Source of the DNA: Methylacidimicrobium sp. B4
GTDB taxonomy: Bacteria; Verrucomicrobiota; Verrucomicrobiia; Methylacidiphilales; Methylacidiphilaceae
NCBI RefSeq assembly: GCF_017310545.1
Contig: NZ_CP066203.1
Coordinates: 496,001 to 560,000, forward strand
DNA: 64,000 bases
Reading direction: 5' to 3'
The stretch's first letter is position 1. Every line of letters begins with the position of its first letter. A program made the position numbers and the translations under genes. The notes under the pieces were generated by a model, which saw nothing but the letters and a program-made list of their open reading frames with translations, had not been told where the DNA came from and searched no databases. Positions 1-64,000 of this stretch are shown one piece after another.

Positions 1-350
1 ATCGACTGCGCGGAGCTCCAGCCGAGAACGGAGTGCGCCAGCAGATAGATGAGGCCGAAGGGCAAGAGAAAGGAGAGGAAGCCGATGATGAGGCTGGAGG
101 CCGCGTGGTGCCGGAACGAGCGGGGGTCGATCTCCGTCCCGGCAAGAAAGGCGAGCGTCACGCTTCCCATCCTCGCCAGAAAGACCATCCACTCGGTCGG
201 TTGCTCCATTCCGAGGAAATGGCTCAGCCCGATTCCGACCAGAACCTCCATCAACGCAACCGAGACCCGAAGCTGGAGCGCGAGTACGGCTGCAAGAAAG
301 GCCGCTCCCATCCAGATCGCAAGGAAGACCCAGGGGTTGTCGAGTGGCAT
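1..350 (-). CDS. Cation:proton antiporter (CPA2/Kef-like), N-terminal part, cut by window edge
   Basis: The reverse strand reads from an ATG at 350 without a stop to base 1 (116 codons seen). The peptide is very hydrophobic, with at least three likely membrane helices, and contains LAGTEIDPRSF, close to the LAG-x-E-hydrophobic motif at the end of a transmembrane helix in Na+/H+ and K+/H+ exchangers of the CPA2 family. An AAAGGA ribosome site lies four bases before the ATG. The rest of the transporter lies outside the window, so ion specificity and any regulatory RCK/TrkA domain cannot be judged. It is divergent from the L,D-transpeptidase, with about 200 bases between them. Confidence 0.7.
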   Translation of the reverse strand, partial: MPLDNPWVFLAIWMGAAFLAAVLALQLRVSVALMEVLVGIGLSHFLGMEQPTEWMVFLARMGSVTLAFLAGTEIDPRSFRHHAASSLIIGFLSFLLPFGLIYLLAHSVLGWSSAQS

Positions 351-553
351 GCGGTCCTTTGCTGACCTTGCGGGAACCTTCGAATCGAAGAGGAGGTCGG
401 CTTGCGGGTAGTGCTCAGGTTACGCAAATGTTTTATGAAGACATAGAGAAATCGCCTTTTTGAGGAGGCAGAAGCGGGCGAGCGGGCTCGATCGACCTTT
501 TGGTCTTTTCCCGAGCCGCCGAATCCGATAGAAGAGTTCGACTCATCGCGACG

Positions 554-1366
554 ATGCGTATTTTTGGGCGTGGTTGGCTCGTTTTCGGTCTTGCCCTGTC
601 GCTGCCGGCTCTCGCGCTCTTCCTCCCCGGTCCTTCCGCCTGGGCTCGGAAGACCCACTCGCGTTCCCGGAGCGCCGCCGCCCACCATCGGCTCCATCCG
701 TCCGCTGCTCCCGAGCGGATCGTCAAGGTCTCTCTGGAAAATCGGGTCGTCTACGTGATGGAAGGCAACCGTCCGCTCCTGGTCGCCCCGACCTGCTCGG
801 GCAAGCCCGGATATGCCACGCCCACGGGCCAATTTCGTGTCAGGGGCAAGGCCACGCGGCGCCGCTCGGGCAAGTATGGATTCTGGGTCAAGGAGAACCA
901 GGCGGTCGAAGGGACAAAAGCCGGGGGACCTCCCGACAAGAACCCCGGGTGGAAGTATGTCGGCTACCCGATGCCCTTCTGGGTGGGGTTCCTGCCCGGC
1001 TACGGCTTTCACGAAGGATTCCTCTGGTCCTCTCCCGGAACACACGGCTGCCTCCACCTGACCGGCAGAGACGCCGAGCGCTTCTACGAGTTGATCGGCA
1101 GGGGGACGCGCATTTGCATTGCAAAGAGCCAGCCGGAGGATCAGACCCTCGGGAAAGGGCTTCGCCATCCCCAGGATGAAAAGGCGGCCGACCCTCCTTC
1201 GTCTTTCTTCCTCTCGGACAAGAGCTTCACCACTCCTTGGGAAGATCTCCTCAAGCCGGCCAACGGACTCGGAGCAGAGGAGCCGGACGCTACGACTCGT
1301 AAGGGGCAAGGACCGGATAAGAACCCAGGGACCGGCACCGGCTCGCCCGCCCCTCGGCCTTCCTGA
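554..1366 (+). CDS. L,D-transpeptidase (YkuD fold), exported
   Basis: 270 aa. The N-terminus is a signal peptide (MRIFGRGW, a long Leu/Ala core, then SAWA). The mature part is a YkuD domain: a strand beginning VKVSLENRVVYVMEG, a TPTG loop, FHEGFLW, and the active-site segment SPGTHGCLHL with catalytic Cys166 and its preceding His. Such enzymes make 3-3 cross-links in periplasmic peptidoglycan or attach lipoproteins to it. The residue after the Cys pair is Leu-His rather than the usual Ile/Val-Arg. The C-terminal 70 residues are low complexity and probably disordered. The start at 554 is chosen because it begins the signal peptide; an in-frame start at 500 would bury it. The 3' end overlaps convergent pheA by 77 bases. 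Confidence 0.85.
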   Translation: MRIFGRGWLVFGLALSLPALALFLPGPSAWARKTHSRSRSAAAHHRLHPSAAPERIVKVSLENRVVYVMEGNRPLLVAPTCSGKPGYATPTGQFRVRGKATRRRSGKYGFWVKENQAVEGTKAGGPPDKNPGWKYVGYPMPFWVGFLPGYGFHEGFLWSSPGTHGCLHLTGRDAERFYELIGRGTRICIAKSQPEDQTLGKGLRHPQDEKAADPPSSFFLSDKSFTTPWEDLLKPANGLGAEEPDATTRKGQGPDKNPGTGTGSPAPRPS

Positions 1367-2108
1367 GCGCCCTCTCCATCGGACCTTCTTGGTCGCTGCC
1401 CTCCAAGCTGGCGAAGAAGACGTAGGTGTTCGGCTGCCCCGGCACGGGTCGGGAAACGATCCGCTTCAGGTTGATCCCTTCGGCGCGAAACGCTTCCAGG
1501 AACGAACAGAGGCTTCCCGGCTCCTGTGGCAGGGAGAAAACGAGGCTCGTCTCTCGGCCCCCGGGAGCGGGCTTGCTCCTGCCCAAGAGGACAAACTGGG
1601 TCAGATTGACGATCCCTTCTTCCACCGGGTAGTGGAGCACGGCAAGCCCGGCTGCCGCTGCCGCCTCGCGCGTGGCCAGCGCGGCAGCTCCGGGCGTCTT
1701 CGCCGAAAGGCGGGCGGCCTCGGAGGTGCTTCCGGCAACCCGCAGCTCGGCCCGAGGAAACCGGCGTTCGATCCAATGTCGGCAATGACCCAGGGGCGCC
1801 CAGTGCGAATAGACGATGCGGGGCTGCTCCCCGGAACGTCCGATCAGGGCCAGCCGGACGTGGAGAGAGAGCTCTTCCTGAATGAAGAGCGGCTGGGCTT
1901 CGTCCAGAAGGAGATCGACTGTCTCCAGGATCATCCCGCCCGAGGAGTTTTCGATCGGGACGAGGCCCAGATGATCTTCCTCCGCCTGCGCGAAGGCGAC
2001 CACCTCGGCGATCGAGACGCAGGGCAGAAGCGGGCCATCCGGGAACCTCTTCCGAGCGACCAGATGGGAAAAGGTATGCTCGGGACCGAGATAGGCGATC
2101 GTGGGCAA
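1290..2108 (-). CDS. pheA: Prephenate dehydratase
   Basis: 272 aa, monofunctional length. It converts prephenate to phenylpyruvate in phenylalanine synthesis. The N-terminal catalytic domain opens with IAYLGPEHTFSH (family pattern AYLGPxGTFS, here with E for Gly) and contains VPIENSSGG, the substrate-binding Glu-Asn-Ser segment. A C-terminal ACT domain follows, with GSLCSFLEAF and the VSRP variant of the ESRP phenylalanine-sensing motif, so feedback inhibition by phenylalanine is likely. No chorismate mutase domain is present. It is transcribed away from rfaE1; the 159-base gap at 2109-2267 must hold both promoters. Confidence 0.88.
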   Translation of the reverse strand: MPTIAYLGPEHTFSHLVARKRFPDGPLLPCVSIAEVVAFAQAEEDHLGLVPIENSSGGMILETVDLLLDEAQPLFIQEELSLHVRLALIGRSGEQPRIVYSHWAPLGHCRHWIERRFPRAELRVAGSTSEAARLSAKTPGAAALATREAAAAAGLAVLHYPVEEGIVNLTQFVLLGRSKPAPGGRETSLVFSLPQEPGSLCSFLEAFRAEGINLKRIVSRPVPGQPNTYVFFASLEGSDQEGPMERALRKAEGRASRCRSLGSYPVLAPYES

Positions 2109-2267
2109 TGGTCGATTCTCCTTTCCCGCAGGGGGGTATAGCCCTCTATCCTTGGGAAGAATTCCTGGCGGCGCAAGATCGTTTGCTTGTCCATCCGATC
2201 TGCCTGCTCGGGCAAGGCGGGAGACGACGTTTGACAGAAGAGGAACGATAGGGTACCCGTTGCGTGC

Positions 2268-3263
2268 GTGCCTCTCGCCCCTGAACGACTAGATCTGCTT
2301 CTGACCCGTTTCCGCAGCTTGCGGGCCCTGGTGATTGGAGACCTCATGCTCGATGAGTTCCTTTGGGGGCGCGTCCGCCGGCTCTCTCCGGAGGCCCCGG
2401 TCCCTGTGGTCGAGGTGCAGCGCTCCTCGCGCTTTCCGGGGGGTGCGGCCAACGTCGCCCGAAACCTCCTGGAATTTACCCCCAAGGTCACCCTGTGCGG
2501 GATCGTCGGGGACGATCTCCCGGGGGAGGAGCTGATCGGATCCTTGAAGCGGACGGGTTGCGACGTCGGCGGGATCTGGCGCATTCCCGGCCGGCCGACG
2601 ACCGTCAAGACCCGGGTCTTTGGAAGGCAGCAGCAGATCGTCCGGGTCGATCGCGAAACCCGCGACGCCTTGCCCTTTCCGGCCCGGGGAGAGCTGCTCG
2701 ATTTCCTTCGGCAGGCGATCCCCGCATGCGACTTGATCCTGGTCGAAGACTACGCGAAGGGGCTGCTCGATCAGGAGGTCGTCGACCTCATCCTGGAAGA
2801 GGGAGTTCGGTCTGGAAAGCTCACGGCGGCGGATCCGCATACCCACAACCGCCTTTCCTGGAAGGGGGTGAGCGTGCTCAAGCCGAACCGTTCGGAAGCA
2901 CTCGCGCTGAGCAGCACCGAAGATCCCGACGAGAACCTCGCCTCGGTCGAGAAGGCTGCCCGGCTGCTGCAAGAGCGCTGGGGATGCCTCCACCTGCTCG
3001 TCACGCTCGGGGAGGAAGGCATGCTCCTGCTCGACGAGCAGAGCCGCAGCCAGCGGATCCCCACTGCGGCGCGCGAGGTCTTCGATGTCTCCGGGGCCGG
3101 AGACACCTCCCTCTGCCTTTTCTCGCTGGCGCTCGCCGCTGGCTCGGAGGCGCTCGAGGCCGCCAAGCTGGCGAATCTCGGGGCGGGCATCGTGGTCGGG
3201 AAGCTCGGGACCGCAACGGTCTCTCCAGAAGAGCTGCGAGCACACCTCGCGAAGCTCCCATGA
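2268..3263 (+). CDS. rfaE1: D-glycero-beta-D-manno-heptose-7-phosphate kinase
   Basis: 331 aa, PfkB/ribokinase fold, equal to the N-terminal half of E. coli HldE. It phosphorylates heptose 7-phosphate at C1 for ADP-heptose of the LPS inner core. Visible motifs are VIGDLMLDEFLWG, the PfkB signature FPGGAANVARNL near residue 60, and the catalytic-base motif DVSGAGDTSL. The adenylyltransferase half of HldE is absent here. The start is a GTG at 2268; there is no strong ribosome site right before it (AGAGGAA is about 25 bases upstream). The stop overlaps the gmhB start as ATGA, indicating translational coupling in the LPS operon. Confidence 0.87.
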   Translation: MPLAPERLDLLLTRFRSLRALVIGDLMLDEFLWGRVRRLSPEAPVPVVEVQRSSRFPGGAANVARNLLEFTPKVTLCGIVGDDLPGEELIGSLKRTGCDVGGIWRIPGRPTTVKTRVFGRQQQIVRVDRETRDALPFPARGELLDFLRQAIPACDLILVEDYAKGLLDQEVVDLILEEGVRSGKLTAADPHTHNRLSWKGVSVLKPNRSEALALSSTEDPDENLASVEKAARLLQERWGCLHLLVTLGEEGMLLLDEQSRSQRIPTAAREVFDVSGAGDTSLCLFSLALAAGSEALEAAKLANLGAGIVVGKLGTATVSPEELRAHLAKLP

Positions 3264-3817
3264 GAAGGAGGGCGGTCTTTTTCGATCGGGACGACACCCT
3301 GATCGAAAACATCCCCTACCTGGGGGACCCGGAGAAGGTCGTCCTCGCCGAGGGAGCAAGGGAGAGCCTCGCCCGCCTCAAGGCTGCCGGCTTCCTGCTC
3401 TTTCTGGTGAGCAATCAGTCAGGGGTCGGCCGTGGCTGGATCCGCCGGGAAGAGGTCGAAGCGGTGAACCGGGCGATCCAGAGTCGGCTGGAGGTGCCGT
3501 TTTTCTCGAAGATCTATCTCTCCTTCGCCTCTCCCGACAACGACCCCCTGGGGGATCGGAAGCCCTCCCCGCTCTTCCTTTGGCGTGCGGCGCACGAGTT
3601 CGACATCGAGCTGGGCCGGTCCTATTTCGTCGGTGACCGGATCGCCGACGTCCTCTGCGGGCGCAACGCGGGCTGCCGCACCATCCTGCTGGCGGCCAAG
3701 GAGCCGAAGAGAGAGGCCGCGCGCGCGCGGGACTGGGCACGAAACCTCGCCGACCGGGTCGTCCCTTCCCTGTCGGAGGCAGCCGATTGGATTTTGGCCT
3801 CGCCGCCTCCGGCATAG
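3260..3817 (+). CDS. gmhB: D-glycero-D-manno-heptose 1,7-bisphosphate phosphatase
   Basis: 185 aa, HAD-IIIA family. It removes the C7 phosphate of heptose bisphosphate, the step between RfaE1 kinase and adenylyl transfer. The N-terminal FFDRDDTLIENIPYLGDP carries the DxDxT nucleophile; it reads D-R-D-D-T where the family usually has DRDGT. LVSNQSGVGRG is motif II, and the later KPSP and GDRIADVLCG are the Lys and acidic motifs. The usual Zn-binding cysteines of GmhB are largely missing (one Cys in VLCGRNAGC), so this may be a Zn-less variant. The start at 3260 overlaps the rfaE1 stop. Confidence 0.8.
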   Translation: MRRRAVFFDRDDTLIENIPYLGDPEKVVLAEGARESLARLKAAGFLLFLVSNQSGVGRGWIRREEVEAVNRAIQSRLEVPFFSKIYLSFASPDNDPLGDRKPSPLFLWRAAHEFDIELGRSYFVGDRIADVLCGRNAGCRTILLAAKEPKREAARARDWARNLADRVVPSLSEAADWILASPPPA

Positions 3818-3838
3818 GGCTGGCCCAGAAGGATTCCC

Positions 3839-6173
<2,335 letters not shown>

Positions 6174-6177
6174 TCTC

Positions 6178-6981
6178 ATGTTCACGGAGAGCCGATCCTT
6201 TTTCCTGGTTGCCGGGCCTTGCGTCCTCGAGTCCGAGACCCTGGCCTTCCGGATTGCCGCGAGCCTGCAGGAAGCCACCTCTCGACTCGGGATCCCGTTC
6301 TGCTTCAAGGCATCCTTCGACAAGGCCAACCGGTCTTCCATCGACTCCTACCGCGGCCCGGGATTGGCAGCGGGCCTGGAGGTGCTGGGACGAATCCGGG
6401 AAAAGCTGGGCGTTCCCGTCACCACAGACGTCCACGAGAGCGCTCAGGCAGCACCCGTCGCGTCGGTCGTCGATCTGCTGCAGATCCCGGCGTTTCTCTC
6501 CCGGCAGACCGACCTCCTCTTGGCCGCCGCCCAGACCGGGAAGCCCATCAACGTAAAGAAGGGACAATTTCTCGCCGCCTCGGACATGGATCGCATCGCG
6601 GAAAAGCTCCGCTCGGCCGGCTGCCCCAGCTTCTTTTTTACCGAAAGAGGCACCTCGTTCGGCTATCATGACCTCGTCGTCGACATGCGCAACCTGGTCC
6701 AGATGCGGAGCCGCGGACATCGCGTCATCTTCGACGCCACCCACTCGGTCCAGCGGCCGAGCGCACTCGGCTCCTCGTCCGGAGGCGATCGAGATCTCGC
6801 CTACCCCCTGGCCCGAGCCGCCGTGGCGGTAGGAATCGACGGACTCTTCCTGGAAACGCATCCGACACCCGAGCAATCCCCCTCGGACGGGGCGACCATG
6901 ATCCCCCTGAGGCAGATCCCCTCGGTTCTCGAAAGGCTCTTGAAGATTCATGAAGCGGCCAAAGACGGCGATCCCGCGTAG
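6178..6981 (+). CDS. kdsA: 3-deoxy-8-phosphooctulonate synthase (Kdo-8-P synthase)
   Basis: 267 aa. It condenses phosphoenolpyruvate with arabinose 5-phosphate. Motifs: LVAGPCVLES at the N-terminus, FKASFDKANRSS, TDVHE, QIPAFLSRQTDLL, NVKKGQFLA, and FDATHSVQRPS near the C-terminus. AGPCVLES contains the Cys that binds metal in metal-dependent KdsA enzymes, but other residues would be needed to assign the class. The ATG at 6178 lies four bases after the pyrG stop; a longer in-frame start inside pyrG is unlikely. Its 3' end overlaps the next gene by 32 bases. Confidence 0.93.
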   Translation: MFTESRSFFLVAGPCVLESETLAFRIAASLQEATSRLGIPFCFKASFDKANRSSIDSYRGPGLAAGLEVLGRIREKLGVPVTTDVHESAQAAPVASVVDLLQIPAFLSRQTDLLLAAAQTGKPINVKKGQFLAASDMDRIAEKLRSAGCPSFFFTERGTSFGYHDLVVDMRNLVQMRSRGHRVIFDATHSVQRPSALGSSSGGDRDLAYPLARAAVAVGIDGLFLETHPTPEQSPSDGATMIPLRQIPSVLERLLKIHEAAKDGDPA

Positions 6982-7543
6982 GAATGGCCACACCCTGCCC
7001 GCGCGATGGACGATCCGCTCCGGGAGGGCTCTCCTTCTCCTCGCCTTCTGCGCGACGACGGCCCTCGTTTTCTCCGAACGATTGGAGGCCGATTCCGCTT
7101 CCATCCCGCTCGGATCGGTGGTCAAGGAGTTCCGTCTCCCCCAACGGAACTCCCAGGGAGAGCTTGACGGCGTCATTACCGGGCGCGAAGCGCGGGCGAT
7201 CAGCGTCAATCGCACGGAAATCATCGACATGAAGATCGATCTCTACGACCAAGGCAAGGTGGGCACCACGATTCTCTCCCCCCGCTGCGACCTCTGGAAG
7301 CTTGAGAATCGGCTGAGCACACAATCCGGGGCGGTCATCGAGCGGCCCGATCTGAGGCTCACGAGCCAGATCATGGACTGGGAGGTCGGAGAGCATCGAG
7401 GCGTCTTCCGGCAAAATGTCCGTGTGGTCCTCTTCCATCTCCCGCTGGCCAAGCCCACCAAGCAAGAGAGCAGCGGAAGCAGCGCCCCCGCCTTGCGGCA
7501 GGGCGGAGCCCCTGCCCTGAAACCGTTGGAATCCTCCCCATGA
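6950..7543 (+). CDS. lptC: LptC-like LPS export protein
   Basis: 197 aa. A single N-terminal membrane anchor (ALLLLAFCATTALVF) is followed by a beta-rich region typical of the LptC/LptA (OstA) fold, with LPQRNSQGELDGVITGREA and recurring short hydrophobic strands. LptC sits in the inner membrane and hands LPS from LptBFG to LptA. Sequence conservation in this family is low, so the call rests on the fold pattern, the length and the position directly before lptA, whose start overlaps its stop (ATGA at 7540-7543). A Pro/Ala/Gln-rich tail follows residue 160. No lptB follows. Confidence 0.65.
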   Translation: MKRPKTAIPRRNGHTLPARWTIRSGRALLLLAFCATTALVFSERLEADSASIPLGSVVKEFRLPQRNSQGELDGVITGREARAISVNRTEIIDMKIDLYDQGKVGTTILSPRCDLWKLENRLSTQSGAVIERPDLRLTSQIMDWEVGEHRGVFRQNVRVVLFHLPLAKPTKQESSGSSAPALRQGGAPALKPLESSP

Positions 7544-8064
7544 AGTCCCTCCTGCCGCTCGTCGCCTGCCTGGTCCTCATCGCCACATCCGCCGCCGAGC
7601 TTCGCGCACAATTCCCCGAGGCGAAGCCCCCAGAGCTGCAGACGCACCCGGACGCGACGGTCGTCACCTCCAACACTTTCCGGCTGGACATGAACATCCA
7701 TCAAGGCTTCTTTAACGGAAATGTCATCATGATCACCAACAACATGCGGCTGAGGTCCAACGAAATGACCGTCTTCTTCGATGAGACCGGCAGCCAGGTG
7801 AAACGGTTGATCGCCCGGGGCGATGCCCTCCTCGAGCAGCCCAATCGGACGGGTAAGTCGCACCAGATGGAATACATCGTCGCTGAGAACAAGCTCATCA
7901 TGACCGGCAATCCCGAGGTAATCGACAGCCAGAATCATGTTACGGGAACGGTCATCACCCTCTTTCGGGACACCGATCAGATGCAGGTGGACGGCCATAG
8001 CAAGGTCGTCCTCTACCAAGGGGTGAATCAGCCGCAGGCGCCGCAACCCGCATCGAATCGATAA
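7540..8064 (+). CDS. lptA: LptA/OstA-family periplasmic LPS transport protein
   Basis: 174 aa with a cleavable signal peptide (KSLLPLVACLVLIATSAAELRA). The mature part shows the repeating beta-jellyroll pattern of OstA: VVTSNTFRLDMN, GFFNGNVIMITNNMRLRSNEM, VKRLIARGDALLEQ, GKSHQMEYIVAENKLIMTGNPEV. LptA forms the periplasmic bridge that carries LPS to the outer membrane. It is translationally coupled to lptC and follows the Kdo synthesis genes, which fits this role. lptB, which usually follows lptA, is replaced here by a glycosyltransferase gene. Confidence 0.75.
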   Translation: MKSLLPLVACLVLIATSAAELRAQFPEAKPPELQTHPDATVVTSNTFRLDMNIHQGFFNGNVIMITNNMRLRSNEMTVFFDETGSQVKRLIARGDALLEQPNRTGKSHQMEYIVAENKLIMTGNPEVIDSQNHVTGTVITLFRDTDQMQVDGHSKVVLYQGVNQPQAPQPASNR

Positions 8065-8079
8065 CCGAGCGCACGCGCT

Positions 8080-9282
8080 ATGTTTCGTCGACGAGTTCTT
8101 ATCCTTTCCACGAGCGCCGGCACGGGGCATCTGCGCGCCGCCGAGGCGCTCGGCAAGGTCTTCCGCCATCAACCGGAAACCGACGAGGTCCTGACCGTCG
8201 ATGCCCTCAAGTTTACCAACAAGATCTTCCGCGACTTCTATTCGAGCCTCTACATCCAGCTCGTGGAGAAGGCGCCCGCCTTCCTCGGCTGGTGGTACAA
8301 GATGACCGACGAGCCCTGGAAGACCGACCGGATGCGCCTCATGCTCGATCGGCTCAATACGGGTCCCCTGGTCGAGTTCATTGAAAGCTATGCGCCGGAC
8401 ATTACCGTCTGCACCCACTTCCTTCCCGCGGAGCTGATCTCCCACTTGATCTCCCAGGCTGGCTTGCGCACGCGCCTGTCGATCGTCGTGACCGACTTCC
8501 ACTTCCATGCCATGTGGCTCTGCCGCCTTTTCCACCGCTATTTCGTGGCCACCGAGGAGACGCGCGTCCATTTGAGCCGCCTGGGCCTGCCGGAAGAGCG
8601 GATCACCGTGAGCGGGATCCCGATCGACCCGGTCTTTTCCCAGCCCCTCGGCCGTTCGGAGGCGCGCCGCGCCTTGGGGCTCGCCCCCGACCTCCCGCTT
8701 CTCCTGGTCTCCGCCGGAGCCCTTGGCGTCGGACCGGCCGAGGTGGTGGTCGAATCCCTGCGAGGCCTCTCCACACCCGCGCAGATCGTCGTGATCTGCG
8801 GCAAGAATCCACCTCTTCACGAACGCCTCGCACAGACGAGAGCCGATAGGGGCAGCTCCCCTCCCTTGAGAGTGCTCGGCTTCACCCACGAGATGCACCG
8901 GTGGATGGCCGCCGCCGACCTTTTGATCGGCAAGCCCGGAGGGCTCACCGCCTCCGAATCGATGGCCAGGGGGCTACCGATGGTCGTGGTGGCTCCGATC
9001 CCGGGTCAGGAAGAGCTCAACAGCGATTATCTCCTCGAACAGGGGGCGGCCATCAAATGCCACGAGTTCACGACCCTCGCCTACAAGGTCGACTCCCTCC
9101 TTTGCGATCCCTCTCGCTTGCAGGCGATGCGGACGGCAGCTCGGAACGCGGCCCGCCCGAATGCGGCGCAGATCATCGTCCGCCGCCTCCTCGAGGATGA
9201 AGCCAAGGAGCCAGAACCCGTTTGGATCAGTCGCAAGCAAAAGCAGCAGATTGCCCAGGTAGCCAAGGGAGTCAAGCTCTAG
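8080..9282 (+). CDS. MGDG synthase-like / MurG-type glycosyltransferase (GT28)
   Basis: 400 aa. The N-terminal half has ILSTSAGTGHLRAAEAL, the glycine loop of monogalactosyldiacylglycerol synthases and the processive diacylglycerol glucosyltransferase UgtP; the C-terminal half has a GT28 donor-binding domain with LGVGPAEVVVE, a helix in IVVICGKN and the nucleotide-sugar motif LIGKPGGLTASESMARGLP. By family it would transfer a hexose from a UDP-sugar to a lipid acceptor on the membrane face; the acceptor (diacylglycerol or another lipid) is not shown by the sequence. It begins 15 bases after lptA and ends the LPS gene run. Confidence 0.78.
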   Translation: MFRRRVLILSTSAGTGHLRAAEALGKVFRHQPETDEVLTVDALKFTNKIFRDFYSSLYIQLVEKAPAFLGWWYKMTDEPWKTDRMRLMLDRLNTGPLVEFIESYAPDITVCTHFLPAELISHLISQAGLRTRLSIVVTDFHFHAMWLCRLFHRYFVATEETRVHLSRLGLPEERITVSGIPIDPVFSQPLGRSEARRALGLAPDLPLLLVSAGALGVGPAEVVVESLRGLSTPAQIVVICGKNPPLHERLAQTRADRGSSPPLRVLGFTHEMHRWMAAADLLIGKPGGLTASESMARGLPMVVVAPIPGQEELNSDYLLEQGAAIKCHEFTTLAYKVDSLLCDPSRLQAMRTAARNAARPNAAQIIVRRLLEDEAKEPEPVWISRKQKQQIAQVAKGVKL

Positions 9283-9305
9283 CGAAGAGCCTTGGGCTTC
9301 CGGGA

Positions 9306-10871
9306 ATGCCTTCCCGGGCCTCCCTCCCGCCCGCCGCCACACCCTTGCCCCAATTCCTTTGGGGAGTCGCGACCTCCGGCTACCAGCACGAGGGAGGCAT
9401 CAACGGGCGGGGAGAACCCCTCAACAATTGGGCTTGGGCCGAGCGGGACCGGCTGGTCGAGGCTTCCGGCCGTGCAAGCAACTTCTGGGAGCTCGCCGAA
9501 GCCGACGTGGAGCGGGCGGCCCGGCTGGGACTCAACGCCTTTCGCCTCGAGCTCTCCTGGAGCCGGATCCAGCCGGTCCGCGCCCTTCCCGACCCGGATG
9601 CGGGCGCTCCGCCGCCCCCCTTCGATTCCGAGGCTCTCGAGCGGTACGCCGCGATCCTGGCCCACTGCCGCCTCCACGGGCTCGAGCCGATCGTCACCCT
9701 CCACCATTTCACCCATCCCGCCTGGCTGGGCCTGGACGCCTGGCTGCGCACCGAGACGATCGACCACTACATCGCCTACGTCCGCGAAACCGTCCGAGCC
9801 CTCCTCGCGCTGCTTGCGCAAAGGCACGGGGTTCTCCCGCCCCGCGTCTACCTCACGACCAACGAGCCCAACATGCTGGCCGCCTGCCACTACCTCTACG
9901 GCTATTTTCCCACGGGCCCGACGCGGGGAATCCATCCGACGGCCAAGGTGCTGATGCATCTGCTGGAGGCCCACATCCGCGCCTACCGCGTCATCCACGA
10001 CCTCTACCAAGACACCCCGGTCCGCCCGCTGGTCGGATTCAACAACTACGCCAATAACCTCTACTGGCTCGATCAGGCATGGCTCGACCTCCTCCACTGC
10101 CGCCACCGCGGGATTCCCAAGCAGAAGATCTTTTCTCACCTCTGGGAAAACGCCCGCCGTCTCGACGAGGAGTTTGGACGCGCCCGCTTCCCCACCCTAT
10201 CTCTCGGGCGGAGAGTCCTCGGCAGTGCCATCAAGACGGTGCAGCACTTCCTCGCATACGCCTACTCCCTGGGGGATACCTGGGACCGGCTGATCGAAGC
10301 CATCTACTCCGCCCCGACCCGGCCTCTGGATTACGTCGCCTTCGACTACTACGACCCCTTCGTCGAGCACGCCTTTCGCTGGCCCCACTGGCGCGACGAG
10401 CTCCCGCGCCAGAACAAGGCGTTCCACGAATGGGTCTTGGAAGGCTTCACGAGCAAATGGTGGGACTGGCACATGCTTCCCGAGGGGCTCGCCTTCGTGA
10501 TCCAACAGCTTCGCCGCTTCGGGCTTCCCTTGCTCATCGCCGAAAACGGGATCGCCTACCGGGGCAACGCCTCTGGCACCCTGGAAGACCGGGCGGATGC
10601 GGTTAGGCGGACCGACTACATTCGCGCCCACGTCCAGATGGTGACGCGCCTCTGGGAAGAGGGAGCGCCCCTCTTCGGCTACCTCTACTGGTCCCTCGTC
10701 GACAACTACGAGTGGGGCAGCTATGCTCCACGCTTCGGCCTCTACTCGACGGGCGCCCCGGACTCCTGGGAGCGCAAGGAGAGCGGACTCGCCGGGGAAG
10801 CTCCCGCGCAGACCTATGCCGAAGAAGTGGCCCGCGCCCGTGAGCGCATGAGCCGAAGAGCCCACGCATGA
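9306..10871 (+). CDS. Glycoside hydrolase family 1 (beta-glucosidase-like)
   Basis: 521 aa, TIM barrel of GH1. FLWGVATSGYQHEGG at the N-terminus is the family signature; the acid/base Glu187 is in TTNEPN and the nucleophile Glu413 in LIAENGIAY. NWAWAE and WSLVDNYEWG (aglycone/glycone subsite) are also present. No signal peptide is visible, so the enzyme is probably cytoplasmic. The N-terminal QYHEGG variant (His where many have Glu/Ile) resembles GH1 members with unassigned substrate. The start at 9306 is chosen at the beginning of homology; the frame is open to 9222 inside the previous gene. It overlaps the next gene by ATGA. Confidence 0.85.
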   Translation: MPSRASLPPAATPLPQFLWGVATSGYQHEGGINGRGEPLNNWAWAERDRLVEASGRASNFWELAEADVERAARLGLNAFRLELSWSRIQPVRALPDPDAGAPPPPFDSEALERYAAILAHCRLHGLEPIVTLHHFTHPAWLGLDAWLRTETIDHYIAYVRETVRALLALLAQRHGVLPPRVYLTTNEPNMLAACHYLYGYFPTGPTRGIHPTAKVLMHLLEAHIRAYRVIHDLYQDTPVRPLVGFNNYANNLYWLDQAWLDLLHCRHRGIPKQKIFSHLWENARRLDEEFGRARFPTLSLGRRVLGSAIKTVQHFLAYAYSLGDTWDRLIEAIYSAPTRPLDYVAFDYYDPFVEHAFRWPHWRDELPRQNKAFHEWVLEGFTSKWWDWHMLPEGLAFVIQQLRRFGLPLLIAENGIAYRGNASGTLEDRADAVRRTDYIRAHVQMVTRLWEEGAPLFGYLYWSLVDNYEWGSYAPRFGLYSTGAPDSWERKESGLAGEAPAQTYAEEVARARERMSRRAHA

Positions 10872-11509
10872 ATCCCGATCTTCAAACCTTTACCGGCGGC
10901 CCCCTCCAGACCAATGCCTACCTCTTTCCCGGCGAGGACGGCTGGATCTGCGTCGACGCGCCACAAGGCATCGCTGCCTTTCTGCGCGATAAGAAGCTCC
11001 GCGTCGAAACCCTCCTCCTGACCCATGGCCACTTCGACCATGTCTGGGATGCGGCCGAGCTCGTTTCCGAATTCGGAGCCGTCGCCTATGCCCATCCGGC
11101 CGACTTCCCCCTCCTCTACCATCCCATCCGGCCGCGAAACTATGGCATCTCGGGAGAGCATGCCCCTCTCCGGCAGGTAACCCCGCTCCCCCTCTCCCCG
11201 CATGGCTCCATCCGCTGGGGCTGCAGCGGACGCGAGTTCGTCCTCTTTCACATTCCCGGCCACTGCCCCGGGAGCGTCGCCTACTACGAGCCCCGCGCCT
11301 CGCGCACCTTTGGCGGCGACATCCTCTTCGCCGGCGGCGTCGGCCGATGGGATCTGCCCGGCGGCTCCCGCAGAGAGCTGATCGAGGGCATCCGCCGCTA
11401 CCTCCTCCCCCTCCCCGCGGAAACCATGGTCTATCCCGGCCATGGCCGCCCGACCACCATCGGTGCCGAGCGCGCGACCAATCCCTTCCTGCAAGGAGAA
11501 GCAGAGTGA
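10868..11509 (+). CDS. MBL-fold metallo-hydrolase (glyoxalase II-like)
   Basis: 213 aa. The metallo-beta-lactamase motif THGHFDHVWDAAEL gives the HxHxDH zinc site; HIPGHCPGSVAYYE provides the next His, FGGDILFAGGVGRWDL the bridging Asp, and VYPGHGRPTTI the last His. The order and spacing match small hydroxyacylglutathione hydrolase-like thioesterases, though many such proteins act on other thioesters. It is translationally coupled to the GH1 gene (ATGA), but no shared pathway is evident. Downstream, gene order breaks into the acquired patch at 11.6-12.9 kb. Confidence 0.82.
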   Translation: MNPDLQTFTGGPLQTNAYLFPGEDGWICVDAPQGIAAFLRDKKLRVETLLLTHGHFDHVWDAAELVSEFGAVAYAHPADFPLLYHPIRPRNYGISGEHAPLRQVTPLPLSPHGSIRWGCSGREFVLFHIPGHCPGSVAYYEPRASRTFGGDILFAGGVGRWDLPGGSRRELIEGIRRYLLPLPAETMVYPGHGRPTTIGAERATNPFLQGEAE

Positions 11510-11614
11510 ATAGGAGGAGCCGGGCGAGCGACGAAGTCCCCATCCCGGGCGTCTTGAACAACCGCCCTCGCAATCGGATGATGTGGGTGAGGTCGAGAAC
11601 AAGAGGATGACGCG

Positions 11615-11812
11615 ATGACCCGCGGCCTGTTCACGGAAGAGGAGCGCGAAGCAAAGCGGGACAAGATCGGCGATGCGCGGGGCGGTCCGATGGTCGCCGC
11701 CAGCATCGTGCTGGTTCCGAAGCAGCCGTTGATCAAGGATGGGAAGGTCGTCGTTCCGCAGGAGGCCACACCCGCCGGCTGCTCGCTCTCCACGGGGTAT
11801 CATGCACGATAG
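11615..11812 (+). pseudogene. Internally deleted IS5-type transposase remnant
   Basis: 65 codons. The first 20 (MTRGLFTEEEREAKRDKIGD) look like the N-terminus of a large group of IS5-family transposases, and the next stretch (MVAASIVLVPKQP) looks like their internal DDE-strand segment MVDASIVPVPKQ, which normally lies over 100 residues further on and holds the first catalytic Asp. Here that Asp is Ala. The two pieces are joined in frame, as expected from an internal deletion. It has no catalytic domain. Recognition is from memory of the family; a database search would settle it. Confidence 0.5.
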
Positions 11813-12395
11813 GCTTCCATTGTTGACCTTTCCCGATGCGGCAGCCTTCGAGGCCTGGCTGACCGGTCAGTCTGACGATGCGGTCGGGGCTTGGCTCAGG
11901 TTCGCCAAGAAAGGCGCGCCGGAACGGACCCTCAGCAAATCCGACGCCATCGATTGCGCCCTTTGCCATGGATGGGTGGATGGCCAGCTCGGTCGAGTTG
12001 ACACCTACTACTTCAAGGCACGCTTCACGCCGCGACGGCCCAACAGCCCCTGGTCGCAGAGGAACTGCGAACGCGTCGAGCGGCTTCTGGCCGCCGGCCG
12101 CATGAAACCCAAAGGCCAAGCGGAGATCCATCGGGCGAAGGCCGATGGGCGATGGGCCGCCGCATACCCGCCCCAATCACGGGCCGCGACGGACGACGAT
12201 CTGAAGGCCGCCCTCGATGCCGAGCCGCGCGCCCGCGCGTTGTTCGACGCGCTGGACCGAGCCAATCGGTATTCCATACTCTATCGCGTGCATCAAGCGA
12301 AGACCTCGGAAAAACGCGCCGCAAAAATTGCTGAACTGGTCGCAAAGCTCGCTCGCGGAGAAACCGTTCCTCCCCGGCGAGGGTCAACCCCATGA
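11802..12395 (+). CDS. YdeI/OmpD-associated family protein
   Basis: 197 aa, no signal peptide or membrane segment. It begins LLTFPDAAAFEAWL and has GAWLRFAKKGAPERTLSKSDA, the CALCHGWVDGQ motif with two Cys, DTYYFKARFTPRRPNSPWS and a C-terminal helical segment, all typical of the YdeI family, often labelled bacteriocin-protection or OmpD-associated; the biochemical role is not established. The ATG at 11802 overlaps the transposase remnant. The stop overlaps the DUF1697 start (ATGA), so the two genes form a unit. Such gene pairs are common in Proteobacteria, and the adjoining transposase debris suggests acquisition. Confidence 0.72.
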   Translation: MHDRLPLLTFPDAAAFEAWLTGQSDDAVGAWLRFAKKGAPERTLSKSDAIDCALCHGWVDGQLGRVDTYYFKARFTPRRPNSPWSQRNCERVERLLAAGRMKPKGQAEIHRAKADGRWAAAYPPQSRAATDDDLKAALDAEPRARALFDALDRANRYSILYRVHQAKTSEKRAAKIAELVAKLARGETVPPRRGSTP

Positions 12396-12913
12396 CCAGC
12401 TACGTTGCCTTGCTGCGGGCGGTGAATGTCGGAGGCACGGGCAAGGTGCCGATGACCGAGTTGCGCGCCATCTGCGAGAACTGCGGTTTCCAGGACGTCC
12501 GCACCTATATCGCCAGCGGCAATGTGCTCTTCAAGGCCGACCTGGGCGAGACGGTGGTCCAGGCTAAGCTGGAAGCTCAGTTGCGCGGCTATGCCGGCAA
12601 GCCCGTGGGGGTCGCTGTCCGAACCGGCCCCGAGATGGCGGCCGTTCTCGCGGCCAATCCGTTCCGTGAGGCCGCGCCTAACCGGGTCGTGGCTATATTC
12701 CTGAAGGAACCGCCGCCTGCGGACCTGCTCGACAAGGTGAGAGGTCTTGCCTGCGAGGAAATCGCCATCGGCGTGCGAGAGGTTTACGTTCATTATCCCG
12801 GCGGCCAGGCGGACACGAGGCTCAAGATACCCGCCGCAAGTTCCGGGACCGCGCGTAACATGAACACCGTAGCCAAACTTGTCGAACGGATGTCGGCGCC
12901 AACATCGGGATGA
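12392..12913 (+). CDS. DUF1697 domain protein
   Basis: 173 aa. The start TSYVALLRAVNVGGTGKVPM is the hallmark of DUF1697, followed by LRAICENCGFQDVRTYIASGN and a second ferredoxin-like half with NPFREAAPNRVVAIFL. The C-terminus ends LKIPAASSGTARNMNTV, the usual family ending in which the basic residues precede the TxRNxxTV motif. Function is unknown. It is coupled by ATGA to the YdeI-like gene and separated from fabI by about 125 bases. The pair appears to be cargo within otherwise conserved gene order. Confidence 0.75.
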   Translation: MTSYVALLRAVNVGGTGKVPMTELRAICENCGFQDVRTYIASGNVLFKADLGETVVQAKLEAQLRGYAGKPVGVAVRTGPEMAAVLAANPFREAAPNRVVAIFLKEPPPADLLDKVRGLACEEIAIGVREVYVHYPGGQADTRLKIPAASSGTARNMNTVAKLVERMSAPTSG

Positions 12914-13038
12914 CCACGCTCTCGACCGCATCCATGCGGTCGCTCTCGACCGCCCTGATTTGCAGGACCATGCCCTCTCCTCTGGAACCACCACAAAAGA
13001 ACGTGACTTTTGGGGAAGCGCGGGCTTCTGTGAATAGG

Positions 13039-13815
13039 ATGAACAAGGGATTCCTCGAAGGAAAAACCGCCCTCGTCTTCGGGGTCGCCAACAAGCGCAG
13101 CCTCGCCTGGGCGATCGCGCAAGCCTGGAGCTCCGAGGGAGCCTCGCTCGTCCTCGGCTATCAAGGCGAACGGCTGCGGGAAAATGCCGAAGAGCTCGCC
13201 CGGTCTCTGCCCAAGCCGGGGAAGGCGATCGGCTGCGATGTCGGCGAGGATGCAGAGCTCGATACTTTTTTTGCCGAGGTCGCCCGCGAGGCGCCCGTGG
13301 TCGACCTGGTCCTCCACAGCGTCGCCTTTGCCCCGAAGGAGGCGCTCGACCACGAGCTTTCCGAGGTCAAGCGGGACGATTTCCTCGTGAGCTTCGACAT
13401 CAGCGTCTATTCGTTCCTGGCGATCGCCCGGCGCGCCAAGCCGCTGATGACCCGGGGCGGGCTTCTTCTGACCCTCACCTACTACGGCTCGGAAAAGGTG
13501 ACCCCGCAATACCACATCATGGGAACCGCCAAGGCGGCTTTGGAAGCCTCGGTCCGCTACCTGGCCTTCGAGCTCGGCCCCCGGGGGATCCGGGTCAACG
13601 CGCTGAGCCCGGGGCCGGTCAATACCCTCGCCGCCCGCGGCATCCCCGGCTTCGTCCAGATGCTCAAGCATCACCAGGAGAAGGCCCCCTTGCGGAAGCT
13701 CGTCGAGCCGGCGGAAGTGGGTGCGGCGGCCGCCTTTCTCGCCAGCGAGGGCGGCTCCGCCATCACGGGGCAGACGATCTATCTCGACGGCGGCTATTCG
13801 ATCCTGGGTGCATAG
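13039..13815 (+). CDS. fabI: Enoyl-[acyl-carrier-protein] reductase (NADH)
   Basis: 258 aa, SDR fold of the FabI subgroup. It does the last reduction in fatty-acid elongation. ALVFGVANKRSLAWAIAQ is the divergent glycine motif of FabI, HSVAFAPKEAL follows, and the catalytic Tyr-x6-Lys is in YHIMGTAKAAL. YYGSEKV and RVNALSPGPVNTLAARGI also fit. The start at 13039 is set by homology; a GTG at 13030 and an ATG at 12910 are in frame, the latter giving an unlikely Ser/Thr-rich extension. The sequence 12914-13038 before it shows nothing recognisable. Confidence 0.93.
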   Translation: MNKGFLEGKTALVFGVANKRSLAWAIAQAWSSEGASLVLGYQGERLRENAEELARSLPKPGKAIGCDVGEDAELDTFFAEVAREAPVVDLVLHSVAFAPKEALDHELSEVKRDDFLVSFDISVYSFLAIARRAKPLMTRGGLLLTLTYYGSEKVTPQYHIMGTAKAALEASVRYLAFELGPRGIRVNALSPGPVNTLAARGIPGFVQMLKHHQEKAPLRKLVEPAEVGAAAAFLASEGGSAITGQTIYLDGGYSILGA

Positions 13816-13836
13816 CCAGCAGGTAGGCCGCGGAAG

Positions 13837-14529
13837 ATGACCCCCCATCGCATCATTCTTTGGGATATCGACGGCACCCTCCTCCACAGCGGCGGCGCTG
13901 GGGAAGCCGCGATCATCCGCACAGTCCGGGCCCTCTACGGAAAGGAGCTCGCCCTGCCGGAGATCGACTACAGGGGACGGACCGACTTGCTGATCGTCCG
14001 GCAGATCTTTACGCGGTTCGGGATCTCCTGGTCCGAAGAGAGCGTCGCCCGGTTCCGCAACACCTATCTCGACTATCTGAGAGAGGAGATCTCGCACGCC
14101 TCCGGCCATCTCTTTCCCGGGGTGGAGCGGATGCTCTCGTCGATCGCGGAGATTGCCGGATGGCAGCAGGGGCTGCTGACGGGAAACTTCGAGCGCGGAG
14201 CCAGGATCAAGCTCGATCACTTCGGGCTGGGGCGCTTCTTTGGCTTCGGCGCCTTCGGCGACCGGTGGGAGTGCCGGAATGAAGTAGCGCGCGCAGCCTT
14301 CGACCTTGTCCGGGAGCGTTGGGGGGAGAGCCTCTCGGCCCAACAGATCTTCCTGATCGGCGACACTCCGCACGACGTGCTGTGCGCCCAGGCGATCGGC
14401 GCCTGTTCCATCGCTGTGGCCACCGGGGGCTATTCCCTCTCCGAGCTCGCCGGCTACCGCCCTACCCTGCTCTTGCCAGACCTGGAGCAGTTCGGACCAG
14501 TTCTCTCCCTCGTGAAAGGCCACGGCTGA
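13837..14529 (+). CDS. HAD-superfamily phosphatase (phosphoglycolate phosphatase-like)
   Basis: 230 aa. IILWDIDGTLLHSGGAG holds the DxDGT nucleophile; GLLTGNFERGARIKLDHF contains motif II, and FLIGDTPHDVLCAQAIGACSIAVATGGYSL contains motifs III and IV. The alpha-helical cap inserted after motif I is the C1 type of the PGP/beta-phosphoglucomutase group. Substrate cannot be named; phosphoglycolate is plausible given the Calvin cycle use reported for this group of methanotrophs, but it is only an inference. It lies 21 bases after fabI. Confidence 0.75.
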   Translation: MTPHRIILWDIDGTLLHSGGAGEAAIIRTVRALYGKELALPEIDYRGRTDLLIVRQIFTRFGISWSEESVARFRNTYLDYLREEISHASGHLFPGVERMLSSIAEIAGWQQGLLTGNFERGARIKLDHFGLGRFFGFGAFGDRWECRNEVARAAFDLVRERWGESLSAQQIFLIGDTPHDVLCAQAIGACSIAVATGGYSLSELAGYRPTLLLPDLEQFGPVLSLVKGHG

Positions 14530-14599
14530 ACGGATCCCGCATCGGGGCGCAACGGACGCAGCGGAGGAGCCGCAGAAGAGAAAGTGGTGAGAGGAACAG

Positions 14600-16060
14600 A
14601 TGGAGCCGCTCTTTGACGTCGCCGTAATCGGCGGGGGGAGTGCTGGGTTTGCCGCGGCGAGGACGGCGGCGGCCTTCGGAGCGCGCACGGCGCTCATCGA
14701 TGGTTCGGAGCGGCTGGGCGGGCTTTGCATCCTGGCGGGCTGCATGCCGACCAAGGCTCTGCTGGAAGCCAGCCGACGCTGGCACGCCATCGGGGAGGCC
14801 GGGCTATTCGGCCTGGAGGCGCAGCCCATCCGAGCCGACTTTCCTGCGATCCTGGCCCGGACCCAGCGGCTCGTCTCGGAGTTTGCGGCCGACCGGCAGA
14901 AGGAGCTCACCGAAGGAAAGTTCCAGCTCATCCGCGCTCACGCCTCCTTCCTCAACCCCCATCAGGTCGAGCTCACCTACCACGATGGGCAAAAGAGCAT
15001 TCTGCGCGCCAAGGCCTTCGTGGTTGCGACGGGATCGCGGATCAGCCATCCTCCCCTGCCCGAGCTCCGGGAGATCGGCTTCTGGGACAGCAACACCGTC
15101 CTCGAACAAAAAGAGCTCCCGGAAAGCCTGATCGTCCTGGGCGGAGGGCCGGTTGCGGTTGAGTATGCGCAGTTTTTTGCGAGGCTCGGCGTCGGCGTCC
15201 GTCTCGTGCAACGGGGAGCCCACCTGCTGAAACGGTTTGACTCCGATCTCGCCCTCGTCCTGGAGGAGTCGTTTCGGGAAGAGGGGATCGAGCTCTGGAC
15301 CAGCTCCTCGCTCATTTCCGCAGACTGGTGCGGAGAGCAGAAGCGGCTCCGCCTCGTCCAGCGGGGAGCCATCCAGGACCTGGTGGCCCGCGAGATCTTC
15401 CTGGCCACAGGACGCACGCCGGCCCTGGAAAGGCTGCACCTTCCCGCCGCGGGGATCGAGTCCCACCCGAGGGCTCCCGCGGTCGATTCCGAGATGCGGA
15501 CGCGCGCACCCCACATCTTTGCGGCAGGAGACGTCGTCGGCATCGAGGAGGTCGTCCACATCGCCGTCCTCCAAGGAGAGGCGGCCGGGGAGAATGCCGC
15601 CCGAGAGGCGACGGGGGCCGGCGGACCCTTCCGCAGCCTCGACTATCGGCTCACGATGGAAATCGTCTTCACCGAGCCCCAGGTGGCCCGGCTCGGCCTG
15701 ACCGAGGCGGGGGCGCACCTGGCCGGACGGCCGGTGCTCGTCGCCCGCTATCCCTTCGCCGACCACGGCAAATCCCTTCTCATGGGAGCCACCAAGGGCT
15801 TCGTCAAGCTGCTCGCCGACCCGGCGAGCGGGGAGCTCCTGGGTGCCGGCATCGCGGGTCCGGAAGCCTCCGAGCTCATCCACGAGCTCCTCGCCCTCCT
15901 CTCGGTCCGCGCCACGGCGGGCGATCTGGCCCGGCTGCCCCACTACCATCCGACCCTTTCTGAAATCCTGACCTATCCGGCGGAAGAGATCGACCGGCAG
16001 GTCGCTTGTTCCCAGCGGCCCGGCTCTTCCCCGCTGCCCCCAAAGCCACCCGACCCATGA
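14600..16060 (+). CDS. FAD-dependent pyridine nucleotide-disulfide oxidoreductase
   Basis: 486 aa, class I flavoprotein disulfide reductase. VAVIGGGSAGFAAARTAAAFG binds FAD; GGLCILAGCMPTKALLEAS holds the redox Cys-x4-Cys; LIVLGGGPVAVEYAQFFARLG binds NAD(P)H; IFAAGDVVG is the second FAD motif; LPHYHPTLSEIL carries the C-terminal His-x-Pro-Thr seen in lipoamide dehydrogenase and MerA-like enzymes. It lacks the MerA N-terminal HMA domain and the C-terminal Cys pair. The substrate is unknown; LCILAGCMPTK differs from the usual [11 protein letters not shown]. It overlaps cysS by ATGA. Confidence 0.82.
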   Translation: MEPLFDVAVIGGGSAGFAAARTAAAFGARTALIDGSERLGGLCILAGCMPTKALLEASRRWHAIGEAGLFGLEAQPIRADFPAILARTQRLVSEFAADRQKELTEGKFQLIRAHASFLNPHQVELTYHDGQKSILRAKAFVVATGSRISHPPLPELREIGFWDSNTVLEQKELPESLIVLGGGPVAVEYAQFFARLGVGVRLVQRGAHLLKRFDSDLALVLEESFREEGIELWTSSSLISADWCGEQKRLRLVQRGAIQDLVAREIFLATGRTPALERLHLPAAGIESHPRAPAVDSEMRTRAPHIFAAGDVVGIEEVVHIAVLQGEAAGENAAREATGAGGPFRSLDYRLTMEIVFTEPQVARLGLTEAGAHLAGRPVLVARYPFADHGKSLLMGATKGFVKLLADPASGELLGAGIAGPEASELIHELLALLSVRATAGDLARLPHYHPTLSEILTYPAEEIDRQVACSQRPGSSPLPPKPPDP

Positions 16061-17454
16061 CCCGCTGCCGCACCCCCCTTCACCTCTTCAACACCCTTTC
16101 CCGTAGCCGGGAAGAGTTCCATCCGATCGCCCCTCCCAAGGTCCGGCTGTATGCCTGCGGCCCGACCGTCTATGGGCGCGCCCACATCGGGAACTTCCGG
16201 ACCTTTCTCTTCGTCGACCTCCTCCGTCGAGTGCTCCGCCTCTTTGGCTTCGAACCGGAATCGGTGATGAACTATACCGACGTCGACGACAAGACGATCG
16301 CCGCGGCAGAGGCGGCTTCCCTGCCGCTCCGCGAGCTGACAGGGCGCTATATCGAGCTCTTCGAGGAGGATCTCCAGACCCTTCACATCCCGCTCCCCGA
16401 CCGGCGGCCAAAGGCCACCGACCATATCGGGCTGATGATCGCGCTCATCGAGGAGCTGCTCCGGAAGGGGCATGCCTACGTCGGCGAGGACGGCTCGGTC
16501 TACTTCCGGATCGGCTCCTTCCCCGACTACGGAAAGCTCGCCCATCTGGATCGGGGGGGGCTCCAGCCGGGAGCGCGCATCGCCCAGGATGAATATCTCA
16601 AGGAGAGCGTCGGGGACTTTGCGCTCTGGAAAGCCTGGAAACCCGAGGACGGTGAGGTCGGCTGGGCCTCCCCCTGGGGGAAGGGACGTCCCGGCTGGCA
16701 TATCGAGTGCTCCGCGATGAGCATGCACTATCTCGGAGAGGAGTTCGACATCCACTGCGGAGGCACCGATCTCATCTTTCCACACCATGAGAACGAGATC
16801 GCCCAGAGCCGCTGTGCGACCGGAAAGGGCTTTGCCCACGTCTGGCTCCACTGCAGCCATGTGCTCGTGGACGGCGAGAAGATGTCGAAATCCCTGGGCA
16901 ACGTCTATTCGGTCGCCGACATCCTCGCCCAAGGCTACACCGGCCGACATCTCCGCTTCCTCCTGCTCACGGCCGCCCACTATCGCCAGACGCTGAACTT
17001 TACGTGGGAGGGGCTTGCGGCGGCCAAGGCCGCCGTCGGACGGATCGACGACTGGCTCGCGCGCTGGCATTCGCTTCCCCCCGAGCGGTTTGCCGCCGCC
17101 TCCTCGGAAGGGGAAGAGTTCCTGGCCCGATTCTGCGCCTCCCTGGCCGATGATCTCAACCTCTCGGATGCGCTCGGCCACTTCTTCGAATTCCTCCGCG
17201 CCACCAACCGCTCGATCGATCTGGGCGCTCCGCTACCGGACCTGCCGGAGATCTGGCGCGCCCTCGACTCGGTTCTCGGCCTTGGCGAACCGGATGACAC
17301 CGTTCCGCCGCATCTGCAGGAGCTCCTCTCCCGCCGAGCGGCCGCGCGGCAGCGGCGGGACTGGAAGGAGAGCGACTCCCTGCGCGTGGCGATCGAGCGG
17401 CAAGGGTGGAGCGTTCGGGATACCGCCCAGGGTCAGGAGCTGCGGAGGAGATGA
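16057..17454 (+). CDS. cysS: Cysteinyl-tRNA synthetase
   Basis: 465 aa, class I synthetase. YACGPTVYGRAHIGNFRTF has the Zn-ligand Cys and the HIGN signature; HIECSAMSMHYLG and HCGGTDLIFPHHENEIAQS carry further Zn ligands and substrate contacts; KMSKSLGN is the KMSKS loop. The C-terminal DALR-type helical region ends QGWSVRDTAQGQEL. The ATG at 16057 overlaps the stop of the preceding reductase. Its own stop is overlapped by the tmk start region, so the three genes are tightly coupled. Confidence 0.95.
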   Translation: MTRCRTPLHLFNTLSRSREEFHPIAPPKVRLYACGPTVYGRAHIGNFRTFLFVDLLRRVLRLFGFEPESVMNYTDVDDKTIAAAEAASLPLRELTGRYIELFEEDLQTLHIPLPDRRPKATDHIGLMIALIEELLRKGHAYVGEDGSVYFRIGSFPDYGKLAHLDRGGLQPGARIAQDEYLKESVGDFALWKAWKPEDGEVGWASPWGKGRPGWHIECSAMSMHYLGEEFDIHCGGTDLIFPHHENEIAQSRCATGKGFAHVWLHCSHVLVDGEKMSKSLGNVYSVADILAQGYTGRHLRFLLLTAAHYRQTLNFTWEGLAAAKAAVGRIDDWLARWHSLPPERFAAASSEGEEFLARFCASLADDLNLSDALGHFFEFLRATNRSIDLGAPLPDLPEIWRALDSVLGLGEPDDTVPPHLQELLSRRAAARQRRDWKESDSLRVAIERQGWSVRDTAQGQELRRR

Positions 17455-18101
17455 TGCGATCCCATCCGCTGCGACTCATCACCTTCGAGGGATCGGAAGG
17501 AGCCGGAAAGTCGACCCAGATCGGTCGGCTCGCAGCCCGGCTGCACGCCTTGGGACAACCGGTCCTGACGGTCCGGGAGCCGGGCGGCACCCCCCTGGGG
17601 GAACGGCTCCGCCTGCTGCTCAAGGAGTCCTCTCCGGATCTTTCCGTCTGCCCGGAATCCGAGCTCCTCCTCTTCCTGGCCGCACGGGCCCAGCTCGTCC
17701 GCGAAACGATCGAGCCCGCCCTGCGCAAAGGTTCCTGGGTTCTCGCCGACCGCTTCAGCGACTCGACCCTCGCCTATCAGGGCCGAGGCCGGGGGTTTCC
17801 TGAGCCGCTCCTCCGCTCCCTCAACGAGCTCGCCTGCGCGGGCCTCACCCCGGCGGTCACCTTCGTCCTCGACATCTCCTCATCCGAAGGGCGGGCACGC
17901 ATCGCCCGCCGCCGCGGAGAGAGCACCAAAGCCGATCGGATCGAGGCCGAGCCGCCTGAATTCTTCGAGCGGGTCCGAGCCGCCTACCTTGACCTGGCCC
18001 GGGCCGAGCCCGATCGGGTCGTGCTCATCGACGCAGAGCGGCCCGAGGAGGAGGTTGCCGCCCAGATTTGGGAGATCGTGCGCCGTGTCCTTGGACTCTG
18101 A
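17454..18101 (+). CDS. tmk: Thymidylate kinase
   Basis: 215 aa. It phosphorylates dTMP to dTDP. ITFEGSEGAGKSTQ is the P-loop; VREPGGTPLGE is the DRX/substrate loop region with REPGGT; VLADRFSDSTLAYQGRGRG is the dTMP-binding segment; the LID has ARRRGE. Two ATGs lie in tandem at 17451 and 17454; the second is chosen because GGAGG ends five bases before it, while it is only two bases before the first. It overlaps the 5' end of holB. Confidence 0.92.
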   Translation: MRSHPLRLITFEGSEGAGKSTQIGRLAARLHALGQPVLTVREPGGTPLGERLRLLLKESSPDLSVCPESELLLFLAARAQLVRETIEPALRKGSWVLADRFSDSTLAYQGRGRGFPEPLLRSLNELACAGLTPAVTFVLDISSSEGRARIARRRGESTKADRIEAEPPEFFERVRAAYLDLARAEPDRVVLIDAERPEEEVAAQIWEIVRRVLGL

Positions 18102-18996
18102 AACCATTCTTCTCCGCCTGCGGCAGGCGCTGGCCGACGACCGGCTCGCCCATGCCTATCTCCTGCTGGGCCCCAGCTCCTCTCTGCTCGAGGCGCTCGC
18201 GTTCCGGATCGCAGCCCTTCTGCTCGGGCCCCGTCCCGAAAACCATCCCGACTTCCACCTCGCCCGACCCGAGTCCCGGCTGCGCCGCATCCCGGTCGAA
18301 CGGATGCGCGCACTCATGGCGATGCTCGCCCTCAAGCCCTACGAGAGCCGCTTTCGCGTAGCGCTGATCTGCGATGCCGAGCGGATGTGCCTCGGAGGCG
18401 GCGAAGCGGCGAACTCTTTCCTGAAAACGCTGGAAGAGCCGCCCCAGGATGTGGTGATCTTGCTCACCAGCACCCAGCCCCAGATGCTGCTTCCCACGAT
18501 CTCCTCCCGGTGCATCCCGCTCGCCGTTCGGGCCGATCCGGCTGCCGCGATGCCGGATGATCCTCGGGAAGCCCGATTCCTCGCCGACTGGTTCGCACCG
18601 GGACCGGGCTTCCTTCTGCGGGCTTTTCGACGCGCCGCTCTTCTGGAAAGCACCTTCCTTGAGATCCGCAAGGAGATCGAATCGGAAATGGGCGAAGGGG
18701 AAGAGAGCGAACCCGAGGAGGTTCGCGCCGCCCTCGTCGAGTCGGCGGCCGATCTCCAGCGGGAACGGCTTCTGGCGAAGCTCGAGGAAGCCTATGCGAA
18801 AGAGGCCAGCGCGGAGCGAGAGGGGCCTCCCGGACGGGAGATCCGCATCCTCGAGGAGCTGTTGCGAGATCTCCGCGGCGGGCTCGATCCCGCGCTCGCG
18901 TACGCCCGAGCTTGCCTCGAGATCGAGGAGTCGACCAAGATGAGCGGGTTCGACGCCGAGGAATCTTCATGGAAACCAAAGAAATTGCCGAGTTGA
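18085..18996 (+). CDS. holB: DNA polymerase III delta-prime subunit (HolB-like)
   Basis: 303 aa. A clamp-loader AAA+ subunit with degenerate ATPase motifs: AHAYLLLGPSSSLLEALAFRIA in place of the P-loop, MCLGGGEAANSFLKTLEEPP, the typical NALLKTLEEPP segment, and ILLTSTQPQMLLPTISSRC with the SRC arginine finger. Zn-finger cysteines are absent. The start is a GTG at 18085 inside tmk; a TTG at 18091 is the alternative. The order tmk-holB is widespread in bacteria and supports the call. The C-terminal third is poorly conserved and highly charged. Confidence 0.83.
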   Translation: MSLDSETILLRLRQALADDRLAHAYLLLGPSSSLLEALAFRIAALLLGPRPENHPDFHLARPESRLRRIPVERMRALMAMLALKPYESRFRVALICDAERMCLGGGEAANSFLKTLEEPPQDVVILLTSTQPQMLLPTISSRCIPLAVRADPAAAMPDDPREARFLADWFAPGPGFLLRAFRRAALLESTFLEIRKEIESEMGEGEESEPEEVRAALVESAADLQRERLLAKLEEAYAKEASAEREGPPGREIRILEELLRDLRGGLDPALAYARACLEIEESTKMSGFDAEESSWKPKKLPS

Positions 18997-19418
18997 TCGA
19001 GTTGATGGCCAAGGGAAACCTTTCGGAGATCGAGGTGGAGCGCGAGGGGTTCCGCCTGCGGCTCCGGAAGGAACCCCCTCCGGCTGCGGCTCACCCCCAC
19101 ATGGTCTACGCCTCTCCCACCTCGATCGTGGCCCCCGAGAAGCTCAAGGAGCTGGCCGGTCCCTCGGCCGAATCTTCCCGGGAGATCCGCTCGCCGATGG
19201 TCGGAGTCTTCTACCGCTCCCCCTCGCCTGATTCGGCGCCCTACGTCGAAGTCGGCCAGGAGGTCAATGAAAACACGGTCGTCTGCATCATCGAGGCGAT
19301 GAAGGTCATGAACGAGATCAAGGCCGAAGCGCGCGGCATCATCACCGAGGTCCTCGCCGAGAACGGGAAGGCCGTCGACTTCGACCGCCCCCTCTTCCGG
19401 ATCCGCCCTCTCCCCTGA
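18969..19418 (+). CDS. accB: Acetyl-CoA carboxylase biotin carboxyl carrier protein
   Basis: 149 aa. The N-terminal helix METKEIAELIELMAKGNLSEIEVE is the AccB dimerisation region, then a Pro/Ala linker, then the biotinyl domain SPMVGVFYRSPSPD ... CIIEAMKVMNEI with the biotinylated Lys in EAMKVMN. It carries the carboxyl group for malonyl-CoA formation. The start overlaps holB by 28 bases. accC, which usually follows directly, is not next to it; the next gene is an unrelated hydrolase. Confidence 0.93.
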   Translation: METKEIAELIELMAKGNLSEIEVEREGFRLRLRKEPPPAAAHPHMVYASPTSIVAPEKLKELAGPSAESSREIRSPMVGVFYRSPSPDSAPYVEVGQEVNENTVVCIIEAMKVMNEIKAEARGIITEVLAENGKAVDFDRPLFRIRPLP

Positions 19419-19490
19419 CTCTGGCCCGACCCCGCCGCTTGCCTTTCGTTGCGCGCTGAGCGAGTCTTGTTCGTGCTCGAGGGAGACGGG

Positions 19491-20483
19491 ATGCGCAAAA
19501 GGGAGGATACGGGGGAATCCCTCGCCCCCCGGTCCGTGTCCGAACCACGAAAACCATTCTCTCCAGGACCTGCGCCCGGCAGGCGAAAGCTTCTGCTCGC
19601 CGGAGTCGCGATCCTCGGACTGCTGGCCGTCCTTCTCTCCGGGCTCAAATGGTATGTCGACTCCCTCGCCCGGGTGGCGGTCACCGTTCCGCCCCACAGC
19701 TTCCTGAGCATTGACCCTGGCCTGGCCGGCATCCCCTACGAGGACTGGACGACGACGAGCGAAGACGGCATCAAGCTTGCCGCCTGGTTCATCCCCTCCG
19801 ACCGGAGCTCCTCCAAGCCTCCGCTCATCGTGGTCCACGGCCTCGGCGCAAGCAAGGAGTTCCAGATCAACTATATCGTCTTAGGCCACAAGCTCGGTTT
19901 CCCCGTGTTGGCCATCGACCTCCGGGGCCACGGGAAGAGCGGGAGGACCATCACCACCCTCGGGTGGAAGGAGCCCCTCGATCTCAAGGCTTGGACGGAC
20001 CAGTTGGAACACAAGGGGCTCTCGCACCCGCTGGTGTGGGGAACCTCGCTTGGTGCCGTGACGGCCTTGCGTTTTGTTTCCGAGGATCCACGGGCCGGCG
20101 GGGTGATCGCGGACGCCCCCTTCGACAACCTCCGCAACTCGATGGCCGTCCATGCCCGGCTCTTCTTCGGCCTCCCCGCCTTCCCCTTCGTCGACCTCGT
20201 CTCCTGGGAGCTCGAGCGCCACTACTCCCTCGACCCAGGCAAGGTCGATTGCGTCGAAGCGGCGCAGAACATCCATGTGCCGATCCTCGTCATCGCAGCC
20301 GAGGAAGATCGGAGGATGCCGATCCCCGTCGTGCAAAAAATCTACGATGCCGCCTCCGAGCCGAAGAAGTGGTGGGTGATTCCCCACGCTTCCCACGAGG
20401 AGCGGACCTTTGCCCCCGACTTCCGCCACGTCGTGGGGGACTTCCTCGACTTCGCGGCCGCCTATCCGGCCGCGAAGCGTTAG
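19491..20483 (+). CDS. Membrane-anchored alpha/beta hydrolase
   Basis: 330 aa. A cytoplasmic basic segment is followed by one transmembrane helix (LLLAGVAILGLLAVLLSGL, about residues 37-56) and an alpha/beta-hydrolase domain. LIVVHGLGASKE is the oxyanion strand, VLAIDLRGHGKSG follows, GTSLGAV is the nucleophile elbow with Ser, and EEDRRMP and HASHEE supply the Asp/Glu and His. The domain would face the periplasm. Related proteins are annotated as serine aminopeptidase S33 or BEM46-like hydrolases; substrate is unknown. The start at 19491 has GGGAGACGGG just before it; 19449 is an in-frame alternative. Confidence 0.78.
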   Translation: MRKREDTGESLAPRSVSEPRKPFSPGPAPGRRKLLLAGVAILGLLAVLLSGLKWYVDSLARVAVTVPPHSFLSIDPGLAGIPYEDWTTTSEDGIKLAAWFIPSDRSSSKPPLIVVHGLGASKEFQINYIVLGHKLGFPVLAIDLRGHGKSGRTITTLGWKEPLDLKAWTDQLEHKGLSHPLVWGTSLGAVTALRFVSEDPRAGGVIADAPFDNLRNSMAVHARLFFGLPAFPFVDLVSWELERHYSLDPGKVDCVEAAQNIHVPILVIAAEEDRRMPIPVVQKIYDAASEPKKWWVIPHASHEERTFAPDFRHVVGDFLDFAAAYPAAKR

Positions 20484-20635
20484 ACCGGATGGCGGTCGAA
20501 CCACGCGAGCCCTTCGTGGCGGGCGAGGCACTCCTTGCTGGAAGCGATCCGGGTCGCGGGATCGCACCAGTTCCAGCAGACTCCGATCCTTGCCCGCCAT
20601 GGCAACCTTCCCCTATCCTTCGCTGCGGAGCCGCC

Positions 20636-21841
20636 ATGAACCGCCGCCAGTTCCTGCGCCTCGCCACGGCCGCTGCGCTGCCCGCACTCTCGCTCCGAGG
20701 CCGGCTCTTCGCCGCGAGCGCCGACTCGCCACGCCTCTTGTTCGTCTTCCTGCGCGGCGGCTACGATTGCAACCACCTGCTCGTACCCTATGCGAGCGAC
20801 TTCTACTACGAGGCACGCCCGACCCTCGCTCTCCCCCGCCCGGGAGCGGGCGATCCGAATGCCACCATTCCGCTCGACGCCGATTGGGGACTCAATCCGG
20901 CGCTGCGCGATTCGCTCTTTTCGCTGTGGGAGAGCAAGCAGGTCGCCTTCATCCCCTTCGCTGGCACGGACGACCTCTCCCGCAGCCACTTCGAGACACA
21001 GGACCGGATCGAGTGCGGGGAGGCGGGCGAGTCAAGCGGTGATTACCGCTCCGGCTTCCTCGCCCGCCTGTCGAACGTCCTGACCGGCGTCTCCCCCATC
21101 GCGTTCACCGACAACCTGCCCTTAAGCTTCCGCGGGAGCGTGCAAGACGTGCCGAACCTTTCGCTCAAGGGAGATCCCAAGGCGCGCTTCGACGAGCGCC
21201 AGTCGTCCATCCTATCTGACATGTACCAGGACACTCCCTTGGCCGCAGCCGCCCGGGAAGGCCTGGCTTTGCGCCGTTCCGCATCCGCAGATTGGCAACG
21301 CCTCGACGAGGAGATGGCCCAGGCCGGCCGCGATGCCCCCAACACGCACCATTTTGCGACCGAGGGACGACGCATCGCCGCGTTGATGCGCGACCGCTAC
21401 CGCCTGGGCTTCGTTGACGTCAGCGGCTGGGACACCCACGTCAATCAGGGTGGTGCCAGCGGGCCACTCTCCACCAACCTGCGCAACTTGGGCGAGGGGC
21501 TGACCGCCTTCGCCCGTGAGCTCGGCGAAGGCTGGCGCGACACCGTCGTCGTGGTCGTCTCGGAGTTCGGCCGGACCTTCCGCGAGAATGGCGACAAGGG
21601 CACCGATCACGGGCATGGAACGGTGCACTGGGTGCTTGGCGGGCGAGTCTGCGGCGGGCGCATCGCCGGGGAGCAGGTGGCCGTGAATGAAGCCTCTCTC
21701 TTCCAGAATCGCGACTACCCTGTCCTCAACCACTATCGCAACGTCTACGCCGGCCTATTCGGGCGACTCTGGGGATTACGGTCGAGCCAGGTCCAGACCG
21801 TCTTCCCACGTTCCCGGCCGATCGACCTGGGGCTAGTCTGA
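20636..21841 (+). CDS. DUF1501 family secreted protein (Tat signal)
   Basis: 401 aa. MNRRQFLRLATAAALPALSL is a twin-arginine signal (RRQFLR). The body has LLFVFLRGGYDCNHLLVPYAS, FETQDRIE, FVDVSGWDTHVNQGG, VVVVSEFGRTFRENGDKGTDHGHG, the conserved sulfatase-like metal-site segments of DUF1501, and ends in a C-terminal motif region with NHYRNVYAGLFGRLWG. It would be exported folded, possibly with a bound metal. It precedes a DUF1800 gene by four bases, the usual partner, although the pair is more often in the opposite order. No biochemical role is established for the family. Confidence 0.8.
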   Translation: MNRRQFLRLATAAALPALSLRGRLFAASADSPRLLFVFLRGGYDCNHLLVPYASDFYYEARPTLALPRPGAGDPNATIPLDADWGLNPALRDSLFSLWESKQVAFIPFAGTDDLSRSHFETQDRIECGEAGESSGDYRSGFLARLSNVLTGVSPIAFTDNLPLSFRGSVQDVPNLSLKGDPKARFDERQSSILSDMYQDTPLAAAAREGLALRRSASADWQRLDEEMAQAGRDAPNTHHFATEGRRIAALMRDRYRLGFVDVSGWDTHVNQGGASGPLSTNLRNLGEGLTAFARELGEGWRDTVVVVVSEFGRTFRENGDKGTDHGHGTVHWVLGGRVCGGRIAGEQVAVNEASLFQNRDYPVLNHYRNVYAGLFGRLWGLRSSQVQTVFPRSRPIDLGLV

Positions 21842-21845
21842 GCCC

Positions 21846-23369
21846 ATGCGGAGTCCCATCCGTCTCCTCCCCGCCTTCGCTCTGGCCCTCTTGCTCCCCT
21901 CTCGCACCTTCGCGGACGGCGGCCTGCTCGCACCCGGTGACCTTGCCTGGTTGCGTCGGGACGGCTTCGGCCTTGACACCGTTGCCATCGACTCCTGCCG
22001 CGGCATGGGACGCCGACGGATGCTTGAGCTCCAGCTGCAGGACCGCATGCCGGGATCGCTGCCCCAGGCCGTCGCCGACCAGCTCGCCAGCAACCCGGCG
22101 CTGACCACCCGTGCGAGCGAGGCATTGGCCCAGTGGCATCAAGCGCAGGAACGCATTCGATCGATGCCCGAGGGGGAAGCCAGGAGTGCCGCGCGCAACG
22201 AGCTCCAGCGGCAAGGCAACCAATGGGTGCAGCAGGCGCGCGCCGCCGAGCTGCTTCAGGCCATCTACGGACCCAACCAGCTCAAGGAGCAGATGGTCTG
22301 GTTCTGGCTCAACCACTTCAGCGTATACGCGCCGAAGGGACGGATTCGATGGGAAGTTGGCGACTACGCGGAGCACGTGATCCGTCCGCGCGCCCTGGGC
22401 AAGTTTCGGGAGCTTGTCCTGGCCACGCTCAAAAGCCCGGCCATGCTCGAGTACCTCGACAACGTTCAGAACGCCAAGGGTCACGTGAACGAGAACTACG
22501 CCCGGGAGCTGGTCGAGCTACACACCCTCGGCGTGGATGGCGGCTATACCCAGCAGGATGTGCAGCAGCTGGCGTTGATCCTGACCGGTGTCGGCATCGC
22601 GCCGCTTGACGGCCTTCCACGCCCCATAGCCCCCGCCCTCGCTCCGCGACTCGTGCGCGAGGGCCTCTTCGAGTTCAACCCCAGCCGCCACGACTTCAGC
22701 GACAAGGTGCTCCTTGGCCACCCCATCCGGGGCAGAGGCTTCTCCGAGGTAGAGGAGGCCGTGGACTGGATCGTGCAGCAGCCCGCCTGTGGGCGCTTCC
22801 TCTCGCGCAAGCTGGCCGAGTACTTCGTCGGCGACCAGCCTCCGGCCGCCTTGGTGGAACGGATGGCGCTCGCCTTTCGCAAGAGAGAGGGCGACATCGC
22901 CGAAGTGCTGCGCACCCTCTTCGACTCGAGCGAGCTCGTCGCCGCCGCCGGAGGCAAGTTCAAGGATCCCTTTCAGCTCATCGTTTCGGCGATGCGCTTG
23001 GCCTACGATGGCCGCCCCATCTACAACCCACGGCCGCTGATCCACTGGCTCGAGATGCTCGGCGAGCCGCTCTTCGGCCGCATTACCCCCGACGGCTGGC
23101 CGCTCGACGGGGCGAGGTGGTCGAGCTCTGGCCAGCTCGAGGCCCGCTTCGCGGTCGCCCGAGCCATCGGGAACGGCAATCCGCAGCTCTTCCTCCCGGA
23201 AGGCTCGACGCAGCGGATGCCAGGGTTTCCGTTGCTCACCTCCCCTCTCTATTACGCGGCCTTCGAGCCGTACCTGTCCGCGGCCACCCGCAACGGCCTG
23301 GCCCAGGCACAGTCGCAAGGCGAATGGAATGGCCTGCTGCTCGCTTCGCCCGATTTCGCGTACCGCTAG
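21846..23369 (+). CDS. DUF1800 family secreted protein
   Basis: 507 aa with an N-terminal Sec-type signal (LLPAFALALLLPSRTFA). LLRAIYG-like, EQMVWFWLNHFSVYAPKG, MLEYLDNVQNAKGHVNENYARELVELHTLGVDGGYTQ-region and LTGVGIAP are the strong signature of DUF1800, including the N-x-NYARE-hydrophobic-ELHTLG motif. RHDFSDKVLLG and SRKLAEYFV also match. It is cotranscribed with the DUF1501 gene. Function is unknown; the pair is widespread in Planctomycetes, Verrucomicrobia and Proteobacteria. The 208 bases after it, up to arsM, show no gene. Confidence 0.8.
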   Translation: MRSPIRLLPAFALALLLPSRTFADGGLLAPGDLAWLRRDGFGLDTVAIDSCRGMGRRRMLELQLQDRMPGSLPQAVADQLASNPALTTRASEALAQWHQAQERIRSMPEGEARSAARNELQRQGNQWVQQARAAELLQAIYGPNQLKEQMVWFWLNHFSVYAPKGRIRWEVGDYAEHVIRPRALGKFRELVLATLKSPAMLEYLDNVQNAKGHVNENYARELVELHTLGVDGGYTQQDVQQLALILTGVGIAPLDGLPRPIAPALAPRLVREGLFEFNPSRHDFSDKVLLGHPIRGRGFSEVEEAVDWIVQQPACGRFLSRKLAEYFVGDQPPAALVERMALAFRKREGDIAEVLRTLFDSSELVAAAGGKFKDPFQLIVSAMRLAYDGRPIYNPRPLIHWLEMLGEPLFGRITPDGWPLDGARWSSSGQLEARFAVARAIGNGNPQLFLPEGSTQRMPGFPLLTSPLYYAAFEPYLSAATRNGLAQAQSQGEWNGLLLASPDFAYR

Positions 23370-23577
23370 CCTCATCCGCTCGATTCCCAAGCATGCTCCT
23401 CGCCTGCAGCCGCGGGATCGGCCTTCACAGGCCAAGAGGAGCTCGTGCCCCAGCGGGCGGTCGTTGGCACGCGAGAAGCCGAGGGAGTCGAACCGCAGGT
23501 CCGTGGCAGCTTCCTTGCCCGGGCACAACCGATTCCTTGGCGGTTGCCTTTTTCCTTATTTCCACAATATTGGAAGC

Positions 23578-24369
23578 ATGAAGCCAGATGAGACCGTCCG
23601 AGATGCCGTGCGCCAAGTCTACGCGCAGGTGGCGGAGGGCGCCCGAGGGTGTTGCGGGAAACCGGCGGTTGAACCCACGGCAGCCCAGGCTTTGGGCTAT
23701 TCCCCCGAAGAGCTCGCGTCCGTTCCGAGAGATGCCGAAATGGGCCTGGGCTGCGGGAATCCCCAGGCCATCGCGGCGCTCCAGGCGGGAGAGACCGTGC
23801 TCGATCTCGGGAGCGGTGGCGGCTTCGACTGCTTTCTGGCAGCCCGCCAAGTAGGCAGAAGCGGCAAGGTGATCGGGGTCGACATGACTCCCGAGATGGT
23901 GGCCCGGGCGCGCGCCAATGCCCTCCGTGGCGATTACCCGAACGTCGAATTCCGGCTCGGAGAGATCGAGCGCCTGCCGGTCGCGGACAGCTCGGTGGAT
24001 GTGATCCTTTCCAACTGCGTCATCAATCTTTCCCCCGAGAAAGAGAAGGTCTTCGCCGAGGCCTTCCGGGTCTTGAAGCCAGGCGGCCGGCTGGCGATTT
24101 CGGACGTGGTCGCGATCGCTCCGATCTCCAAAGCGATGAAGAAGGATGCAGCGCTCCACGCCTGCTGTATCGCCGGGGCCGCCTCCGTCGCTGAGATCGA
24201 GGAGGCCCTCGCCGCTGCGGGCTTCGAAGAGATTTGCGTGGAGCCCAAGCCGGAGAGCCGGGAGTTCATCCGCCACTGGGCTTCCGGGTTCCACGTCGAG
24301 GACTATGTGGTGTCGGCCACCATCGAAGCGCTGAAGCCAGCATCGATGCACGAAGTCCTTCTCCCGTAA
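23578..24369 (+). CDS. arsM: Arsenite methyltransferase
   Basis: 263 aa. It is a SAM methyltransferase of the ArsM group, which methylates As(III). VLDLGSGGGFDCFLAA is the SAM-binding motif I. Cysteines expected to bind arsenite are present in EMGLGCGNP, LSNCVINLS and HACCIAGA, and GARGCCGK near the N-terminus adds a pair. Downstream HWASGFHVEDYVVSATIEA is the conserved C-terminal region. No arsR or ars operator was seen within the window next to it. It lies at the edge of the IS-rich stretch, 20 kb from the core genes that flank the island. Confidence 0.9.
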   Translation: MKPDETVRDAVRQVYAQVAEGARGCCGKPAVEPTAAQALGYSPEELASVPRDAEMGLGCGNPQAIAALQAGETVLDLGSGGGFDCFLAARQVGRSGKVIGVDMTPEMVARARANALRGDYPNVEFRLGEIERLPVADSSVDVILSNCVINLSPEKEKVFAEAFRVLKPGGRLAISDVVAIAPISKAMKKDAALHACCIAGAASVAEIEEALAAAGFEEICVEPKPESREFIRHWASGFHVEDYVVSATIEALKPASMHEVLLP

Positions 24370-24473
24370 GCGGCCGCTGCCATGCCGCAGGCGACCCGAG
24401 CCGCAGCAAAGCAGAGCGTAACATCCAAGAGCGAGCCCCTTGCCGCCCCCCGGAACCCGCACACGGCCGCCCG

Positions 24474-24695
24474 GTTGTCGCGCTGCATGCCGTGGAAAGT
24501 GCCAAGATCGCGCTACACAACGCGATGTTGTCGGCTGGTGTATCCAACGTCGAGCTCGCGCGGCAGCTTGGTACCGACGAGAAGTCGATCCGCCGTCTCC
24601 GTGATCTATTCCACCGAAGCCATCTTGGACAAGTCGAGGCGGCCTTGGCGACGTTGGGGCAGCGCCTCTCCATCGCTGTGTGTCACGCTGCGTAA
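24474..24695 (+). pseudogene. HicB-type antitoxin C-terminal fragment
   Basis: The frame reads VVALHAVESAKIALHNAMLS-AGVSNVELARQLGTDEKSIR, then RLRDLFHRSHLGQVEAALATLGQRL. This is the C-terminal helix-turn-helix of HicB antitoxins (pattern KxALYNAMxxxGVxKAELARRLG ... RLLDLxHxSxLxQLExAxxALG). The upstream half of HicB and any hicA toxin gene are missing; the frame upstream runs into unrelated sequence behind arsM. It is therefore a remnant with no expected function. Confidence 0.65.
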
Positions 24696-24827
24696 GCGTG
24701 GATCCGTCCCAGAGGTAACTTTATAGATCATGCCTCTTCGCTGTTTCAAGTGGGTAGAGCGGGAAGATCGAGCCGCGACTTTCCGGCTTTGAGGAACGCG
24801 GCAATTCTCAGGGAACGGAAGCTCCGA

Positions 24828-25480
24828 AAAGCCCCTGGTCATCCTTTTGGCGAGCTGGCTCGGCGCGCGGATCGCTTCGTGGATTCCGTTGGTGATCGGG
24901 CTCCGGAGCAAGGCGATGATTCCCCCCCGGGTGCTCATCGATTGTTTGGGGCAGTCCCGGAAGGAGGCAAGCCGACTGCGACGAGCCCACCGGAGCCACC
25001 CACGGAGCTCTTGAGGAGCTTGCGGCGAGAGGATCTCTGGGAGAGCCTTCTGCAACCCAATGGGCAACCCACTGGCTCTTCCCAACCGAGGAGAGGCGGC
25101 GCCAAGCGAGCTACGCAGGCCCTTCTGCTCCTCGCTCCGCGTCCATTCGCTGCCTCAGAGCGCCCAGAGGCTTCCTTTCGGCAGCAACCCCGGACGCGAA
25201 AACTCCTTGCGCACCTGGTCGACCGCCTCTCCCGCCATCGGCATGAGAGGGAAGGGATCGAGAATCCTCTCCGCCTTCCGAAAAACTTCCCGGCTCCAGA
25301 AAGGGAAGAGGGGGTCATGTCCATGCAGATCGCTTCGATCTACCCTGGATCGGTGCCATGCTCCTTCTCCCCCCTGGCGAAGGTCTCGAGAGCCTCCTTT
25401 CCCCTCGGCCAGGAAGAGCAGCTTCCGGCTCTCCGCATCTCCTCCCTCCTCCTCAATCGCAGAGATCGATGCGGCACTCT
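24828..25480 (-). pseudogene. Decayed ISL3-type transposase
   Basis: Reverse-strand pieces in different frames look like one ISL3-family DDE transposase. The piece GWLRWARRSRLASF ... ITNGIHEAIRAPSQLAKRMTRGF (24828-25000) matches the C-terminal catalytic-Glu region of ISL3 transposases (FxRWAxRSRLxxF ... LTNGxLExxNSxxQxxKxxARGF). Further upstream DPFPLMPMAGEAVDQVRKEF (about 25210-25270) matches their DxFHxMxxxxEAVDxVRRxE segment. Between them the frame shifts and stops intervene. No terminal repeats were recognised. The call rests on pattern recall and needs a translated search. Confidence 0.55.
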
Positions 25481-25698
25481 TTCCCTTCCCATGAACACCC
25501 CCTGTTCTCGCCCGGGGGTCAATGCCTCGTGTCGTCGGGGAGTCATTTCCGGCTGTCGTCTGACAGAAGCGAATCGATAAGCCCAATTTGCAGACAAAGT
25601 TCCCTATCGAGGAGAAATCCGGATAGCGGTAAGATTCCGGGTGGAGCGAAGAAGAGTTGCGGAAGGCCGGAGGACGACAGGATACGGCAAAAAAGCGC

Positions 25699-26415
25699 AT
25701 GAAATTCGTCTCTTTCTTGGCCCGGAGAGAGTGGGCCCCCGTCTGGTCCGTTCTTGTCATTCTCTGGCTAGCCCCCGCGCTTCACGCGAACTGTACACAG
25801 GATGTTCAAGTAGTCTCCTCACGGAACTACTACACGCTCTTTCTCTCTTCGGGACGGACTGGGCTTCGGGAAGCGCTGCTGCGGGAGATTTCCCTCGACC
25901 GGTTCCGCAACTTTGGCTCAACTTGCGTAACTCCCGTCCATTGGAGGGAGCTCCCGGATCACCCCTATCTCGAATTGAGAACTTTGATTGATGGGAGACT
26001 GCTTCCGGTACGAAAAAGGAGCAATGGGTTTTGGACGCGCCTCACCTTTCCGGCTGGCCAGGAGATCGAACTCTGTAGGGACACCCTTCAGCAAGCTCTT
26101 GCGCGTAATTCCCAAGAAAAGATCGATTTCTTTGAAAATCTCATCGGGAGCGGCGGTTATCGGACTCCGATTGAGGACTACTGGGTCATTGTCGACCTTG
26201 GGAAGATCTACACTTCCTTCCTCCAGGTTGCCGCCATTGGCCAAGGCACGCCATCTTCGCCCACCTTCCAGGAATTCCTCAGCGGCCAGATAATCCAGAT
26301 ATTTCCGGGCGGATACCAGATCCAGGGAAATACAATCTGGTGGCACTGGCAGAAAATCTATGCTCCCAATTGGAGCACAAAGATCCACGTCGAATGGAAA
26401 GCTTGGTATCGGTAG
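25699..26415 (+). CDS. Hypothetical secreted protein
   Basis: 238 aa. A signal peptide (long hydrophobic segment WSVLVILWLAPALHA, then NC) precedes a mature part of about 205 residues with no recognised domain. The middle is moderately basic; the C-terminus is rich in aromatic residues (NTIWWHWQKIYAPNW, VEWKAWYR). Base composition here is nearer 50 % GC than the surrounding genes, which fits recent acquisition. A damaged paralogue lies at 28384-28741, sharing an almost identical stretch of about 40 bases around ALLREISLDRFRNF. The start at 25699 is set by the signal peptide. Confidence 0.55.
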   Translation: MKFVSFLARREWAPVWSVLVILWLAPALHANCTQDVQVVSSRNYYTLFLSSGRTGLREALLREISLDRFRNFGSTCVTPVHWRELPDHPYLELRTLIDGRLLPVRKRSNGFWTRLTFPAGQEIELCRDTLQQALARNSQEKIDFFENLIGSGGYRTPIEDYWVIVDLGKIYTSFLQVAAIGQGTPSSPTFQEFLSGQIIQIFPGGYQIQGNTIWWHWQKIYAPNWSTKIHVEWKAWYR

Positions 26416-26494
26416 GATATCAGCCTGCGGAAAAAGGGTTCGAACAGTTGAATGAATAGTTGCTAGTTCTTGCGCTTTCATGTATATTTTAAGC

Positions 26495-27124
26495 ATGTTA
26501 CGCAAGATGGTCAGCATCCATGAAGCCGCCGAGTTCCTGGGCGTCGCGGCGCAAACGCTGCGACGCTGGGAGCGCGAAGGCAAGCTCATCCCAGACGAAC
26601 GCACGCCGGGTGGACGGCGGCGCTATGACTTGGCGCGGCTTCGTCCTGAACAGTTCCATGCACCCGATGTAGCACGCCGCACGGTTGCCTACGCCCGCGT
26701 CTGCAGCCACGACCAGAAGGACGATCTGGAACGGCAGAAGCAGGTGCTCGAACTTTACTGCGCCCGGCAGGGCTGGACGTTCGAGGTCATCGCCGACCTG
26801 GGTTCGGGCATGAACTATCACAAGAAGGGCCTCAAGCGGCTGCTGGACGATGTGGTGGAAGGCCGCATCGGGCGGCTAGTCATCACGCACAAGGATCGGC
26901 TACTGCGCTTCGGCGCGGAACTGGTGTTCGCCATCTGCGAGGCCAAGGGCGTCGAGGTCGTCATCCTCAACCAAGGGGAAGACACGACGTTCGAGGAAGA
27001 CCTGGCGAAAGATGTGTTGGAGATCATCACGGTGTTCAGCGCCCGGCTGTACGGCAGCCGTTCGCGCAAGAATCAGAAGCTGCTCGACGGGGTGAAAGGC
27101 GCCGTGGAGGCGTCGCAATGCTGA
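26495..27124 (+). CDS. tnpA: IS607-family serine recombinase TnpA (catalytic Ser replaced by Cys)
   Basis: 209 aa. A MerR-like helix-turn-helix (VSIHEAAEFLGVAAQTLRRW, then GKLIPDERTPGGRRRY) is followed by a small serine-recombinase domain (VAYARVCSHDQKDDLERQ, GSGMNYHKKGLKRLLDD, ITHKDRLLRFG, VVILNQGED), the fixed domain order of IS607 TnpA. In the family the active Ser directly follows ARV; here that residue is Cys70 (codon TGC) and the Ser is one position later. Activity is therefore uncertain. An upstream in-frame ATG at 26480 is possible. The stop overlaps the tnpB start. Confidence 0.88.
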   Translation: MLRKMVSIHEAAEFLGVAAQTLRRWEREGKLIPDERTPGGRRRYDLARLRPEQFHAPDVARRTVAYARVCSHDQKDDLERQKQVLELYCARQGWTFEVIADLGSGMNYHKKGLKRLLDDVVEGRIGRLVITHKDRLLRFGAELVFAICEAKGVEVVILNQGEDTTFEEDLAKDVLEIITVFSARLYGSRSRKNQKLLDGVKGAVEASQC

Positions 27125-28314
27125 TCGCGCACCGCATCGCCCTCGATCCGAACAACGTGCAGGCGACGTATCTGGCCCGTGCGGCGGGCACGGCTCGGTT
27201 CGCCTACAACTGGGCGCTGGCCGAGTGGAAGCGCCAGTACGAGGCGTGGAAGGCCGACAACAGCCTGTCCAAGCCATCCCAGGCGGCGCTGCGCCGTCAG
27301 TTGAACGCGGTCAAGCGCGAGCAGTTCCCGTGGATGCTCGAAGTCACGAAGAAGGCGCCGCAGATGGCGATCATCCAGCTTGGCCAAGCGTTCCAGAACT
27401 TCTTCGCGGGTCGCGCCCGGTATCCACAATTTCGCAAAAAGGGCCGCGACGACCGTTTCACGCTCACCAACGACCAGTTCAGTCTCGACGGCTGCCGCAT
27501 GCGCATCCCCAACCTTGGCTGGGTGCGCATGCGCGAGTCGTTGCGTTTTCCTGGGAAGGTGATGTCGGCTACGGTCTCCCGTGTGGCCGACCGCTGGTTC
27601 GTCCGCATCGTTGTCGAGATGCCGGAGGGTTTGCGTCCGCCAGAAGCCGAAAGCCAAGGCGTGGTTGGCGTGGATCTGGGCGTCTGGGCGCTGGCGACGC
27701 TCTCGACAGGGGAGAAGGTGCCTGGCCCCGAGCCGCCCAAGGCGCGGCTGGGCCGCTTGCGCAGGCTCTCGCGGAGCCTGAGCCGCAAGAGGAAGGGGTC
27801 GGCCAACCGGCGCAAGGCCAAGGAGAAGCTGGCGAGGCTGCACGCCCGAATCACCAATGGCCGCCTGGACGCCCTGCACAAGCAGTCGGCTGGCCTCAGG
27901 CGCCGGTTTTCGCTCATCGGCGTCGAGGGCCTGAACGTGCGCGGCATGATGGGCAACCGGCGTCTGGCCCGGTCGATCGGCGACATGGGCTTCTTCGAGT
28001 TCCGGCGGCCGCTGGAGTACAAGGCCGCTATGCGGGGCGGAGAGGTGGTGGTCGCCGATCGGTTCTTCTCCAGCAGCAAGACCTGCTCCCACTGCGGCCA
28101 TTGGCTGGAGAGCTTGCCGCTCTCGGTGCGTCAGTGGACCTGTCCGGCCTGCGGCGCGGAGCATGACCGGGACGTGAACGCCGCGATGAATCTCAAGAAT
28201 GTGGCCGTGAGTTCCACGGTGTCAGCCTGTGGAGAGGAGGGCTCTGGCTCGGCATGCAAGCGCCGGGTGAAACCAGCCTCGGCGAAGCAGGAAGTCGGCT
28301 TTGTTCCTGTTTAG
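27118..28314 (+). CDS. tnpB: IS607-associated TnpB (RNA-guided nuclease)
   Basis: 398 aa. N-terminal recognition region with FAYNWALAEWKRQYEAW and FPQFRKKG-like YPQFRKKGRDD; RuvC catalytic residues Asp186 (VVGVDLGVW), Glu270 (IGVEGLNVRGM) and Asp352 (HDRDVNAAMNL); Zn finger from Cys323/Cys326 and Cys342/Cys345. All key residues are intact, so it is probably active as an omega-RNA guided DNA endonuclease. It overlaps tnpA by seven bases. The last 40 codons (CGEEGSGSACKRRV onward) follow the pattern where the omega-RNA scaffold overlaps the 3' end of tnpB. Confidence 0.93.
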   Translation: MLIAHRIALDPNNVQATYLARAAGTARFAYNWALAEWKRQYEAWKADNSLSKPSQAALRRQLNAVKREQFPWMLEVTKKAPQMAIIQLGQAFQNFFAGRARYPQFRKKGRDDRFTLTNDQFSLDGCRMRIPNLGWVRMRESLRFPGKVMSATVSRVADRWFVRIVVEMPEGLRPPEAESQGVVGVDLGVWALATLSTGEKVPGPEPPKARLGRLRRLSRSLSRKRKGSANRRKAKEKLARLHARITNGRLDALHKQSAGLRRRFSLIGVEGLNVRGMMGNRRLARSIGDMGFFEFRRPLEYKAAMRGGEVVVADRFFSSSKTCSHCGHWLESLPLSVRQWTCPACGAEHDRDVNAAMNLKNVAVSSTVSACGEEGSGSACKRRVKPASAKQEVGFVPV

Positions 28315-28383
28315 GCGGGAATGAGCAAGTCTGACGGAACGGCTTCCGGGAGAGCTAGAGGAAGAAGTGCGGGATACAATCGC

Positions 28384-28741
28384 ATGAAACCGATCCCTTC
28401 ATGGTCGCAGCAGGGATGGGCCCTGCTCTGATCCACTCTTCTCATCCTCTGGACAGCTTCCCCGCGCCCCGCGCAGAGTGTACATCAGAGGCGATTCGAC
28501 CTGTCGCCATGCGACGGTGCTACAGGCTCTTTCTCTCTCCAGGGCAAAAAGGACCGCGGGGAGCGCTGCTGCGGGAGATTTCCCTCGACCGGTTCCGCAA
28601 CTTCAGATCCGCCGGCATGGCCTCCCTCTATAGAGAGGAGGCTCCCGAGCTCCCCTTTCTCGAATTCCGCGGCTCGATCGAGAGCGATGCCGAGTTCGCG
28701 CCATTGGCAAGACCGCCTTTGGATCAGGGAGTAAAGAACGC
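28384..28741 (+). pseudogene. Broken paralogue of the secreted protein at 25.7 kb
   Basis: From an ATG at 28384 the frame gives a signal-like start (MKPIPSWSQQGWALL) that hits a TGA, continues as STLLILWTA, and then homology shifts to another frame with YRLFLSPGQ and ALLREISLDRFRNF, matching the gene at 25699. Similarity continues to about 28690 (LPFLEF against HPYLEL). Beyond it the reading frame is cut at 28741 by the IS1595-like element. So the copy has an in-frame stop, a frameshift and an insertion. Confidence 0.65.
28734..28741. repeat. Target-site duplication, left copy (AAGAACGC)
   Basis: AAGAACGC immediately precedes the left inverted repeat and recurs exactly after the right inverted repeat at 30664-30671. 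Eight bases is the duplication length known for the IS1595 family. Confidence 0.85.
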
Positions 28742-28769
28742 CGGGACTATCGGCTTGACGCAGACCGCC
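28742..28769 (+). repeat. Left terminal inverted repeat
   Basis: Gapless match to the reverse complement of 30636-30663 at 21 of 28 positions; positions 5-11 (ACTATCG) and 14-18 (TTGAC) are identical in both ends. Confidence 0.8.
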
Positions 28770-28789
28770 ACCATCCCTAGATCCTGATC

Positions 28790-29083
28790 ATGATCGGCAC
28801 CGCCCTCACGTTCCGCGCCTTCCCCGATCTCTTCCCGGACGAGGACGCCGCGCGGGCGTGGTTTGAGCGCGCCCGCTGGCCGGACGGCCCGATCTGCCCG
28901 GTGTGCGGATGCGTCAACCACGCTTCCTGGCTGCGGACGATCCGCCGCTGGCAATGCACCACCTGCCACCGACAGTTCTCGGTCACCGCTGGCACGCCGA
29001 TGCACCGCACCCACCTCCCGATGCTCACCCGGGGCGGCGTTGGGCGCACGCTGCCTTACCGCTTTCTCACGGGAACCGCCTGA
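28790..29083 (+). CDS. Zinc-ribbon N-terminal stub of an IS1595 (ISXO2-like) transposase
   Basis: 97 aa. LTFRAFPDLFPDEDAARAWF, then ARWPDGPICPVCG with the first Cys pair, WQCTTCHRQFSVTAGT with the second, then the start of the linker (PMHRTHLPM). This is the complete transposase zinc-ribbon (ZnR_1595 type) domain; in full-length relatives the DDE_ISXO2 domain follows after the THLPL-x-W linker. Here the sequence changes to an unrelated 25-residue tail (LTRGGVGRTLPYRFLTGTA). The four Zn ligands are intact, so a DNA-binding protein could be made. Its stop and the tnpB start form TGATG, suggesting coupled translation. Confidence 0.75.
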   Translation: MIGTALTFRAFPDLFPDEDAARAWFERARWPDGPICPVCGCVNHASWLRTIRRWQCTTCHRQFSVTAGTPMHRTHLPMLTRGGVGRTLPYRFLTGTA

Positions 29084-30645
29084 TGGCCCGCACCAAGCCC
29101 GAGCATCCGCCCGTCCATCGGACCGACCTGCTGCCGTCGAACCTGACGGCCAGCAAAGAGGCGGCCGTGCGCGCGCTGCTCAGAGCCTACCGCCGGGGTG
29201 CGGTGCTGCTGGGCCGGGAAGAGTGGCGGCTCTTCTTCGAGACGGGCCGCTTGGAGAAGAACCACGACGTGGACAAGGTCACCTTCGCTGCCGTCATCGG
29301 CGCGGCCAACCGCGTCCAGATGGCCCGCTGGCAGGTCGTCGGGCAGCTCCAGGGCTGGATCGGCAACCGGGCCAATGAGTTTCGAGACCTGGTCAACCAC
29401 AGCACGCTGCCACCCGCCACCAAGCAGATGCTCCACGCCATCAACGGCCTGGGCGCGTGGTTCTGGCGCGGCGAGGTGGCGAGGAGAGAGACGGGCGAGG
29501 TGATTCCGGTCTCCGTGCGACGGCTGGCGCGCGCCATGATGCGCCACTGCATGGCGCGGCATCGCCGCCCGGACCTCTCGCGCATCTCCATGCGCCTCGA
29601 CCACCGCGCGGGGAGCATCGCCCGCCCCATCCAGGCGACGCAGCGCGGCAGGGTCGGCTGGTGGGTGAGCCTCTCCACGCTCGAGAAGGGGCGCAAGATC
29701 GCCATCCCGCTGCTCACCTACGACTACCATGCCAAGCGCCCTGGCCGCGTGACCAACGGCATCCAGGTGAACGAGCGCGAGGGTCGCCTGAGCTTCGGCG
29801 TGGTGACCGACATGGGCGAGGTCTGCGCCAAAAGCCGCGCCGCCTACGACGGCCACGGCGCGCTGGCGCTTGATTTTGGGCTGTCCACGCTCTTGGCCAC
29901 ATCCGATGGCCGGCTGCTCGGCCAGGGCTGGCTCAAGCGGCTCAAGCGGTACGACGCGCTGCTTGCCGTGATCGCGGCCAGCCAGCAGCGTGCCGGACGC
30001 AGGCCGCGGGAGAGCCAGCGGTATCGGGCGCTGGTGGAGGACGTGCGCGGCTTCCTTCGCACCGAGGTTGGCCGCGTGCTCAACCGCCTTGTCGAGCAGG
30101 GCAAGCCCAAGGAGTTGGTGCTGGAGCGGCTCGACTTCCGCCACCCCGACCTCTCAAGGCGGCTCAACGCGATCCTGCGCAACTGCGGACGCTCGATCGT
30201 CCAGGAGAAGTTGCGCGACCTGGAGGAGCGCTTCGGAATCCCCTCCGCCGAGGTCAACGCCGCATACACCTCTCAGGCATGTTCCGGTTGCGGCTATGTG
30301 GACAAGCGGAACCGCCGCGACCAGAAGACCTTCGTCTGCCGTTGGTGCGGTCACCACATGCACGCCGACCTCAATGCGGCGGCCAACATCGAAGCGCGCC
30401 GTGCGCGCCCCAATGGTTGGCTCTTCCAGGGGAAGGCTGCGGTCCTTGCCGAGCTCGTGCGCGAGTTCGGGGAGCGACCTGTCCGGGCGCTGGGCCTGGG
30501 CAGAACCGGGAGCCGGGGTGCCCCCGCCGACCCACGATCCACCAATCCCTACTTCGGTGGAGTGCCGTTGCCCGTGGTGAGGTCATCCGAACGCCGCGAG
30601 GCGTCCATGAAATCGCCCGATCCTCCAGCCCTTGTGGCTGCCTGA
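29083..30645 (+). CDS. TnpB-like RNA-guided nuclease within the IS1595-like element
   Basis: 520 aa, much longer than the IS607 TnpB next door and only distantly similar. RuvC residues: Asp264 (GALALDFGLSTLLA), Glu348 (LVLERLDF), Asp429 (HHMHADLNAAANIE); Zn finger Cys400/Cys403 and Cys419/Cys422. The central region (residues 140-250) is beta-rich and fits the recognition domain of TnpB/Cas12f-like proteins. All catalytic residues are present. The last 75 residues are low complexity and the stop codon lies inside the right inverted repeat. It starts on the TGATG overlap with the zinc-ribbon gene. No CRISPR array is nearby. Confidence 0.85.
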   Translation: MARTKPEHPPVHRTDLLPSNLTASKEAAVRALLRAYRRGAVLLGREEWRLFFETGRLEKNHDVDKVTFAAVIGAANRVQMARWQVVGQLQGWIGNRANEFRDLVNHSTLPPATKQMLHAINGLGAWFWRGEVARRETGEVIPVSVRRLARAMMRHCMARHRRPDLSRISMRLDHRAGSIARPIQATQRGRVGWWVSLSTLEKGRKIAIPLLTYDYHAKRPGRVTNGIQVNEREGRLSFGVVTDMGEVCAKSRAAYDGHGALALDFGLSTLLATSDGRLLGQGWLKRLKRYDALLAVIAASQQRAGRRPRESQRYRALVEDVRGFLRTEVGRVLNRLVEQGKPKELVLERLDFRHPDLSRRLNAILRNCGRSIVQEKLRDLEERFGIPSAEVNAAYTSQACSGCGYVDKRNRRDQKTFVCRWCGHHMHADLNAAANIEARRARPNGWLFQGKAAVLAELVREFGERPVRALGLGRTGSRGAPADPRSTNPYFGGVPLPVVRSSERREASMKSPDPPALVAA

Positions 30646-30663
30646 GTCAACGCGATAGTACCC
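30636..30663 (-). repeat. Right terminal inverted repeat
   Basis: Reverse complement pairs with 28742-28769. It contains the TGA stop of the tnpB-like gene at 30643-30645, so coding sequence extends into the transposon end. Confidence 0.8.
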
Positions 30664-30671
30664 AAGAACGC
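30664..30671. repeat. Target-site duplication, right copy (AAGAACGC)
   Basis: Exact copy of 28734-28741. The next 164 bases, up to merE, hold no recognised gene. Confidence 0.85.
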
Positions 30672-30835
30672 AGCACTCCTTGCGCGCCGATGGCGAGGAA
30701 GGCCCAACAGAGAGTAAGGGTCCCGCCGCGAGCCCTGCCTTCCCCAAGGTCTCGCCCCCAATCTCCCCGGCCAGGCCAAATCCCAAGCGGCTACGCCAGA
30801 GCGGTTGAGGCAACGGCGGGCGCTCGGGGCCCTCT

Positions 30836-31114
30836 TCAGCGGTCCTGGCGCCGGAACGCCTGGGTGGCCCGCGCCAGCGACAGCAAGAACAAGCCCGTCA
30901 GCACGATGGCCGCGATGCGCCAATGGTCGCTCAGGAAGGCCCCCACCGTCGTGCCGGCGAGCACAATCGCAAGGATGCCCAGATGGCAGGGGCAGGTCAG
31001 CGCGGCAAGCAAACCCCATGCATAGCCCCGCCAATGGGGCGTCTTTTTGGGTTCGATGCCTTGAGGACTCTCCCTGATTCCCTTCTGTCCCTCGCCACAG
31101 TCTTGCACTCGCAA
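30836..31114 (-). CDS. merE: MerE-like mercury transporter
   Basis: 92 aa. YAWGLLAALTCPCHLGILAIVLAGTTVGAFL is the first membrane helix with the Cys-Pro-Cys of MerE, and IAAIVLTGLFLLSLARATQAF is the second. MerE is a small inner-membrane protein that helps Hg(II) and methylmercury enter the cell for reduction. The N-terminal 25 residues are longer than in most MerE proteins; internal starts are possible. It is the last gene of the mer operon, 139 bases after merA. The adjacent IS1595-like element lies 164 bases beyond it. Confidence 0.8.
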   Translation of the reverse strand: MRVQDCGEGQKGIRESPQGIEPKKTPHWRGYAWGLLAALTCPCHLGILAIVLAGTTVGAFLSDHWRIAAIVLTGLFLLSLARATQAFRRQDR

Positions 31115-31253
31115 TCACCGCCTTCTTGATGGCTCACCGGCTCCTTGATCGAGTCGGGCACCAGAAAACCGCCACTGGCCGGAACGCTGCGATCCGCTGC
31201 CCGAGCTTGCCCGATACCGGAAAGGCGCTCAGCGCGATCCTCCTTCTCCATCG

Positions 31254-33068
<1,815 letters not shown>

Positions 33069-33344
33069 TCACGGCTTGACGCTCGAGGGATAGCCCGCAT
33101 CCTTGGTCGCCTTGGTGAGCTTCTCCACGCTGGTCTTGGTGTCATCGAAGGTGACGACCACTTCCCGCTTCTTGGGCTCCACGTCGATCCGGCTCACCCC
33201 CTCGACCTTGGAGAGCGCCTTCTTGACCGTGATCGGGCAGGCCGCACAGGTCATGCCGGGCACGAAGAGCGTCACGGTTTGGGTTGCGGCCCAAACGGGG
33301 GCAACGACGGCACTCAGGGCGATAGCAATCAGTAGTTTCTTCAT
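33069..33344 (-). CDS. merP: Periplasmic mercury-binding protein
   Basis: 91 aa. A signal peptide (MKKLLIAIALSAVVAPVWA) precedes one HMA domain with GMTCAACPITVKKAL (Cys-x2-Cys Hg site). It collects Hg(II) in the periplasm and passes it to MerT. It lies between merT and merA with 13 bases to merT, in the usual order. Confidence 0.95.
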   Translation of the reverse strand: MKKLLIAIALSAVVAPVWAATQTVTLFVPGMTCAACPITVKKALSKVEGVSRIDVEPKKREVVVTFDDTKTSVEKLTKATKDAGYPSSVKP

Positions 33345-33357
33345 GGCAAGCTCCCGA

Positions 33358-33723
33358 TCAGTAGAAGAGTGGCAACAGGTAGGGAAAAACGAGCGCGACC
33401 ACGATCAGCGCGGCCACGACCCAGAAGATCCACTTGTAGGCGGTCCGAACGCGAGGAACCGCGCAGACCTCGCCCTCCTTGCAGGCGCTCGTCCGCCGGA
33501 AGATGCTTCGCCAAGCGAAGAAGAGCGAGACCAGCGCCGCGAAGATGAAGATTGGCCGGTAGGGCTCAAGCACGGTCAAATTGCCGATCCAGGCGCCGCT
33601 CAGGCCCAGGGCCACCAAGAGCAAGGGCCCCAAGCAGCAGCTCAAGGCGAGGATGGCGGCCAGCCCGCCAGCCAGCAGGGCACCGACCCTGTTTTTCGAT
33701 TCTACCTTTTGGGATTCCGACAT
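33358..33723 (-). CDS. merT: Mercuric ion transporter
   Basis: 121 aa with three membrane helices. LAAILALSCCLGPLLLVALG holds the Cys-Cys pair of helix 1; SACKEGEVCAVP is the second, cytoplasmic-loop pair; the third helix ends VFPYLLPLFY. It moves Hg(II) across the inner membrane to MerA. The start at 33723 has GGAG six bases upstream; 33735 is in frame. The first residues (MSESQKVESKN) are nearly repeated by the small gene upstream. Confidence 0.94.
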   Translation of the reverse strand: MSESQKVESKNRVGALLAGGLAAILALSCCLGPLLLVALGLSGAWIGNLTVLEPYRPIFIFAALVSLFFAWRSIFRRTSACKEGEVCAVPRVRTAYKWIFWVVAALIVVALVFPYLLPLFY

Positions 33724-33758
33724 GCGCTTCTCCAATCGAGGCTTCGCTTTCTATGATC

Positions 33759-33789
33759 AACTTACCTCCGTAGCTAAGTACGGAGTCAA
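33759..33789 (-). promoter_or_regulatory. MerR-type promoter/operator ahead of merT
   Basis: On the minus strand: -35 TTGACT (33784-33789), a 19-base spacer, -10 TAAGTT (33759-33764). The spacer contains the dyad CTCCGTAC-x-GTACGGAG-like arms (CCGTACTTAGCTACGGAG). A 19-base spacer with a central dyad is the signature of MerR-activated promoters. Confidence 0.85.
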
Positions 33790-33846
33790 AGCAAAGTCAG
33801 AATGCCTCCAGGAGCCCCACCAGCCCCATTTCGCTCAGCCGATCAG

Positions 33847-34071
33847 TCAGTGCGCTCGCAAGCCGCTTCTCTCTCCGTAAGGGCTTGCTGCAGAAGCGGG
33901 AGCTGCCTGTTGCGAGCATTGGCCGGTATAGCAGGGCGCAGTGGACGGGGAGGAGAGCCGTGCTACGATCCATGGCCCAAGCCCGCATCCTAAAAGACAG
34001 AAGACGATCAGCCCGGCGACGGCAAGCGGGTTCAATTTGTTTTCCGATTCGAGCTTGTGCGATTCCGACAT
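33847..34071 (-). CDS. Small Cys-containing membrane protein of the mer operon
   Basis: 74 aa. MSESHKLESENKL resembles the MerT start; one membrane helix follows (PLAVAGLIVFCLLGCGLGPWIVA) with Cys at two positions, then a soluble tail with CYTGQC. The remaining MerT helices are absent. It has its own MerR-type promoter and the same MSES start context as merT, so it probably arose from a duplication of the promoter and 5' end of merT and then diverged, or is an unlisted MerF-like transporter. Two cysteine pairs suit Hg(II) handling, but no function is known. Confidence 0.55.
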   Translation of the reverse strand: MSESHKLESENKLNPLAVAGLIVFCLLGCGLGPWIVARLSSPSTAPCYTGQCSQQAAPASAASPYGERSGLRAH

Positions 34072-34108
34072 GCGCTTCTTCCTTTCGAGGTTTCGCTTGA
34101 ATATGGTC

Positions 34109-34139
34109 AGCTTACCTCTGTAGTTAAGTACGGAGTCAA
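34109..34139 (-). promoter_or_regulatory. MerR-type promoter/operator between merR and the small mer gene
   Basis: Minus strand: -35 TTGACT (34134-34139), 19-base spacer, -10 TAAGCT (34109-34114). The spacer CCGTACTTAACTACAGAGG has one dyad arm altered compared with the copy at 33759-33789. It lies six bases before the merR start, the usual place of the shared merR/merT operator. Confidence 0.85.
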
Positions 34140-34145
34140 AGCGAA

Positions 34146-34553
34146 ATGAAAAAGAGCCGAGAGAGCCTCACCATCGGCGCTTTCGCCAAGGCCGCCGGAG
34201 TCGGCGTCGAGACGATCCGCTTCTACCAGCGGAAGGGATTGCTGCCTGAGCCCGATCGGCCGTATGGGAGCATTCGCCGATATGGCGCAGCGGATGTGGC
34301 ACGGGTCAAATTCATCAAGTCGGCCCAGCGGCTCGGCTTCCGCCTCCATGAGATCGGGGAGCTCCTCAAGCTGGAGGATGGCAGGCACTGCCACGAGACG
34401 GCCCGATTTGCCGCGCGACGGCTGGCGGATGTGCGCGCCCGGCTCGCGGATCTCACGCGGATGGAGGCGGTGCTCTCGAAATTGGTCGACGAGTGCAAGA
34501 CACAGCAGGGCAATGTCTTCTGCCCCCTGATCGCCGCCCTGCATTCCTCTTGA
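34146..34553 (+). CDS. merR: Mercury-responsive MerR regulator
   Basis: 135 aa. The helix-turn-helix [26 protein letters not shown]-type region (residues 9-33) is followed by the dimer helix. Cys82 (GRHCHE), Cys117 (VDECKT) and Cys126 (NVFCPL) are at the same numbers as the Hg-binding cysteines of Tn501 MerR. It represses and, with Hg(II), activates the mer promoters by untwisting their 19-base spacer, and it represses itself. It is divergent from the rest of the operon. Confidence 0.95.
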
Positions 34554-34739
34554 GCGGAGAGTCGAGCGGAGCAGACGATCCTTTTCGCCTGCTGAGCCAA
34601 GCTCGACTCAGTTCTCGTGGAGTGGCGAGACGATGGCGCATGGTAAGGGATCCCGCGCCCGCCCTTGCTCCTCGCCACGGTCCCTTCCCTTGCTTGCGAA
34701 AGGGGACGCGCGCTTCGGCAGGCGCCCACGCTTCCCAGG

Positions 34740-36500
34740 CTACTTCGGAAGGAAGATCACCTCGACCGCCTCTCCGACCTCGACGCAGTCCGATTCCGCA
34801 GGCAGGAGAGCCAGGAGATCCGCAGAAGCGGAGGGAAAGAACCCTGCCGCATCCGCAAGGCTGACCGGGGTGAACGCGGGCTCGCCTCTCGGCCCCGAGA
34901 CGAGGTGACCCGCCCAATACTCCGTCCGGCCTGCACGCTTGCGGATCCGGACAAGCGACGGAAGCCGCGCTCTGGCCCCAGAGGGTATCTCCCCCATCCG
35001 GGAGCGGATCAGCGGACCGACCAGGTCGTAGAAGAGCACGAAGACCGCCGCGGGTGTTCCGGGCAGGCCGAAGAGCGGCTTTCCGCGCCACCGGCCAAAG
35101 AGAAAGGGTCGCCCGGGCTTGACCGCGACCTGTCGGAGGACGACCGCGTCCCGCTGCGTCAGGAGCTTGCCTACATAATCACCCTCGCCTACGGAGACGC
35201 CGCCCGTCGTCACCAGCAGATCGACCCGCTCCGCGAGACAGTCGAGCCTCTCCTCCAGGAGCTTCGGGTCGTCATCCGCGATTCCGCCCTCGGTCAGCTC
35301 GACCCCGAGCTCGCCCAGCGCTGCCGAAAGAAAGACCCGGTTGCTGTCGTAGATCTCCCCGGCGTTGAGCGGCTCTCCCAGGGGCCGCAGCTCCTTGCCC
35401 GTGCAGAGAAGCCCGACCCGGAGCCTCGGACGCACGAAGACCGTCTCCGATCCAATCGCGGCCAGCAGCGCGAGAGCGCGGGGGCCAATCCTTGTTCCCG
35501 CGGAAAGAAGCTTCTGGCCCCGGACCAGGTTCTCGCCGCGGGCACGAACGTTCTCCCCGGCTGGCAAGCCGCCGGGCAAGAGCACCTTCTCGCCCCGGAG
35601 GAGAGCCTCCTCTTGCGCAATGACAAGGTCGGTCCCCTCCGGAAGAAGGGCCCCGGTAAAGATGCGCACGCAGCTCGCCTCGGGCAGGGAGCCCGAAAAG
35701 GGCGCTCCCGCGGCGGCGGTGCCAGCGATCCAAAATTCTCCTCCCCTCTCCCCCAGTTGCGAGGCTCGGACGGCATAGCCATCCATCGCAGAGGTTGATG
35801 CGGCAGGGAGATCGATTGGAGAAACGAGCTCCCGCGCCAGAACACGCCCTACGCTTCGCGACAGGGCAACCTCCTCTTCCGTCCGAGACGGAGCCATCTC
35901 CTCCCCGAGCCGTCGCCGGGCCTCCTCGAGCGAAAGCCGCTCCTTCGCCCGAGGCGGCGATTGACCGCGCACGCGGGAAGCCGCAAGGCCGGAGGTCTCG
36001 AGGATCAGGCCCGCGACCCCTGCGGCATCGTTCCGGTTGAAAAAGCGGACGCCCGAGGGAAGCGAGAGAGCGCCTTCGGAAGCCACAGCCAGAAGAGCCG
36101 GATCATCCTGGCAGAAGAGGGGTCCCAGCCCCGGTGCCACCAGCTCGATCTTCGGCACCCCCTCCGCCCGAAACCCTTCGACCAGGAGCAGGTCGATCGG
36201 GCTTGGCCCAAGAAGGGCGATCGCTTCCGCAAGCTCGGGCTCCTCCGGAGGGGTCATCTCCTCGACCCACGCGCGCCGGGTCGGAGAGACGAGAAGGACC
36301 GGATTGGCACCGGCCTCCCGCAGCCGCATGCTGTCCTTCCCGGGATAATCGATCTCGAAGCCTTTGTGGGCATGCTTGATCGCGGCGACCCGGAGCCCCT
36401 TGGAGGCGAGGATGCGCACGACCGAGCAGAGAAGGGTCGTCTTCCCGGCTCCGCTCCGTCCCACGAAGGCGATCACAGGGAGGAGGCTCCGCCCGCTCAC
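34740..36500 (-). CDS. moeA: MobB-MoeA fusion (molybdenum cofactor)
   Basis: 586 aa. Residues 1 to about 165 are MobB (VIAFVGRSGAGKTTLL P-loop, AAIKHAHKGFEID); the rest is MoeA (molybdopterin molybdotransferase: STSAMDGYAVRA, IFTGALLPEGTD, RARGENLVRGQ, LPGTPAAVFV). MoeA inserts molybdate into adenylylated molybdopterin; MobB is a GTP-binding partner of MobA. The start is taken as the GTG at 36500, which overlaps the mobA stop (GTGA) and has GGAAGG before it; an ATG at 36569 lies inside mobA. It ends the fds-mob operon and serves the formate dehydrogenase next door. Confidence 0.9.
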   Translation of the reverse strand: MSGRSLLPVIAFVGRSGAGKTTLLCSVVRILASKGLRVAAIKHAHKGFEIDYPGKDSMRLREAGANPVLLVSPTRRAWVEEMTPPEEPELAEAIALLGPSPIDLLLVEGFRAEGVPKIELVAPGLGPLFCQDDPALLAVASEGALSLPSGVRFFNRNDAAGVAGLILETSGLAASRVRGQSPPRAKERLSLEEARRRLGEEMAPSRTEEEVALSRSVGRVLARELVSPIDLPAASTSAMDGYAVRASQLGERGGEFWIAGTAAAGAPFSGSLPEASCVRIFTGALLPEGTDLVIAQEEALLRGEKVLLPGGLPAGENVRARGENLVRGQKLLSAGTRIGPRALALLAAIGSETVFVRPRLRVGLLCTGKELRPLGEPLNAGEIYDSNRVFLSAALGELGVELTEGGIADDDPKLLEERLDCLAERVDLLVTTGGVSVGEGDYVGKLLTQRDAVVLRQVAVKPGRPFLFGRWRGKPLFGLPGTPAAVFVLFYDLVGPLIRSRMGEIPSGARARLPSLVRIRKRAGRTEYWAGHLVSGPRGEPAFTPVSLADAAGFFPSASADLLALLPAESDCVEVGEAVEVIFLPK

Positions 36501-37096
36501 CGTCCCTTCCGCTCCTCTGCGGCTCTCTGGCGAATCCGCTCCCAATCCTCCGGGCTGTTCACGTTCCAAAAATCGGCGGGCCGCTCGGAAAAATCAATCG
36601 CGGTGGCTCCGATCGACTGCAAAAACTCTTCGGCCCTCCTCCCTCCCCGATCGAGAAAGCCTCGCAGCAATCCTTCGCTCTCCCGCTCATAGAGCGCACA
36701 AAGGAACTGTCCCCGCACCCCGTCATGCGCATAGGCGCTCCCCGTTGTCCCGGCCATCACCCCGCGAAAGAGCCGCTCGCCGAGATCTCGCGGCAGGAAG
36801 GGGGAGTCTCCCGGAGCGGTCAAGAGGAAGGACAAGCTCGGAGGCAGAGCGGCCCAGGCCGCTTCCACCCCAGCCAAGGGCCCCCAAAAGCCGGGACGGA
36901 GATCAGGCAGCACCGGAAGCCCAAAGGCGGCGTATCGCTCCCTCTCCCGATTGGCGCTGATGGCGAGCCAGCTCACCTGCCGCCGCAGCCGCTCGGCCGC
37001 ATGGGCACAAAGTGGTTTCCCGTCCAAGGGGAGCAGCCCCTTCTCCACACCCCGCATGCGCAATCCCCGGCCGCCGCAAAGGAGGACGCCACCCAT
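36497..37096 (-). CDS. mobA: Molybdenum cofactor guanylyltransferase
   Basis: 199 aa. GGVLLCGGRGLRMRGVEKGLLPLDGKPL is the nucleotide-binding start (family: LAGGxSxRMGxDK); GFWGPLAGVEAAW and LTAPGDSPFLP supply the Mg-Asp site, and NVNSPEDW is the C-terminal motif. It adds GMP to molybdopterin to make the bis-MGD form used by formate dehydrogenases. The start codon is uncertain: the ATG at 37096 fits homology, but a GTG at 37168 or a TTG between them is possible. It lies between fdsD and the mobB-moeA fusion. Confidence 0.85.
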   Translation of the reverse strand: MGGVLLCGGRGLRMRGVEKGLLPLDGKPLCAHAAERLRRQVSWLAISANRERERYAAFGLPVLPDLRPGFWGPLAGVEAAWAALPPSLSFLLTAPGDSPFLPRDLGERLFRGVMAGTTGSAYAHDGVRGQFLCALYERESEGLLRGFLDRGGRRAEEFLQSIGATAIDFSERPADFWNVNSPEDWERIRQRAAEERKGR

Positions 37097-37200
37097 CCGG
37101 GCCGCAATCAAAGAAACTCTTCCCTCGGCAGCCGAAAGCGAGCTATCGCCACTCACACCTCGAGCCACATCGCCCGGCCGGCGGCGTCCGCTCGTTCCCC

Positions 37201-37425
37201 CTACGCGCCTGCGACCGGTTTCTGAAGGAGAGCCAGGGCGGCTCGCACCGGTTCCGACAGCTCCCTGCCGTCCTCCTCGGCATAGGCCAGGAGCTTTTCC
37301 CGCATCGAGGGAGTCCAGAATCTCTTGAGATGGTCCGCGATTCCCGCCTCCGCTTCTTCCCGGGAAGGATAGCTGTCAAAGAAGTCGCCGATCTGGTTCG
37401 CCATCTGCACCAAGTCTTCGATCAT
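37201..37425 (-). CDS. fdsD: Formate dehydrogenase delta subunit
   Basis: 74 aa, all helical. LVQMANQIGDFFDSYPSREEAEAGIADHL is the conserved FdsD pattern (MVRMANQIAxFFxSxPxxExxxGVAxHI), and PxMRxxL follows as TPSMREKLL. FdsD is needed to assemble NAD-dependent molybdenum formate dehydrogenase. It starts 13 bases after fdsA and is in the usual order fdsGBA-D. Confidence 0.9.
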   Translation of the reverse strand: MIEDLVQMANQIGDFFDSYPSREEAEAGIADHLKRFWTPSMREKLLAYAEEDGRELSEPVRAALALLQKPVAGA

Positions 37426-37438
37426 GCGTCCCCTTCGG

Positions 37439-40324
37439 CTATTCGCCGGCGGCGGGCACGACCTCCCGCCGCTTGGCCGGTTTGCCGTTCTCCCGCTCTT
37501 CCGCTCGCAGCGGCTCGAACACGCGGGTCACCTGGACGGCCGTAACCTTGTATTCCGGGCAGTTGGTCGCCCAGTCGGAGTTCTCGGTCGTCAGCACGTT
37601 CGTCCGGTTTTCCGGAAAGTGAAAGGTGGCGTAGACCGTTCCGGGCGCTACCCGTTCGCTCACCAAGCAGCGCATGACCGCACTCCCCTTCCGGCTCCGC
37701 AGCTCGGTCTTGTCTCCGTCCCGGATGCCGCGCTCCTCCGCGTCGCTCGGATGGATCTCGAGCAGATCCTCCTTGCTCCAGATCGTATTTGCAGTCCGGC
37801 GGGTCTGCGTGCCCACATTGTAGTGGAAGAGGATCCGACCCGTAGTCAGCAGTAGCGGAAACCGCTCCGATACCTTCTCCCGGGTCGGCACGTACCCTGT
37901 GAGCGCAAAGAATCCCTTGCCGCGGACGAATTCCCCGCGGTGCATGACCGGGGTCCCTTCCGGAGCCTTCTCGTTGCACGGCCATTGGATCGAGCCGAGC
38001 CGCGCAAGCTTCTCGAAGCTCACCCCGTGGAAGGTCGGAGTCAATCGGGCGACCTCGTCCATGATCTCGGAGGCATGGTGATAGTGCATCGGATACCCCA
38101 TCGCCTGAGCGATTTCCTGCACCACCTCCCACTCCTGCTTTCCGCAGAGGGGGGGCATGACCTGGCGGACCAATTGGATTCGGCGCTCCGCATTGGTGAA
38201 GGTCCCGTCCTTTTCAAGGAAGGAGCAGCCCGGAAGGAAGACATGGGCATAGTGCGAGCTCTCGTTGAGGAAGATGTCATGGAGCACGACAAGCTCCATG
38301 TTCCGCAGCCCCGCGATGACGTGGGAGGCATCGGGATCGGATTGCACCAGATCCTCTCCGTGCATGTAGAGCCCCTTGAACTCTCCGATCGTTGCGGCCG
38401 AAAGCATGTTGGTGATCCGGAACCCGGGCTCGGGATCGATCTCAACGCCCCAGGCCTCCTCGAAGCTTCTCCGGGCCATCTCATCGGAGATATGCCGGTA
38501 GCCCGCCAGCTCGTGCGGGAAGGAGCCCATGTCGCAGGCGCCCTGCACATTGTTCTGCCCGCGCAGCGGGTTGACGCCCGCCCCATCCAGGCCGACGTTG
38601 CCGGTCACCATCGCCAGGTTGGCCAAGCACATCACTCCGGTCGAGCCTTGCGAATGCTCTGTCACCCCGAGGCCGTAGTAGATCGCTGCGGGATGGGTCG
38701 TTGCGTAGAGGCGGGCCGCCGCACGAATCGCGTCGGCCGGAACCCCCGTGACCGGCGCCATCGCCTCGGGCGAGTTTTCAGGGCGCAGGATCATCTCGCG
38801 CCACTTCGCGTAGGTTGTCAGGTCGCACCGGGCCTCGATATATTCGCGGTTCTCGAGCTTTTCCTCAAGGATCGCGTGGGCGATCGCGTTGAGCAGGGCG
38901 ACGTTGGTGCCCGGCCGCAGCGGCAAATGAATGTCGGCCTCGATGTGCGGGGTGCGCACGAGATCGGTCCGGCGCGGATCGGCGACGATCAGCTTCGCCC
39001 CCGCGCGCAGCCGCTGCTTCATCCGCGAGCCGAATACCGGGTGTCCATCGGTTGGGTTCGCGCCGACGACAAAGATCAGGTTGGCCTGATCGACCGAATC
39101 GAACGGGTTGGTGCCGGCCGATTCCCCGAACGCCTTCCGCAGCCCATACCCAGTCGGAGAGTGGCAGACCCGGGCGCAGGTATCGATGTTGTTGTTGCGG
39201 AAGACCGCGCGCACCAGCTTCTGGACGATGTAGTCCTCCTCGTTGGTGCAGCGGGAGGAGCTCACCGCCCCGATCGAATTCCGACCATGTTTCTCCCGAA
39301 TGCGGAGAAACTCGGAGGCCACATGCTCGATCGCCTCGGTCCAGCTCACTTCCTGCCAGGGATCCTCGATCCGCTTGCGGATCATGGGCTTGGTGGCCCG
39401 ATCCCGCGAGGAGGCATACGACCAGGCGAAACGTCCCTTCACGCAGGAGTGGCCATGGTTCGAGAGGCTCTCCTTGTTGGGCGTCATCCGCACGACGGTC
39501 GTCCCCTTGGTCTCCGCGTGGAAGGAGCAGCCGACCCCGCAGTAGGCGCAGGTCGTATCGGTCGACTCACTCGGCAAGCCGAGATCGATCACCGCCTTCT
39601 CCATCAGCGCGGAAGTCGGGCAGGCATAGACGCAGGCGCCGCAGGAGACGCACTCCGAGCTCAAGAACTCGCCCGTGGGTCCCGGCTGGATCAGCGAATC
39701 GAAGCCTCGGCCCTCGACGGTCAGGGCGAAGGTCCCTTGAATCTCATCACAGGCCCGCACGCATCGGGAGCAGACGATGCACTTGGCGGGATCGAAGGTG
39801 AAATAGGGATTGCTCTTGTCCTTTGCGGCCTGCAGGTGGTTCTTCCCGGCATATCCGTAGCGCACCTCGCGCAGGCCCACATCGCCCGCCATGTCCTGGA
39901 GCTCGCAATCTCCGTCCGCGGGGCAGGTGAGGCAGTCGAGGGGATGATCGGAGATGTAGAGCTCCATCACCCCGCGCCGGAGTCCCGCCAGCCGCTCGGA
40001 GAAGGTCTTGACCTTCATTCCCGGGTCGACGGTGGTCGTGCAGGAGGCGGGAAAGCCCCTCTTCCCCTCGATTTCAACCAGGCAGAGCCGGCAGGAGCCA
40101 AAGGGTTCGAGGCTGTCGGTGGCACAAAGCTTGGGCACCCCCACTCCGGCGAGGGCCGCGGCACGCAAGACCGAGGTCCCCTCGGGGACGGAGACCTCTT
40201 TTCCGTCGATCCAAACCGTGATTTGCCGGGCCCCGTTTTTCATCGGGTGTTCCTGGGGATGACCGTGCCCGCATTCGCAGCCACGGCTCGGCGTTCCGAA
40301 ATCTGCATGCCTCTCCGTCAACAT
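37439..40324 (-). CDS. fdsA: NAD-dependent formate dehydrogenase alpha subunit
   Basis: 961 aa. It oxidises formate to CO2. Order of domains: 2Fe-2S (CRLCLVEIEG), His/Cys NuoG-like cluster (HPLDCLTCPADGDCELQ), two 4Fe-4S motifs (CIVCSRCVRAC, CVSCGACVYAC), the 4Fe-4S of the molybdopterin domain (CAYCGVGCSF), catalytic Cys in CARVCHSPT (not selenocysteine), and a C-terminal MGD-binding domain. The ATG at 40324 has GGAGG eight bases upstream; an ATG at 40243 would remove a 27-residue leader containing CECGHGH. Electrons pass to FdsB and NAD+. Confidence 0.95.
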   Translation of the reverse strand: MLTERHADFGTPSRGCECGHGHPQEHPMKNGARQITVWIDGKEVSVPEGTSVLRAAALAGVGVPKLCATDSLEPFGSCRLCLVEIEGKRGFPASCTTTVDPGMKVKTFSERLAGLRRGVMELYISDHPLDCLTCPADGDCELQDMAGDVGLREVRYGYAGKNHLQAAKDKSNPYFTFDPAKCIVCSRCVRACDEIQGTFALTVEGRGFDSLIQPGPTGEFLSSECVSCGACVYACPTSALMEKAVIDLGLPSESTDTTCAYCGVGCSFHAETKGTTVVRMTPNKESLSNHGHSCVKGRFAWSYASSRDRATKPMIRKRIEDPWQEVSWTEAIEHVASEFLRIREKHGRNSIGAVSSSRCTNEEDYIVQKLVRAVFRNNNIDTCARVCHSPTGYGLRKAFGESAGTNPFDSVDQANLIFVVGANPTDGHPVFGSRMKQRLRAGAKLIVADPRRTDLVRTPHIEADIHLPLRPGTNVALLNAIAHAILEEKLENREYIEARCDLTTYAKWREMILRPENSPEAMAPVTGVPADAIRAAARLYATTHPAAIYYGLGVTEHSQGSTGVMCLANLAMVTGNVGLDGAGVNPLRGQNNVQGACDMGSFPHELAGYRHISDEMARRSFEEAWGVEIDPEPGFRITNMLSAATIGEFKGLYMHGEDLVQSDPDASHVIAGLRNMELVVLHDIFLNESSHYAHVFLPGCSFLEKDGTFTNAERRIQLVRQVMPPLCGKQEWEVVQEIAQAMGYPMHYHHASEIMDEVARLTPTFHGVSFEKLARLGSIQWPCNEKAPEGTPVMHRGEFVRGKGFFALTGYVPTREKVSERFPLLLTTGRILFHYNVGTQTRRTANTIWSKEDLLEIHPSDAEERGIRDGDKTELRSRKGSAVMRCLVSERVAPGTVYATFHFPENRTNVLTTENSDWATNCPEYKVTAVQVTRVFEPLRAEERENGKPAKRREVVPAAGE

Positions 40325-40380
40325 ATCGCTGTCCTCCGCTTGTCGGGCTCTCTCCCTCTTGTACACCCTCTGTACACCTT

Positions 40381-41943
40381 CTACACCTTTTGGAGCAACG
40401 GTTCCACTTCCTCTTTCGAATACCCGAAGTCCTCCGGGAAAAACCGCAGCCCGCTCAACACGGGAAAGGGGGTCATGCCGCCCAGCCCACAGAGTGAGGC
40501 GTTGACCATGACGTCGCAAAGATCGACCAGAAGCTCCGCGGCTCCCGGCCCCTTCTTTCCCGAAAGGATCTGGTCGAGCAGCTCCATGCCTCGGGTCGAG
40601 CCGATCCGGCAGGGAGTGCATTTCCCACACGACTCCCCCGCGCAGTACTCCATCGCGTACCGGGCCATCCGACCCAGGTTGACCGTGTCGTCGAAGGCGA
40701 CGATCCCTCCATGGCCGACGATCCCCCGGACCTTGGTCAGCTCCTCGTAATCAAGGGTCACCGAGAAGAGCGAGGGCGGCAGGAAGGGTCCCAGCGGGCC
40801 GCCGATCTGAATCGTCTTGAGCGGGCGCCCGCTCGCCGTCCCCCCGCCATACTCGAAGAGCAGCTCTTCCAACGTAATCCCGAAAGGAACCTCGACGAGC
40901 CCTGGCCGCTTGAGGTTCCCGGAAAGCTGCACCGGGAGGGTACCCTTCGATCGTCCCACCCCAAGCTGCGCGTAGGCCTCCGCGCCATCGGCCAGGATGA
41001 CCGGAACCGAGGCGAGCGTGATCACGTTATTGACCACGGTGGGTTTTTGCCAGAGGCCGCGTATGGCGGGCAGCGGCGGCCGCGGACGAACCATCCCCCG
41101 CTTTCCCTCGAGGCTTTCCAGCAGGGCGGTTTCCTCGCCGCAGACATAGGCGCCCGCCCCAATGTAGAGATTCAGCGCAAAGGATTTGCCACTTCCCAGG
41201 ATGTCGTTCCCGAGCATGCCCGCGGCCCTCGCCTTCTCCAGCGCTTCCTCGAAGACCCGGCGAGCGAGCGGATATTCCGAGCGGAGATAGACGTAGCCCT
41301 CGGTGGCGCCGACGGCCAATCCCGCGATGATCATTCCCTCGATCAAAAGAAAGGGATCCCCCTCGATGACCATCCGGTCGGAGAAGGTGCCGGAGTCCCC
41401 CTCGTCGGCGTTGCAGACGACATACTTCCGGTCAGCCTCCGCCTGCAGGGTCGTCTTCCACTTGATTCCGGTGGGAAAGCCCGCTCCCCCGCGCCCGCGC
41501 AAGCCCGACTTGGTCACCTCCTCGACGATCTGCTGGGGAGAGAGAGTGAGCGCCCGGGTCAGCCCGGCGAGTCCGCCTTGTTGGCGATAGGCATCGAGCG
41601 AAAGAGGGTCGGTTCTTCCCATCCGGCGAAAGACGACCCGCTTCTGCCGGCGCAGATAGGGGATCTCTTCGGGGTCGCCCAGGCGTGCGGGATGCTCCTT
41701 TCCTTCGAGGAATCCTGCGGCGAAGAGGCCCTCGACCTCCTCTTCGGTGACCGGGCCGTAGCCGATCCTCTCTCCGTTCCGTTCCACCTCCACTAGCGGC
41801 TCCAGCCAGTAAAGTCCGCGCGATCCGTTCCGGACCAGATCGAGAGAGAGGCCCCGTCGCGCCGCCTCGCGCTCGATTGCGCGGGCGACCTCATCCGCGC
41901 CCATGGCGCACGCCGAATAATCCCGAGGAACGTAGACCTTCAT
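40381..41943 (-). CDS. fdsB: NAD-dependent formate dehydrogenase beta subunit
   Basis: 520 aa. NuoF-like: an N-terminal thioredoxin-like region, then SGLRGRGGAGFPTGIKW (NADH/FMN), GAGAYVCGEETALLESLEGKRG, and the 4Fe-4S ligands in ESCGKCTPCRIG plus the later Cys of NASLCGLGG. It carries FMN and reduces NAD+ with electrons from FdsA. The stop is 56 bases before fdsA; the start overlaps the fdsG stop (ATGA). The C-terminus ends with FGYSKEEVEPLL. Confidence 0.95.
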   Translation of the reverse strand: MKVYVPRDYSACAMGADEVARAIEREAARRGLSLDLVRNGSRGLYWLEPLVEVERNGERIGYGPVTEEEVEGLFAAGFLEGKEHPARLGDPEEIPYLRRQKRVVFRRMGRTDPLSLDAYRQQGGLAGLTRALTLSPQQIVEEVTKSGLRGRGGAGFPTGIKWKTTLQAEADRKYVVCNADEGDSGTFSDRMVIEGDPFLLIEGMIIAGLAVGATEGYVYLRSEYPLARRVFEEALEKARAAGMLGNDILGSGKSFALNLYIGAGAYVCGEETALLESLEGKRGMVRPRPPLPAIRGLWQKPTVVNNVITLASVPVILADGAEAYAQLGVGRSKGTLPVQLSGNLKRPGLVEVPFGITLEELLFEYGGGTASGRPLKTIQIGGPLGPFLPPSLFSVTLDYEELTKVRGIVGHGGIVAFDDTVNLGRMARYAMEYCAGESCGKCTPCRIGSTRGMELLDQILSGKKGPGAAELLVDLCDVMVNASLCGLGGMTPFPVLSGLRFFPEDFGYSKEEVEPLLQKV

Positions 41944-42419
41944 TCGAGCGCCCCCATCCCGCGGAGAATCCGTTCCACCCGCTCGGCACTCATCCGGCCA
42001 TAGAGCTTGCCATCAATCGCAATCGAGGGACCGCAGGCGCAATTGCCGAAGCAGTAGGTCGGCAGGAGCGTCACCTCGTCATCGGGGGTCGTCTCTCCGA
42101 AATCGATCCCCAGTCGCTCCCGGATGCGCTCGATGACGGTTGCCGATCCGTTGGCCTGACAGGCCTCGGCCCGGCAGACCGAAACGACATGCCGTCCCGC
42201 CGGCTCATGCCGAAAATCGTGGTAGAAGGTCAACACGCCGTAGACATCCGCCTGGGAAAGGTTGAACGCGCGCGCCACCTCCGGAAGGCACTCCTTGGGA
42301 ACATAACCATACCGGTCCTGAATCGCATGAAAGGCGGGAATCAACCCGTTTGCCTGACGAGCAAACGTCTGCAGGATGCCCTCGAGCTCGTCCTTCCTTT
42401 CCCTCTTACCGTTTTCCAT
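41940..42419 (-). CDS. fdsG: NAD-dependent formate dehydrogenase gamma subunit
   Basis: 159 aa, NuoE-like 2Fe-2S thioredoxin fold. PAFHAIQDRYGYVPKE, the cluster ligands CRAEACQ and CFGNCACGP, and IDGKLYGRM all match. It is the first gene of the fdsGBAD-mobA-moeA operon. The promoter must be in the 251-base gap shared with pqqA (42420-42670). Confidence 0.94.
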   Translation of the reverse strand: MENGKRERKDELEGILQTFARQANGLIPAFHAIQDRYGYVPKECLPEVARAFNLSQADVYGVLTFYHDFRHEPAGRHVVSVCRAEACQANGSATVIERIRERLGIDFGETTPDDEVTLLPTYCFGNCACGPSIAIDGKLYGRMSAERVERILRGMGALE

Positions 42420-42670
42420 TCCGTCTCCCAGTGATCGGGGAATCCCCGAGCCCGCTTAAGGGCAAGCTCCAATCATCTCCATTACTACTATCATCCGGCG
42501 GGCCGCCGACAATGCAGAATTTGCGGTTTGGCAACTTTCTGGCTTGCTTGGGGAGCCGCGGCCCCGAAAAAAAAAGTCCTTGAGCCACGATCATGGGATC
42601 AGTAGCTTGCCTTGTGTTGCCGGGGGGTGCGTTTGAGAAAGTGCCTTCCCAACGAGGAGCGATAAATATC

Positions 42671-42751
42671 ATGAAGTGGGTAAAACCGGAGTTTGAGGAC
42701 ATCAGCCTCTGCATGGAGGTTACCGCCTACGTCAACGTAGCGGGCAAATAA
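42671..42751 (+). CDS. pqqA: PQQ precursor peptide
   Basis: 26 aa, MKWVKPEFEDISLCMEVTAY followed by VNVAGK. Glu16 and Tyr20 in E-V-T-A-Y are the two residues that become PQQ. The length and the EFxDxxxxxE pattern are typical. GAGGAGCG lies 10 bases before the ATG, in a start context stronger than those of the later pqq genes, as expected for the abundantly made precursor. Confidence 0.95.
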   Translation: MKWVKPEFEDISLCMEVTAYVNVAGK

Positions 42752-42852
42752 CCCCTCGAACCTTTCAGGAACGGGGTGAGCCGGAGCGGCCCGCCCCGTT
42801 CCCTCCACTCGCTCTTTCCCAATTTTTGGCCGTCGATCGGGATTCCAGTCGC

Positions 42853-43767
42853 ATGCGCCTGCTCGTCCTTGGTTCCGGAGCGGGGGGTGGGGTGCCGCAG
42901 TGGAACTGCCGGTGTCCGCAGTGCAGCCGGGCCCGGGAAGAGCGCGGCCTTCCTGGGTCGCAAAAGGTTTTCCGCCGGACCCAGGCTTCGATCGCGGTCG
43001 CGGAGGCCGGGGAGCGCTGGATCCTGGTCAATGCCTCTCCCGACCTCTGTTCCCAGTTTGCGCAAGCGAAGGAGCTCGCCCCTCCGGAAGGGTCGCTCCG
43101 GGGCTCGCCGCTGGCAGCCGTGGCGCTGACTGACGGGCAGCTCGACCACACGACGGGGCTCCTCTTCCTCCGGGAGGGAACGGAGATCCGCCTCGCCTGC
43201 ACGGATCCTGTCTGGAAGAGCCTCAACTCCACCTTCCCGGTCGTCTCGGTCCTCCGCCATTTCCTTCCCGTCGAGCGGAGCTCCTACCCCGCCGAGTTTG
43301 GCGGCGTCCGGATCGAAGCTCTTCCCCTCTCCGGGGGACCGGCCCCCTACGAGGCACCGTCGGAAGAGAGGGGGCACGTCGTGGCACTCCGCCTCGTCGG
43401 GCAGAAGAGCGGGAGGCGGCTCGTCTATGCTCCCGGCCTTCCGGAAATTTCCGAGGCCTTCGTCGCCTTCGTCTCGGGGTGCGACGCGCTTTTCGTCGAC
43501 GGGACTTTCTGGTCGGAGGAGGAGCTCACCCCGATGAGCGCAGAGCGCCAAAGGTCGATCCGGCAAAGCCACCTGCCCGTTTCCGGCTCCGAAGGCACCC
43601 TCGCCTGGCTTGCCCATCTGCCGGTACCGGAGAAGTTCTATATCCATGTCAACAACACCAACCCGATCCTCGATCCCGAGGCTCCCCAGGCAAAACAGGT
43701 AAGAGAAGCGGGGGTGCGAATTGCCTATGACGGGATGCTCCTCTCCCTCTATCCTTCCCATTCATGA
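42853..43767 (+). CDS. pqqB: PQQ biosynthesis protein PqqB
   Basis: 304 aa, metallo-beta-lactamase fold. [21 protein letters not shown] is the start with Zn-binding cysteines, [20 protein letters not shown] replaces the HxHxDH motif as in all PqqB ([11 protein letters not shown]), and [11 protein letters not shown] near the C-terminus is another signature. PqqB hydroxylates the tyrosine of the Glu-Tyr intermediate. The ATG at 42853 begins homology; 42826 is in frame. Confidence 0.95.
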
Positions 43768-44516
43768 GCCTGCCCTTCTATTTCCAGCTGGAAGCCGTAC
43801 CCCCACTCTCCCCTAGCGATTTCGAGAAGCGGCTCCGGGCGATCGGAGAGAGCAGCTACCACGACAAGCACCCCTTCCATGTCCTGATGAACGAGGGGAA
43901 GTGCGACCCGGAGCAGATCCGAGGCTGGGTTGCCAACCGCTTCTATTACCAGGTCCAGATTCCGATCAAGGATGCGGCGATCCTCTCGATCTGCCCCGAC
44001 CGGGAGCTGCGCCGGGAATGGATCTGCCGCATCCATGACCACGACGGGATCGGGGATGACCCCGGCGGGATCGAACGGTGGCTATTGCTCGGAGAGGCGG
44101 TCGGCCTCTCGCGGGCGGAGCTCCTGGAGCAGAAGCGTCTCCTTCCCGGGGTACGCTTCGCCGTCGACGCCTACGTCAACTTCTGTCGCAGCCACACCTG
44201 GATCGAGGCGATGGCCTCTTCCCTCACCGAGCTCTTTGCCCCGTCGATCCACCAGACCCGGATTGATGCCTTTCCGAAGTTCTACCCGTGGATCCGGGAG
44301 GAAGGGCTGCGTTACTTCCGGAAACGACTCACCCAGGCCCCGAAGGACGTAAGCTTCACCCTTCGGCTGGTCATCGACCGCTGCAAGACCCGGCCGGCGC
44401 AGGAAGCGGCCTTGGCTGCCCTCCGCTTCAAGTGCGAGCTGCTCTGGTCGATGCTCGACACCCTGTACATGGCCTATGTCCTCCGCATCCAGATGCCCCC
44501 CCCGGATGGACGCTGA
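43764..44516 (+). CDS. pqqC: PQQ synthase PqqC
   Basis: 250 aa, haem-oxygenase-like fold. [39 protein letters not shown], the [16 protein letters not shown] segment and [13 protein letters not shown] are active-site regions of PqqC, which does the final ring closure and eight-electron oxidation. The start overlaps the pqqB stop and its end overlaps pqqD by 11 bases. Confidence 0.96.
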
Positions 44517-44796
44517 TCTCCGAGCGCCCCGCATCGCCTCCAAAGCCTCCCTGCGTTGGGACGCCGTTCGGCAAAAGCCGATCCTCCTCTATCCGGAAGG
44601 AGTGCTTATCCTCAACCCGTCGGCGGAGGCGATCCTTTCCCTCTGTGACGGCCGGCGGCCGGTATCGGAGATTGTCTCGGAGCTGGCGAGCCGCTACGGG
44701 GCGGATCCGGTTGCCCTCGAAACCGACGTGTGGAACTTTCTACAGGAACTGCTCGAGCGAGGGCTGCTGCTCTTCCTGGAGCCAAAGGAGGAATAG
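44506..44796 (+). CDS. pqqD: PQQ peptide chaperone PqqD
   Basis: 96 aa. The RiPP-recognition fold: [46 protein letters not shown] and [15 protein letters not shown]. PqqD binds PqqA and presents it to the radical-SAM enzyme PqqE. The ATG at 44506 lies inside pqqC; the stop is directly followed by the pqqE ATG. Confidence 0.94.
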
Positions 44797-46017
44797 ATGC
44801 CACCGACCCGCACGGCTTCGACCCGAGAGGAAACGGCTGCCGGAAAGAAGCCCGGGGCTTTGGACCTGGGCTTTCCTTTCTCCCTCCTCTGCGAGGTCAC
44901 CTTTCGCTGTCCACTGCAATGTCCCTACTGCAGCAATCCGCTCGGCTTCGCCCACGCCTTGCACGACGAGCTCGGCACGGCGGAGTGGATCCGCGTGCTC
45001 AAAGAGGCCGCGGACCTCGGCGTGCTTCAGGCCCACTTCTCTGGTGGAGAGCCGCTCCTGCGCAAGGATCTGCCCGAGCTGATCGCCGCCGCTGATCGGT
45101 TCGGGCTCTATACGAACCTCAGCACGGGCGGCACCCTCCTCACTTCCGAACTCGCCCGCAGGTTCAAGGAAGCGGGGCTGGGGGGCTTTCAGCTGAGCAT
45201 CCAGGACAGTCGCCCTGAGAGCGCCGAATGGATCGCGGGGATGCGGGGCAGCTTTGCCAAAAAGGGGGACGCCGCCCGGGTGGCGCGCGATGCCGGCTTG
45301 GCGCTGGGGATCAACGTAGTCCTCCACCGGCAGAACCTCGACCGCATCGAAGAGATCATCGCGCTGGCCGAATCCTGGGGCGCCGAACGGCTCGAGCTCG
45401 CCAACAGCCAATACAACGGCTGGGCGCTGCACAACCGGCGATGGCTCCTCCCGACACGTGCCCAAGTCGAACGCGCTTCCCAGGTCGCCTCGCTCGCCCA
45501 AGAACGGCTGCGCGGCAAGATGGAGATCCTCTTCGTCATTCCCGACTACTACGCCACCTATCCCAAGGCCTGCCTCCACGGCTGGGGACGGGCCTTCCTG
45601 ACGGTCTCCGCGGACGGCCTGACCCTTCCCTGCCAGGCGGCCCGGGAGATTACCAGCCTTTCGTTCCCGAACGTCCGGGAAGAGAGCCTGCGGGAGATCT
45701 GGTTCCATTCCGCGGCCTTCCGCCGCTTTCGCGGGACGGGTTGGCTGCCCGAGCCTTGTCAGAGCTGCCCGCGAAAGGAGATCGACTTCGGTGGATGCCG
45801 CTGCCAGGCCTTCCTGCTGACGGGGGATGCTGGCGCCACTGACCCGGCATGCCTCCTCTCCCCCCACCACCACAAGATTGAAGAGGCGCTTGCGGAGGCA
45901 GAGACCAGAGAAACGGTCTCTTGGAGCTACCGCAATCCAACCGAATCGAGGCGGCTCTCCGGCGTCCCTGGCCACCCCTGCCCCTCGCCTCGGACGGAGC
46001 CGGAACGAACCCCTTAG
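44797..46017 (+). CDS. pqqE: PqqA peptide cyclase PqqE (radical SAM)
   Basis: 406 aa. CEVTFRCPLQCPYCSNP contains the radical-SAM Cys-x3-Cys-x2-Cys; FSGGEPLLRKDL is the GGE motif; the SPASM domain has CLHGWG, CQAA, and the Cys-rich CQSCPRKEIDFGGCRCQAF. It links Glu and Tyr in PqqA. The C-terminus has an extra 45 residues, Pro/Glu/Arg-rich, beyond most PqqE proteins. It ends convergently against the response regulator (four-base overlap). Confidence 0.96.
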   Translation: MPPTRTASTREETAAGKKPGALDLGFPFSLLCEVTFRCPLQCPYCSNPLGFAHALHDELGTAEWIRVLKEAADLGVLQAHFSGGEPLLRKDLPELIAAADRFGLYTNLSTGGTLLTSELARRFKEAGLGGFQLSIQDSRPESAEWIAGMRGSFAKKGDAARVARDAGLALGINVVLHRQNLDRIEEIIALAESWGAERLELANSQYNGWALHNRRWLLPTRAQVERASQVASLAQERLRGKMEILFVIPDYYATYPKACLHGWGRAFLTVSADGLTLPCQAAREITSLSFPNVREESLREIWFHSAAFRRFRGTGWLPEPCQSCPRKEIDFGGCRCQAFLLTGDAGATDPACLLSPHHHKIEEALAEAETRETVSWSYRNPTESRRLSGVPGHPCPSPRTEPERTP

Positions 46018-46736
46018 CGGCTGTCGCTCCGCAGGACGAAGCCGTAGCCGCGCATCGTGTGGAGCAGCTTGACTGGACGACCGCGGTCGATCTTCTTGCG
46101 CAGGCTGGCCATGTGGACCCGCACCACGTTGCTGATCGTCCTGGCCCGCTCGGGCTGGCGCCAGACCTCCTGGGCCAGAGCCTCGAAGCTCACCGCCTTC
46201 CCTTGGTTTCGAAGCAGATACTCGAGGATCCCGAACTCCCGGGGAGTCAGGGAGATCTCCTGCCCCGCACGAAAGACCCTTCGGCCCGAGAGATCGATTT
46301 CCAGATCCTCCACCGCCCGGACCCAGGAGGTGGAGCCCGACCTTCGCCGCAGCAGCGCCTTGAGATGCGCGGAAAGCTCCGCCGGCGAGCAGGGCTTCTG
46401 TACGACATCGTCGACCCCCTTTTCGTAGGCCCGGATCCGCATCTGGGAATCCGCATCCTCGGCCAAGAGCAGAATCGGTGTCGACACATTGCGCCTGCGG
46501 AGCACCTCGATCACGTCGAGAACCGGCCGGCCCGGAATCTCCGAATCGAGCAGCGCGACCGCGAACTCGCCGAAATTGAGCTCGAGAAACGCTTCGTCGG
46601 AGGTCCTGGCCCGGCTCCAGCCGAGCCCCTTGCTCTGCAACTCCGCCTCCATGGTCGCCGCAAGCTTCTCGTCGGGCTCGCCCAGAAGAACCCGCACGTT
46701 CTCCTCGTCCGGAGTCCTACGCCGGTCTCCCCTCAT
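46014..46736 (-). CDS. OmpR-type response regulator
   Basis: 240 aa. A receiver domain (VRVLLGEPDEKLAATM; phospho-Asp in ALLDSEIPG; Lys in GVDDVVQKP) is joined to a winged-helix domain with LTPREFGILEYLLRN, ARTISNVVRVHMASLRKKID and the typical LLHTMRGYGFVL. The N-terminal acidic pair is reduced to Glu/Asp in GEPDE, and the helix after the active site is normal. No histidine kinase gene adjoins it. Its place between pqqE and the fix genes does not reveal targets. The start at 46736 is an ATG behind a GGGGG stretch. Confidence 0.85.
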   Translation of the reverse strand: MRGDRRRTPDEENVRVLLGEPDEKLAATMEAELQSKGLGWSRARTSDEAFLELNFGEFAVALLDSEIPGRPVLDVIEVLRRRNVSTPILLLAEDADSQMRIRAYEKGVDDVVQKPCSPAELSAHLKALLRRRSGSTSWVRAVEDLEIDLSGRRVFRAGQEISLTPREFGILEYLLRNQGKAVSFEALAQEVWRQPERARTISNVVRVHMASLRKKIDRGRPVKLLHTMRGYGFVLRSDSR

Positions 46737-46807
46737 GAGCCCCGTCCCCCTTTCAGAGACGCGCCGCGCGATGCCAACGACTTCCATTGCAGAGGCAAAC
46801 CGATACC

Positions 46808-47065
46808 CTACTCTTTCCCGGGCGATTCCTTGGGACCGCTTTCGGAAGCTGCCGTCTTCTGCTGCTTTGCCTCCGACTTGCCGGCCTCTTTCTTGGCCAG
46901 CTCGTCCCGCGTATAGGCGTGGCCGGCAGGACCCACCGTGAGCCTCGGCCCGTTGGTCGACTCGAGCACTCGGGCCCGACTCGGGGCCGCGACAAGCCCG
47001 ACAAAGCAAAACACGCCAAAGACAAGAAGCCACCCGCGCTGCAATCGCTTATCCCCAAGCTTCAT
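46808..47065 (-). CDS. Small secreted lysine/glutamate-rich protein
   Basis: 85 aa. A basic start and hydrophobic core (WLLVFGVFCFVGLVAAPSRA) form a signal peptide; the mature part (about 55 residues) ends in a charged, probably unstructured tail (KKEAGKSEAKQQKTAAS...). No domain is recognised. The second ATG (47065) is used since GGAGGG lies seven bases upstream; the first ATG (47071) is too close to it. A sigma-54-like promoter is upstream at 47146-47161, so it could be expressed with the nif genes. Confidence 0.55.
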   Translation of the reverse strand: MKLGDKRLQRGWLLVFGVFCFVGLVAAPSRARVLESTNGPRLTVGPAGHAYTRDELAKKEAGKSEAKQQKTAASESGPKESPGKE

Positions 47066-47145
47066 AGCCATCCCTCCCGTTTCTTTATCTTAACGTTAAT
47101 GTACAAGTGCCCTTGCCCGACGAATCGGTCAAGTTTTTCTTGCAA

Positions 47146-47161
47146 AGCGAGCCCCGTGCCA
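47146..47161 (-). promoter_or_regulatory. Possible sigma-54 promoter ahead of the small secreted protein
   Basis: Minus strand TGGCACGGGGCTCGCT: -24 element TGGCAC is perfect, GG and GC are exactly 10 bases apart, and the -12 element is TCGC rather than TTGC. It lies about 80 bases before the start at 47065 and after the end of fixX. No TGT-N10-ACA site was found close upstream. Confidence 0.4.
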
Positions 47162-47279
47162 ACTTTTGCACCATTTTCGCCGCGCCGCCAGCCCGGCGGA
47201 CGTCCGGGTGAGCCGGCCACGGGCTTCTCAGAAGACGGATCGAGATCGCGGAAGCGATCGACAGGAATCGACCGCGCCC

Positions 47280-47567
47280 TCAACCGAACTTGAAGAGGAC
47301 GCCGAAGCCGCCTCGGGGATATTCCCAGTCGACGTTGCGGAATTCGCTGCAGATGATCCGACAGGTGCCGCATTCGAGACAACCGTCGGTCAGAAGCGTG
47401 ATCCTGCCTTCGGATCCGAGGGTATAGCAGCCCGCGGGGCAGCAGGCGGCACACGACTTTTCGGAGCAGCGGGACTGGCAGACTTCGGGGTTGCGAATGC
47501 GGATATGGGGACGCCCCGCGTCGAGACGATACCGGTTTTGATAGAGCTTCTCTTCCACCTCGTTCAT
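47280..47567 (-). CDS. fixX: Ferredoxin-like protein FixX
   Basis: 95 aa. PEVCQSRCSEKSCAACCPAGCY and DGCLECGTCRIIC hold the cluster ligands; the end (WEYPRGGFGVLFKFG) is the FixX signature. With FixABC it forms the electron-bifurcating complex that takes electrons from NADH and delivers low-potential electrons for nitrogenase. It is the last gene of the run and overlaps fixC by four bases. Confidence 0.95.
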   Translation of the reverse strand: MNEVEEKLYQNRYRLDAGRPHIRIRNPEVCQSRCSEKSCAACCPAGCYTLGSEGRITLLTDGCLECGTCRIICSEFRNVDWEYPRGGFGVLFKFG

Positions 47568-48862
47568 CGGAATGCCCTCCAGAGCTTCACCGCATCAGAA
47601 ACGAGCCCGCCATAGGAACGGTGCTTCCGAAAGCTTCGGGTCACTTCCTTCTCCTTGGAGCGCTTGTCGACCCCGTCGACGCGAAGAAGGGTCTCCGCCG
47701 CTCGATTGACGAGCTCGGGGTAGGTCGTGAGGAAATGGCGGTTCTGATCGAGCACCTCATGGACGTGCTGGTACTTCCGCAGGTCTTTCATCACGAAGCT
47801 CGATTCGAGCCGCTGCCGGTAACGGCGCAAATTGCGTTCAGTCAAGGGCTCCCGGGCTTGCCGAAGCTCGATGACGGTCTCCGCGGCCATCCGCCCGGTC
47901 TCCATCGCCAAGTTGGAGCCCTCCCGGTGGACCGAGTTGACAAACATGCCGGCGTCTCCCACGATGAGCCATCCATCGCCGGAGAGCTTCGGGATCGCCT
48001 TATAACCTCCTTCCGGGATGAGGTGCGCCGTGTATTCCTTCATCTCTCCGTCGCGCAAGAGCGGTCGCAGAGCCGGGTGCTCCTTGAGATGCTCGAGCAG
48101 GACGTAGGGCGGGATCTTCTCCCGCCGGAAGTCCGAAAGGAGACAGCCAATCCCGACCGCAAGCGACTCCTTGTTGGTGTAGAGAAAGGCCGTTCCCACC
48201 ATGCCCCGGGTGATCTTCCCGACCATCTCGATCGCCACCCCCTCGTCCTCCCCGATCCCGAACCGCTCCTCCAGAGCATCCTGGGGATAGAACAAGACCT
48301 CCTTCACCCCCAGCGCGACCTCCCCCGCCCCGAGCTCTGGCCGAATCCCGGCTTTCCGGGCCAACAGGGAGTTCACACCGTCAGCCAGGATCACGACATC
48401 GGCATACACGTCGCCATCCTCCCGGTCGGTCCGGACCCCCACGACCCGTCTCCCTTCGCGAAGCAGATCGAGGACCGTCGTTTCGCAGAGCAAGAGCACA
48501 CCCTCTTCCTGAGCCTTCTTGGCAAACCACTTGTCGAACTGCGCCCGAAGGATCGTGTACCGGTCCGGCTGCGCGTCCTTCGTGGCAGGCGAGCGGAAGG
48601 TGCTGCCGAGGTAGGAACGATCGTCGAGAATCCAGAGCCGCTGCTCCACCAGATGGCGCTCCAGAGGTGCCTCTTCTCGAAAATTCGGGATCAGCTTCTG
48701 GAGTGAATCCGCGTAGAGGATCGCTCCCTGCACATTCTTCGATCCCGGGTACTCCCCGCGCTCGATTTGGAGGACCTTCCATCCTCCCCTGGCCAGGGTG
48801 AGAGCCGCGGCGGTCCCCGCAGGTCCCGCTCCGACGACGATCGCATCAAACCGTTCTTTCAT
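47564..48862 (-). CDS. fixC: Electron-transfer flavoprotein:quinone oxidoreductase-like FixC
   Basis: 432 aa. VVGAGPAGTAAALTLARGG binds FAD, ADGVNSLLARKAG is the second FAD region, EGGYKAIPKLSGDGWLIVGDAGMFVN is the conserved region near the quinone site. FixC passes the high-potential branch of electrons to quinone in the FixABCX complex. The start at 48862 overlaps the fixB stop. Length agrees with FixC rather than the larger ETF-QO. Confidence 0.95.
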   Translation of the reverse strand: MKERFDAIVVGAGPAGTAAALTLARGGWKVLQIERGEYPGSKNVQGAILYADSLQKLIPNFREEAPLERHLVEQRLWILDDRSYLGSTFRSPATKDAQPDRYTILRAQFDKWFAKKAQEEGVLLLCETTVLDLLREGRRVVGVRTDREDGDVYADVVILADGVNSLLARKAGIRPELGAGEVALGVKEVLFYPQDALEERFGIGEDEGVAIEMVGKITRGMVGTAFLYTNKESLAVGIGCLLSDFRREKIPPYVLLEHLKEHPALRPLLRDGEMKEYTAHLIPEGGYKAIPKLSGDGWLIVGDAGMFVNSVHREGSNLAMETGRMAAETVIELRQAREPLTERNLRRYRQRLESSFVMKDLRKYQHVHEVLDQNRHFLTTYPELVNRAAETLLRVDGVDKRSKEKEVTRSFRKHRSYGGLVSDAVKLWRAFR

Positions 48863-49980
48863 AAGGATGCAGACGCTCCGGTCGGAATCGTCGTCCCCGC
48901 CGCCGCCTCTCCGCGCAGCGTGCGCGTCAGAAGAGGAAGGAGAGCGATTGCGTCTCCGACGATCCCGTAATGGGCTACTTCGAAAATGGGGGCGTTGGGA
49001 TCGGTGTTGATCGCTACGATCAGGTCCGAGCTGTCCATGCCGACCCGATGCTGGATCGCTCCGGAAATTCCCGCAGCGATATAGAGCTTGGGTCGGACCG
49101 TCTTGCCGGTCTGGCCGATCTGCCTGTGCGGATCGACCCATCCCGCTTGCACGGCCGCCCGGGTGGCTCCCACCTCTCCGCCCAAGGCTCGAGCCAGCTC
49201 CTCGAGCAGGGCGAAGTTGCCCGCCTTCTGCAGCCCCTTACCTCCGGCCACGATCACCTCGGCGAGGGCGAGATCGACCTGATCACCTCCGGCGTGAGGA
49301 AGATAGTCCACCAACTTGGTCAGGATCTCCTCCTCACAAAGATCGATCTTTTCCTTCCGGATCTCCCCGCTCCTCCGTCCATCCTTCGCCGGCAGAGGAA
49401 GCACCCGCGGCCGCACCGTCGCCATCTGCGGCCGATAGTTGAGAGTGAGAATCGTGCAGAGGAGGTTGCCCCCGAAGGTAGGCCGTGTCGCCGCCAGAGC
49501 GCGGCTCTCCCGATCGATGGCCAGCTCCGTGCAATCGGCGGTGAGCCCCGTCTCGAGCGCTGTTGCGACGCTGCTCGCCAGATCCCGCCCAAGGGAGGTC
49601 GCCCCGAGCAGCAAGATTTCCGGCTTATGGTTTTTGACCAGCTCGCAGAGCACCCGCGTGTAGGGCTCGTTCCTGTACCCCGCAAGCACGGGATGGGCGA
49701 CCGCAAAGATCTGATCGGCGCCGTAGGCGATCGCATCCCGCGAGTCGGCGTCGAGCGCCTCGGAAGGAGCCCCTGCCACTACCGCCCCCACCCCGGTACC
49801 GAGCTGATCGGCTAGCCGCCGGGCCGCGCCCAGAAGCTCCCAGGAGACCGGATGGACTCCCCGGGCATCGCGCTCGACGAAGACCCAGACACCACGATAC
49901 TGCGCCAGCCGCGGGTCGAGCGTCACCTTCCTCCGGGCGGCTCCCTTCTTCTCCGCGGGCTTGCCCTCGGCTTCGCTCAT
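48859..49980 (-). CDS. fixB: Electron-transfer flavoprotein alpha subunit FixB
   Basis: 373 aa. VWVFVERDARGVHPVSWELLGAARRLAD begins the ETF-alpha fold; the FAD-binding C-terminal domain has PKLYIAAGISGAIQHRVGM and AINTDPNAPIFEVAHYGIVGD. A Lys/Ala-rich lead of about 20 residues precedes the conserved start. The ATG at 49980 overlaps the fixA stop. It carries the electron-transferring FAD of FixABCX. Confidence 0.95.
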   Translation of the reverse strand: MSEAEGKPAEKKGAARRKVTLDPRLAQYRGVWVFVERDARGVHPVSWELLGAARRLADQLGTGVGAVVAGAPSEALDADSRDAIAYGADQIFAVAHPVLAGYRNEPYTRVLCELVKNHKPEILLLGATSLGRDLASSVATALETGLTADCTELAIDRESRALAATRPTFGGNLLCTILTLNYRPQMATVRPRVLPLPAKDGRRSGEIRKEKIDLCEEEILTKLVDYLPHAGGDQVDLALAEVIVAGGKGLQKAGNFALLEELARALGGEVGATRAAVQAGWVDPHRQIGQTGKTVRPKLYIAAGISGAIQHRVGMDSSDLIVAINTDPNAPIFEVAHYGIVGDAIALLPLLTRTLRGEAAAGTTIPTGASASL

Positions 49981-50861
49981 TCGGAATCTCCCTCCTCGCG
50001 CTTCCCTTCGCTCCCGCCGCCAGAACATTTCGCCGCCAGCTCCGGCTGACGGGAGATCACCTTCGCCCAGAGCTCCGCCACCGCCTTCTCGGGCTCCTCG
50101 AGATCCCACTCGATGCATTCCGCCCGTTCCGCCCGTCGGGACGGGGCAAAGACCTTTCCGACCACCGTAGGAGATCCCTTGAGCCCGATCTTGCTCACAT
50201 CCTCGATGCCCGCCGCCTTGCGGTCCCAGACCCGGATCGGTTGTCGGGCCGCCCGGATCATCTCGGGCAGCGATGCGAAACGGCCTTCGTTTGTTCCCTC
50301 CAAGACGGTGATCAGGCAGGGCAGCCGGCTGCTCAGCACCTGCACCCCTTTTTCGGTCCAGCGGTGCACAACGATGCTCCGGCTATTCATGTCGAGGACG
50401 GGAATCCGGCAGACATAGCTTAGCAGCTGCACGCCCAGCCTCTTCGCAACACCGGGTCCGACTTGGCCGGTATCCCCGTCAATCGTCTGCTTGCCGGTGA
50501 AGACCAGATCAACCGCCCGTTCCTGCGAGAGCCGCGCGATCGCTCGGGCCAGCGCAAAGGAGGTGGCCAGCGTATCCGAGCCGGCGAACGCGCGATCGGA
50601 GACCAGCACAGCCTCGTCCGCGCCCAACGAGAGGGCTTTGCGCAGCACCGCTTCCGCCTGCGACGGCCCCATGCAGAGGGCGACGATCCAGCCGCCTAGC
50701 CGATCCTTGATCTGGAGCGCCTCTTCCAAAGCAAAGAGATCATAGGGATTGAGCACGGCCGGAACCCCCTGGCGCATGATCGTCCCGGTCACCGGATGGA
50801 CCCGAATCTGAGCGCTGTCCGGCACCTGCTTGACGCAGACCACGATGTTGGGGGCTTTCAT
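49977..50861 (-). CDS. fixA: Electron-transfer flavoprotein beta subunit FixA
   Basis: 294 aa. VVCVKQVPDSAQIRVHP, NPYDLFALEEALQIKD, ALSLGADEAVLVSDRAFAGSDT and FTGKQTIDGDTGQVGPGVA are the ETF-beta motifs, the last holding the bifurcating FAD site. It begins the fixABCX set and overlaps the nifW stop by four bases, so nifW and fixABCX are one transcript. Confidence 0.95.
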   Translation of the reverse strand: MKAPNIVVCVKQVPDSAQIRVHPVTGTIMRQGVPAVLNPYDLFALEEALQIKDRLGGWIVALCMGPSQAEAVLRKALSLGADEAVLVSDRAFAGSDTLATSFALARAIARLSQERAVDLVFTGKQTIDGDTGQVGPGVAKRLGVQLLSYVCRIPVLDMNSRSIVVHRWTEKGVQVLSSRLPCLITVLEGTNEGRFASLPEMIRAARQPIRVWDRKAAGIEDVSKIGLKGSPTVVGKVFAPSRRAERAECIEWDLEEPEKAVAELWAKVISRQPELAAKCSGGGSEGKREEGDSE

Positions 50862-51268
50862 GCTCCGTCCCCTCCCGAAGGAAGCTTGCTTCCCGGCGTC
50901 ACCGGCGTCTCCCTTGGCATTCGCTTCCCGCGCAGCGAAGAGCGTAAATCCTCTACGGCGACCGTCGCAGAGAGGGGCTTCTTTTCCGGCGCCGGACGAT
51001 GAAAGACCGGGAAGACCTTTTCCTGGAGAGCCGACGAGCGGACGAAGTCCTGGTAGGCTGCTTCGAGAAGGCCCCGGTAGAAGAGACGGAGCTCCTCGTC
51101 GGTTCGGGTCTTCGGAGCGTTCGCTGAGAGCAGATACTTCTGAAAGCGCTTGAGAATGTGGAGCCGGTTGACGCGAACGACCTGGGGATCGTAAGGCACC
51201 TCGAGATAGTCGAGAAACTCCTCCGCGGCCGAAAGGCGGCTCAAGTCGGCTAGAATGGGATCAATCAT
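50858..51268 (-). CDS. nifW: Nitrogenase-protecting protein NifW
   Basis: 136 aa. LADLSRLSAAEEFLDYLEVPYDPQVVRVNRLHILKRFQKYL is the core NifW region (typical LxxLxSAEdFFdfxxVPydpxvvxvxRLhILkrF), then FYRGLLEAAYQDFVRSSALQEKVF. NifW is linked with protection or maturation of the MoFe protein. The C-terminal 30 residues are extra and basic. The start at 51268 is set by homology. Confidence 0.9.
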   Translation of the reverse strand: MIDPILADLSRLSAAEEFLDYLEVPYDPQVVRVNRLHILKRFQKYLLSANAPKTRTDEELRLFYRGLLEAAYQDFVRSSALQEKVFPVFHRPAPEKKPLSATVAVEDLRSSLRGKRMPRETPVTPGSKLPSGGDGA

Positions 51269-51291
51269 CCAGGTCCTCTTAGGGACGAAGC

Positions 51292-51307
51292 AGCAGGTGG
51301 CATGCCA
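51292..51307 (-). promoter_or_regulatory. Weak sigma-54-like site ahead of nifW
   Basis: Minus strand TGGCATGCCACCTGCT: GG and GC are 10 bases apart, TGGCA matches -24, and the -12 element is CTGC. It lies 24 bases before the nifW start in the only sizeable gap of this run (51269-51397). It would leave a leader of about 13 bases. Confidence 0.3.
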
Positions 51308-51397
51308 ACCTTTCTCTTTTTTCGAGCCTCCCAAGCGAGCGAGGCGTGTCGGATTGGGGCAAGCGGCGCATCGTGTGTCCTTCCGATCAAACGCAAC

Positions 51398-52267
51398 CTA
51401 TTCTGGTGGCCTTTCCGACAATCCGCTGGCCATTGCCGGGGAGAGCGCGAAGAGCGTCTCGCAGAGCTCGTTTTGGGAGAGCGAGATCCGCTCGATCCGC
51501 ATCTCCTGCAAGAAGCGCTCCTCGTTGCGGGAGAGCTCTTCCGGGAGGCTCGCCCAATGGCGATCCGAGGAACGCTTGAGGATCTGCCGCGCATAGCTTC
51601 GCTCCGTCTGGCTCGAAAAGCGGCATCCAATGAAGAGGAAGCGGCTCCCCCGGCGCCGTTCCTGGACCACTGGCGGGATCGGCGTCTGGATATCGATCTC
51701 GGTGAGCACCTCCACCAGATCCGAGTCCGAGATGACGAAATTCGCCGCGGGGCTGACCGACCCGAAAGGCTTGTAGAGCACGGTCCCCCACCCGGCGGCC
51801 TCGCTGAGCGGGGCCTCGGTTCCGTCCGGACGATAGGCTCGGGTCCAGCTTCCGGGATGCTCGGCCTGGCTCACCCCTTGGATCTCTCCCCAATCCGACC
51901 GGGAGCCCAACGCCGCCCGAAGCGCGCCGTCATACCAGACATCGACGATCAGCGGGAGCTGGGGAAGGCTCGCCAACCGATCGTGGAGAGCGAGCTTCGG
52001 GCTTGGAACCGAAAAGGTCTCGAGCAGGAGCTTCCGCAGCGTCTTGCGATGCTTCTGGCTTTCAATGTATTGCGCGGCCGCCGAGAGGATCTTCCTCGCC
52101 CGGCTCGGGACGGCCACTCGGCGGGCGAGGCTTTCGGCAAGGCTCTCGCCCTCCGTCGGAAACGGCGCGGCAGAGTCCCCCTCTCGGGGCCAAATTCCCG
52201 GCCCCAGGTAGGGGATGAGCTTTCCCGCCTCCAGGCATCCAACCATCTCGTGCAAGACATCACTCAT
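51398..52267 (-). CDS. SIR2-like domain protein of the nif cluster
   Basis: 289 aa. LIPYLGPGIWP near residue 20 resembles the nucleotide-binding GAGxS region of SIR2_2 proteins; VDVWYDGALR, YKPFGSVSPAANFVISDSDLVEVL and FLFIGCRFSSQTERSYARQIL match the later part (KxHGs ... fiGyS). The His usual in the catalytic KxHG is replaced (KPFGS), so NAD hydrolysis or deacetylation may be lost. It starts on the stop of the 84-aa gene and is separated from nifW by 130 bases. Its role in nitrogen fixation is unknown. Confidence 0.65.
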   Translation of the reverse strand: MSDVLHEMVGCLEAGKLIPYLGPGIWPREGDSAAPFPTEGESLAESLARRVAVPSRARKILSAAAQYIESQKHRKTLRKLLLETFSVPSPKLALHDRLASLPQLPLIVDVWYDGALRAALGSRSDWGEIQGVSQAEHPGSWTRAYRPDGTEAPLSEAAGWGTVLYKPFGSVSPAANFVISDSDLVEVLTEIDIQTPIPPVVQERRRGSRFLFIGCRFSSQTERSYARQILKRSSDRHWASLPEELSRNEERFLQEMRIERISLSQNELCETLFALSPAMASGLSERPPE

Positions 52268-52518
52268 CCCTGAGCTCCCTTCTCCGCCTCCGCCCCTTCT
52301 TGGGCCTCCGGCTCTTCCTGTTGCAGCTCCTCGAGCGCGGTCCGGGGGAGACGGAAAATGCCCCGTCCGCCGGCAAACACCTGGAACCGGTCCCCCGCCT
52401 TCTTCCACAGCCGTCCGAACCAGGCCTGTGCGGCGACCCCGGACGGTCTCTCCCCGATCTCCTGCACCGCTCCGTCGTTCGCGAAACGGACATGAATGAC
52501 GACCATCTCCTCGTTCAT
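52264..52518 (-). CDS. Conserved small protein, nif cluster
   Basis: 84 aa. MVVIHVRFANDGAVQEIGERPSG-type start, then VAAQAWFGRLWKKAGDRFQVFAGGRGIFRLPRTALEELQ, then a Glu/Ala-rich tail. No cysteines, signal or membrane helix. AGGAGG lies right before the ATG, so it is a real gene. I do not recognise a named family. Its start is 22 bases after the DegT-like gene and its stop overlaps the SIR2-like start, so the three seem to be one functional block. Confidence 0.7.
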   Translation of the reverse strand: MNEEMVVIHVRFANDGAVQEIGERPSGVAAQAWFGRLWKKAGDRFQVFAGGRGIFRLPRTALEELQQEEPEAQEGAEAEKGAQG

Positions 52519-52540
52519 AGAACCTCCTGTTGTTGCTGCC

Positions 52541-53716
52541 CTACAAATAGATCGCCGCTCCGGCCCCGACATTGACCGAAGAGTCCTTGAGCGTCTTTAC
52601 GATGAAGGCGATCTGCTCTTCGGTCAGATGGGCATGAAATGGAAGAACGATGGAACGATCGGCCACCTTCTCCGTGACCGGGAGGCGCCCCTTCCGCCAG
52701 CCGTTCTCGATGGCATAACCCTGGAGGTGCATTGGCTGACAATAAGCGGAGGCTTCGATTTCCGCCTGGGCAAGATCTTCGAGGATCGCGTCGCGGCTCG
52801 ACCGGGTGAATCGCGTCCCCAAATGGACCGGGTAAAGGAACCAGTGAACCTCTCCGGCTTCGGGAGCGATGTAAGGGTCCTTGATCCCTTCGAAGGACTT
52901 CATCTGCTGGAAATACCACGCTTCGACGAGCCGCCGGCGCTCCAGGATCCCCCCGATCCGACGGAGCTGGACGAGCCCCAGCGCCGCAGTGAGATTGCTC
53001 GGGCCAGCATGGAGAGAGGGCATCATCGTCGCGATCCCGGAAAAGCGCTCTTCGCGGGAGCGGCTCCGGCCATACCGGACACCAGCGGCCAGCTCTTCAT
53101 CGTCGGTCACGACCATCCCGCCTTCTCCGCAGACGAGCGCTCCGGGCTGCGAAAAGTCGAAGACCGCCAACCGGCCGAACCTGCCCGTCATTCGGTCGCC
53201 GTACCGGGAGCCGATCGACTCGGTTGCATCTTCCAGCAGGAGCAGTCCCTGCTCTTCCGCCAGCCGCTCGAGCTCCCGCCAGGACGCGGGATGGCCGAGC
53301 GTGTTTCCGGCGAGGATCGCTCGCGCTCCCTCTCGGGCCGCCTCCGCTGCCCGCTCCGGCGCAATAGCTCCCGACCAGTAGTCGATGTCGACGAACCGGG
53401 GCTCAGCTCCGCACAAGGCGACCGCCTCTCCAACCTGGTGCCACGAATAGCCCGAAAGGATCACCCGGTCCCCGACGCCGATGCCCAGAGCGCGGAGACC
53501 GAGGCAGAGACCGATCGCACCGCTGCCGACCGCCACCGCGTGCTTGCGCCCTACCCAGGCGGCGAATGCGTTCTCCCACTCGTCAACCAATGCTCCTGCG
53601 CTGATCTCGGGCGACCGGAGCACCGAATCGACCGCAGCCAGCTCTTCTTCCGAGAGATCGGGATCGGAGAGCGGGATGCGCGGCAGGGGAGCTCTCGGCG
53701 ATGGTCCTGCCCTCAT
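52541..53716 (-). CDS. DegT/DnrJ/EryC1/StrS-type protein lacking the PLP lysine
   Basis: 391 aa, fold type I. VGSGAIGLCLGLRALGIGVGD, FVDIDYWSGAI, GHPASWRELERLAEEQGLLLLEDATESIGSRY and CGEGGMVVTDD are DegT-family regions; Asp163 (LLEDAT) is the residue that pairs with the pyridine N. At the place of the Schiff-base Lys (family pattern FSF-x3-K-x4-GEGG) this protein has FDFSQPG-x4-GEGG, so Gly192 replaces Lys. Transamination is therefore not expected; it may bind PLP non-covalently, act as a dehydratase-like variant, or be a scaffold. It lies between nifT and the 84-aa gene, overlapping nifT. Confidence 0.8.
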   Translation of the reverse strand: MRAGPSPRAPLPRIPLSDPDLSEEELAAVDSVLRSPEISAGALVDEWENAFAAWVGRKHAVAVGSGAIGLCLGLRALGIGVGDRVILSGYSWHQVGEAVALCGAEPRFVDIDYWSGAIAPERAAEAAREGARAILAGNTLGHPASWRELERLAEEQGLLLLEDATESIGSRYGDRMTGRFGRLAVFDFSQPGALVCGEGGMVVTDDEELAAGVRYGRSRSREERFSGIATMMPSLHAGPSNLTAALGLVQLRRIGGILERRRLVEAWYFQQMKSFEGIKDPYIAPEAGEVHWFLYPVHLGTRFTRSSRDAILEDLAQAEIEASAYCQPMHLQGYAIENGWRKGRLPVTEKVADRSIVLPFHAHLTEEQIAFIVKTLKDSSVNVGAGAAIYL

Positions 53717-53934
53717 GTCCCTCCCTCTTCGGACAAGCGGCGCGCCTCGACCGTGATCGGGAGGAGCGTATCGCCCGGCATCTCCGGAAGCTGGAAGCGC
53801 CATCCATTGGCGAGCGTCACCGTCCCGCCCCAGAGCCCGGGCTTCTCGGCGGTGATCACCGCTTCTTCCAGATCCTTTTTCGCCACGTAGACCGAAAGCT
53901 CACCCTTGACCCCCCTCCGAAGCATGATCTTCAT
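53713..53934 (-). CDS. nifT: NifT/FixU protein
   Basis: 73 aa. MKIMLRRGVKGELSVYVAKKDLEEAVI, then GLWGGTVTLANGWRFQLPEMP, the whole NifT pattern. A small beta-rich protein found only in nif clusters; mutants in other bacteria show little effect. It overlaps nifS (53931-53934) and the DegT-like gene. Confidence 0.93.
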   Translation of the reverse strand: MKIMLRRGVKGELSVYVAKKDLEEAVITAEKPGLWGGTVTLANGWRFQLPEMPGDTLLPITVEARRLSEEGGT

Positions 53935-55100
53935 TCCGTCCTCCCTCCTCCGTCTTGCGCCCCACTCGCCGCCAAAGCCTCCTCCACGATGCCCCGAGCC
54001 GCGCGCTCCACCTGCTCGATGGTCGTCTCCTCTCCCAGGCTGAAGCGGATCGTGGCCCGCGCCTCCTCCGGCGACAGTCCCATGGCCAGGAGAATCCGCG
54101 AGGGCTCTGTCCCCCCGCTCGCACAGGCCGAGCCCAAGGAAGCCTCGACGCCGCGCCGCTCCAGCCGGGCGAGCAGCTCCTCTCCATCGATTCGTCCGAA
54201 CCGCACGCTCGCCGTGTTGGCCACCCGAGGGCTCCCCCTCCCATGGACCACGGCAAAGGGGAGCGCCGCGAGGATCTCTTCCTCCAGCCGATCGCGATGC
54301 CATCCCACCGCTTTGACCCGATCCACCAGCCCATTCGCAGCCAGCCATGCCGCCGCGCCAAACCCAACGATGCCCGCAACGTTCTCCGTTCCACCCCTCC
54401 GGCCCCGCTCCTGGTGGCCACAAAGCAGGGGAGGCAACGCAACCCCTTTTCGCAGAAATAGCGCGCCGGTCCCCTTGGGCCCACCCAGCTTGTGGGCGGA
54501 AAACGAGAGCAGGTCGAAGGGGAGCTCCCCGGCATCGACCGGAATCTTTCCCACCGCCTGCGCCGCGTCCAGATGGCAGAGGAGACCCCGCTCCTTCGCC
54601 AGGACGAGAGCCTTCTGTACCGGGCTGATCACCCCCGTCTCATTGTTGACCCAGACCAGCGACAAAAGAGCTGCTGGCCTGGCGAGTGCCTCCTCGAGGG
54701 CACCAAGGTCGACCAATCCTTGCCGATCGACGGGCAGCCGGACGATCTCCACCCCGCGGTCTTCCAGCCGCTCGAAGAGCAGGTCGGTGCTCGGATGCTC
54801 CACCGTCGTCGACAAGACACGGAGCCGATCCGGAGCCCGCTCCAGCGCTCCCAGGATCGCCTGGTGGATCGACTCGGTGCAGCCGCTGGTAAAAAGGATT
54901 TCCGAGGGCTTGGCGCCGATCAGGGCCGCCACCTCGCTCCGCGCCCGTCCGACGGCTTCCTTGGCGAGCTTTCCGCTCAACCCCGGACTCGAGGGATTCC
55001 CGAAGCGCTCCCGAAGGAAGGGGAGCATCGCCGCGAGGGCTTCCGGCCGCAACGGAGCCGTTGCGTTGTAGTCGAGATAGATCCGATCGATTTCACCCAT
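53931..55100 (-). CDS. nifS: Cysteine desulfurase NifS
   Basis: 389 aa. IYLDYNATAPLRPEAL, FTSGCTESIHQAILGAL, DAAQAVGKIPVD, the PLP Lys in SFSAHKLGGPKG, HQERGRRGGTENV, and the persulfide Cys in LGSACASGG. It supplies sulfur for nitrogenase clusters. NifU is not adjacent; three A-type carriers in the region may serve as acceptors. The start at 55100 overlaps nifZ by eight bases; 55130 is in frame. Confidence 0.93.
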   Translation of the reverse strand: MGEIDRIYLDYNATAPLRPEALAAMLPFLRERFGNPSSPGLSGKLAKEAVGRARSEVAALIGAKPSEILFTSGCTESIHQAILGALERAPDRLRVLSTTVEHPSTDLLFERLEDRGVEIVRLPVDRQGLVDLGALEEALARPAALLSLVWVNNETGVISPVQKALVLAKERGLLCHLDAAQAVGKIPVDAGELPFDLLSFSAHKLGGPKGTGALFLRKGVALPPLLCGHQERGRRGGTENVAGIVGFGAAAWLAANGLVDRVKAVGWHRDRLEEEILAALPFAVVHGRGSPRVANTASVRFGRIDGEELLARLERRGVEASLGSACASGGTEPSRILLAMGLSPEEARATIRFSLGEETTIEQVERAARGIVEEALAASGAQDGGGRTE

Positions 55101-55395
55101 GATTGACCTGGGGCTCGGGCACTGCGACACCCTCTTCCGGCGCGGGTTCCAGCTCCTTGCCCTTCATCCCGACCACGAAGCCCCGCTCGTAGAAGTCGAC
55201 GCCGTAGATGTAAAAGCGCTGGAGAAAGGTACCAATGCTCGTCACTACTCCCTTCTCTCCCTTCTTGATCAAGACCTCGCCGATCTCCTTCCCGGGGAAG
55301 GTCCCATCGTTCCGGATGTGCTTCCTTGAGATCACCTTTTGGCCGTAGGTGAAGGCGGGCGGCCCCTCGAGCTCGACTTCGTCGTCCATGCCCAT
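55093..55395 (-). CDS. nifZ: NifZ protein
   Basis: 100 aa. FTYGQKVISRKHIRNDGTFPGKEIGEVLIKKGEKG is the NifZ core, followed by VVTSIGTFLQRFYIYGVDFYERGFVVGMKGKEL. NifZ takes part in forming the second P-cluster of the MoFe protein. Only one of two ATGs (55395) has AGGAGG at five bases. Confidence 0.93.
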   Translation of the reverse strand: MGMDDEVELEGPPAFTYGQKVISRKHIRNDGTFPGKEIGEVLIKKGEKGVVTSIGTFLQRFYIYGVDFYERGFVVGMKGKELEPAPEEGVAVPEPQVNHG

Positions 55396-55411
55396 CAGAT
55401 CCTCCTTTCCC

Positions 55412-55942
55412 TCAGTCCTCGTCCTCCATCGGTCCCCTCTCGACGATCCTCCGCAGATCGCCTCCCCGCAGCAGCCCCATGGGATCGAGCTCCTCCAGCT
55501 TGCGCAGAGCGGCAAGCCCCTTCTCCCGCTCGCCCAAGCGGCTCTCGAGATAGCCGTAGGCTTTGAGGGCAAAGAGGTAGAGGCGGAAGAGAGGATCGTC
55601 ACGGGCGCTCTCTTCCCGGCGGGGGGCGCCAACCCTGCTCCACTCCTGGGGAAGGCCCGCCTTCTTCGCCACCGCCTCCAGGCAGGCGAGCGCCCAGTCC
55701 CGAGCCTCCATGAGCTTCCCCGAGTAGAAAGCATACCGATAGTTGCCGATCAGGACGGAGATATGTCCCGGCTCCGCCTCGGTCGCTTCGCGCAAGAGAG
55801 CTTCGGCTCGAGGTTGCGCCCGGCCCGAGCGGCCGGCCGCGCGGAGGAGCTCCTCGGCGCGGCTCGAAAGCGGCCCCCAATGCTCCTCGGCAAGCGCCCC
55901 CAGGCCGGAAAGCGCCTTCGCAAGAGGAGCTTCCGTTCCCAT
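55412..55942 (-). CDS. TPR-like helical protein of the nif cluster
   Basis: 176 aa, almost all alpha-helical. AEALLREATEAEPGHISVLIGNYRYAFYSGKLMEARDWALACLEAVAKKAG looks like two tetratricopeptide-type helix pairs, and FRLYLFALKAYGYLESRLGEREKGLAALRKLEELDP is another. No cysteines beyond one. Probably a protein-interaction adaptor; similar TPR genes are found beside nifB/nifZ in other diazotrophs by recollection. The second ATG is chosen since GGAGGGG overlaps the first. Confidence 0.65.
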   Translation of the reverse strand: MGTEAPLAKALSGLGALAEEHWGPLSSRAEELLRAAGRSGRAQPRAEALLREATEAEPGHISVLIGNYRYAFYSGKLMEARDWALACLEAVAKKAGLPQEWSRVGAPRREESARDDPLFRLYLFALKAYGYLESRLGEREKGLAALRKLEELDPMGLLRGGDLRRIVERGPMEDED

Positions 55943-55957
55943 AGCCATCCCCTCCCA

Positions 55958-56317
55958 CTATCCCCCCTGCCCGGGCGAGCCTTCGACGGAGGCGGCCGCC
56001 TCCTGCGAGCAGGAGCAGCTTCCCGTCGGCCCGGACAGAACGATCAGCCGCGTCTCCATCGGATTTTCGACGAAATGAAGGATCGCCTCTTGGAGGAGTG
56101 GCTGGCTCTCCCTCGGGATGAAGAGCCGGCAGCCTTTCCCTTCCCAAATCGCGTCTCCTTCCTGGGGCCCGCGCTCGACAGTGAATTCGGTCGCGAGCCC
56201 CGAGCAGCCGCCGGGGCTGGCGGTCAAGCGCATCCCAGCATCGGGGTCGCCTCCGCTGCCCATCCGGATCATCCGCAGGATGAACGCCTCAGCCTTCGGA
56301 GTGAGCGTGATTTTCAT
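55958..56317 (-). CDS. A-type Fe-S carrier (HesB/IscA family)
   Basis: 119 aa. [35 protein letters not shown] with the first Cys, and GSCSCSQEA with the C-terminal Cys-x-Cys. The family accepts and delivers Fe-S clusters. It differs from usual members by a Ser/Gln-Glu-Ala tail. The stop is 16 bases before the TPR gene and the start overlaps the ferredoxin stop (ATGA). Confidence 0.85.
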
Positions 56318-56532
56318 CTCTGGTACCGTGGAAGGCTCTTGTCGACGATGCAGGTATGGTCCACCGGGCAGACGGCAACGCATTGCGGCTCGTCGAAAAA
56401 GCCAATGCACTCGGTGCATTTCTTGGGATCGATCAGGAATATCCCATCCTTTTCCGATATCGCCTTATTCGGACACTCCGGCTCGCAGGCGGAACAGCCC
56501 GTGCACTGCGAAGCCACAATCTTGTATGGCAT
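56314..56532 (-). CDS. fdxN: 2[4Fe-4S] ferredoxin (FdxN type)
   Basis: 72 aa. [16 protein letters not shown] and [24 protein letters not shown]; the second motif has the long CxxCx8CxxxCP loop typical of nif-linked FdxN ferredoxins. It probably donates electrons for NifB or nitrogenase. It follows nifB by 36 bases. Confidence 0.93.
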
Positions 56533-56568
56533 CGATTCTCTTCCCTTCCTTTCGTTTTCCTCTCCGCT

Positions 56569-58152
56569 TCAGGCGGCCTGGCCCGCAGGCTCGCCCAACT
56601 CGATAAACGCCCCCTGCCGAATCATTGCGTCCCCGCGCTCGACATCGACGAGCTCTCCGTTCTTCAACCGCTGCAGGTAGCTCCGGAAGTAGGAGATCGT
56701 GGCGGTTTCGATGTAGCCGTAGGCATACTGGTCGACCGGCTCGATTCCCGCCTTCCGCAGCTCTTCCTTGGGACAGCCCCCGATCTTGGCCACGAAGACC
56801 GCGACACAGTCGTTGATCGCACGAATGACCCCTGCGAGGGCGTCCTCTTCCCCGTAGCCGCCCTGGCAGTAGAGATCGACGCGCCGATGGCCCACGAACT
56901 TGGAGCCGGCCACGCTCAGCTCGTAGATCTGAAACTCCTTGGCGTGCCCGAAATGTTCGTTCACCTTTCCGCCGCCCTTGGTGGCGACCGCCACCAGGAT
57001 CTTTCGACCGCTGTTCTCTCCGGCCAGCGTGAGAAGCTCCCGCTCCCGCGCCGCTTTCCTGGCCTCCCGCTCGATCTCCACCGAATCCCGGTAGGCCCGG
57101 CGCTTCGCGGCGTCGTACTCGACCTCCATCGACTCGATCCGCTCGGTCGTGAACTCGGCCCCCCGGTCCTCGCCGAGCAAGCCGACCGCGTCGGCACGGC
57201 ACTGACGGCAGTGGCGCATCATGTTCATCTCCCCCTCGCACTTGTCCTGGAGCGCCTTGAGCTCCTGAGCGGATGGGCCGCGCTGCCCGGAAAGCCCGAA
57301 GACCGTGCCATGCTCCGGCGCGGAGATGAGCGGCATGATGTTGTGCAGGAAGGCTCCTCGGCTCTTGACCGCCTTGTTCACCTCGACCAGGTGATCGTCG
57401 TTGATCCCGGGGATCATCACCGAATTGACCTTGCAGAGGATTCCTGCTTGGGTGAGCATCTCGAGGCCCTGCAGCTGCCTCTCCGAAAGGAGCTTCGCCG
57501 CATCCTTCCCCGTGTAGCGCTTGTGGCGGAAGAAGACCCAGGGGTAGATCCGCGCACCCACCTCGGGATCGATCATGTTGATCGTGATCGTGACATGATC
57601 CACCTTGAAGTCCTTGATCCGCTCGACATGGTCCGGCAGCGCAAGCCCATTGGTCGAAAGGCAGAGCTTGATGTCCGGAGCGGCCTTGAAGACCAAGTCG
57701 AAGGTCTGGAAGGTCTTGTCCGGATTCGCCAGAGGATCTCCCGGCCCGGCGATTCCGAGGACCGTCATCTGCGGGATCTCGGAAGCCACGGCGAGAACCT
57801 TCTTCGCCGCCTGCTCCGGGGTCAGCCGCTCGCTCACTACTCCGGGCCGGCTCTCATTGGCGCAATCGTACTTCCGGTTGCAGTAGTTACACTGAATGTT
57901 ACAAGCGGGAGCGACCGCCACGTGCATCCGCGCATAGTGGTGATGCGCTTCCTCGCTGTAGCAGGGATGATTCTTGACCTTCTCCCAAATTTCCGAGGGC
58001 AGATCCCCCGAGCCAGCACTCGAGCCACAGCTCGACTTACCGCTTCCCCCGCTCGAGCCGCAACCTTTGTGGGGCGCTACGGGGATCGTCAGCCCCTTCA
58101 AGTTCGAAAACCGTGCACTGATGCCTTGTCCAGGTTCCTTAAGAGCTTCCAT
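56569..58152 (-). CDS. nifB: FeMo-cofactor synthesis protein NifB
   Basis: 527 aa. A Gly/Ser/Cys-rich N-terminal stretch (residues 29-50) is followed by the radical-SAM domain with Cys84, Cys88, Cys91 ([15 protein letters not shown]), [12 protein letters not shown], and [25 protein letters not shown] ends it. A C-terminal NifX/NafY-like domain begins about residue 380 ([21 protein letters not shown]). NifB makes the NifB-co [8Fe-9S-C] core. It leads the long nif/fix transcript. The start at 58152 is set by homology. Confidence 0.96.
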
Positions 58153-58239
58153 CGCTTCTTCCCTTTCTGGCGGCTTCTTCGTTGTTGCGGCCGTTCCCCG
58201 CGCCTTCCATCGCGGAAAACCACGCATTGAGAGCGATCG

Positions 58240-58256
58240 AGCAAAGAACGTGCCAA
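58240..58256 (-). promoter_or_regulatory. Sigma-54 promoter of nifB
   Basis: Minus strand TTGGCACGTTCTTTGCT: the -24 TGGCAC and the -12 TTGC(T) are both perfect with the required spacing. It lies about 90 bases before the nifB start. Confidence 0.88.
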
Positions 58257-58328
58257 GTCGGCGATCGCCTCCCCTCCAAGGAGGCCGGGGCCGCCACGCA
58301 CTCTGCCTGGCGTCCTGGCCGCCCGCCC

Positions 58329-58344
58329 TGTCGCAACCGCAACA
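58329..58344. promoter_or_regulatory. NifA upstream activator site, proximal copy
   Basis: TGT-CGCAACCGCA-ACA fits TGT-N10-ACA. Its centre is 32 bases (three helix turns) from the second site and about 85 bases upstream of the -24 element. Confidence 0.7.
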
Positions 58345-58360
58345 GGGCGTTGTTTTCTTT

Positions 58361-58376
58361 TGTCCGCTTCCGCACA
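58361..58376. promoter_or_regulatory. NifA upstream activator site, distal copy
   Basis: TGT-CCGCTTCCGC-ACA fits TGT-N10-ACA, in phase with the site at 58329-58344. Confidence 0.7.
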
Positions 58377-58444
58377 GCGGTCGGACCGAGGAACGGGCAT
58401 GGCTCGGGCGCAACAAGCCGAAAACGATGGGCGTCTGGTGAAAA

Positions 58445-58487
58445 GAAGGCGAAAGCCGGCGACAACCGGTCGGAGACGCCGGCTTTC
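58445..58487 (-). terminator. Rho-independent terminator of the A-type carrier pair
   Basis: An 11-bp perfect stem (GAAAGCCGGCG at 58451-58461 with CGCCGGCTTTC at 58477-58487) with a 15-base loop is followed on the minus strand by TTCTTTT. It begins six bases after the stop at 58493 and would isolate the pair from nifB. Confidence 0.75.
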
Positions 58488-58492
58488 GGTAT

Positions 58493-58816
58493 CTAGGTGC
58501 TGAAGCTCTGGCCACAGCCGCACGCGCTCTTCGCCTTCGGGTTGTGGAACGCGAAACCCTCGGCGAACGGCTTGCGGATATAGTCCAAGAGAAGACCGTC
58601 GAGCAGCGGAAGGCTCTCGGAGGCGACGACGAGGCGAAGGCCCCGGCTTTCGAAGACCCGGTCATCGGGAGAAACCGACTCTGCTTTTTCCAGCAGATAA
58701 CTCCATCCGGCACACCCGGAGCGGGTAAGCCCGATACGGAAGGTCGCTCCTTCGCGTTTCCCCTGGAGAAAAGAACGGAGGCGGTCGGCCGCCGCGTCCG
58801 TGAGCTCAATCGCCAT
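58493..58816 (-). CDS. A-type Fe-S carrier (IscA-like)
   Basis: 107 aa. [36 protein letters not shown] with the first Cys, and [19 protein letters not shown] with the C-terminal Cys-Gly-Cys. Length and motifs fit IscA closely. The start overlaps the end of the second carrier gene by 11 bases, so the two are coupled. Confidence 0.88.
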
Positions 58817-59252
58817 GATCTTGTGCCTCCGTTGGCTTCTCGGATTGGGAGCAGGTCGAAAATGAGGAGCCGCAGCTACAGGTAGAAGCCGCGTTCGGGT
58901 TGACCACGACAAAACGTGCGCCGCTCAGATCCTCTTCGTACCGGATCTGGGCTCCCGCCAGGAACGGGAGGCTCCGCGGATCGATCACCACGGTCACTCC
59001 CCCCGACTCGACCGAGAAGTCGTCCTCTTCTTCCCTGTCATCGAAGGCGAAATTGTACTGGAAACCCGCGCAGCCTCCCCCCGTGACATAGACGCGCAGC
59101 TTGAGATCCGTTCGACCATCTTCCTCGAGGAGGCTCCGGATCTTTTCCACCGCATCCGCCATCAGGGTGACTGCGGGAGCGGGCTCCGGGTCTCTTACGC
59201 CCGCGGTGGCCAGCCCCTCTGCTTTCTTCGATACCGTTGTGCTTCCTTCCAT
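58806..59252 (-). CDS. A-type Fe-S carrier (ErpA/IscA-like) with N-terminal extension
   Basis: 148 aa as given. [35 protein letters not shown] and [20 protein letters not shown] carry the three cluster cysteines plus an extra Cys in the tail. The first 48 residues are not conserved. The start is uncertain: ATG 59252 has no ribosome site and lies only about two bases after the start point predicted from the sigma-54 site; TTG 59312 and ATG 59162 are alternatives. Divergent from nifA. Confidence 0.8.
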
Positions 59253-59264
59253 AACAGTGGATCG

Positions 59265-59281
59265 AGCATCTTGCGTGCCAG
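59265..59281 (-). promoter_or_regulatory. Sigma-54-like promoter of the A-type carrier pair
   Basis: Minus strand CTGGCACGCAAGATGCT: -24 TGGCAC perfect, GG and GC 10 bases apart, -12 ATGC (one mismatch from TTGC). It lies between the carrier genes and nifA. Confidence 0.6.
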
Positions 59282-59371
59282 AAATGCCGTGCTCAGTGTG
59301 AAAGGTTGGCAAGGAATCTGCTTCCTCTATCGTGGAGACCGGTCGCAGACCAGAGTCCCAACCACAAAGCG

Positions 59372-60955
59372 ATGCAGCCCTTCAACCTCGAGCTCACGAC
59401 CATTTACGAGATCAGCAAGCTCCTCAACTCCTCCCTCGACTTGGACTACTCGTTTCGCGGCGTCCTCAAGCTTCTGGCCACCTACCTGGGAATCGAGCGA
59501 GGAATGGTCGTCTTGGGTGAAGGCGAGACGTTGCATGCGGTCGCCTGGCTCGGCTTTCCCCAAGAGCAGCTCGGACCCGATCGGATGGCCGGGGCGGGGT
59601 CGGTGGTCCGTTATATACAAAAGACCGGTTTCCCGACGGCGGTCCCCGACGAAAGCCAGGAGCCCCTGCTCGCGGGCTATGTCGCCGGCTTCCCCCATCG
59701 GAAGGGGCCTCCGATCTCCTTCCTGGGGATCCCCATCCTCCACGATCGGGAGTGCCTCGGGGTGCTGATCCTCGAGCGGCGATCGGCCGGAGCTTCCGCC
59801 CGGCTCCGCGAGGATACCCGGCTCCTGCAGCTCGTCGCCAACCTGATGGGCCAAACGATCCGCTTGTGCGACAAGGTCGCCGAGGAGCAGCGCCGTCTCG
59901 TCGCGGAACGAGACCGCCTCCGGACCGAGTTGGCGACCAAGCACCGGATCGAGAATGTAATCGGTCAGAGCAAGCGGATGCAGGAGGTGATCGCACTGAC
60001 CCACCAGGTCGCCCCCAGCCGCTCCACGGTTCTCCTGCGAGGCGAGAGCGGGACGGGAAAAGAAGCGATCGCCCGCGCCATCCACTTCCTGAGCCCCCGA
60101 AGGAACGGCCCCTTCATCAAGCTCAACTGCGCCGCCCTGCCCGAATCGCTCCTCGAGTCGGAGCTTTTTGGACATGAGAAAGGGGCGTTCACGGGGGCCC
60201 TCCACGAGCGAAAGGGGCGCTTCGAGCTCGCGCACGGCGGCACCCTCTTCCTCGACGAGATCGGGGACATCTCACCCGCAGTGCAGGTCAAGCTCCTGCG
60301 CGTCCTCCAGGAACGGGAGTTCGAGCGGCTGGGCGGGAGCCGGACCATTCACATCGACGTCCGGCTGATCACGGCAACCAACCGGAATCTCGAGGAGGCC
60401 GTGCTCAAGGGTGAATTCCGATCGGACCTCTACTACCGGATCAACGTGGTCAGCCTCTTCCTGCCCCCGTTGCGCGAGAGAACCGACGACATTCCGCTTC
60501 TGGTCGAGCATTTCCTCAACAAGATGGGGGAGGATTTCGGCCGGCGGCTTTCGATTTCAGGCCGGGCCTTGGACGTTCTCGTCCGCTGCCAATGGCCGGG
60601 GAACGTCCGGGAGCTCCAAAACTGCCTCGAGCGCGCGGCCAACGCCGCCGCCCGCGGCCTCATCGAGGAGGGCAACATCTCCTGCCGGAGCGGCCAGTGC
60701 CTCTCCTCGCTGCTCTGGAAGCGGGAGCTGACTCCGCTCCCCACCCCGATCGTCGCCCAGCCGGCACCGGCCCCGGAAAGCGGCCTGGAAAGGCCGAGCC
60801 TGGCACGCTCGCCTTCGGGCGCGCGGGAGCAGCTCCTCGAAGCGATGGAGCGATGCGGCTGGGTTCAAGCCAAGGCGGCCCGGATGCTCCACCTCACCCC
60901 GCGCCAGCTGGGTTACGCCCTCCGCAAGTATGAGATTCCGATCAAGAAGTTTTGA
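59372..60955 (+). CDS. nifA: Nif-specific sigma-54 activator NifA
   Basis: 527 aa. N-terminal GAF domain (residues 5-165), AAA+ domain with Walker A GESGTGKE (224-231), GAFTGA (271-276) that contacts sigma-54, Walker B in LFLDEIGD, and a C-terminal helix-turn-helix (WVQAKAARMLHLTPRQLGYAL). Cys406, Cys418, Cys438 and Cys443 form C-x11-C-x19-C-x4-C, the motif of oxygen-sensitive NifA, so activity is probably shut off by oxygen without NifL. The start at 59372 has a poor ribosome site; upstream TTG 59306 is possible. Confidence 0.95.
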   Translation: MQPFNLELTTIYEISKLLNSSLDLDYSFRGVLKLLATYLGIERGMVVLGEGETLHAVAWLGFPQEQLGPDRMAGAGSVVRYIQKTGFPTAVPDESQEPLLAGYVAGFPHRKGPPISFLGIPILHDRECLGVLILERRSAGASARLREDTRLLQLVANLMGQTIRLCDKVAEEQRRLVAERDRLRTELATKHRIENVIGQSKRMQEVIALTHQVAPSRSTVLLRGESGTGKEAIARAIHFLSPRRNGPFIKLNCAALPESLLESELFGHEKGAFTGALHERKGRFELAHGGTLFLDEIGDISPAVQVKLLRVLQEREFERLGGSRTIHIDVRLITATNRNLEEAVLKGEFRSDLYYRINVVSLFLPPLRERTDDIPLLVEHFLNKMGEDFGRRLSISGRALDVLVRCQWPGNVRELQNCLERAANAAARGLIEEGNISCRSGQCLSSLLWKRELTPLPTPIVAQPAPAPESGLERPSLARSPSGAREQLLEAMERCGWVQAKAARMLHLTPRQLGYALRKYEIPIKKF

Positions 60956-61511
60956 TCCGGAAATCCCATACGAAACCGCTGACGGCCCCGAGGTTGGGAG
61001 GATTGGCCGTCGCCATCGCCTTGGCGCCCCTGCGAGATCAAGCGAGCCGACGCCATCCTCTTTGTCGCCGTCCCTAGAGTCATAGGAGGCTTATCCCCAA
61101 GTGACTGGGAAAGCATCCCCTGATTGATCTGGGCCGCGGCTTGGCGCCAGGAGACCGGGATCACGGAGGTCTCGGGTCCGGAGATCCCCGACCCTGCGCT
61201 CTCGATCATCTTCTCCGCGGGGGGAAGGTCCTTTTCCTTATCCTGACGGCTGCAACATCCGCCAAAGCTTGGCCTTCGCGTGGCGCCTGGGAGTTGTCAG
61301 CGCCACAAGAGGCGGATCAAGATCCTGCCAGACATGTGAGAGCATCTGCCGCGGGAGAAGGAAAGCATGGACGGCTGGATCGACCCGATCCTCAATGGTC
61401 ACAGGACCGGAAAACCCAAAAAGCCCAGCAGGAATCCAATTCCCGGAAGTCGCCGAGTTCCTGTGTGTTGACGGCTCATCCGACCAAGGCCTGGGCGATG
61501 GCGGCTCCGCG
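60956..61511. other. Gene-free stretch after nifA
   Basis: No frame here has a recognisable domain or a good ribosome site. A minus-strand frame at 61238-61500 is open and mildly protein-like (AVHAFLLPRQMLSHVWQ) but was not recognised. No strong hairpin with a T-run was found after nifA. Confidence 0.4.
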
Positions 61512-62711
61512 CTACAGGCCCTCGATGCCGGGGCCATTCCTGAACTTGGCGAAGATCACGTCCCGCCTTTCCGCTTCCCCGCGTGCCTCATCGGTGATGC
61601 TCCTGCCAACCACAAGACCGAACGCTTTCGAGGGCTCCGCCGAAAAAATGCGCCGCCACTGCGCCGGCTTCTGCCGAACTGCGGCCTGCGCGGCCTTGAG
61701 GAAGATCTTCGAGCGCTCCTCGGCCCGATCGACATCCTCGACGTTAACCTTTGCCGATACCTCAGCAGCAACGCACACAGGCTCTCCCGTCCCCTTATCC
61801 TGACCTACTGCAAGCGCGTCCGCCTCCGCGATGCTGTCATGCTCGTCCTCGGAAATCGCGTTGGCTTTTTGGGCAGCATCAAGCATGCGGCTCACCAGAC
61901 GGGGCTCGAGCACCTCAACCGGACTGATCCTCCGATGCAGATAGTTGTGCAACTTCGCGAGCACCAGGCTCTCAATCAGCAGGCCCTCGTGATTACGCAG
62001 CACATCCAGGATGGATTTCCGAAAGACCTGCGTGGATTCCATGAAGAGCCTGAACGTGGCCTCCGTCTTCTCCTGGGCGGCGGCCAATTGACCCACCCTG
62101 GCCTCCGTCTTCTCCTGGGCGGCGGCCAATTGACCCACCCTGGCCTCCGTCTTCTCCTGGGCGGCAGCCAATTGACCCACCCTGGCCTCCGTCTTCTCCT
62201 GGGCGGCGGCCAATTGACCCACCCTGGCCTCCGTCTTCTCCTGGGCGGCAGCCAATTGACCCACCCTGGCCTCCGTCTTCTCCTGGGCGGCAGCCAATTG
62301 ACCCACCCTGGCCTCCGTCTTCTCCTGGGCGGCAGCCAATTGACCCACCCTGGCCTCCGTCTTCTCCTGGGCGGCAGCCAATTGACCCACCCTGGCCTCC
62401 GTCTTCTCCTGGGCGGCAGCCAATTGACCCACCCTGGCCTCTGTCTTCTCCTGGGCGGCAGCCAGCCTGCTCTGGCCCTCCCCAAGCTCCCGGACCGCCT
62501 CCAAGATGCTTCTTCGGTCTTCCCTCCACTCCTCCTCCGCCCTTTTGAATTCTCCGGGAAGGCGCAGAAGGTCGTCGGTCAGGATCTTTTGACGGATCCT
62601 GTCCATCCGCCGCTGGCTAGAGAGAAGCGCGTCAAAGACAGCATCGGCCCAGTCCGGATGATTTTTCAGAGCGGCGAGAATATCGCCAGTCGAGCGGATC
62701 TCGATGCTCAC
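61512..62711 (-). CDS. Coiled-coil repeat protein with PD-(D/E)XK-like C-terminal domain
   Basis: 399 aa. An N-terminal helical part (DILAALKNHPDWADAVFDALL) is followed by about ten copies of the 14-residue unit AAAQEKTEARVGQL (residues ~83-220), a long coiled coil, and a C-terminal domain with IAEADALAVGQ and VCVAAEVSAKVNVEDVDRAEERSKIF, similar to the DUF3782-type nuclease-like domain (acidic D and E-V-S). Related proteins in cyanobacteria are annotated as repeat proteins of unknown function. The start is set at a GTG (62711) and is uncertain; 62774 is in frame. Confidence 0.65.
   Translation of the reverse strand: MSIEIRSTGDILAALKNHPDWADAVFDALLSSQRRMDRIRQKILTDDLLRLPGEFKRAEEEWREDRRSILEAVRELGEGQSRLAAAQEKTEARVGQLAAAQEKTEARVGQLAAAQEKTEARVGQLAAAQEKTEARVGQLAAAQEKTEARVGQLAAAQEKTEARVGQLAAAQEKTEARVGQLAAAQEKTEARVGQLAAAQEKTEARVGQLAAAQEKTEATFRLFMESTQVFRKSILDVLRNHEGLLIESLVLAKLHNYLHRRISPVEVLEPRLVSRMLDAAQKANAISEDEHDSIAEADALAVGQDKGTGEPVCVAAEVSAKVNVEDVDRAEERSKIFLKAAQAAVRQKPAQWRRIFSAEPSKAFGLVVGRSITDEARGEAERRDVIFAKFRNGPGIEGL
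62058..62464. repeat. 42-bp tandem repeat array (about 9.7 units)
   Basis: The unit begins GGCCTCCGTCTTCTCCTGGG and ends before the next GGCC at 42 bases. Units are nearly identical; differences are single bases such as GGCGGCGGCC against GGCGGCAGCC and one CTCTGTC. It encodes the 14-residue coiled-coil unit of the gene at 61512-62711, in frame throughout. Confidence 0.95.
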
Positions 62712-62767
62712 GCTTTCAGTATGCGTCGTTGAGTTGCCTCGCGCAACCGTTCCCAATCCGGCCGCGC

Positions 62768-62869
62768 TCACCACCAGAAGCCGTGCTTCTTCTTTTGGAC
62801 GGCCTTCTTCTTGGGTGCTGCCATCTCATTCTTGGAGAGAGGCTTCTCTTTTTTGTCCGGCCCGGACAT
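62768..62869 (-). CDS. Small lysine-rich protein
   Basis: 33 aa, MSGPDKKEKPLSKNEMAAPK followed by KKAVQKKKHGFWW. GGAGG lies seven bases before the ATG, in AAGGGGGAGGCGAAAAGG. Strongly basic; no family recognised. Coding status rests on the ribosome site and composition alone. Confidence 0.4.
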   Translation of the reverse strand: MSGPDKKEKPLSKNEMAAPKKKAVQKKKHGFWW

Positions 62870-63226
62870 CCTTTTCGCCTCCCCCTTGCGATGCCGGTGT
62901 TCCGACGACGCCCCCAAGCCCGCATTCCTCGCCGCCCATCCGGTTCCCGGATCGGGCAGGAGGCCGTTCTTCGCCAGAGCCTGCGGCAGCCCGCGCCGTC
63001 CGATCGACTGCATTGAGAACGGAATTTCCGAGCTGGGCCGGAAGCGACCGTCGGGAGCCGACCGGGGCCCGATCACCGAGGCGGACGCCAGGAGAAGCCC
63101 GCCTGTGGCGGGCCTTCCGCATCTCGAGCATCGGCTGGTCCGGATCGAAGAGAAGCGCGGGCCCGGAGGCAGTTCCCCCGAAGGCCCGCCCTGCGCAGTC
63201 CGATGCGGTAACGCGTGGGCTCGCCG
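62870..63226. other. Gene-free stretch
   Basis: No recognisable gene on either strand. A 10-bp inverted repeat (GCGGGCCTTC / GAAGGCCCGC) encloses a loop of about 65 bases near 63107-63192, too long for a terminator. Confidence 0.4.
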
Positions 63227-64000
63227 CTATGGTCGGGTGACCGGGGCGCCGACCTTGTTGCCCCACTCGGTCCACGACCCGTCGTAGTTGCGCACCTTCT
63301 TGTGACCGAGCAGATAGGTGAGGACGAACCAGGTATGGCTCGATCGCTCGCCAATCCGGCAGTAGACCACCGTGTCGCTTTCCGGGCTGAGTCCGCACTC
63401 CCCCTCGTAGATCTTCCGAAGCTCTTCCGCCGACTTGAAGGTCGCGTCCTCCTTTACCGCGGTTTTCCAGGGCATGCTCTTGGCGCCGGGAATATGGCCG
63501 CCGCGGAGCGCCCCTTCCTGCGGATACTCGGGCATGTGGAGCAGCTCGCCCGAGTACTCCCCCGGGCTGCGCACGTCAATGAGCGGCAGCCCCGCGCGCT
63601 GATGGGTGAGGGTCTGCTCGTAGAAGGCGCGGATCTCCCCATCCCGCCGGGCCGCCGGCGTCGGATAGGTTGTCTCCGGGTAGGAAGGCTTCTCCCGAGT
63701 GAGCTCTCTTCCCTCGCTGATCCACTTGGCTCGTCCACCGTTGAGGATCTTGGCATTCCGGTGGCCGTAGAGCTCAAAGGCCCAAAGGGCATAGCAGGCC
63801 CACCAGTTCGATTTGTCCCCGTAGAAGATGCAGGTCGTCTCCGGGGTGATGCCGTTTCGGCGACAGAGCGCCGCAAAAGCCTGCGGGGAGATGTAGTCGC
63901 GAATCATCTGGTCCTGCAGGTCGCGTCGCCAGTCGATATGGACCGCTCCCGGGATATGTCCCGTATCGTAGAGCAGCACATCTTCGTTGCTCTCCACGAT
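63227..64000 (-). CDS. Thiosulfate sulfurtransferase (tandem rhodanese), cut by window edge
   Basis: 258 codons seen; the true start lies beyond 64000. Domain 1 has [19 protein letters not shown] and domain 2 has [25 protein letters not shown] and the active-site loop [16 protein letters not shown] with the catalytic Cys. CRIGERS fits SseA/TST (thiosulfate or mercaptopyruvate sulfurtransferase; CRxGxRS leans to thiosulfate). Role could be sulfur or cyanide handling. It is separated from the nif region by the repeat protein. Confidence 0.9.

What the first reader, a model, noticed from the sequence alone, without database searches (positions are those of the whole stretch)
28734..30671. IS1595-like transposon that carries a TnpB nuclease instead of its own DDE transposase
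28-bp imperfect inverted repeats (21/28 identity, no gaps) and a perfect 8-bp direct repeat AAGAACGC bound a 1922-bp unit. Inside are a 97-aa zinc-ribbon stub of an IS1595 transposase and an intact 520-aa TnpB-like protein. The intact duplication shows that this unit moved as such, presumably with a transposase acting in trans. TnpB is best known with IS200/IS605 and IS607, which make no target duplication, so this combination is a candidate new RNA-guided transposon type.
Basis: partly seen in the sequence, partly recalled or inferred. Interest (0 to 1): 0.88.

Follow-up and report, generated by a model that had tools for sequence, protein, structure and literature searches.

The report
DDE transposon carrying RNA-guided TnpB nuclease
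A family of bacterial jumping genes moved by an ordinary cut-and-paste (IS1595-type) transposase also carries a TnpB RNA-guided DNA cutter, a pairing so far reported only for eukaryotic relatives of TnpB, and its insertion sites bear the footprint expected if TnpB re-cuts empty sites to keep the element in the genome.

Summary
In detail: element 28742-30663, 8-bp duplications AAGAACGC, an IS1595 zinc-ribbon stub and an intact 520-aa TnpB. The stub is not the family's normal state. The same genome has six copies. Two keep a near-full IS1595 transposase frame; the window copy is an internal-deletion derivative. Relatives occur in LP2A (six copies), other genomes of the genus, Azospirillaceae, Salipiger and an IMG/VR contig whose transposase is complete. 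Five of six own insertions have an exact empty site in LP2A.

Four signals say that TnpB is a working part. (1) The last 100 TnpB codons have half the synonymous divergence of the body and fold with strong covariation, ending exactly at the right end: an omega-RNA. (2) All 11 distinct transposase deletions of 6 nt or more keep the frame into the overlapping TGATG tnpB start. (3) All 12 TnpB ORFs in the two best genomes are intact, against 5 of 12 transposases. (4) R-T-A lies directly left of the duplicated 8 bp in 19/19 insertions and TA never right, whereas TnpB-less IS1595 elements show TA on either side. I read RTA as the TnpB target-adjacent motif. Cleavage itself is untested.

The parts
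28731..28733 (+). GTA directly left of the target duplication: putative TnpB target-adjacent motif (RTA)
   Evidence: RTA at this place in 19/19 independent insertions, TA on the right in 0/19; TnpB-less IS1595 control 7/15 left, 8/15 right
28734..28741 (.). 8-bp target duplication, left copy (AAGAACGC)
   Evidence: sequence; same architecture in the other copies, with empty sites for five of them
28742..30663 (+). IS1595-TnpB element, deletion derivative, 1922 bp
   Evidence: six copies in own genome, same ends
28742..28769 (+). left terminal inverted repeat
   Evidence: 21/28 match to right end, read from sequence; conserved in other copies
28790..29083 (+). IS1595 transposase stub (zinc ribbon plus C-terminal tail; catalytic domain removed by an in-frame 654-bp deletion relative to copies L011/L012)
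   Evidence: PF12760 5.9e-13; comparison with full copies
29083..30645 (+). TnpB nuclease, 520 aa; RuvC residues D264, E348, D429 present and invariant; start overlaps the transposase stop (TGATG)
30344..30663 (+). predicted omega-RNA scaffold, overlapping the 3' end of tnpB and ending at the right end
   Evidence: synonymous divergence 0.20 against 0.40; covariation; model R1 ends at the right end and finds an element not used to build it
30636..30663 (+). right terminal inverted repeat; its GCGAT pairs with ATCGC in the predicted omega-RNA
30664..30671 (.). 8-bp target duplication, right copy; predicted first 8 nt of the guide
   Evidence: sequence; guide role is inference
30672..30683 (+). 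right flank, predicted remainder of a roughly 20-nt guide (length inferred from known TnpBs)
   Evidence: inference from TnpB/omega-RNA architecture

Best explanation
The window holds a non-autonomous copy of an IS1595-family DDE transposon that captured a TnpB from the IS607-associated TnpB lineage. The transposase (from fuller copies, in trans for this copy) inserts the element with an 8-bp duplication. TnpB is translated by coupling to the transposase frame and is guided by an omega-RNA made from the 3' end of its own gene. That RNA reads through the right end, so its guide is the 8-bp duplication plus the right flank. The target is the same site without the element (donor site after excision, or an uninterrupted sister copy), where the guide match is preceded by R-T-A. 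In the filled site the guide match is preceded by the element's own ...ACCC, so it is spared. Cutting the empty site lets recombination copy the element back. Shown: architecture, mobility, duplications, empty sites, RNA conservation and covariation, in-frame bias, RTA asymmetry. Inferred: cleavage, motif recognition, guide boundary, retention by repair.
For: Six own copies and six in LP2A share ends; 12 of 19 insertions have perfect duplications and 14 have at least 7/8. Empty sites for 5/6 own insertions, with TA already present before insertion. An IMG/VR contig carries a complete element: IS1595 transposase (PF12760+PF12762) plus TnpB, 8/8 duplication. Salipiger has the same gene order and 8/8 duplication with TnpB only 43% identical. 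RTA left in 19/19, TA right 0/19, against 7/15 and 8/15 in TnpB-less elements, Fisher p=0.0008 for sidedness. Omega-RNA: permutation p below 5e-5; 37 double-change cells against 13.0 shuffled, at most 7 when slid. 11/11 distinct deletions of 6 nt or more in frame. RuvC D/E/D invariant.
Against: No biochemistry, and no small-RNA data show transcription across the right end. IS1595 transposases themselves like T|A at the insertion edge (ISEc69 experiments, PMC7835479), so part of the RTA signal may be theirs; the TnpB-less controls are only about 36-39% identical in transposase. L034, L036 and L046 lack duplications; L037 and L040 have only partial ones. The AlphaFold model was too poor to use (pLDDT 42). 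Model R1 did not find the RNA in Salipiger.
Confidence: 0.75

Rival explanations
1. The RTA signal is only the transposase's target preference. The DDE transposase of this subgroup recognises its target asymmetrically, and TnpB is a passenger acting with another motif or not at all.
For: IS1595 transposases prefer T|A at the insertion edge: ISEc69 experiments (PMC7835479) and TnpB-less ISRm32-type elements. The two ends are unequal (21/28).
Against: In the TnpB-less control TA lies about equally on either side (7 left, 8 right of 15); in TnpB+ elements it is left only, 19 against 0. The right-hand A/T preference is lost. Conserved RuvC, conserved RNA and in-frame deletions argue for a working TnpB.
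Confidence: 0.2
2. Decaying IS1595 element that merely hitch-hikes a TnpB gene; the window copy is dead.
For: 7 of 12 transposases in the two genomes are broken or deleted; L040 is degenerate.
Against: All 12 TnpB ORFs intact; dN/dS 0.24-0.62 among own copies; 11/11 deletions in frame; nucleotide-level conservation of the 3' end even where the protein frame is lost (G132).
Confidence: 0.05
3. TnpB acts as an RNA-guided regulator or as defence against competing elements rather than for retention.
For: Nuclease-dead TnpB relatives (TldR) regulate genes (general knowledge). Nothing in the sequence excludes extra roles.
Against: Catalytic D264/E348/D429 retained; the predicted guide is the flank of each insertion and differs in each copy.
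Confidence: 0.05
4. The in-frame deletion products (zinc ribbon without catalytic domain) are kept as repressors of transposition rather than for tnpB translation.
For: Every own and LP2A deletion keeps the zinc-ribbon domain.
Against: Even small deletions elsewhere (6-51 nt, L091, L090) are in frame; the common feature is the frame into TGATG. Not exclusive of the main reading.
Confidence: 0.15

Closest known systems
IS1595 family (ISRm32, ISPepr2, ISEc69)
   Same: zinc ribbon + DDE transposase, 8-bp duplication, similar terminal sequence, T|A insertion edge
   Different: carries tnpB and an omega-RNA at the right end; TA fixed to the left side
IS607 elements with TnpB
   Same: TnpB closest outside the group is IS607-associated (Thermus, Bifidobacterium)
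   Different: serine recombinase and no duplication there; DDE transposase and 8-bp duplication here
IS200/IS605 elements with TnpB
   Same: TnpB, omega-RNA ending at the right end, motif next to the left end
   Different: Y1 single-strand transposase, no duplication, hairpin ends there
Fanzor1/Fanzor2 in eukaryotic DDE transposons
   Same: TnpB homologue inside a DDE transposon with inverted repeats and target duplications
   Different: bacterial TnpB; variable 8-bp duplication seemingly part of the guide, whereas PMC10711439 places the duplication in the RNA scaffold
Cas12 / CRISPR-associated transposons
   Same: RuvC effector and a transposon
   Different: nothing here points to guided insertion; duplications and sites vary

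Membership tests
IS1595 family | zinc-ribbon + ISXO2-like DDE transposase | tested here: met
   PF12760 and PF12762 in L136 and L042; window copy has the zinc ribbon only
IS1595 family | 8-bp target duplication and related inverted repeats | tested here: met
   12 perfect, 14 at least 7/8, of 19; ends
IS1595 family | window copy encodes its own full transposase | tested here: not met
   catalytic domain deleted in frame
TnpB | RuvC D/E/D and TNB zinc finger | tested here: met
   D264, E348, D429 and CxxC/CxxC conserved; PF07282
TnpB | omega-RNA overlapping the 3' end and ending at the right end | tested here: met
   (sequence evidence only, no transcript data)
TnpB | RNA-guided cleavage with a target-adjacent motif | not testable with these tools
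   motif inferred from 19 insertion sites
IS200/IS605 | Y1 transposase, no target duplication | tested here: not met
   transposase is IS1595 DDE; 8-bp duplications
IS607 | serine recombinase TnpA, no duplication | tested here: not met
   none in the elements; a separate IS607 element lies next door
Fanzor | descends from cyanobacterial IS607 pro-Fanzor clade, eukaryotic or viral host | not tested
   no Fanzor or pro-Fanzor sequence was in the tree
CRISPR-Cas12 | adjacent CRISPR array | not tested
   no array search was run; each complete TnpB copy examined lies between the element's own ends

The most novel reading that the evidence does not exclude
A bacterial DDE cut-and-paste transposon that uses an RNA-guided TnpB to survive its own excision, with a guide that starts inside the variable 8-bp target duplication and an R-T-A motif supplied by the pre-existing target, so that only one insertion orientation is retained.
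Probability: 0.65. Interest if true: 0.88.

Novelty: new variant of a known kind. Interest (0 to 1): 0.82.

Why it matters
[quoted passage not shown] This family is a bacterial counterexample. It suggests TnpB can leave its usual recombinases when the new transposase leaves a target edge usable as a motif. It gives a natural comparison (elements with and without TnpB) for how an RNA-guided nuclease shapes insertion-site distribution and orientation, and a 520-aa TnpB with a predicted short RTA motif.

Tried and rejected
Rfam search: nothing convincing on the element's 3' end; a sub-threshold RAGATH-18 match lies in the neighbouring IS607 element. AlphaFold with seven sequences: pLDDT 42, discarded. 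RNA model in Salipiger and IS607 relatives: no match. Broad searches of 385 Alphaproteobacteria and 388 genomes of the window's own phylum found no further members beyond the starting genomes. Viral collection: one extra element. The Methylocalor IS1595 locus (L100) was considered as a closer TnpB-less control but no ends could be found. Searches for ends of IS1595 elements in Indioceanicola, G003, G006 and LP2A gave no convincing ones. Papers with IS1595 and TnpB together: five hits; the one that uses both repeatedly was read and is unrelated, the others were not opened. Paralogous gene fragments left of the element were considered as the cause of the repeats and rejected, because the same ends recur at five other sites.

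Full report
WHAT IS IN THE WINDOW. The element occupies 28742-30663 and is flanked by AAGAACGC at 28734-28741 and 30664-30671. The ends match 21/28 as inverted repeats. The first ORF (28790-29083) is an IS1595 zinc ribbon without catalytic domain (PF12760). The second (29083-30645, start overlapping the stop of the first as TGATG) is a 520-aa TnpB relative (PF07282; guided_TnpB 7.8e-23, below that model's cut-off). Its RuvC residues D264, E348 and D429 are invariant in relatives.

COPIES IN THE SAME GENOME. A search of the 2.37-Mb genome found six copies with the same termini. L011 and L012 are 2576 bp and carry an open transposase frame of about 315 aa. The window copy and L010 lack 654 bp of it, L013 lacks 438 and L014 lacks 444. 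All six have 8-bp duplications, five perfect and one 7/8. So the window copy is a deletion derivative of a two-gene element.

EMPTY SITES. Joined 200-bp flanks were searched in the genus. In the related genome LP2A five of the six sites are uninterrupted, with one copy of the 8 bp. The TA left of the duplication is already present in those empty sites, so it belongs to the target. For L011 the empty site suggests that the left duplication copy mutated after insertion. No empty site was found for the window copy.

RELATIVES. LP2A (Verrucomicrobia bacterium LP2A) has six copies; further copies or fragments lie in two other genomes of the genus. Azospirillaceae have several: A. oryzae A2P, two more genomes of that order, and two plasmids of Indioceanicola. 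Salipiger profundus pTPRO6 carries an IS1595 transposase directly followed by a TnpB 43% identical to ours, bounded by ACGGCAGG. The IMG/VR contig IMGVR_UViG_3300025534_000004 (L136) carries a complete element: a 319-aa transposase with both IS1595 domains, TnpB, and duplication TTTGAGCC. In a protein tree the IS1595-associated TnpBs group together (84/94), within a larger group whose other members of known context are IS607-type elements of Thermus, a Thermus phage (annotated name only) and Bifidobacterium. One capture from the IS607 lineage is the simplest reading; support is moderate.

A RIGHT-END RNA. Among five TnpB genes at 72-82% protein identity to the window's, synonymous codon differences are 0.40 per comparable codon in the body but 0.20 in the last 100 codons. 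No 100-codon body window falls below 0.317. The last 320 nt of twelve elements fold into a shared structure with 37 double-change cells against 13.0 +/- 2.5 in shuffles and at most 7 when partners are slid. The base pairing reaches into the right inverted repeat: GCGAT pairs with ATCGC, changing in concert to TTGAT/ATCAG-type pairs in other genomes. A covariance model of the last 150 nt finds the L136 element, not used to build it, ending exactly at its right end. This is the position and form of an omega-RNA.

SELECTION FOR TNPB. All 12 TnpB ORFs in the two best genomes are open; only 5 of 12 transposases are near full length (L011, L012, L032, L035, L037). Among the aligned copies, 11 distinct deletions of 6 nt or more in the transposase are all multiples of three (chance about 6 in a million if independent), including five of 438-669 nt that remove all or part of the catalytic core. 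One 2-nt insertion (L033) is the only frame break inside the gene among them (the 8-nt gap at the start of L090 is the element's edge). L040 and L046, more degenerate, were not in that count. The frame that is kept leads into the TGATG start of tnpB, which points to translational coupling. A repressor role for the zinc-ribbon remnant is a possible alternative.

INSERTION SITES. In 19 independent insertions the three bases left of the duplication are ATA (11) or GTA (8); TA never occurs directly right of it. As a control I took 14 insertions of TnpB-less ISRm32-type elements and one of ISPepr2: TA left in 7, right in 8, of 15. Some control sites share a repeated target, so they are not all fully independent. 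Experiments with ISEc69, another IS1595 element, found insertion between T and A at 8-bp AT-rich targets (PMC7835479). So a taste for T|A edges belongs to the transposases; what is new is that it is fixed to the left. A guide read out of the right end starts in the duplication, and in the empty site R-T-A lies just 5' of that match, where a TnpB motif must be. In the filled site the guide match is preceded by the element's ...ACCC, so it should be spared. This one-sidedness is what TnpB-dependent retention predicts. The control transposases are only about 36-39% identical, so an asymmetric transposase is not excluded.

NOVELTY. Of the five papers in the held library that contain both IS1595 and TnpB, the one that uses both terms repeatedly was read and does not describe such an element; the other four were not opened and use each term only once or twice. 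[quoted passage not shown] Surveys in subscription journals may list such loci; I could not check them. The parts are known kinds; the combination and the inferred use of the variable duplication as guide appear new.

LIMITS. No cleavage, transcription or transposition data. The structure model was unusable. Whether the window copy itself moved after its deletion is open. The genus name Methylacidimicrobium is my inference from LP2A.

Noticed in passing
window 26480-28314: A separate IS607 element (serine recombinase 26480-27124 plus 398-aa TnpB 27118-28314) ends about 430 bp left of the IS1595-TnpB element; a sub-threshold RAGATH-18 match (24.4 bits, E 0.17) at 28226-28293 may be its omega-RNA.
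   Followed up: partly
window 31254-33735: MerA-like reductase with N-terminal HMA domain, MerP-like and MerT-like ORFs on the minus strand: a probable mercury-resistance cluster right of the element (by sequence look only).
   Followed up: no
window 25657-26415 and 28401-28787: Two partial paralogues sharing ..LLREISLDRFRNF.. on either side of the IS607 element; the IS1595-TnpB element lies in the second. Further similar stretches exist in this genome and LP2A.
   Followed up: no
L034 and L036 (LP2A): Two copies with the same 438-bp transposase deletion, both without matching target duplications, though both have ATA on the left.
   Followed up: no
L111/L118/L134/L135 (Neorhizobium sp. EC2-8 plasmid): Tandem ISRm32-type copies sharing the 8-bp TCGTACGC between them and at both outer ends.
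   Followed up: no
L110, L115, L117, L123, L124 (Sinorhizobium plasmids): Several ISRm32-type insertions at near-identical targets (CGATACAT / ATGTATCG), in both orientations: a repeated hot spot.
   Followed up: no
L044 (M. intracellulare subsp. chimaera plasmid): A related TnpB (35%) with only small HTH ORFs upstream, possibly a relic of IS607.
   Followed up: no
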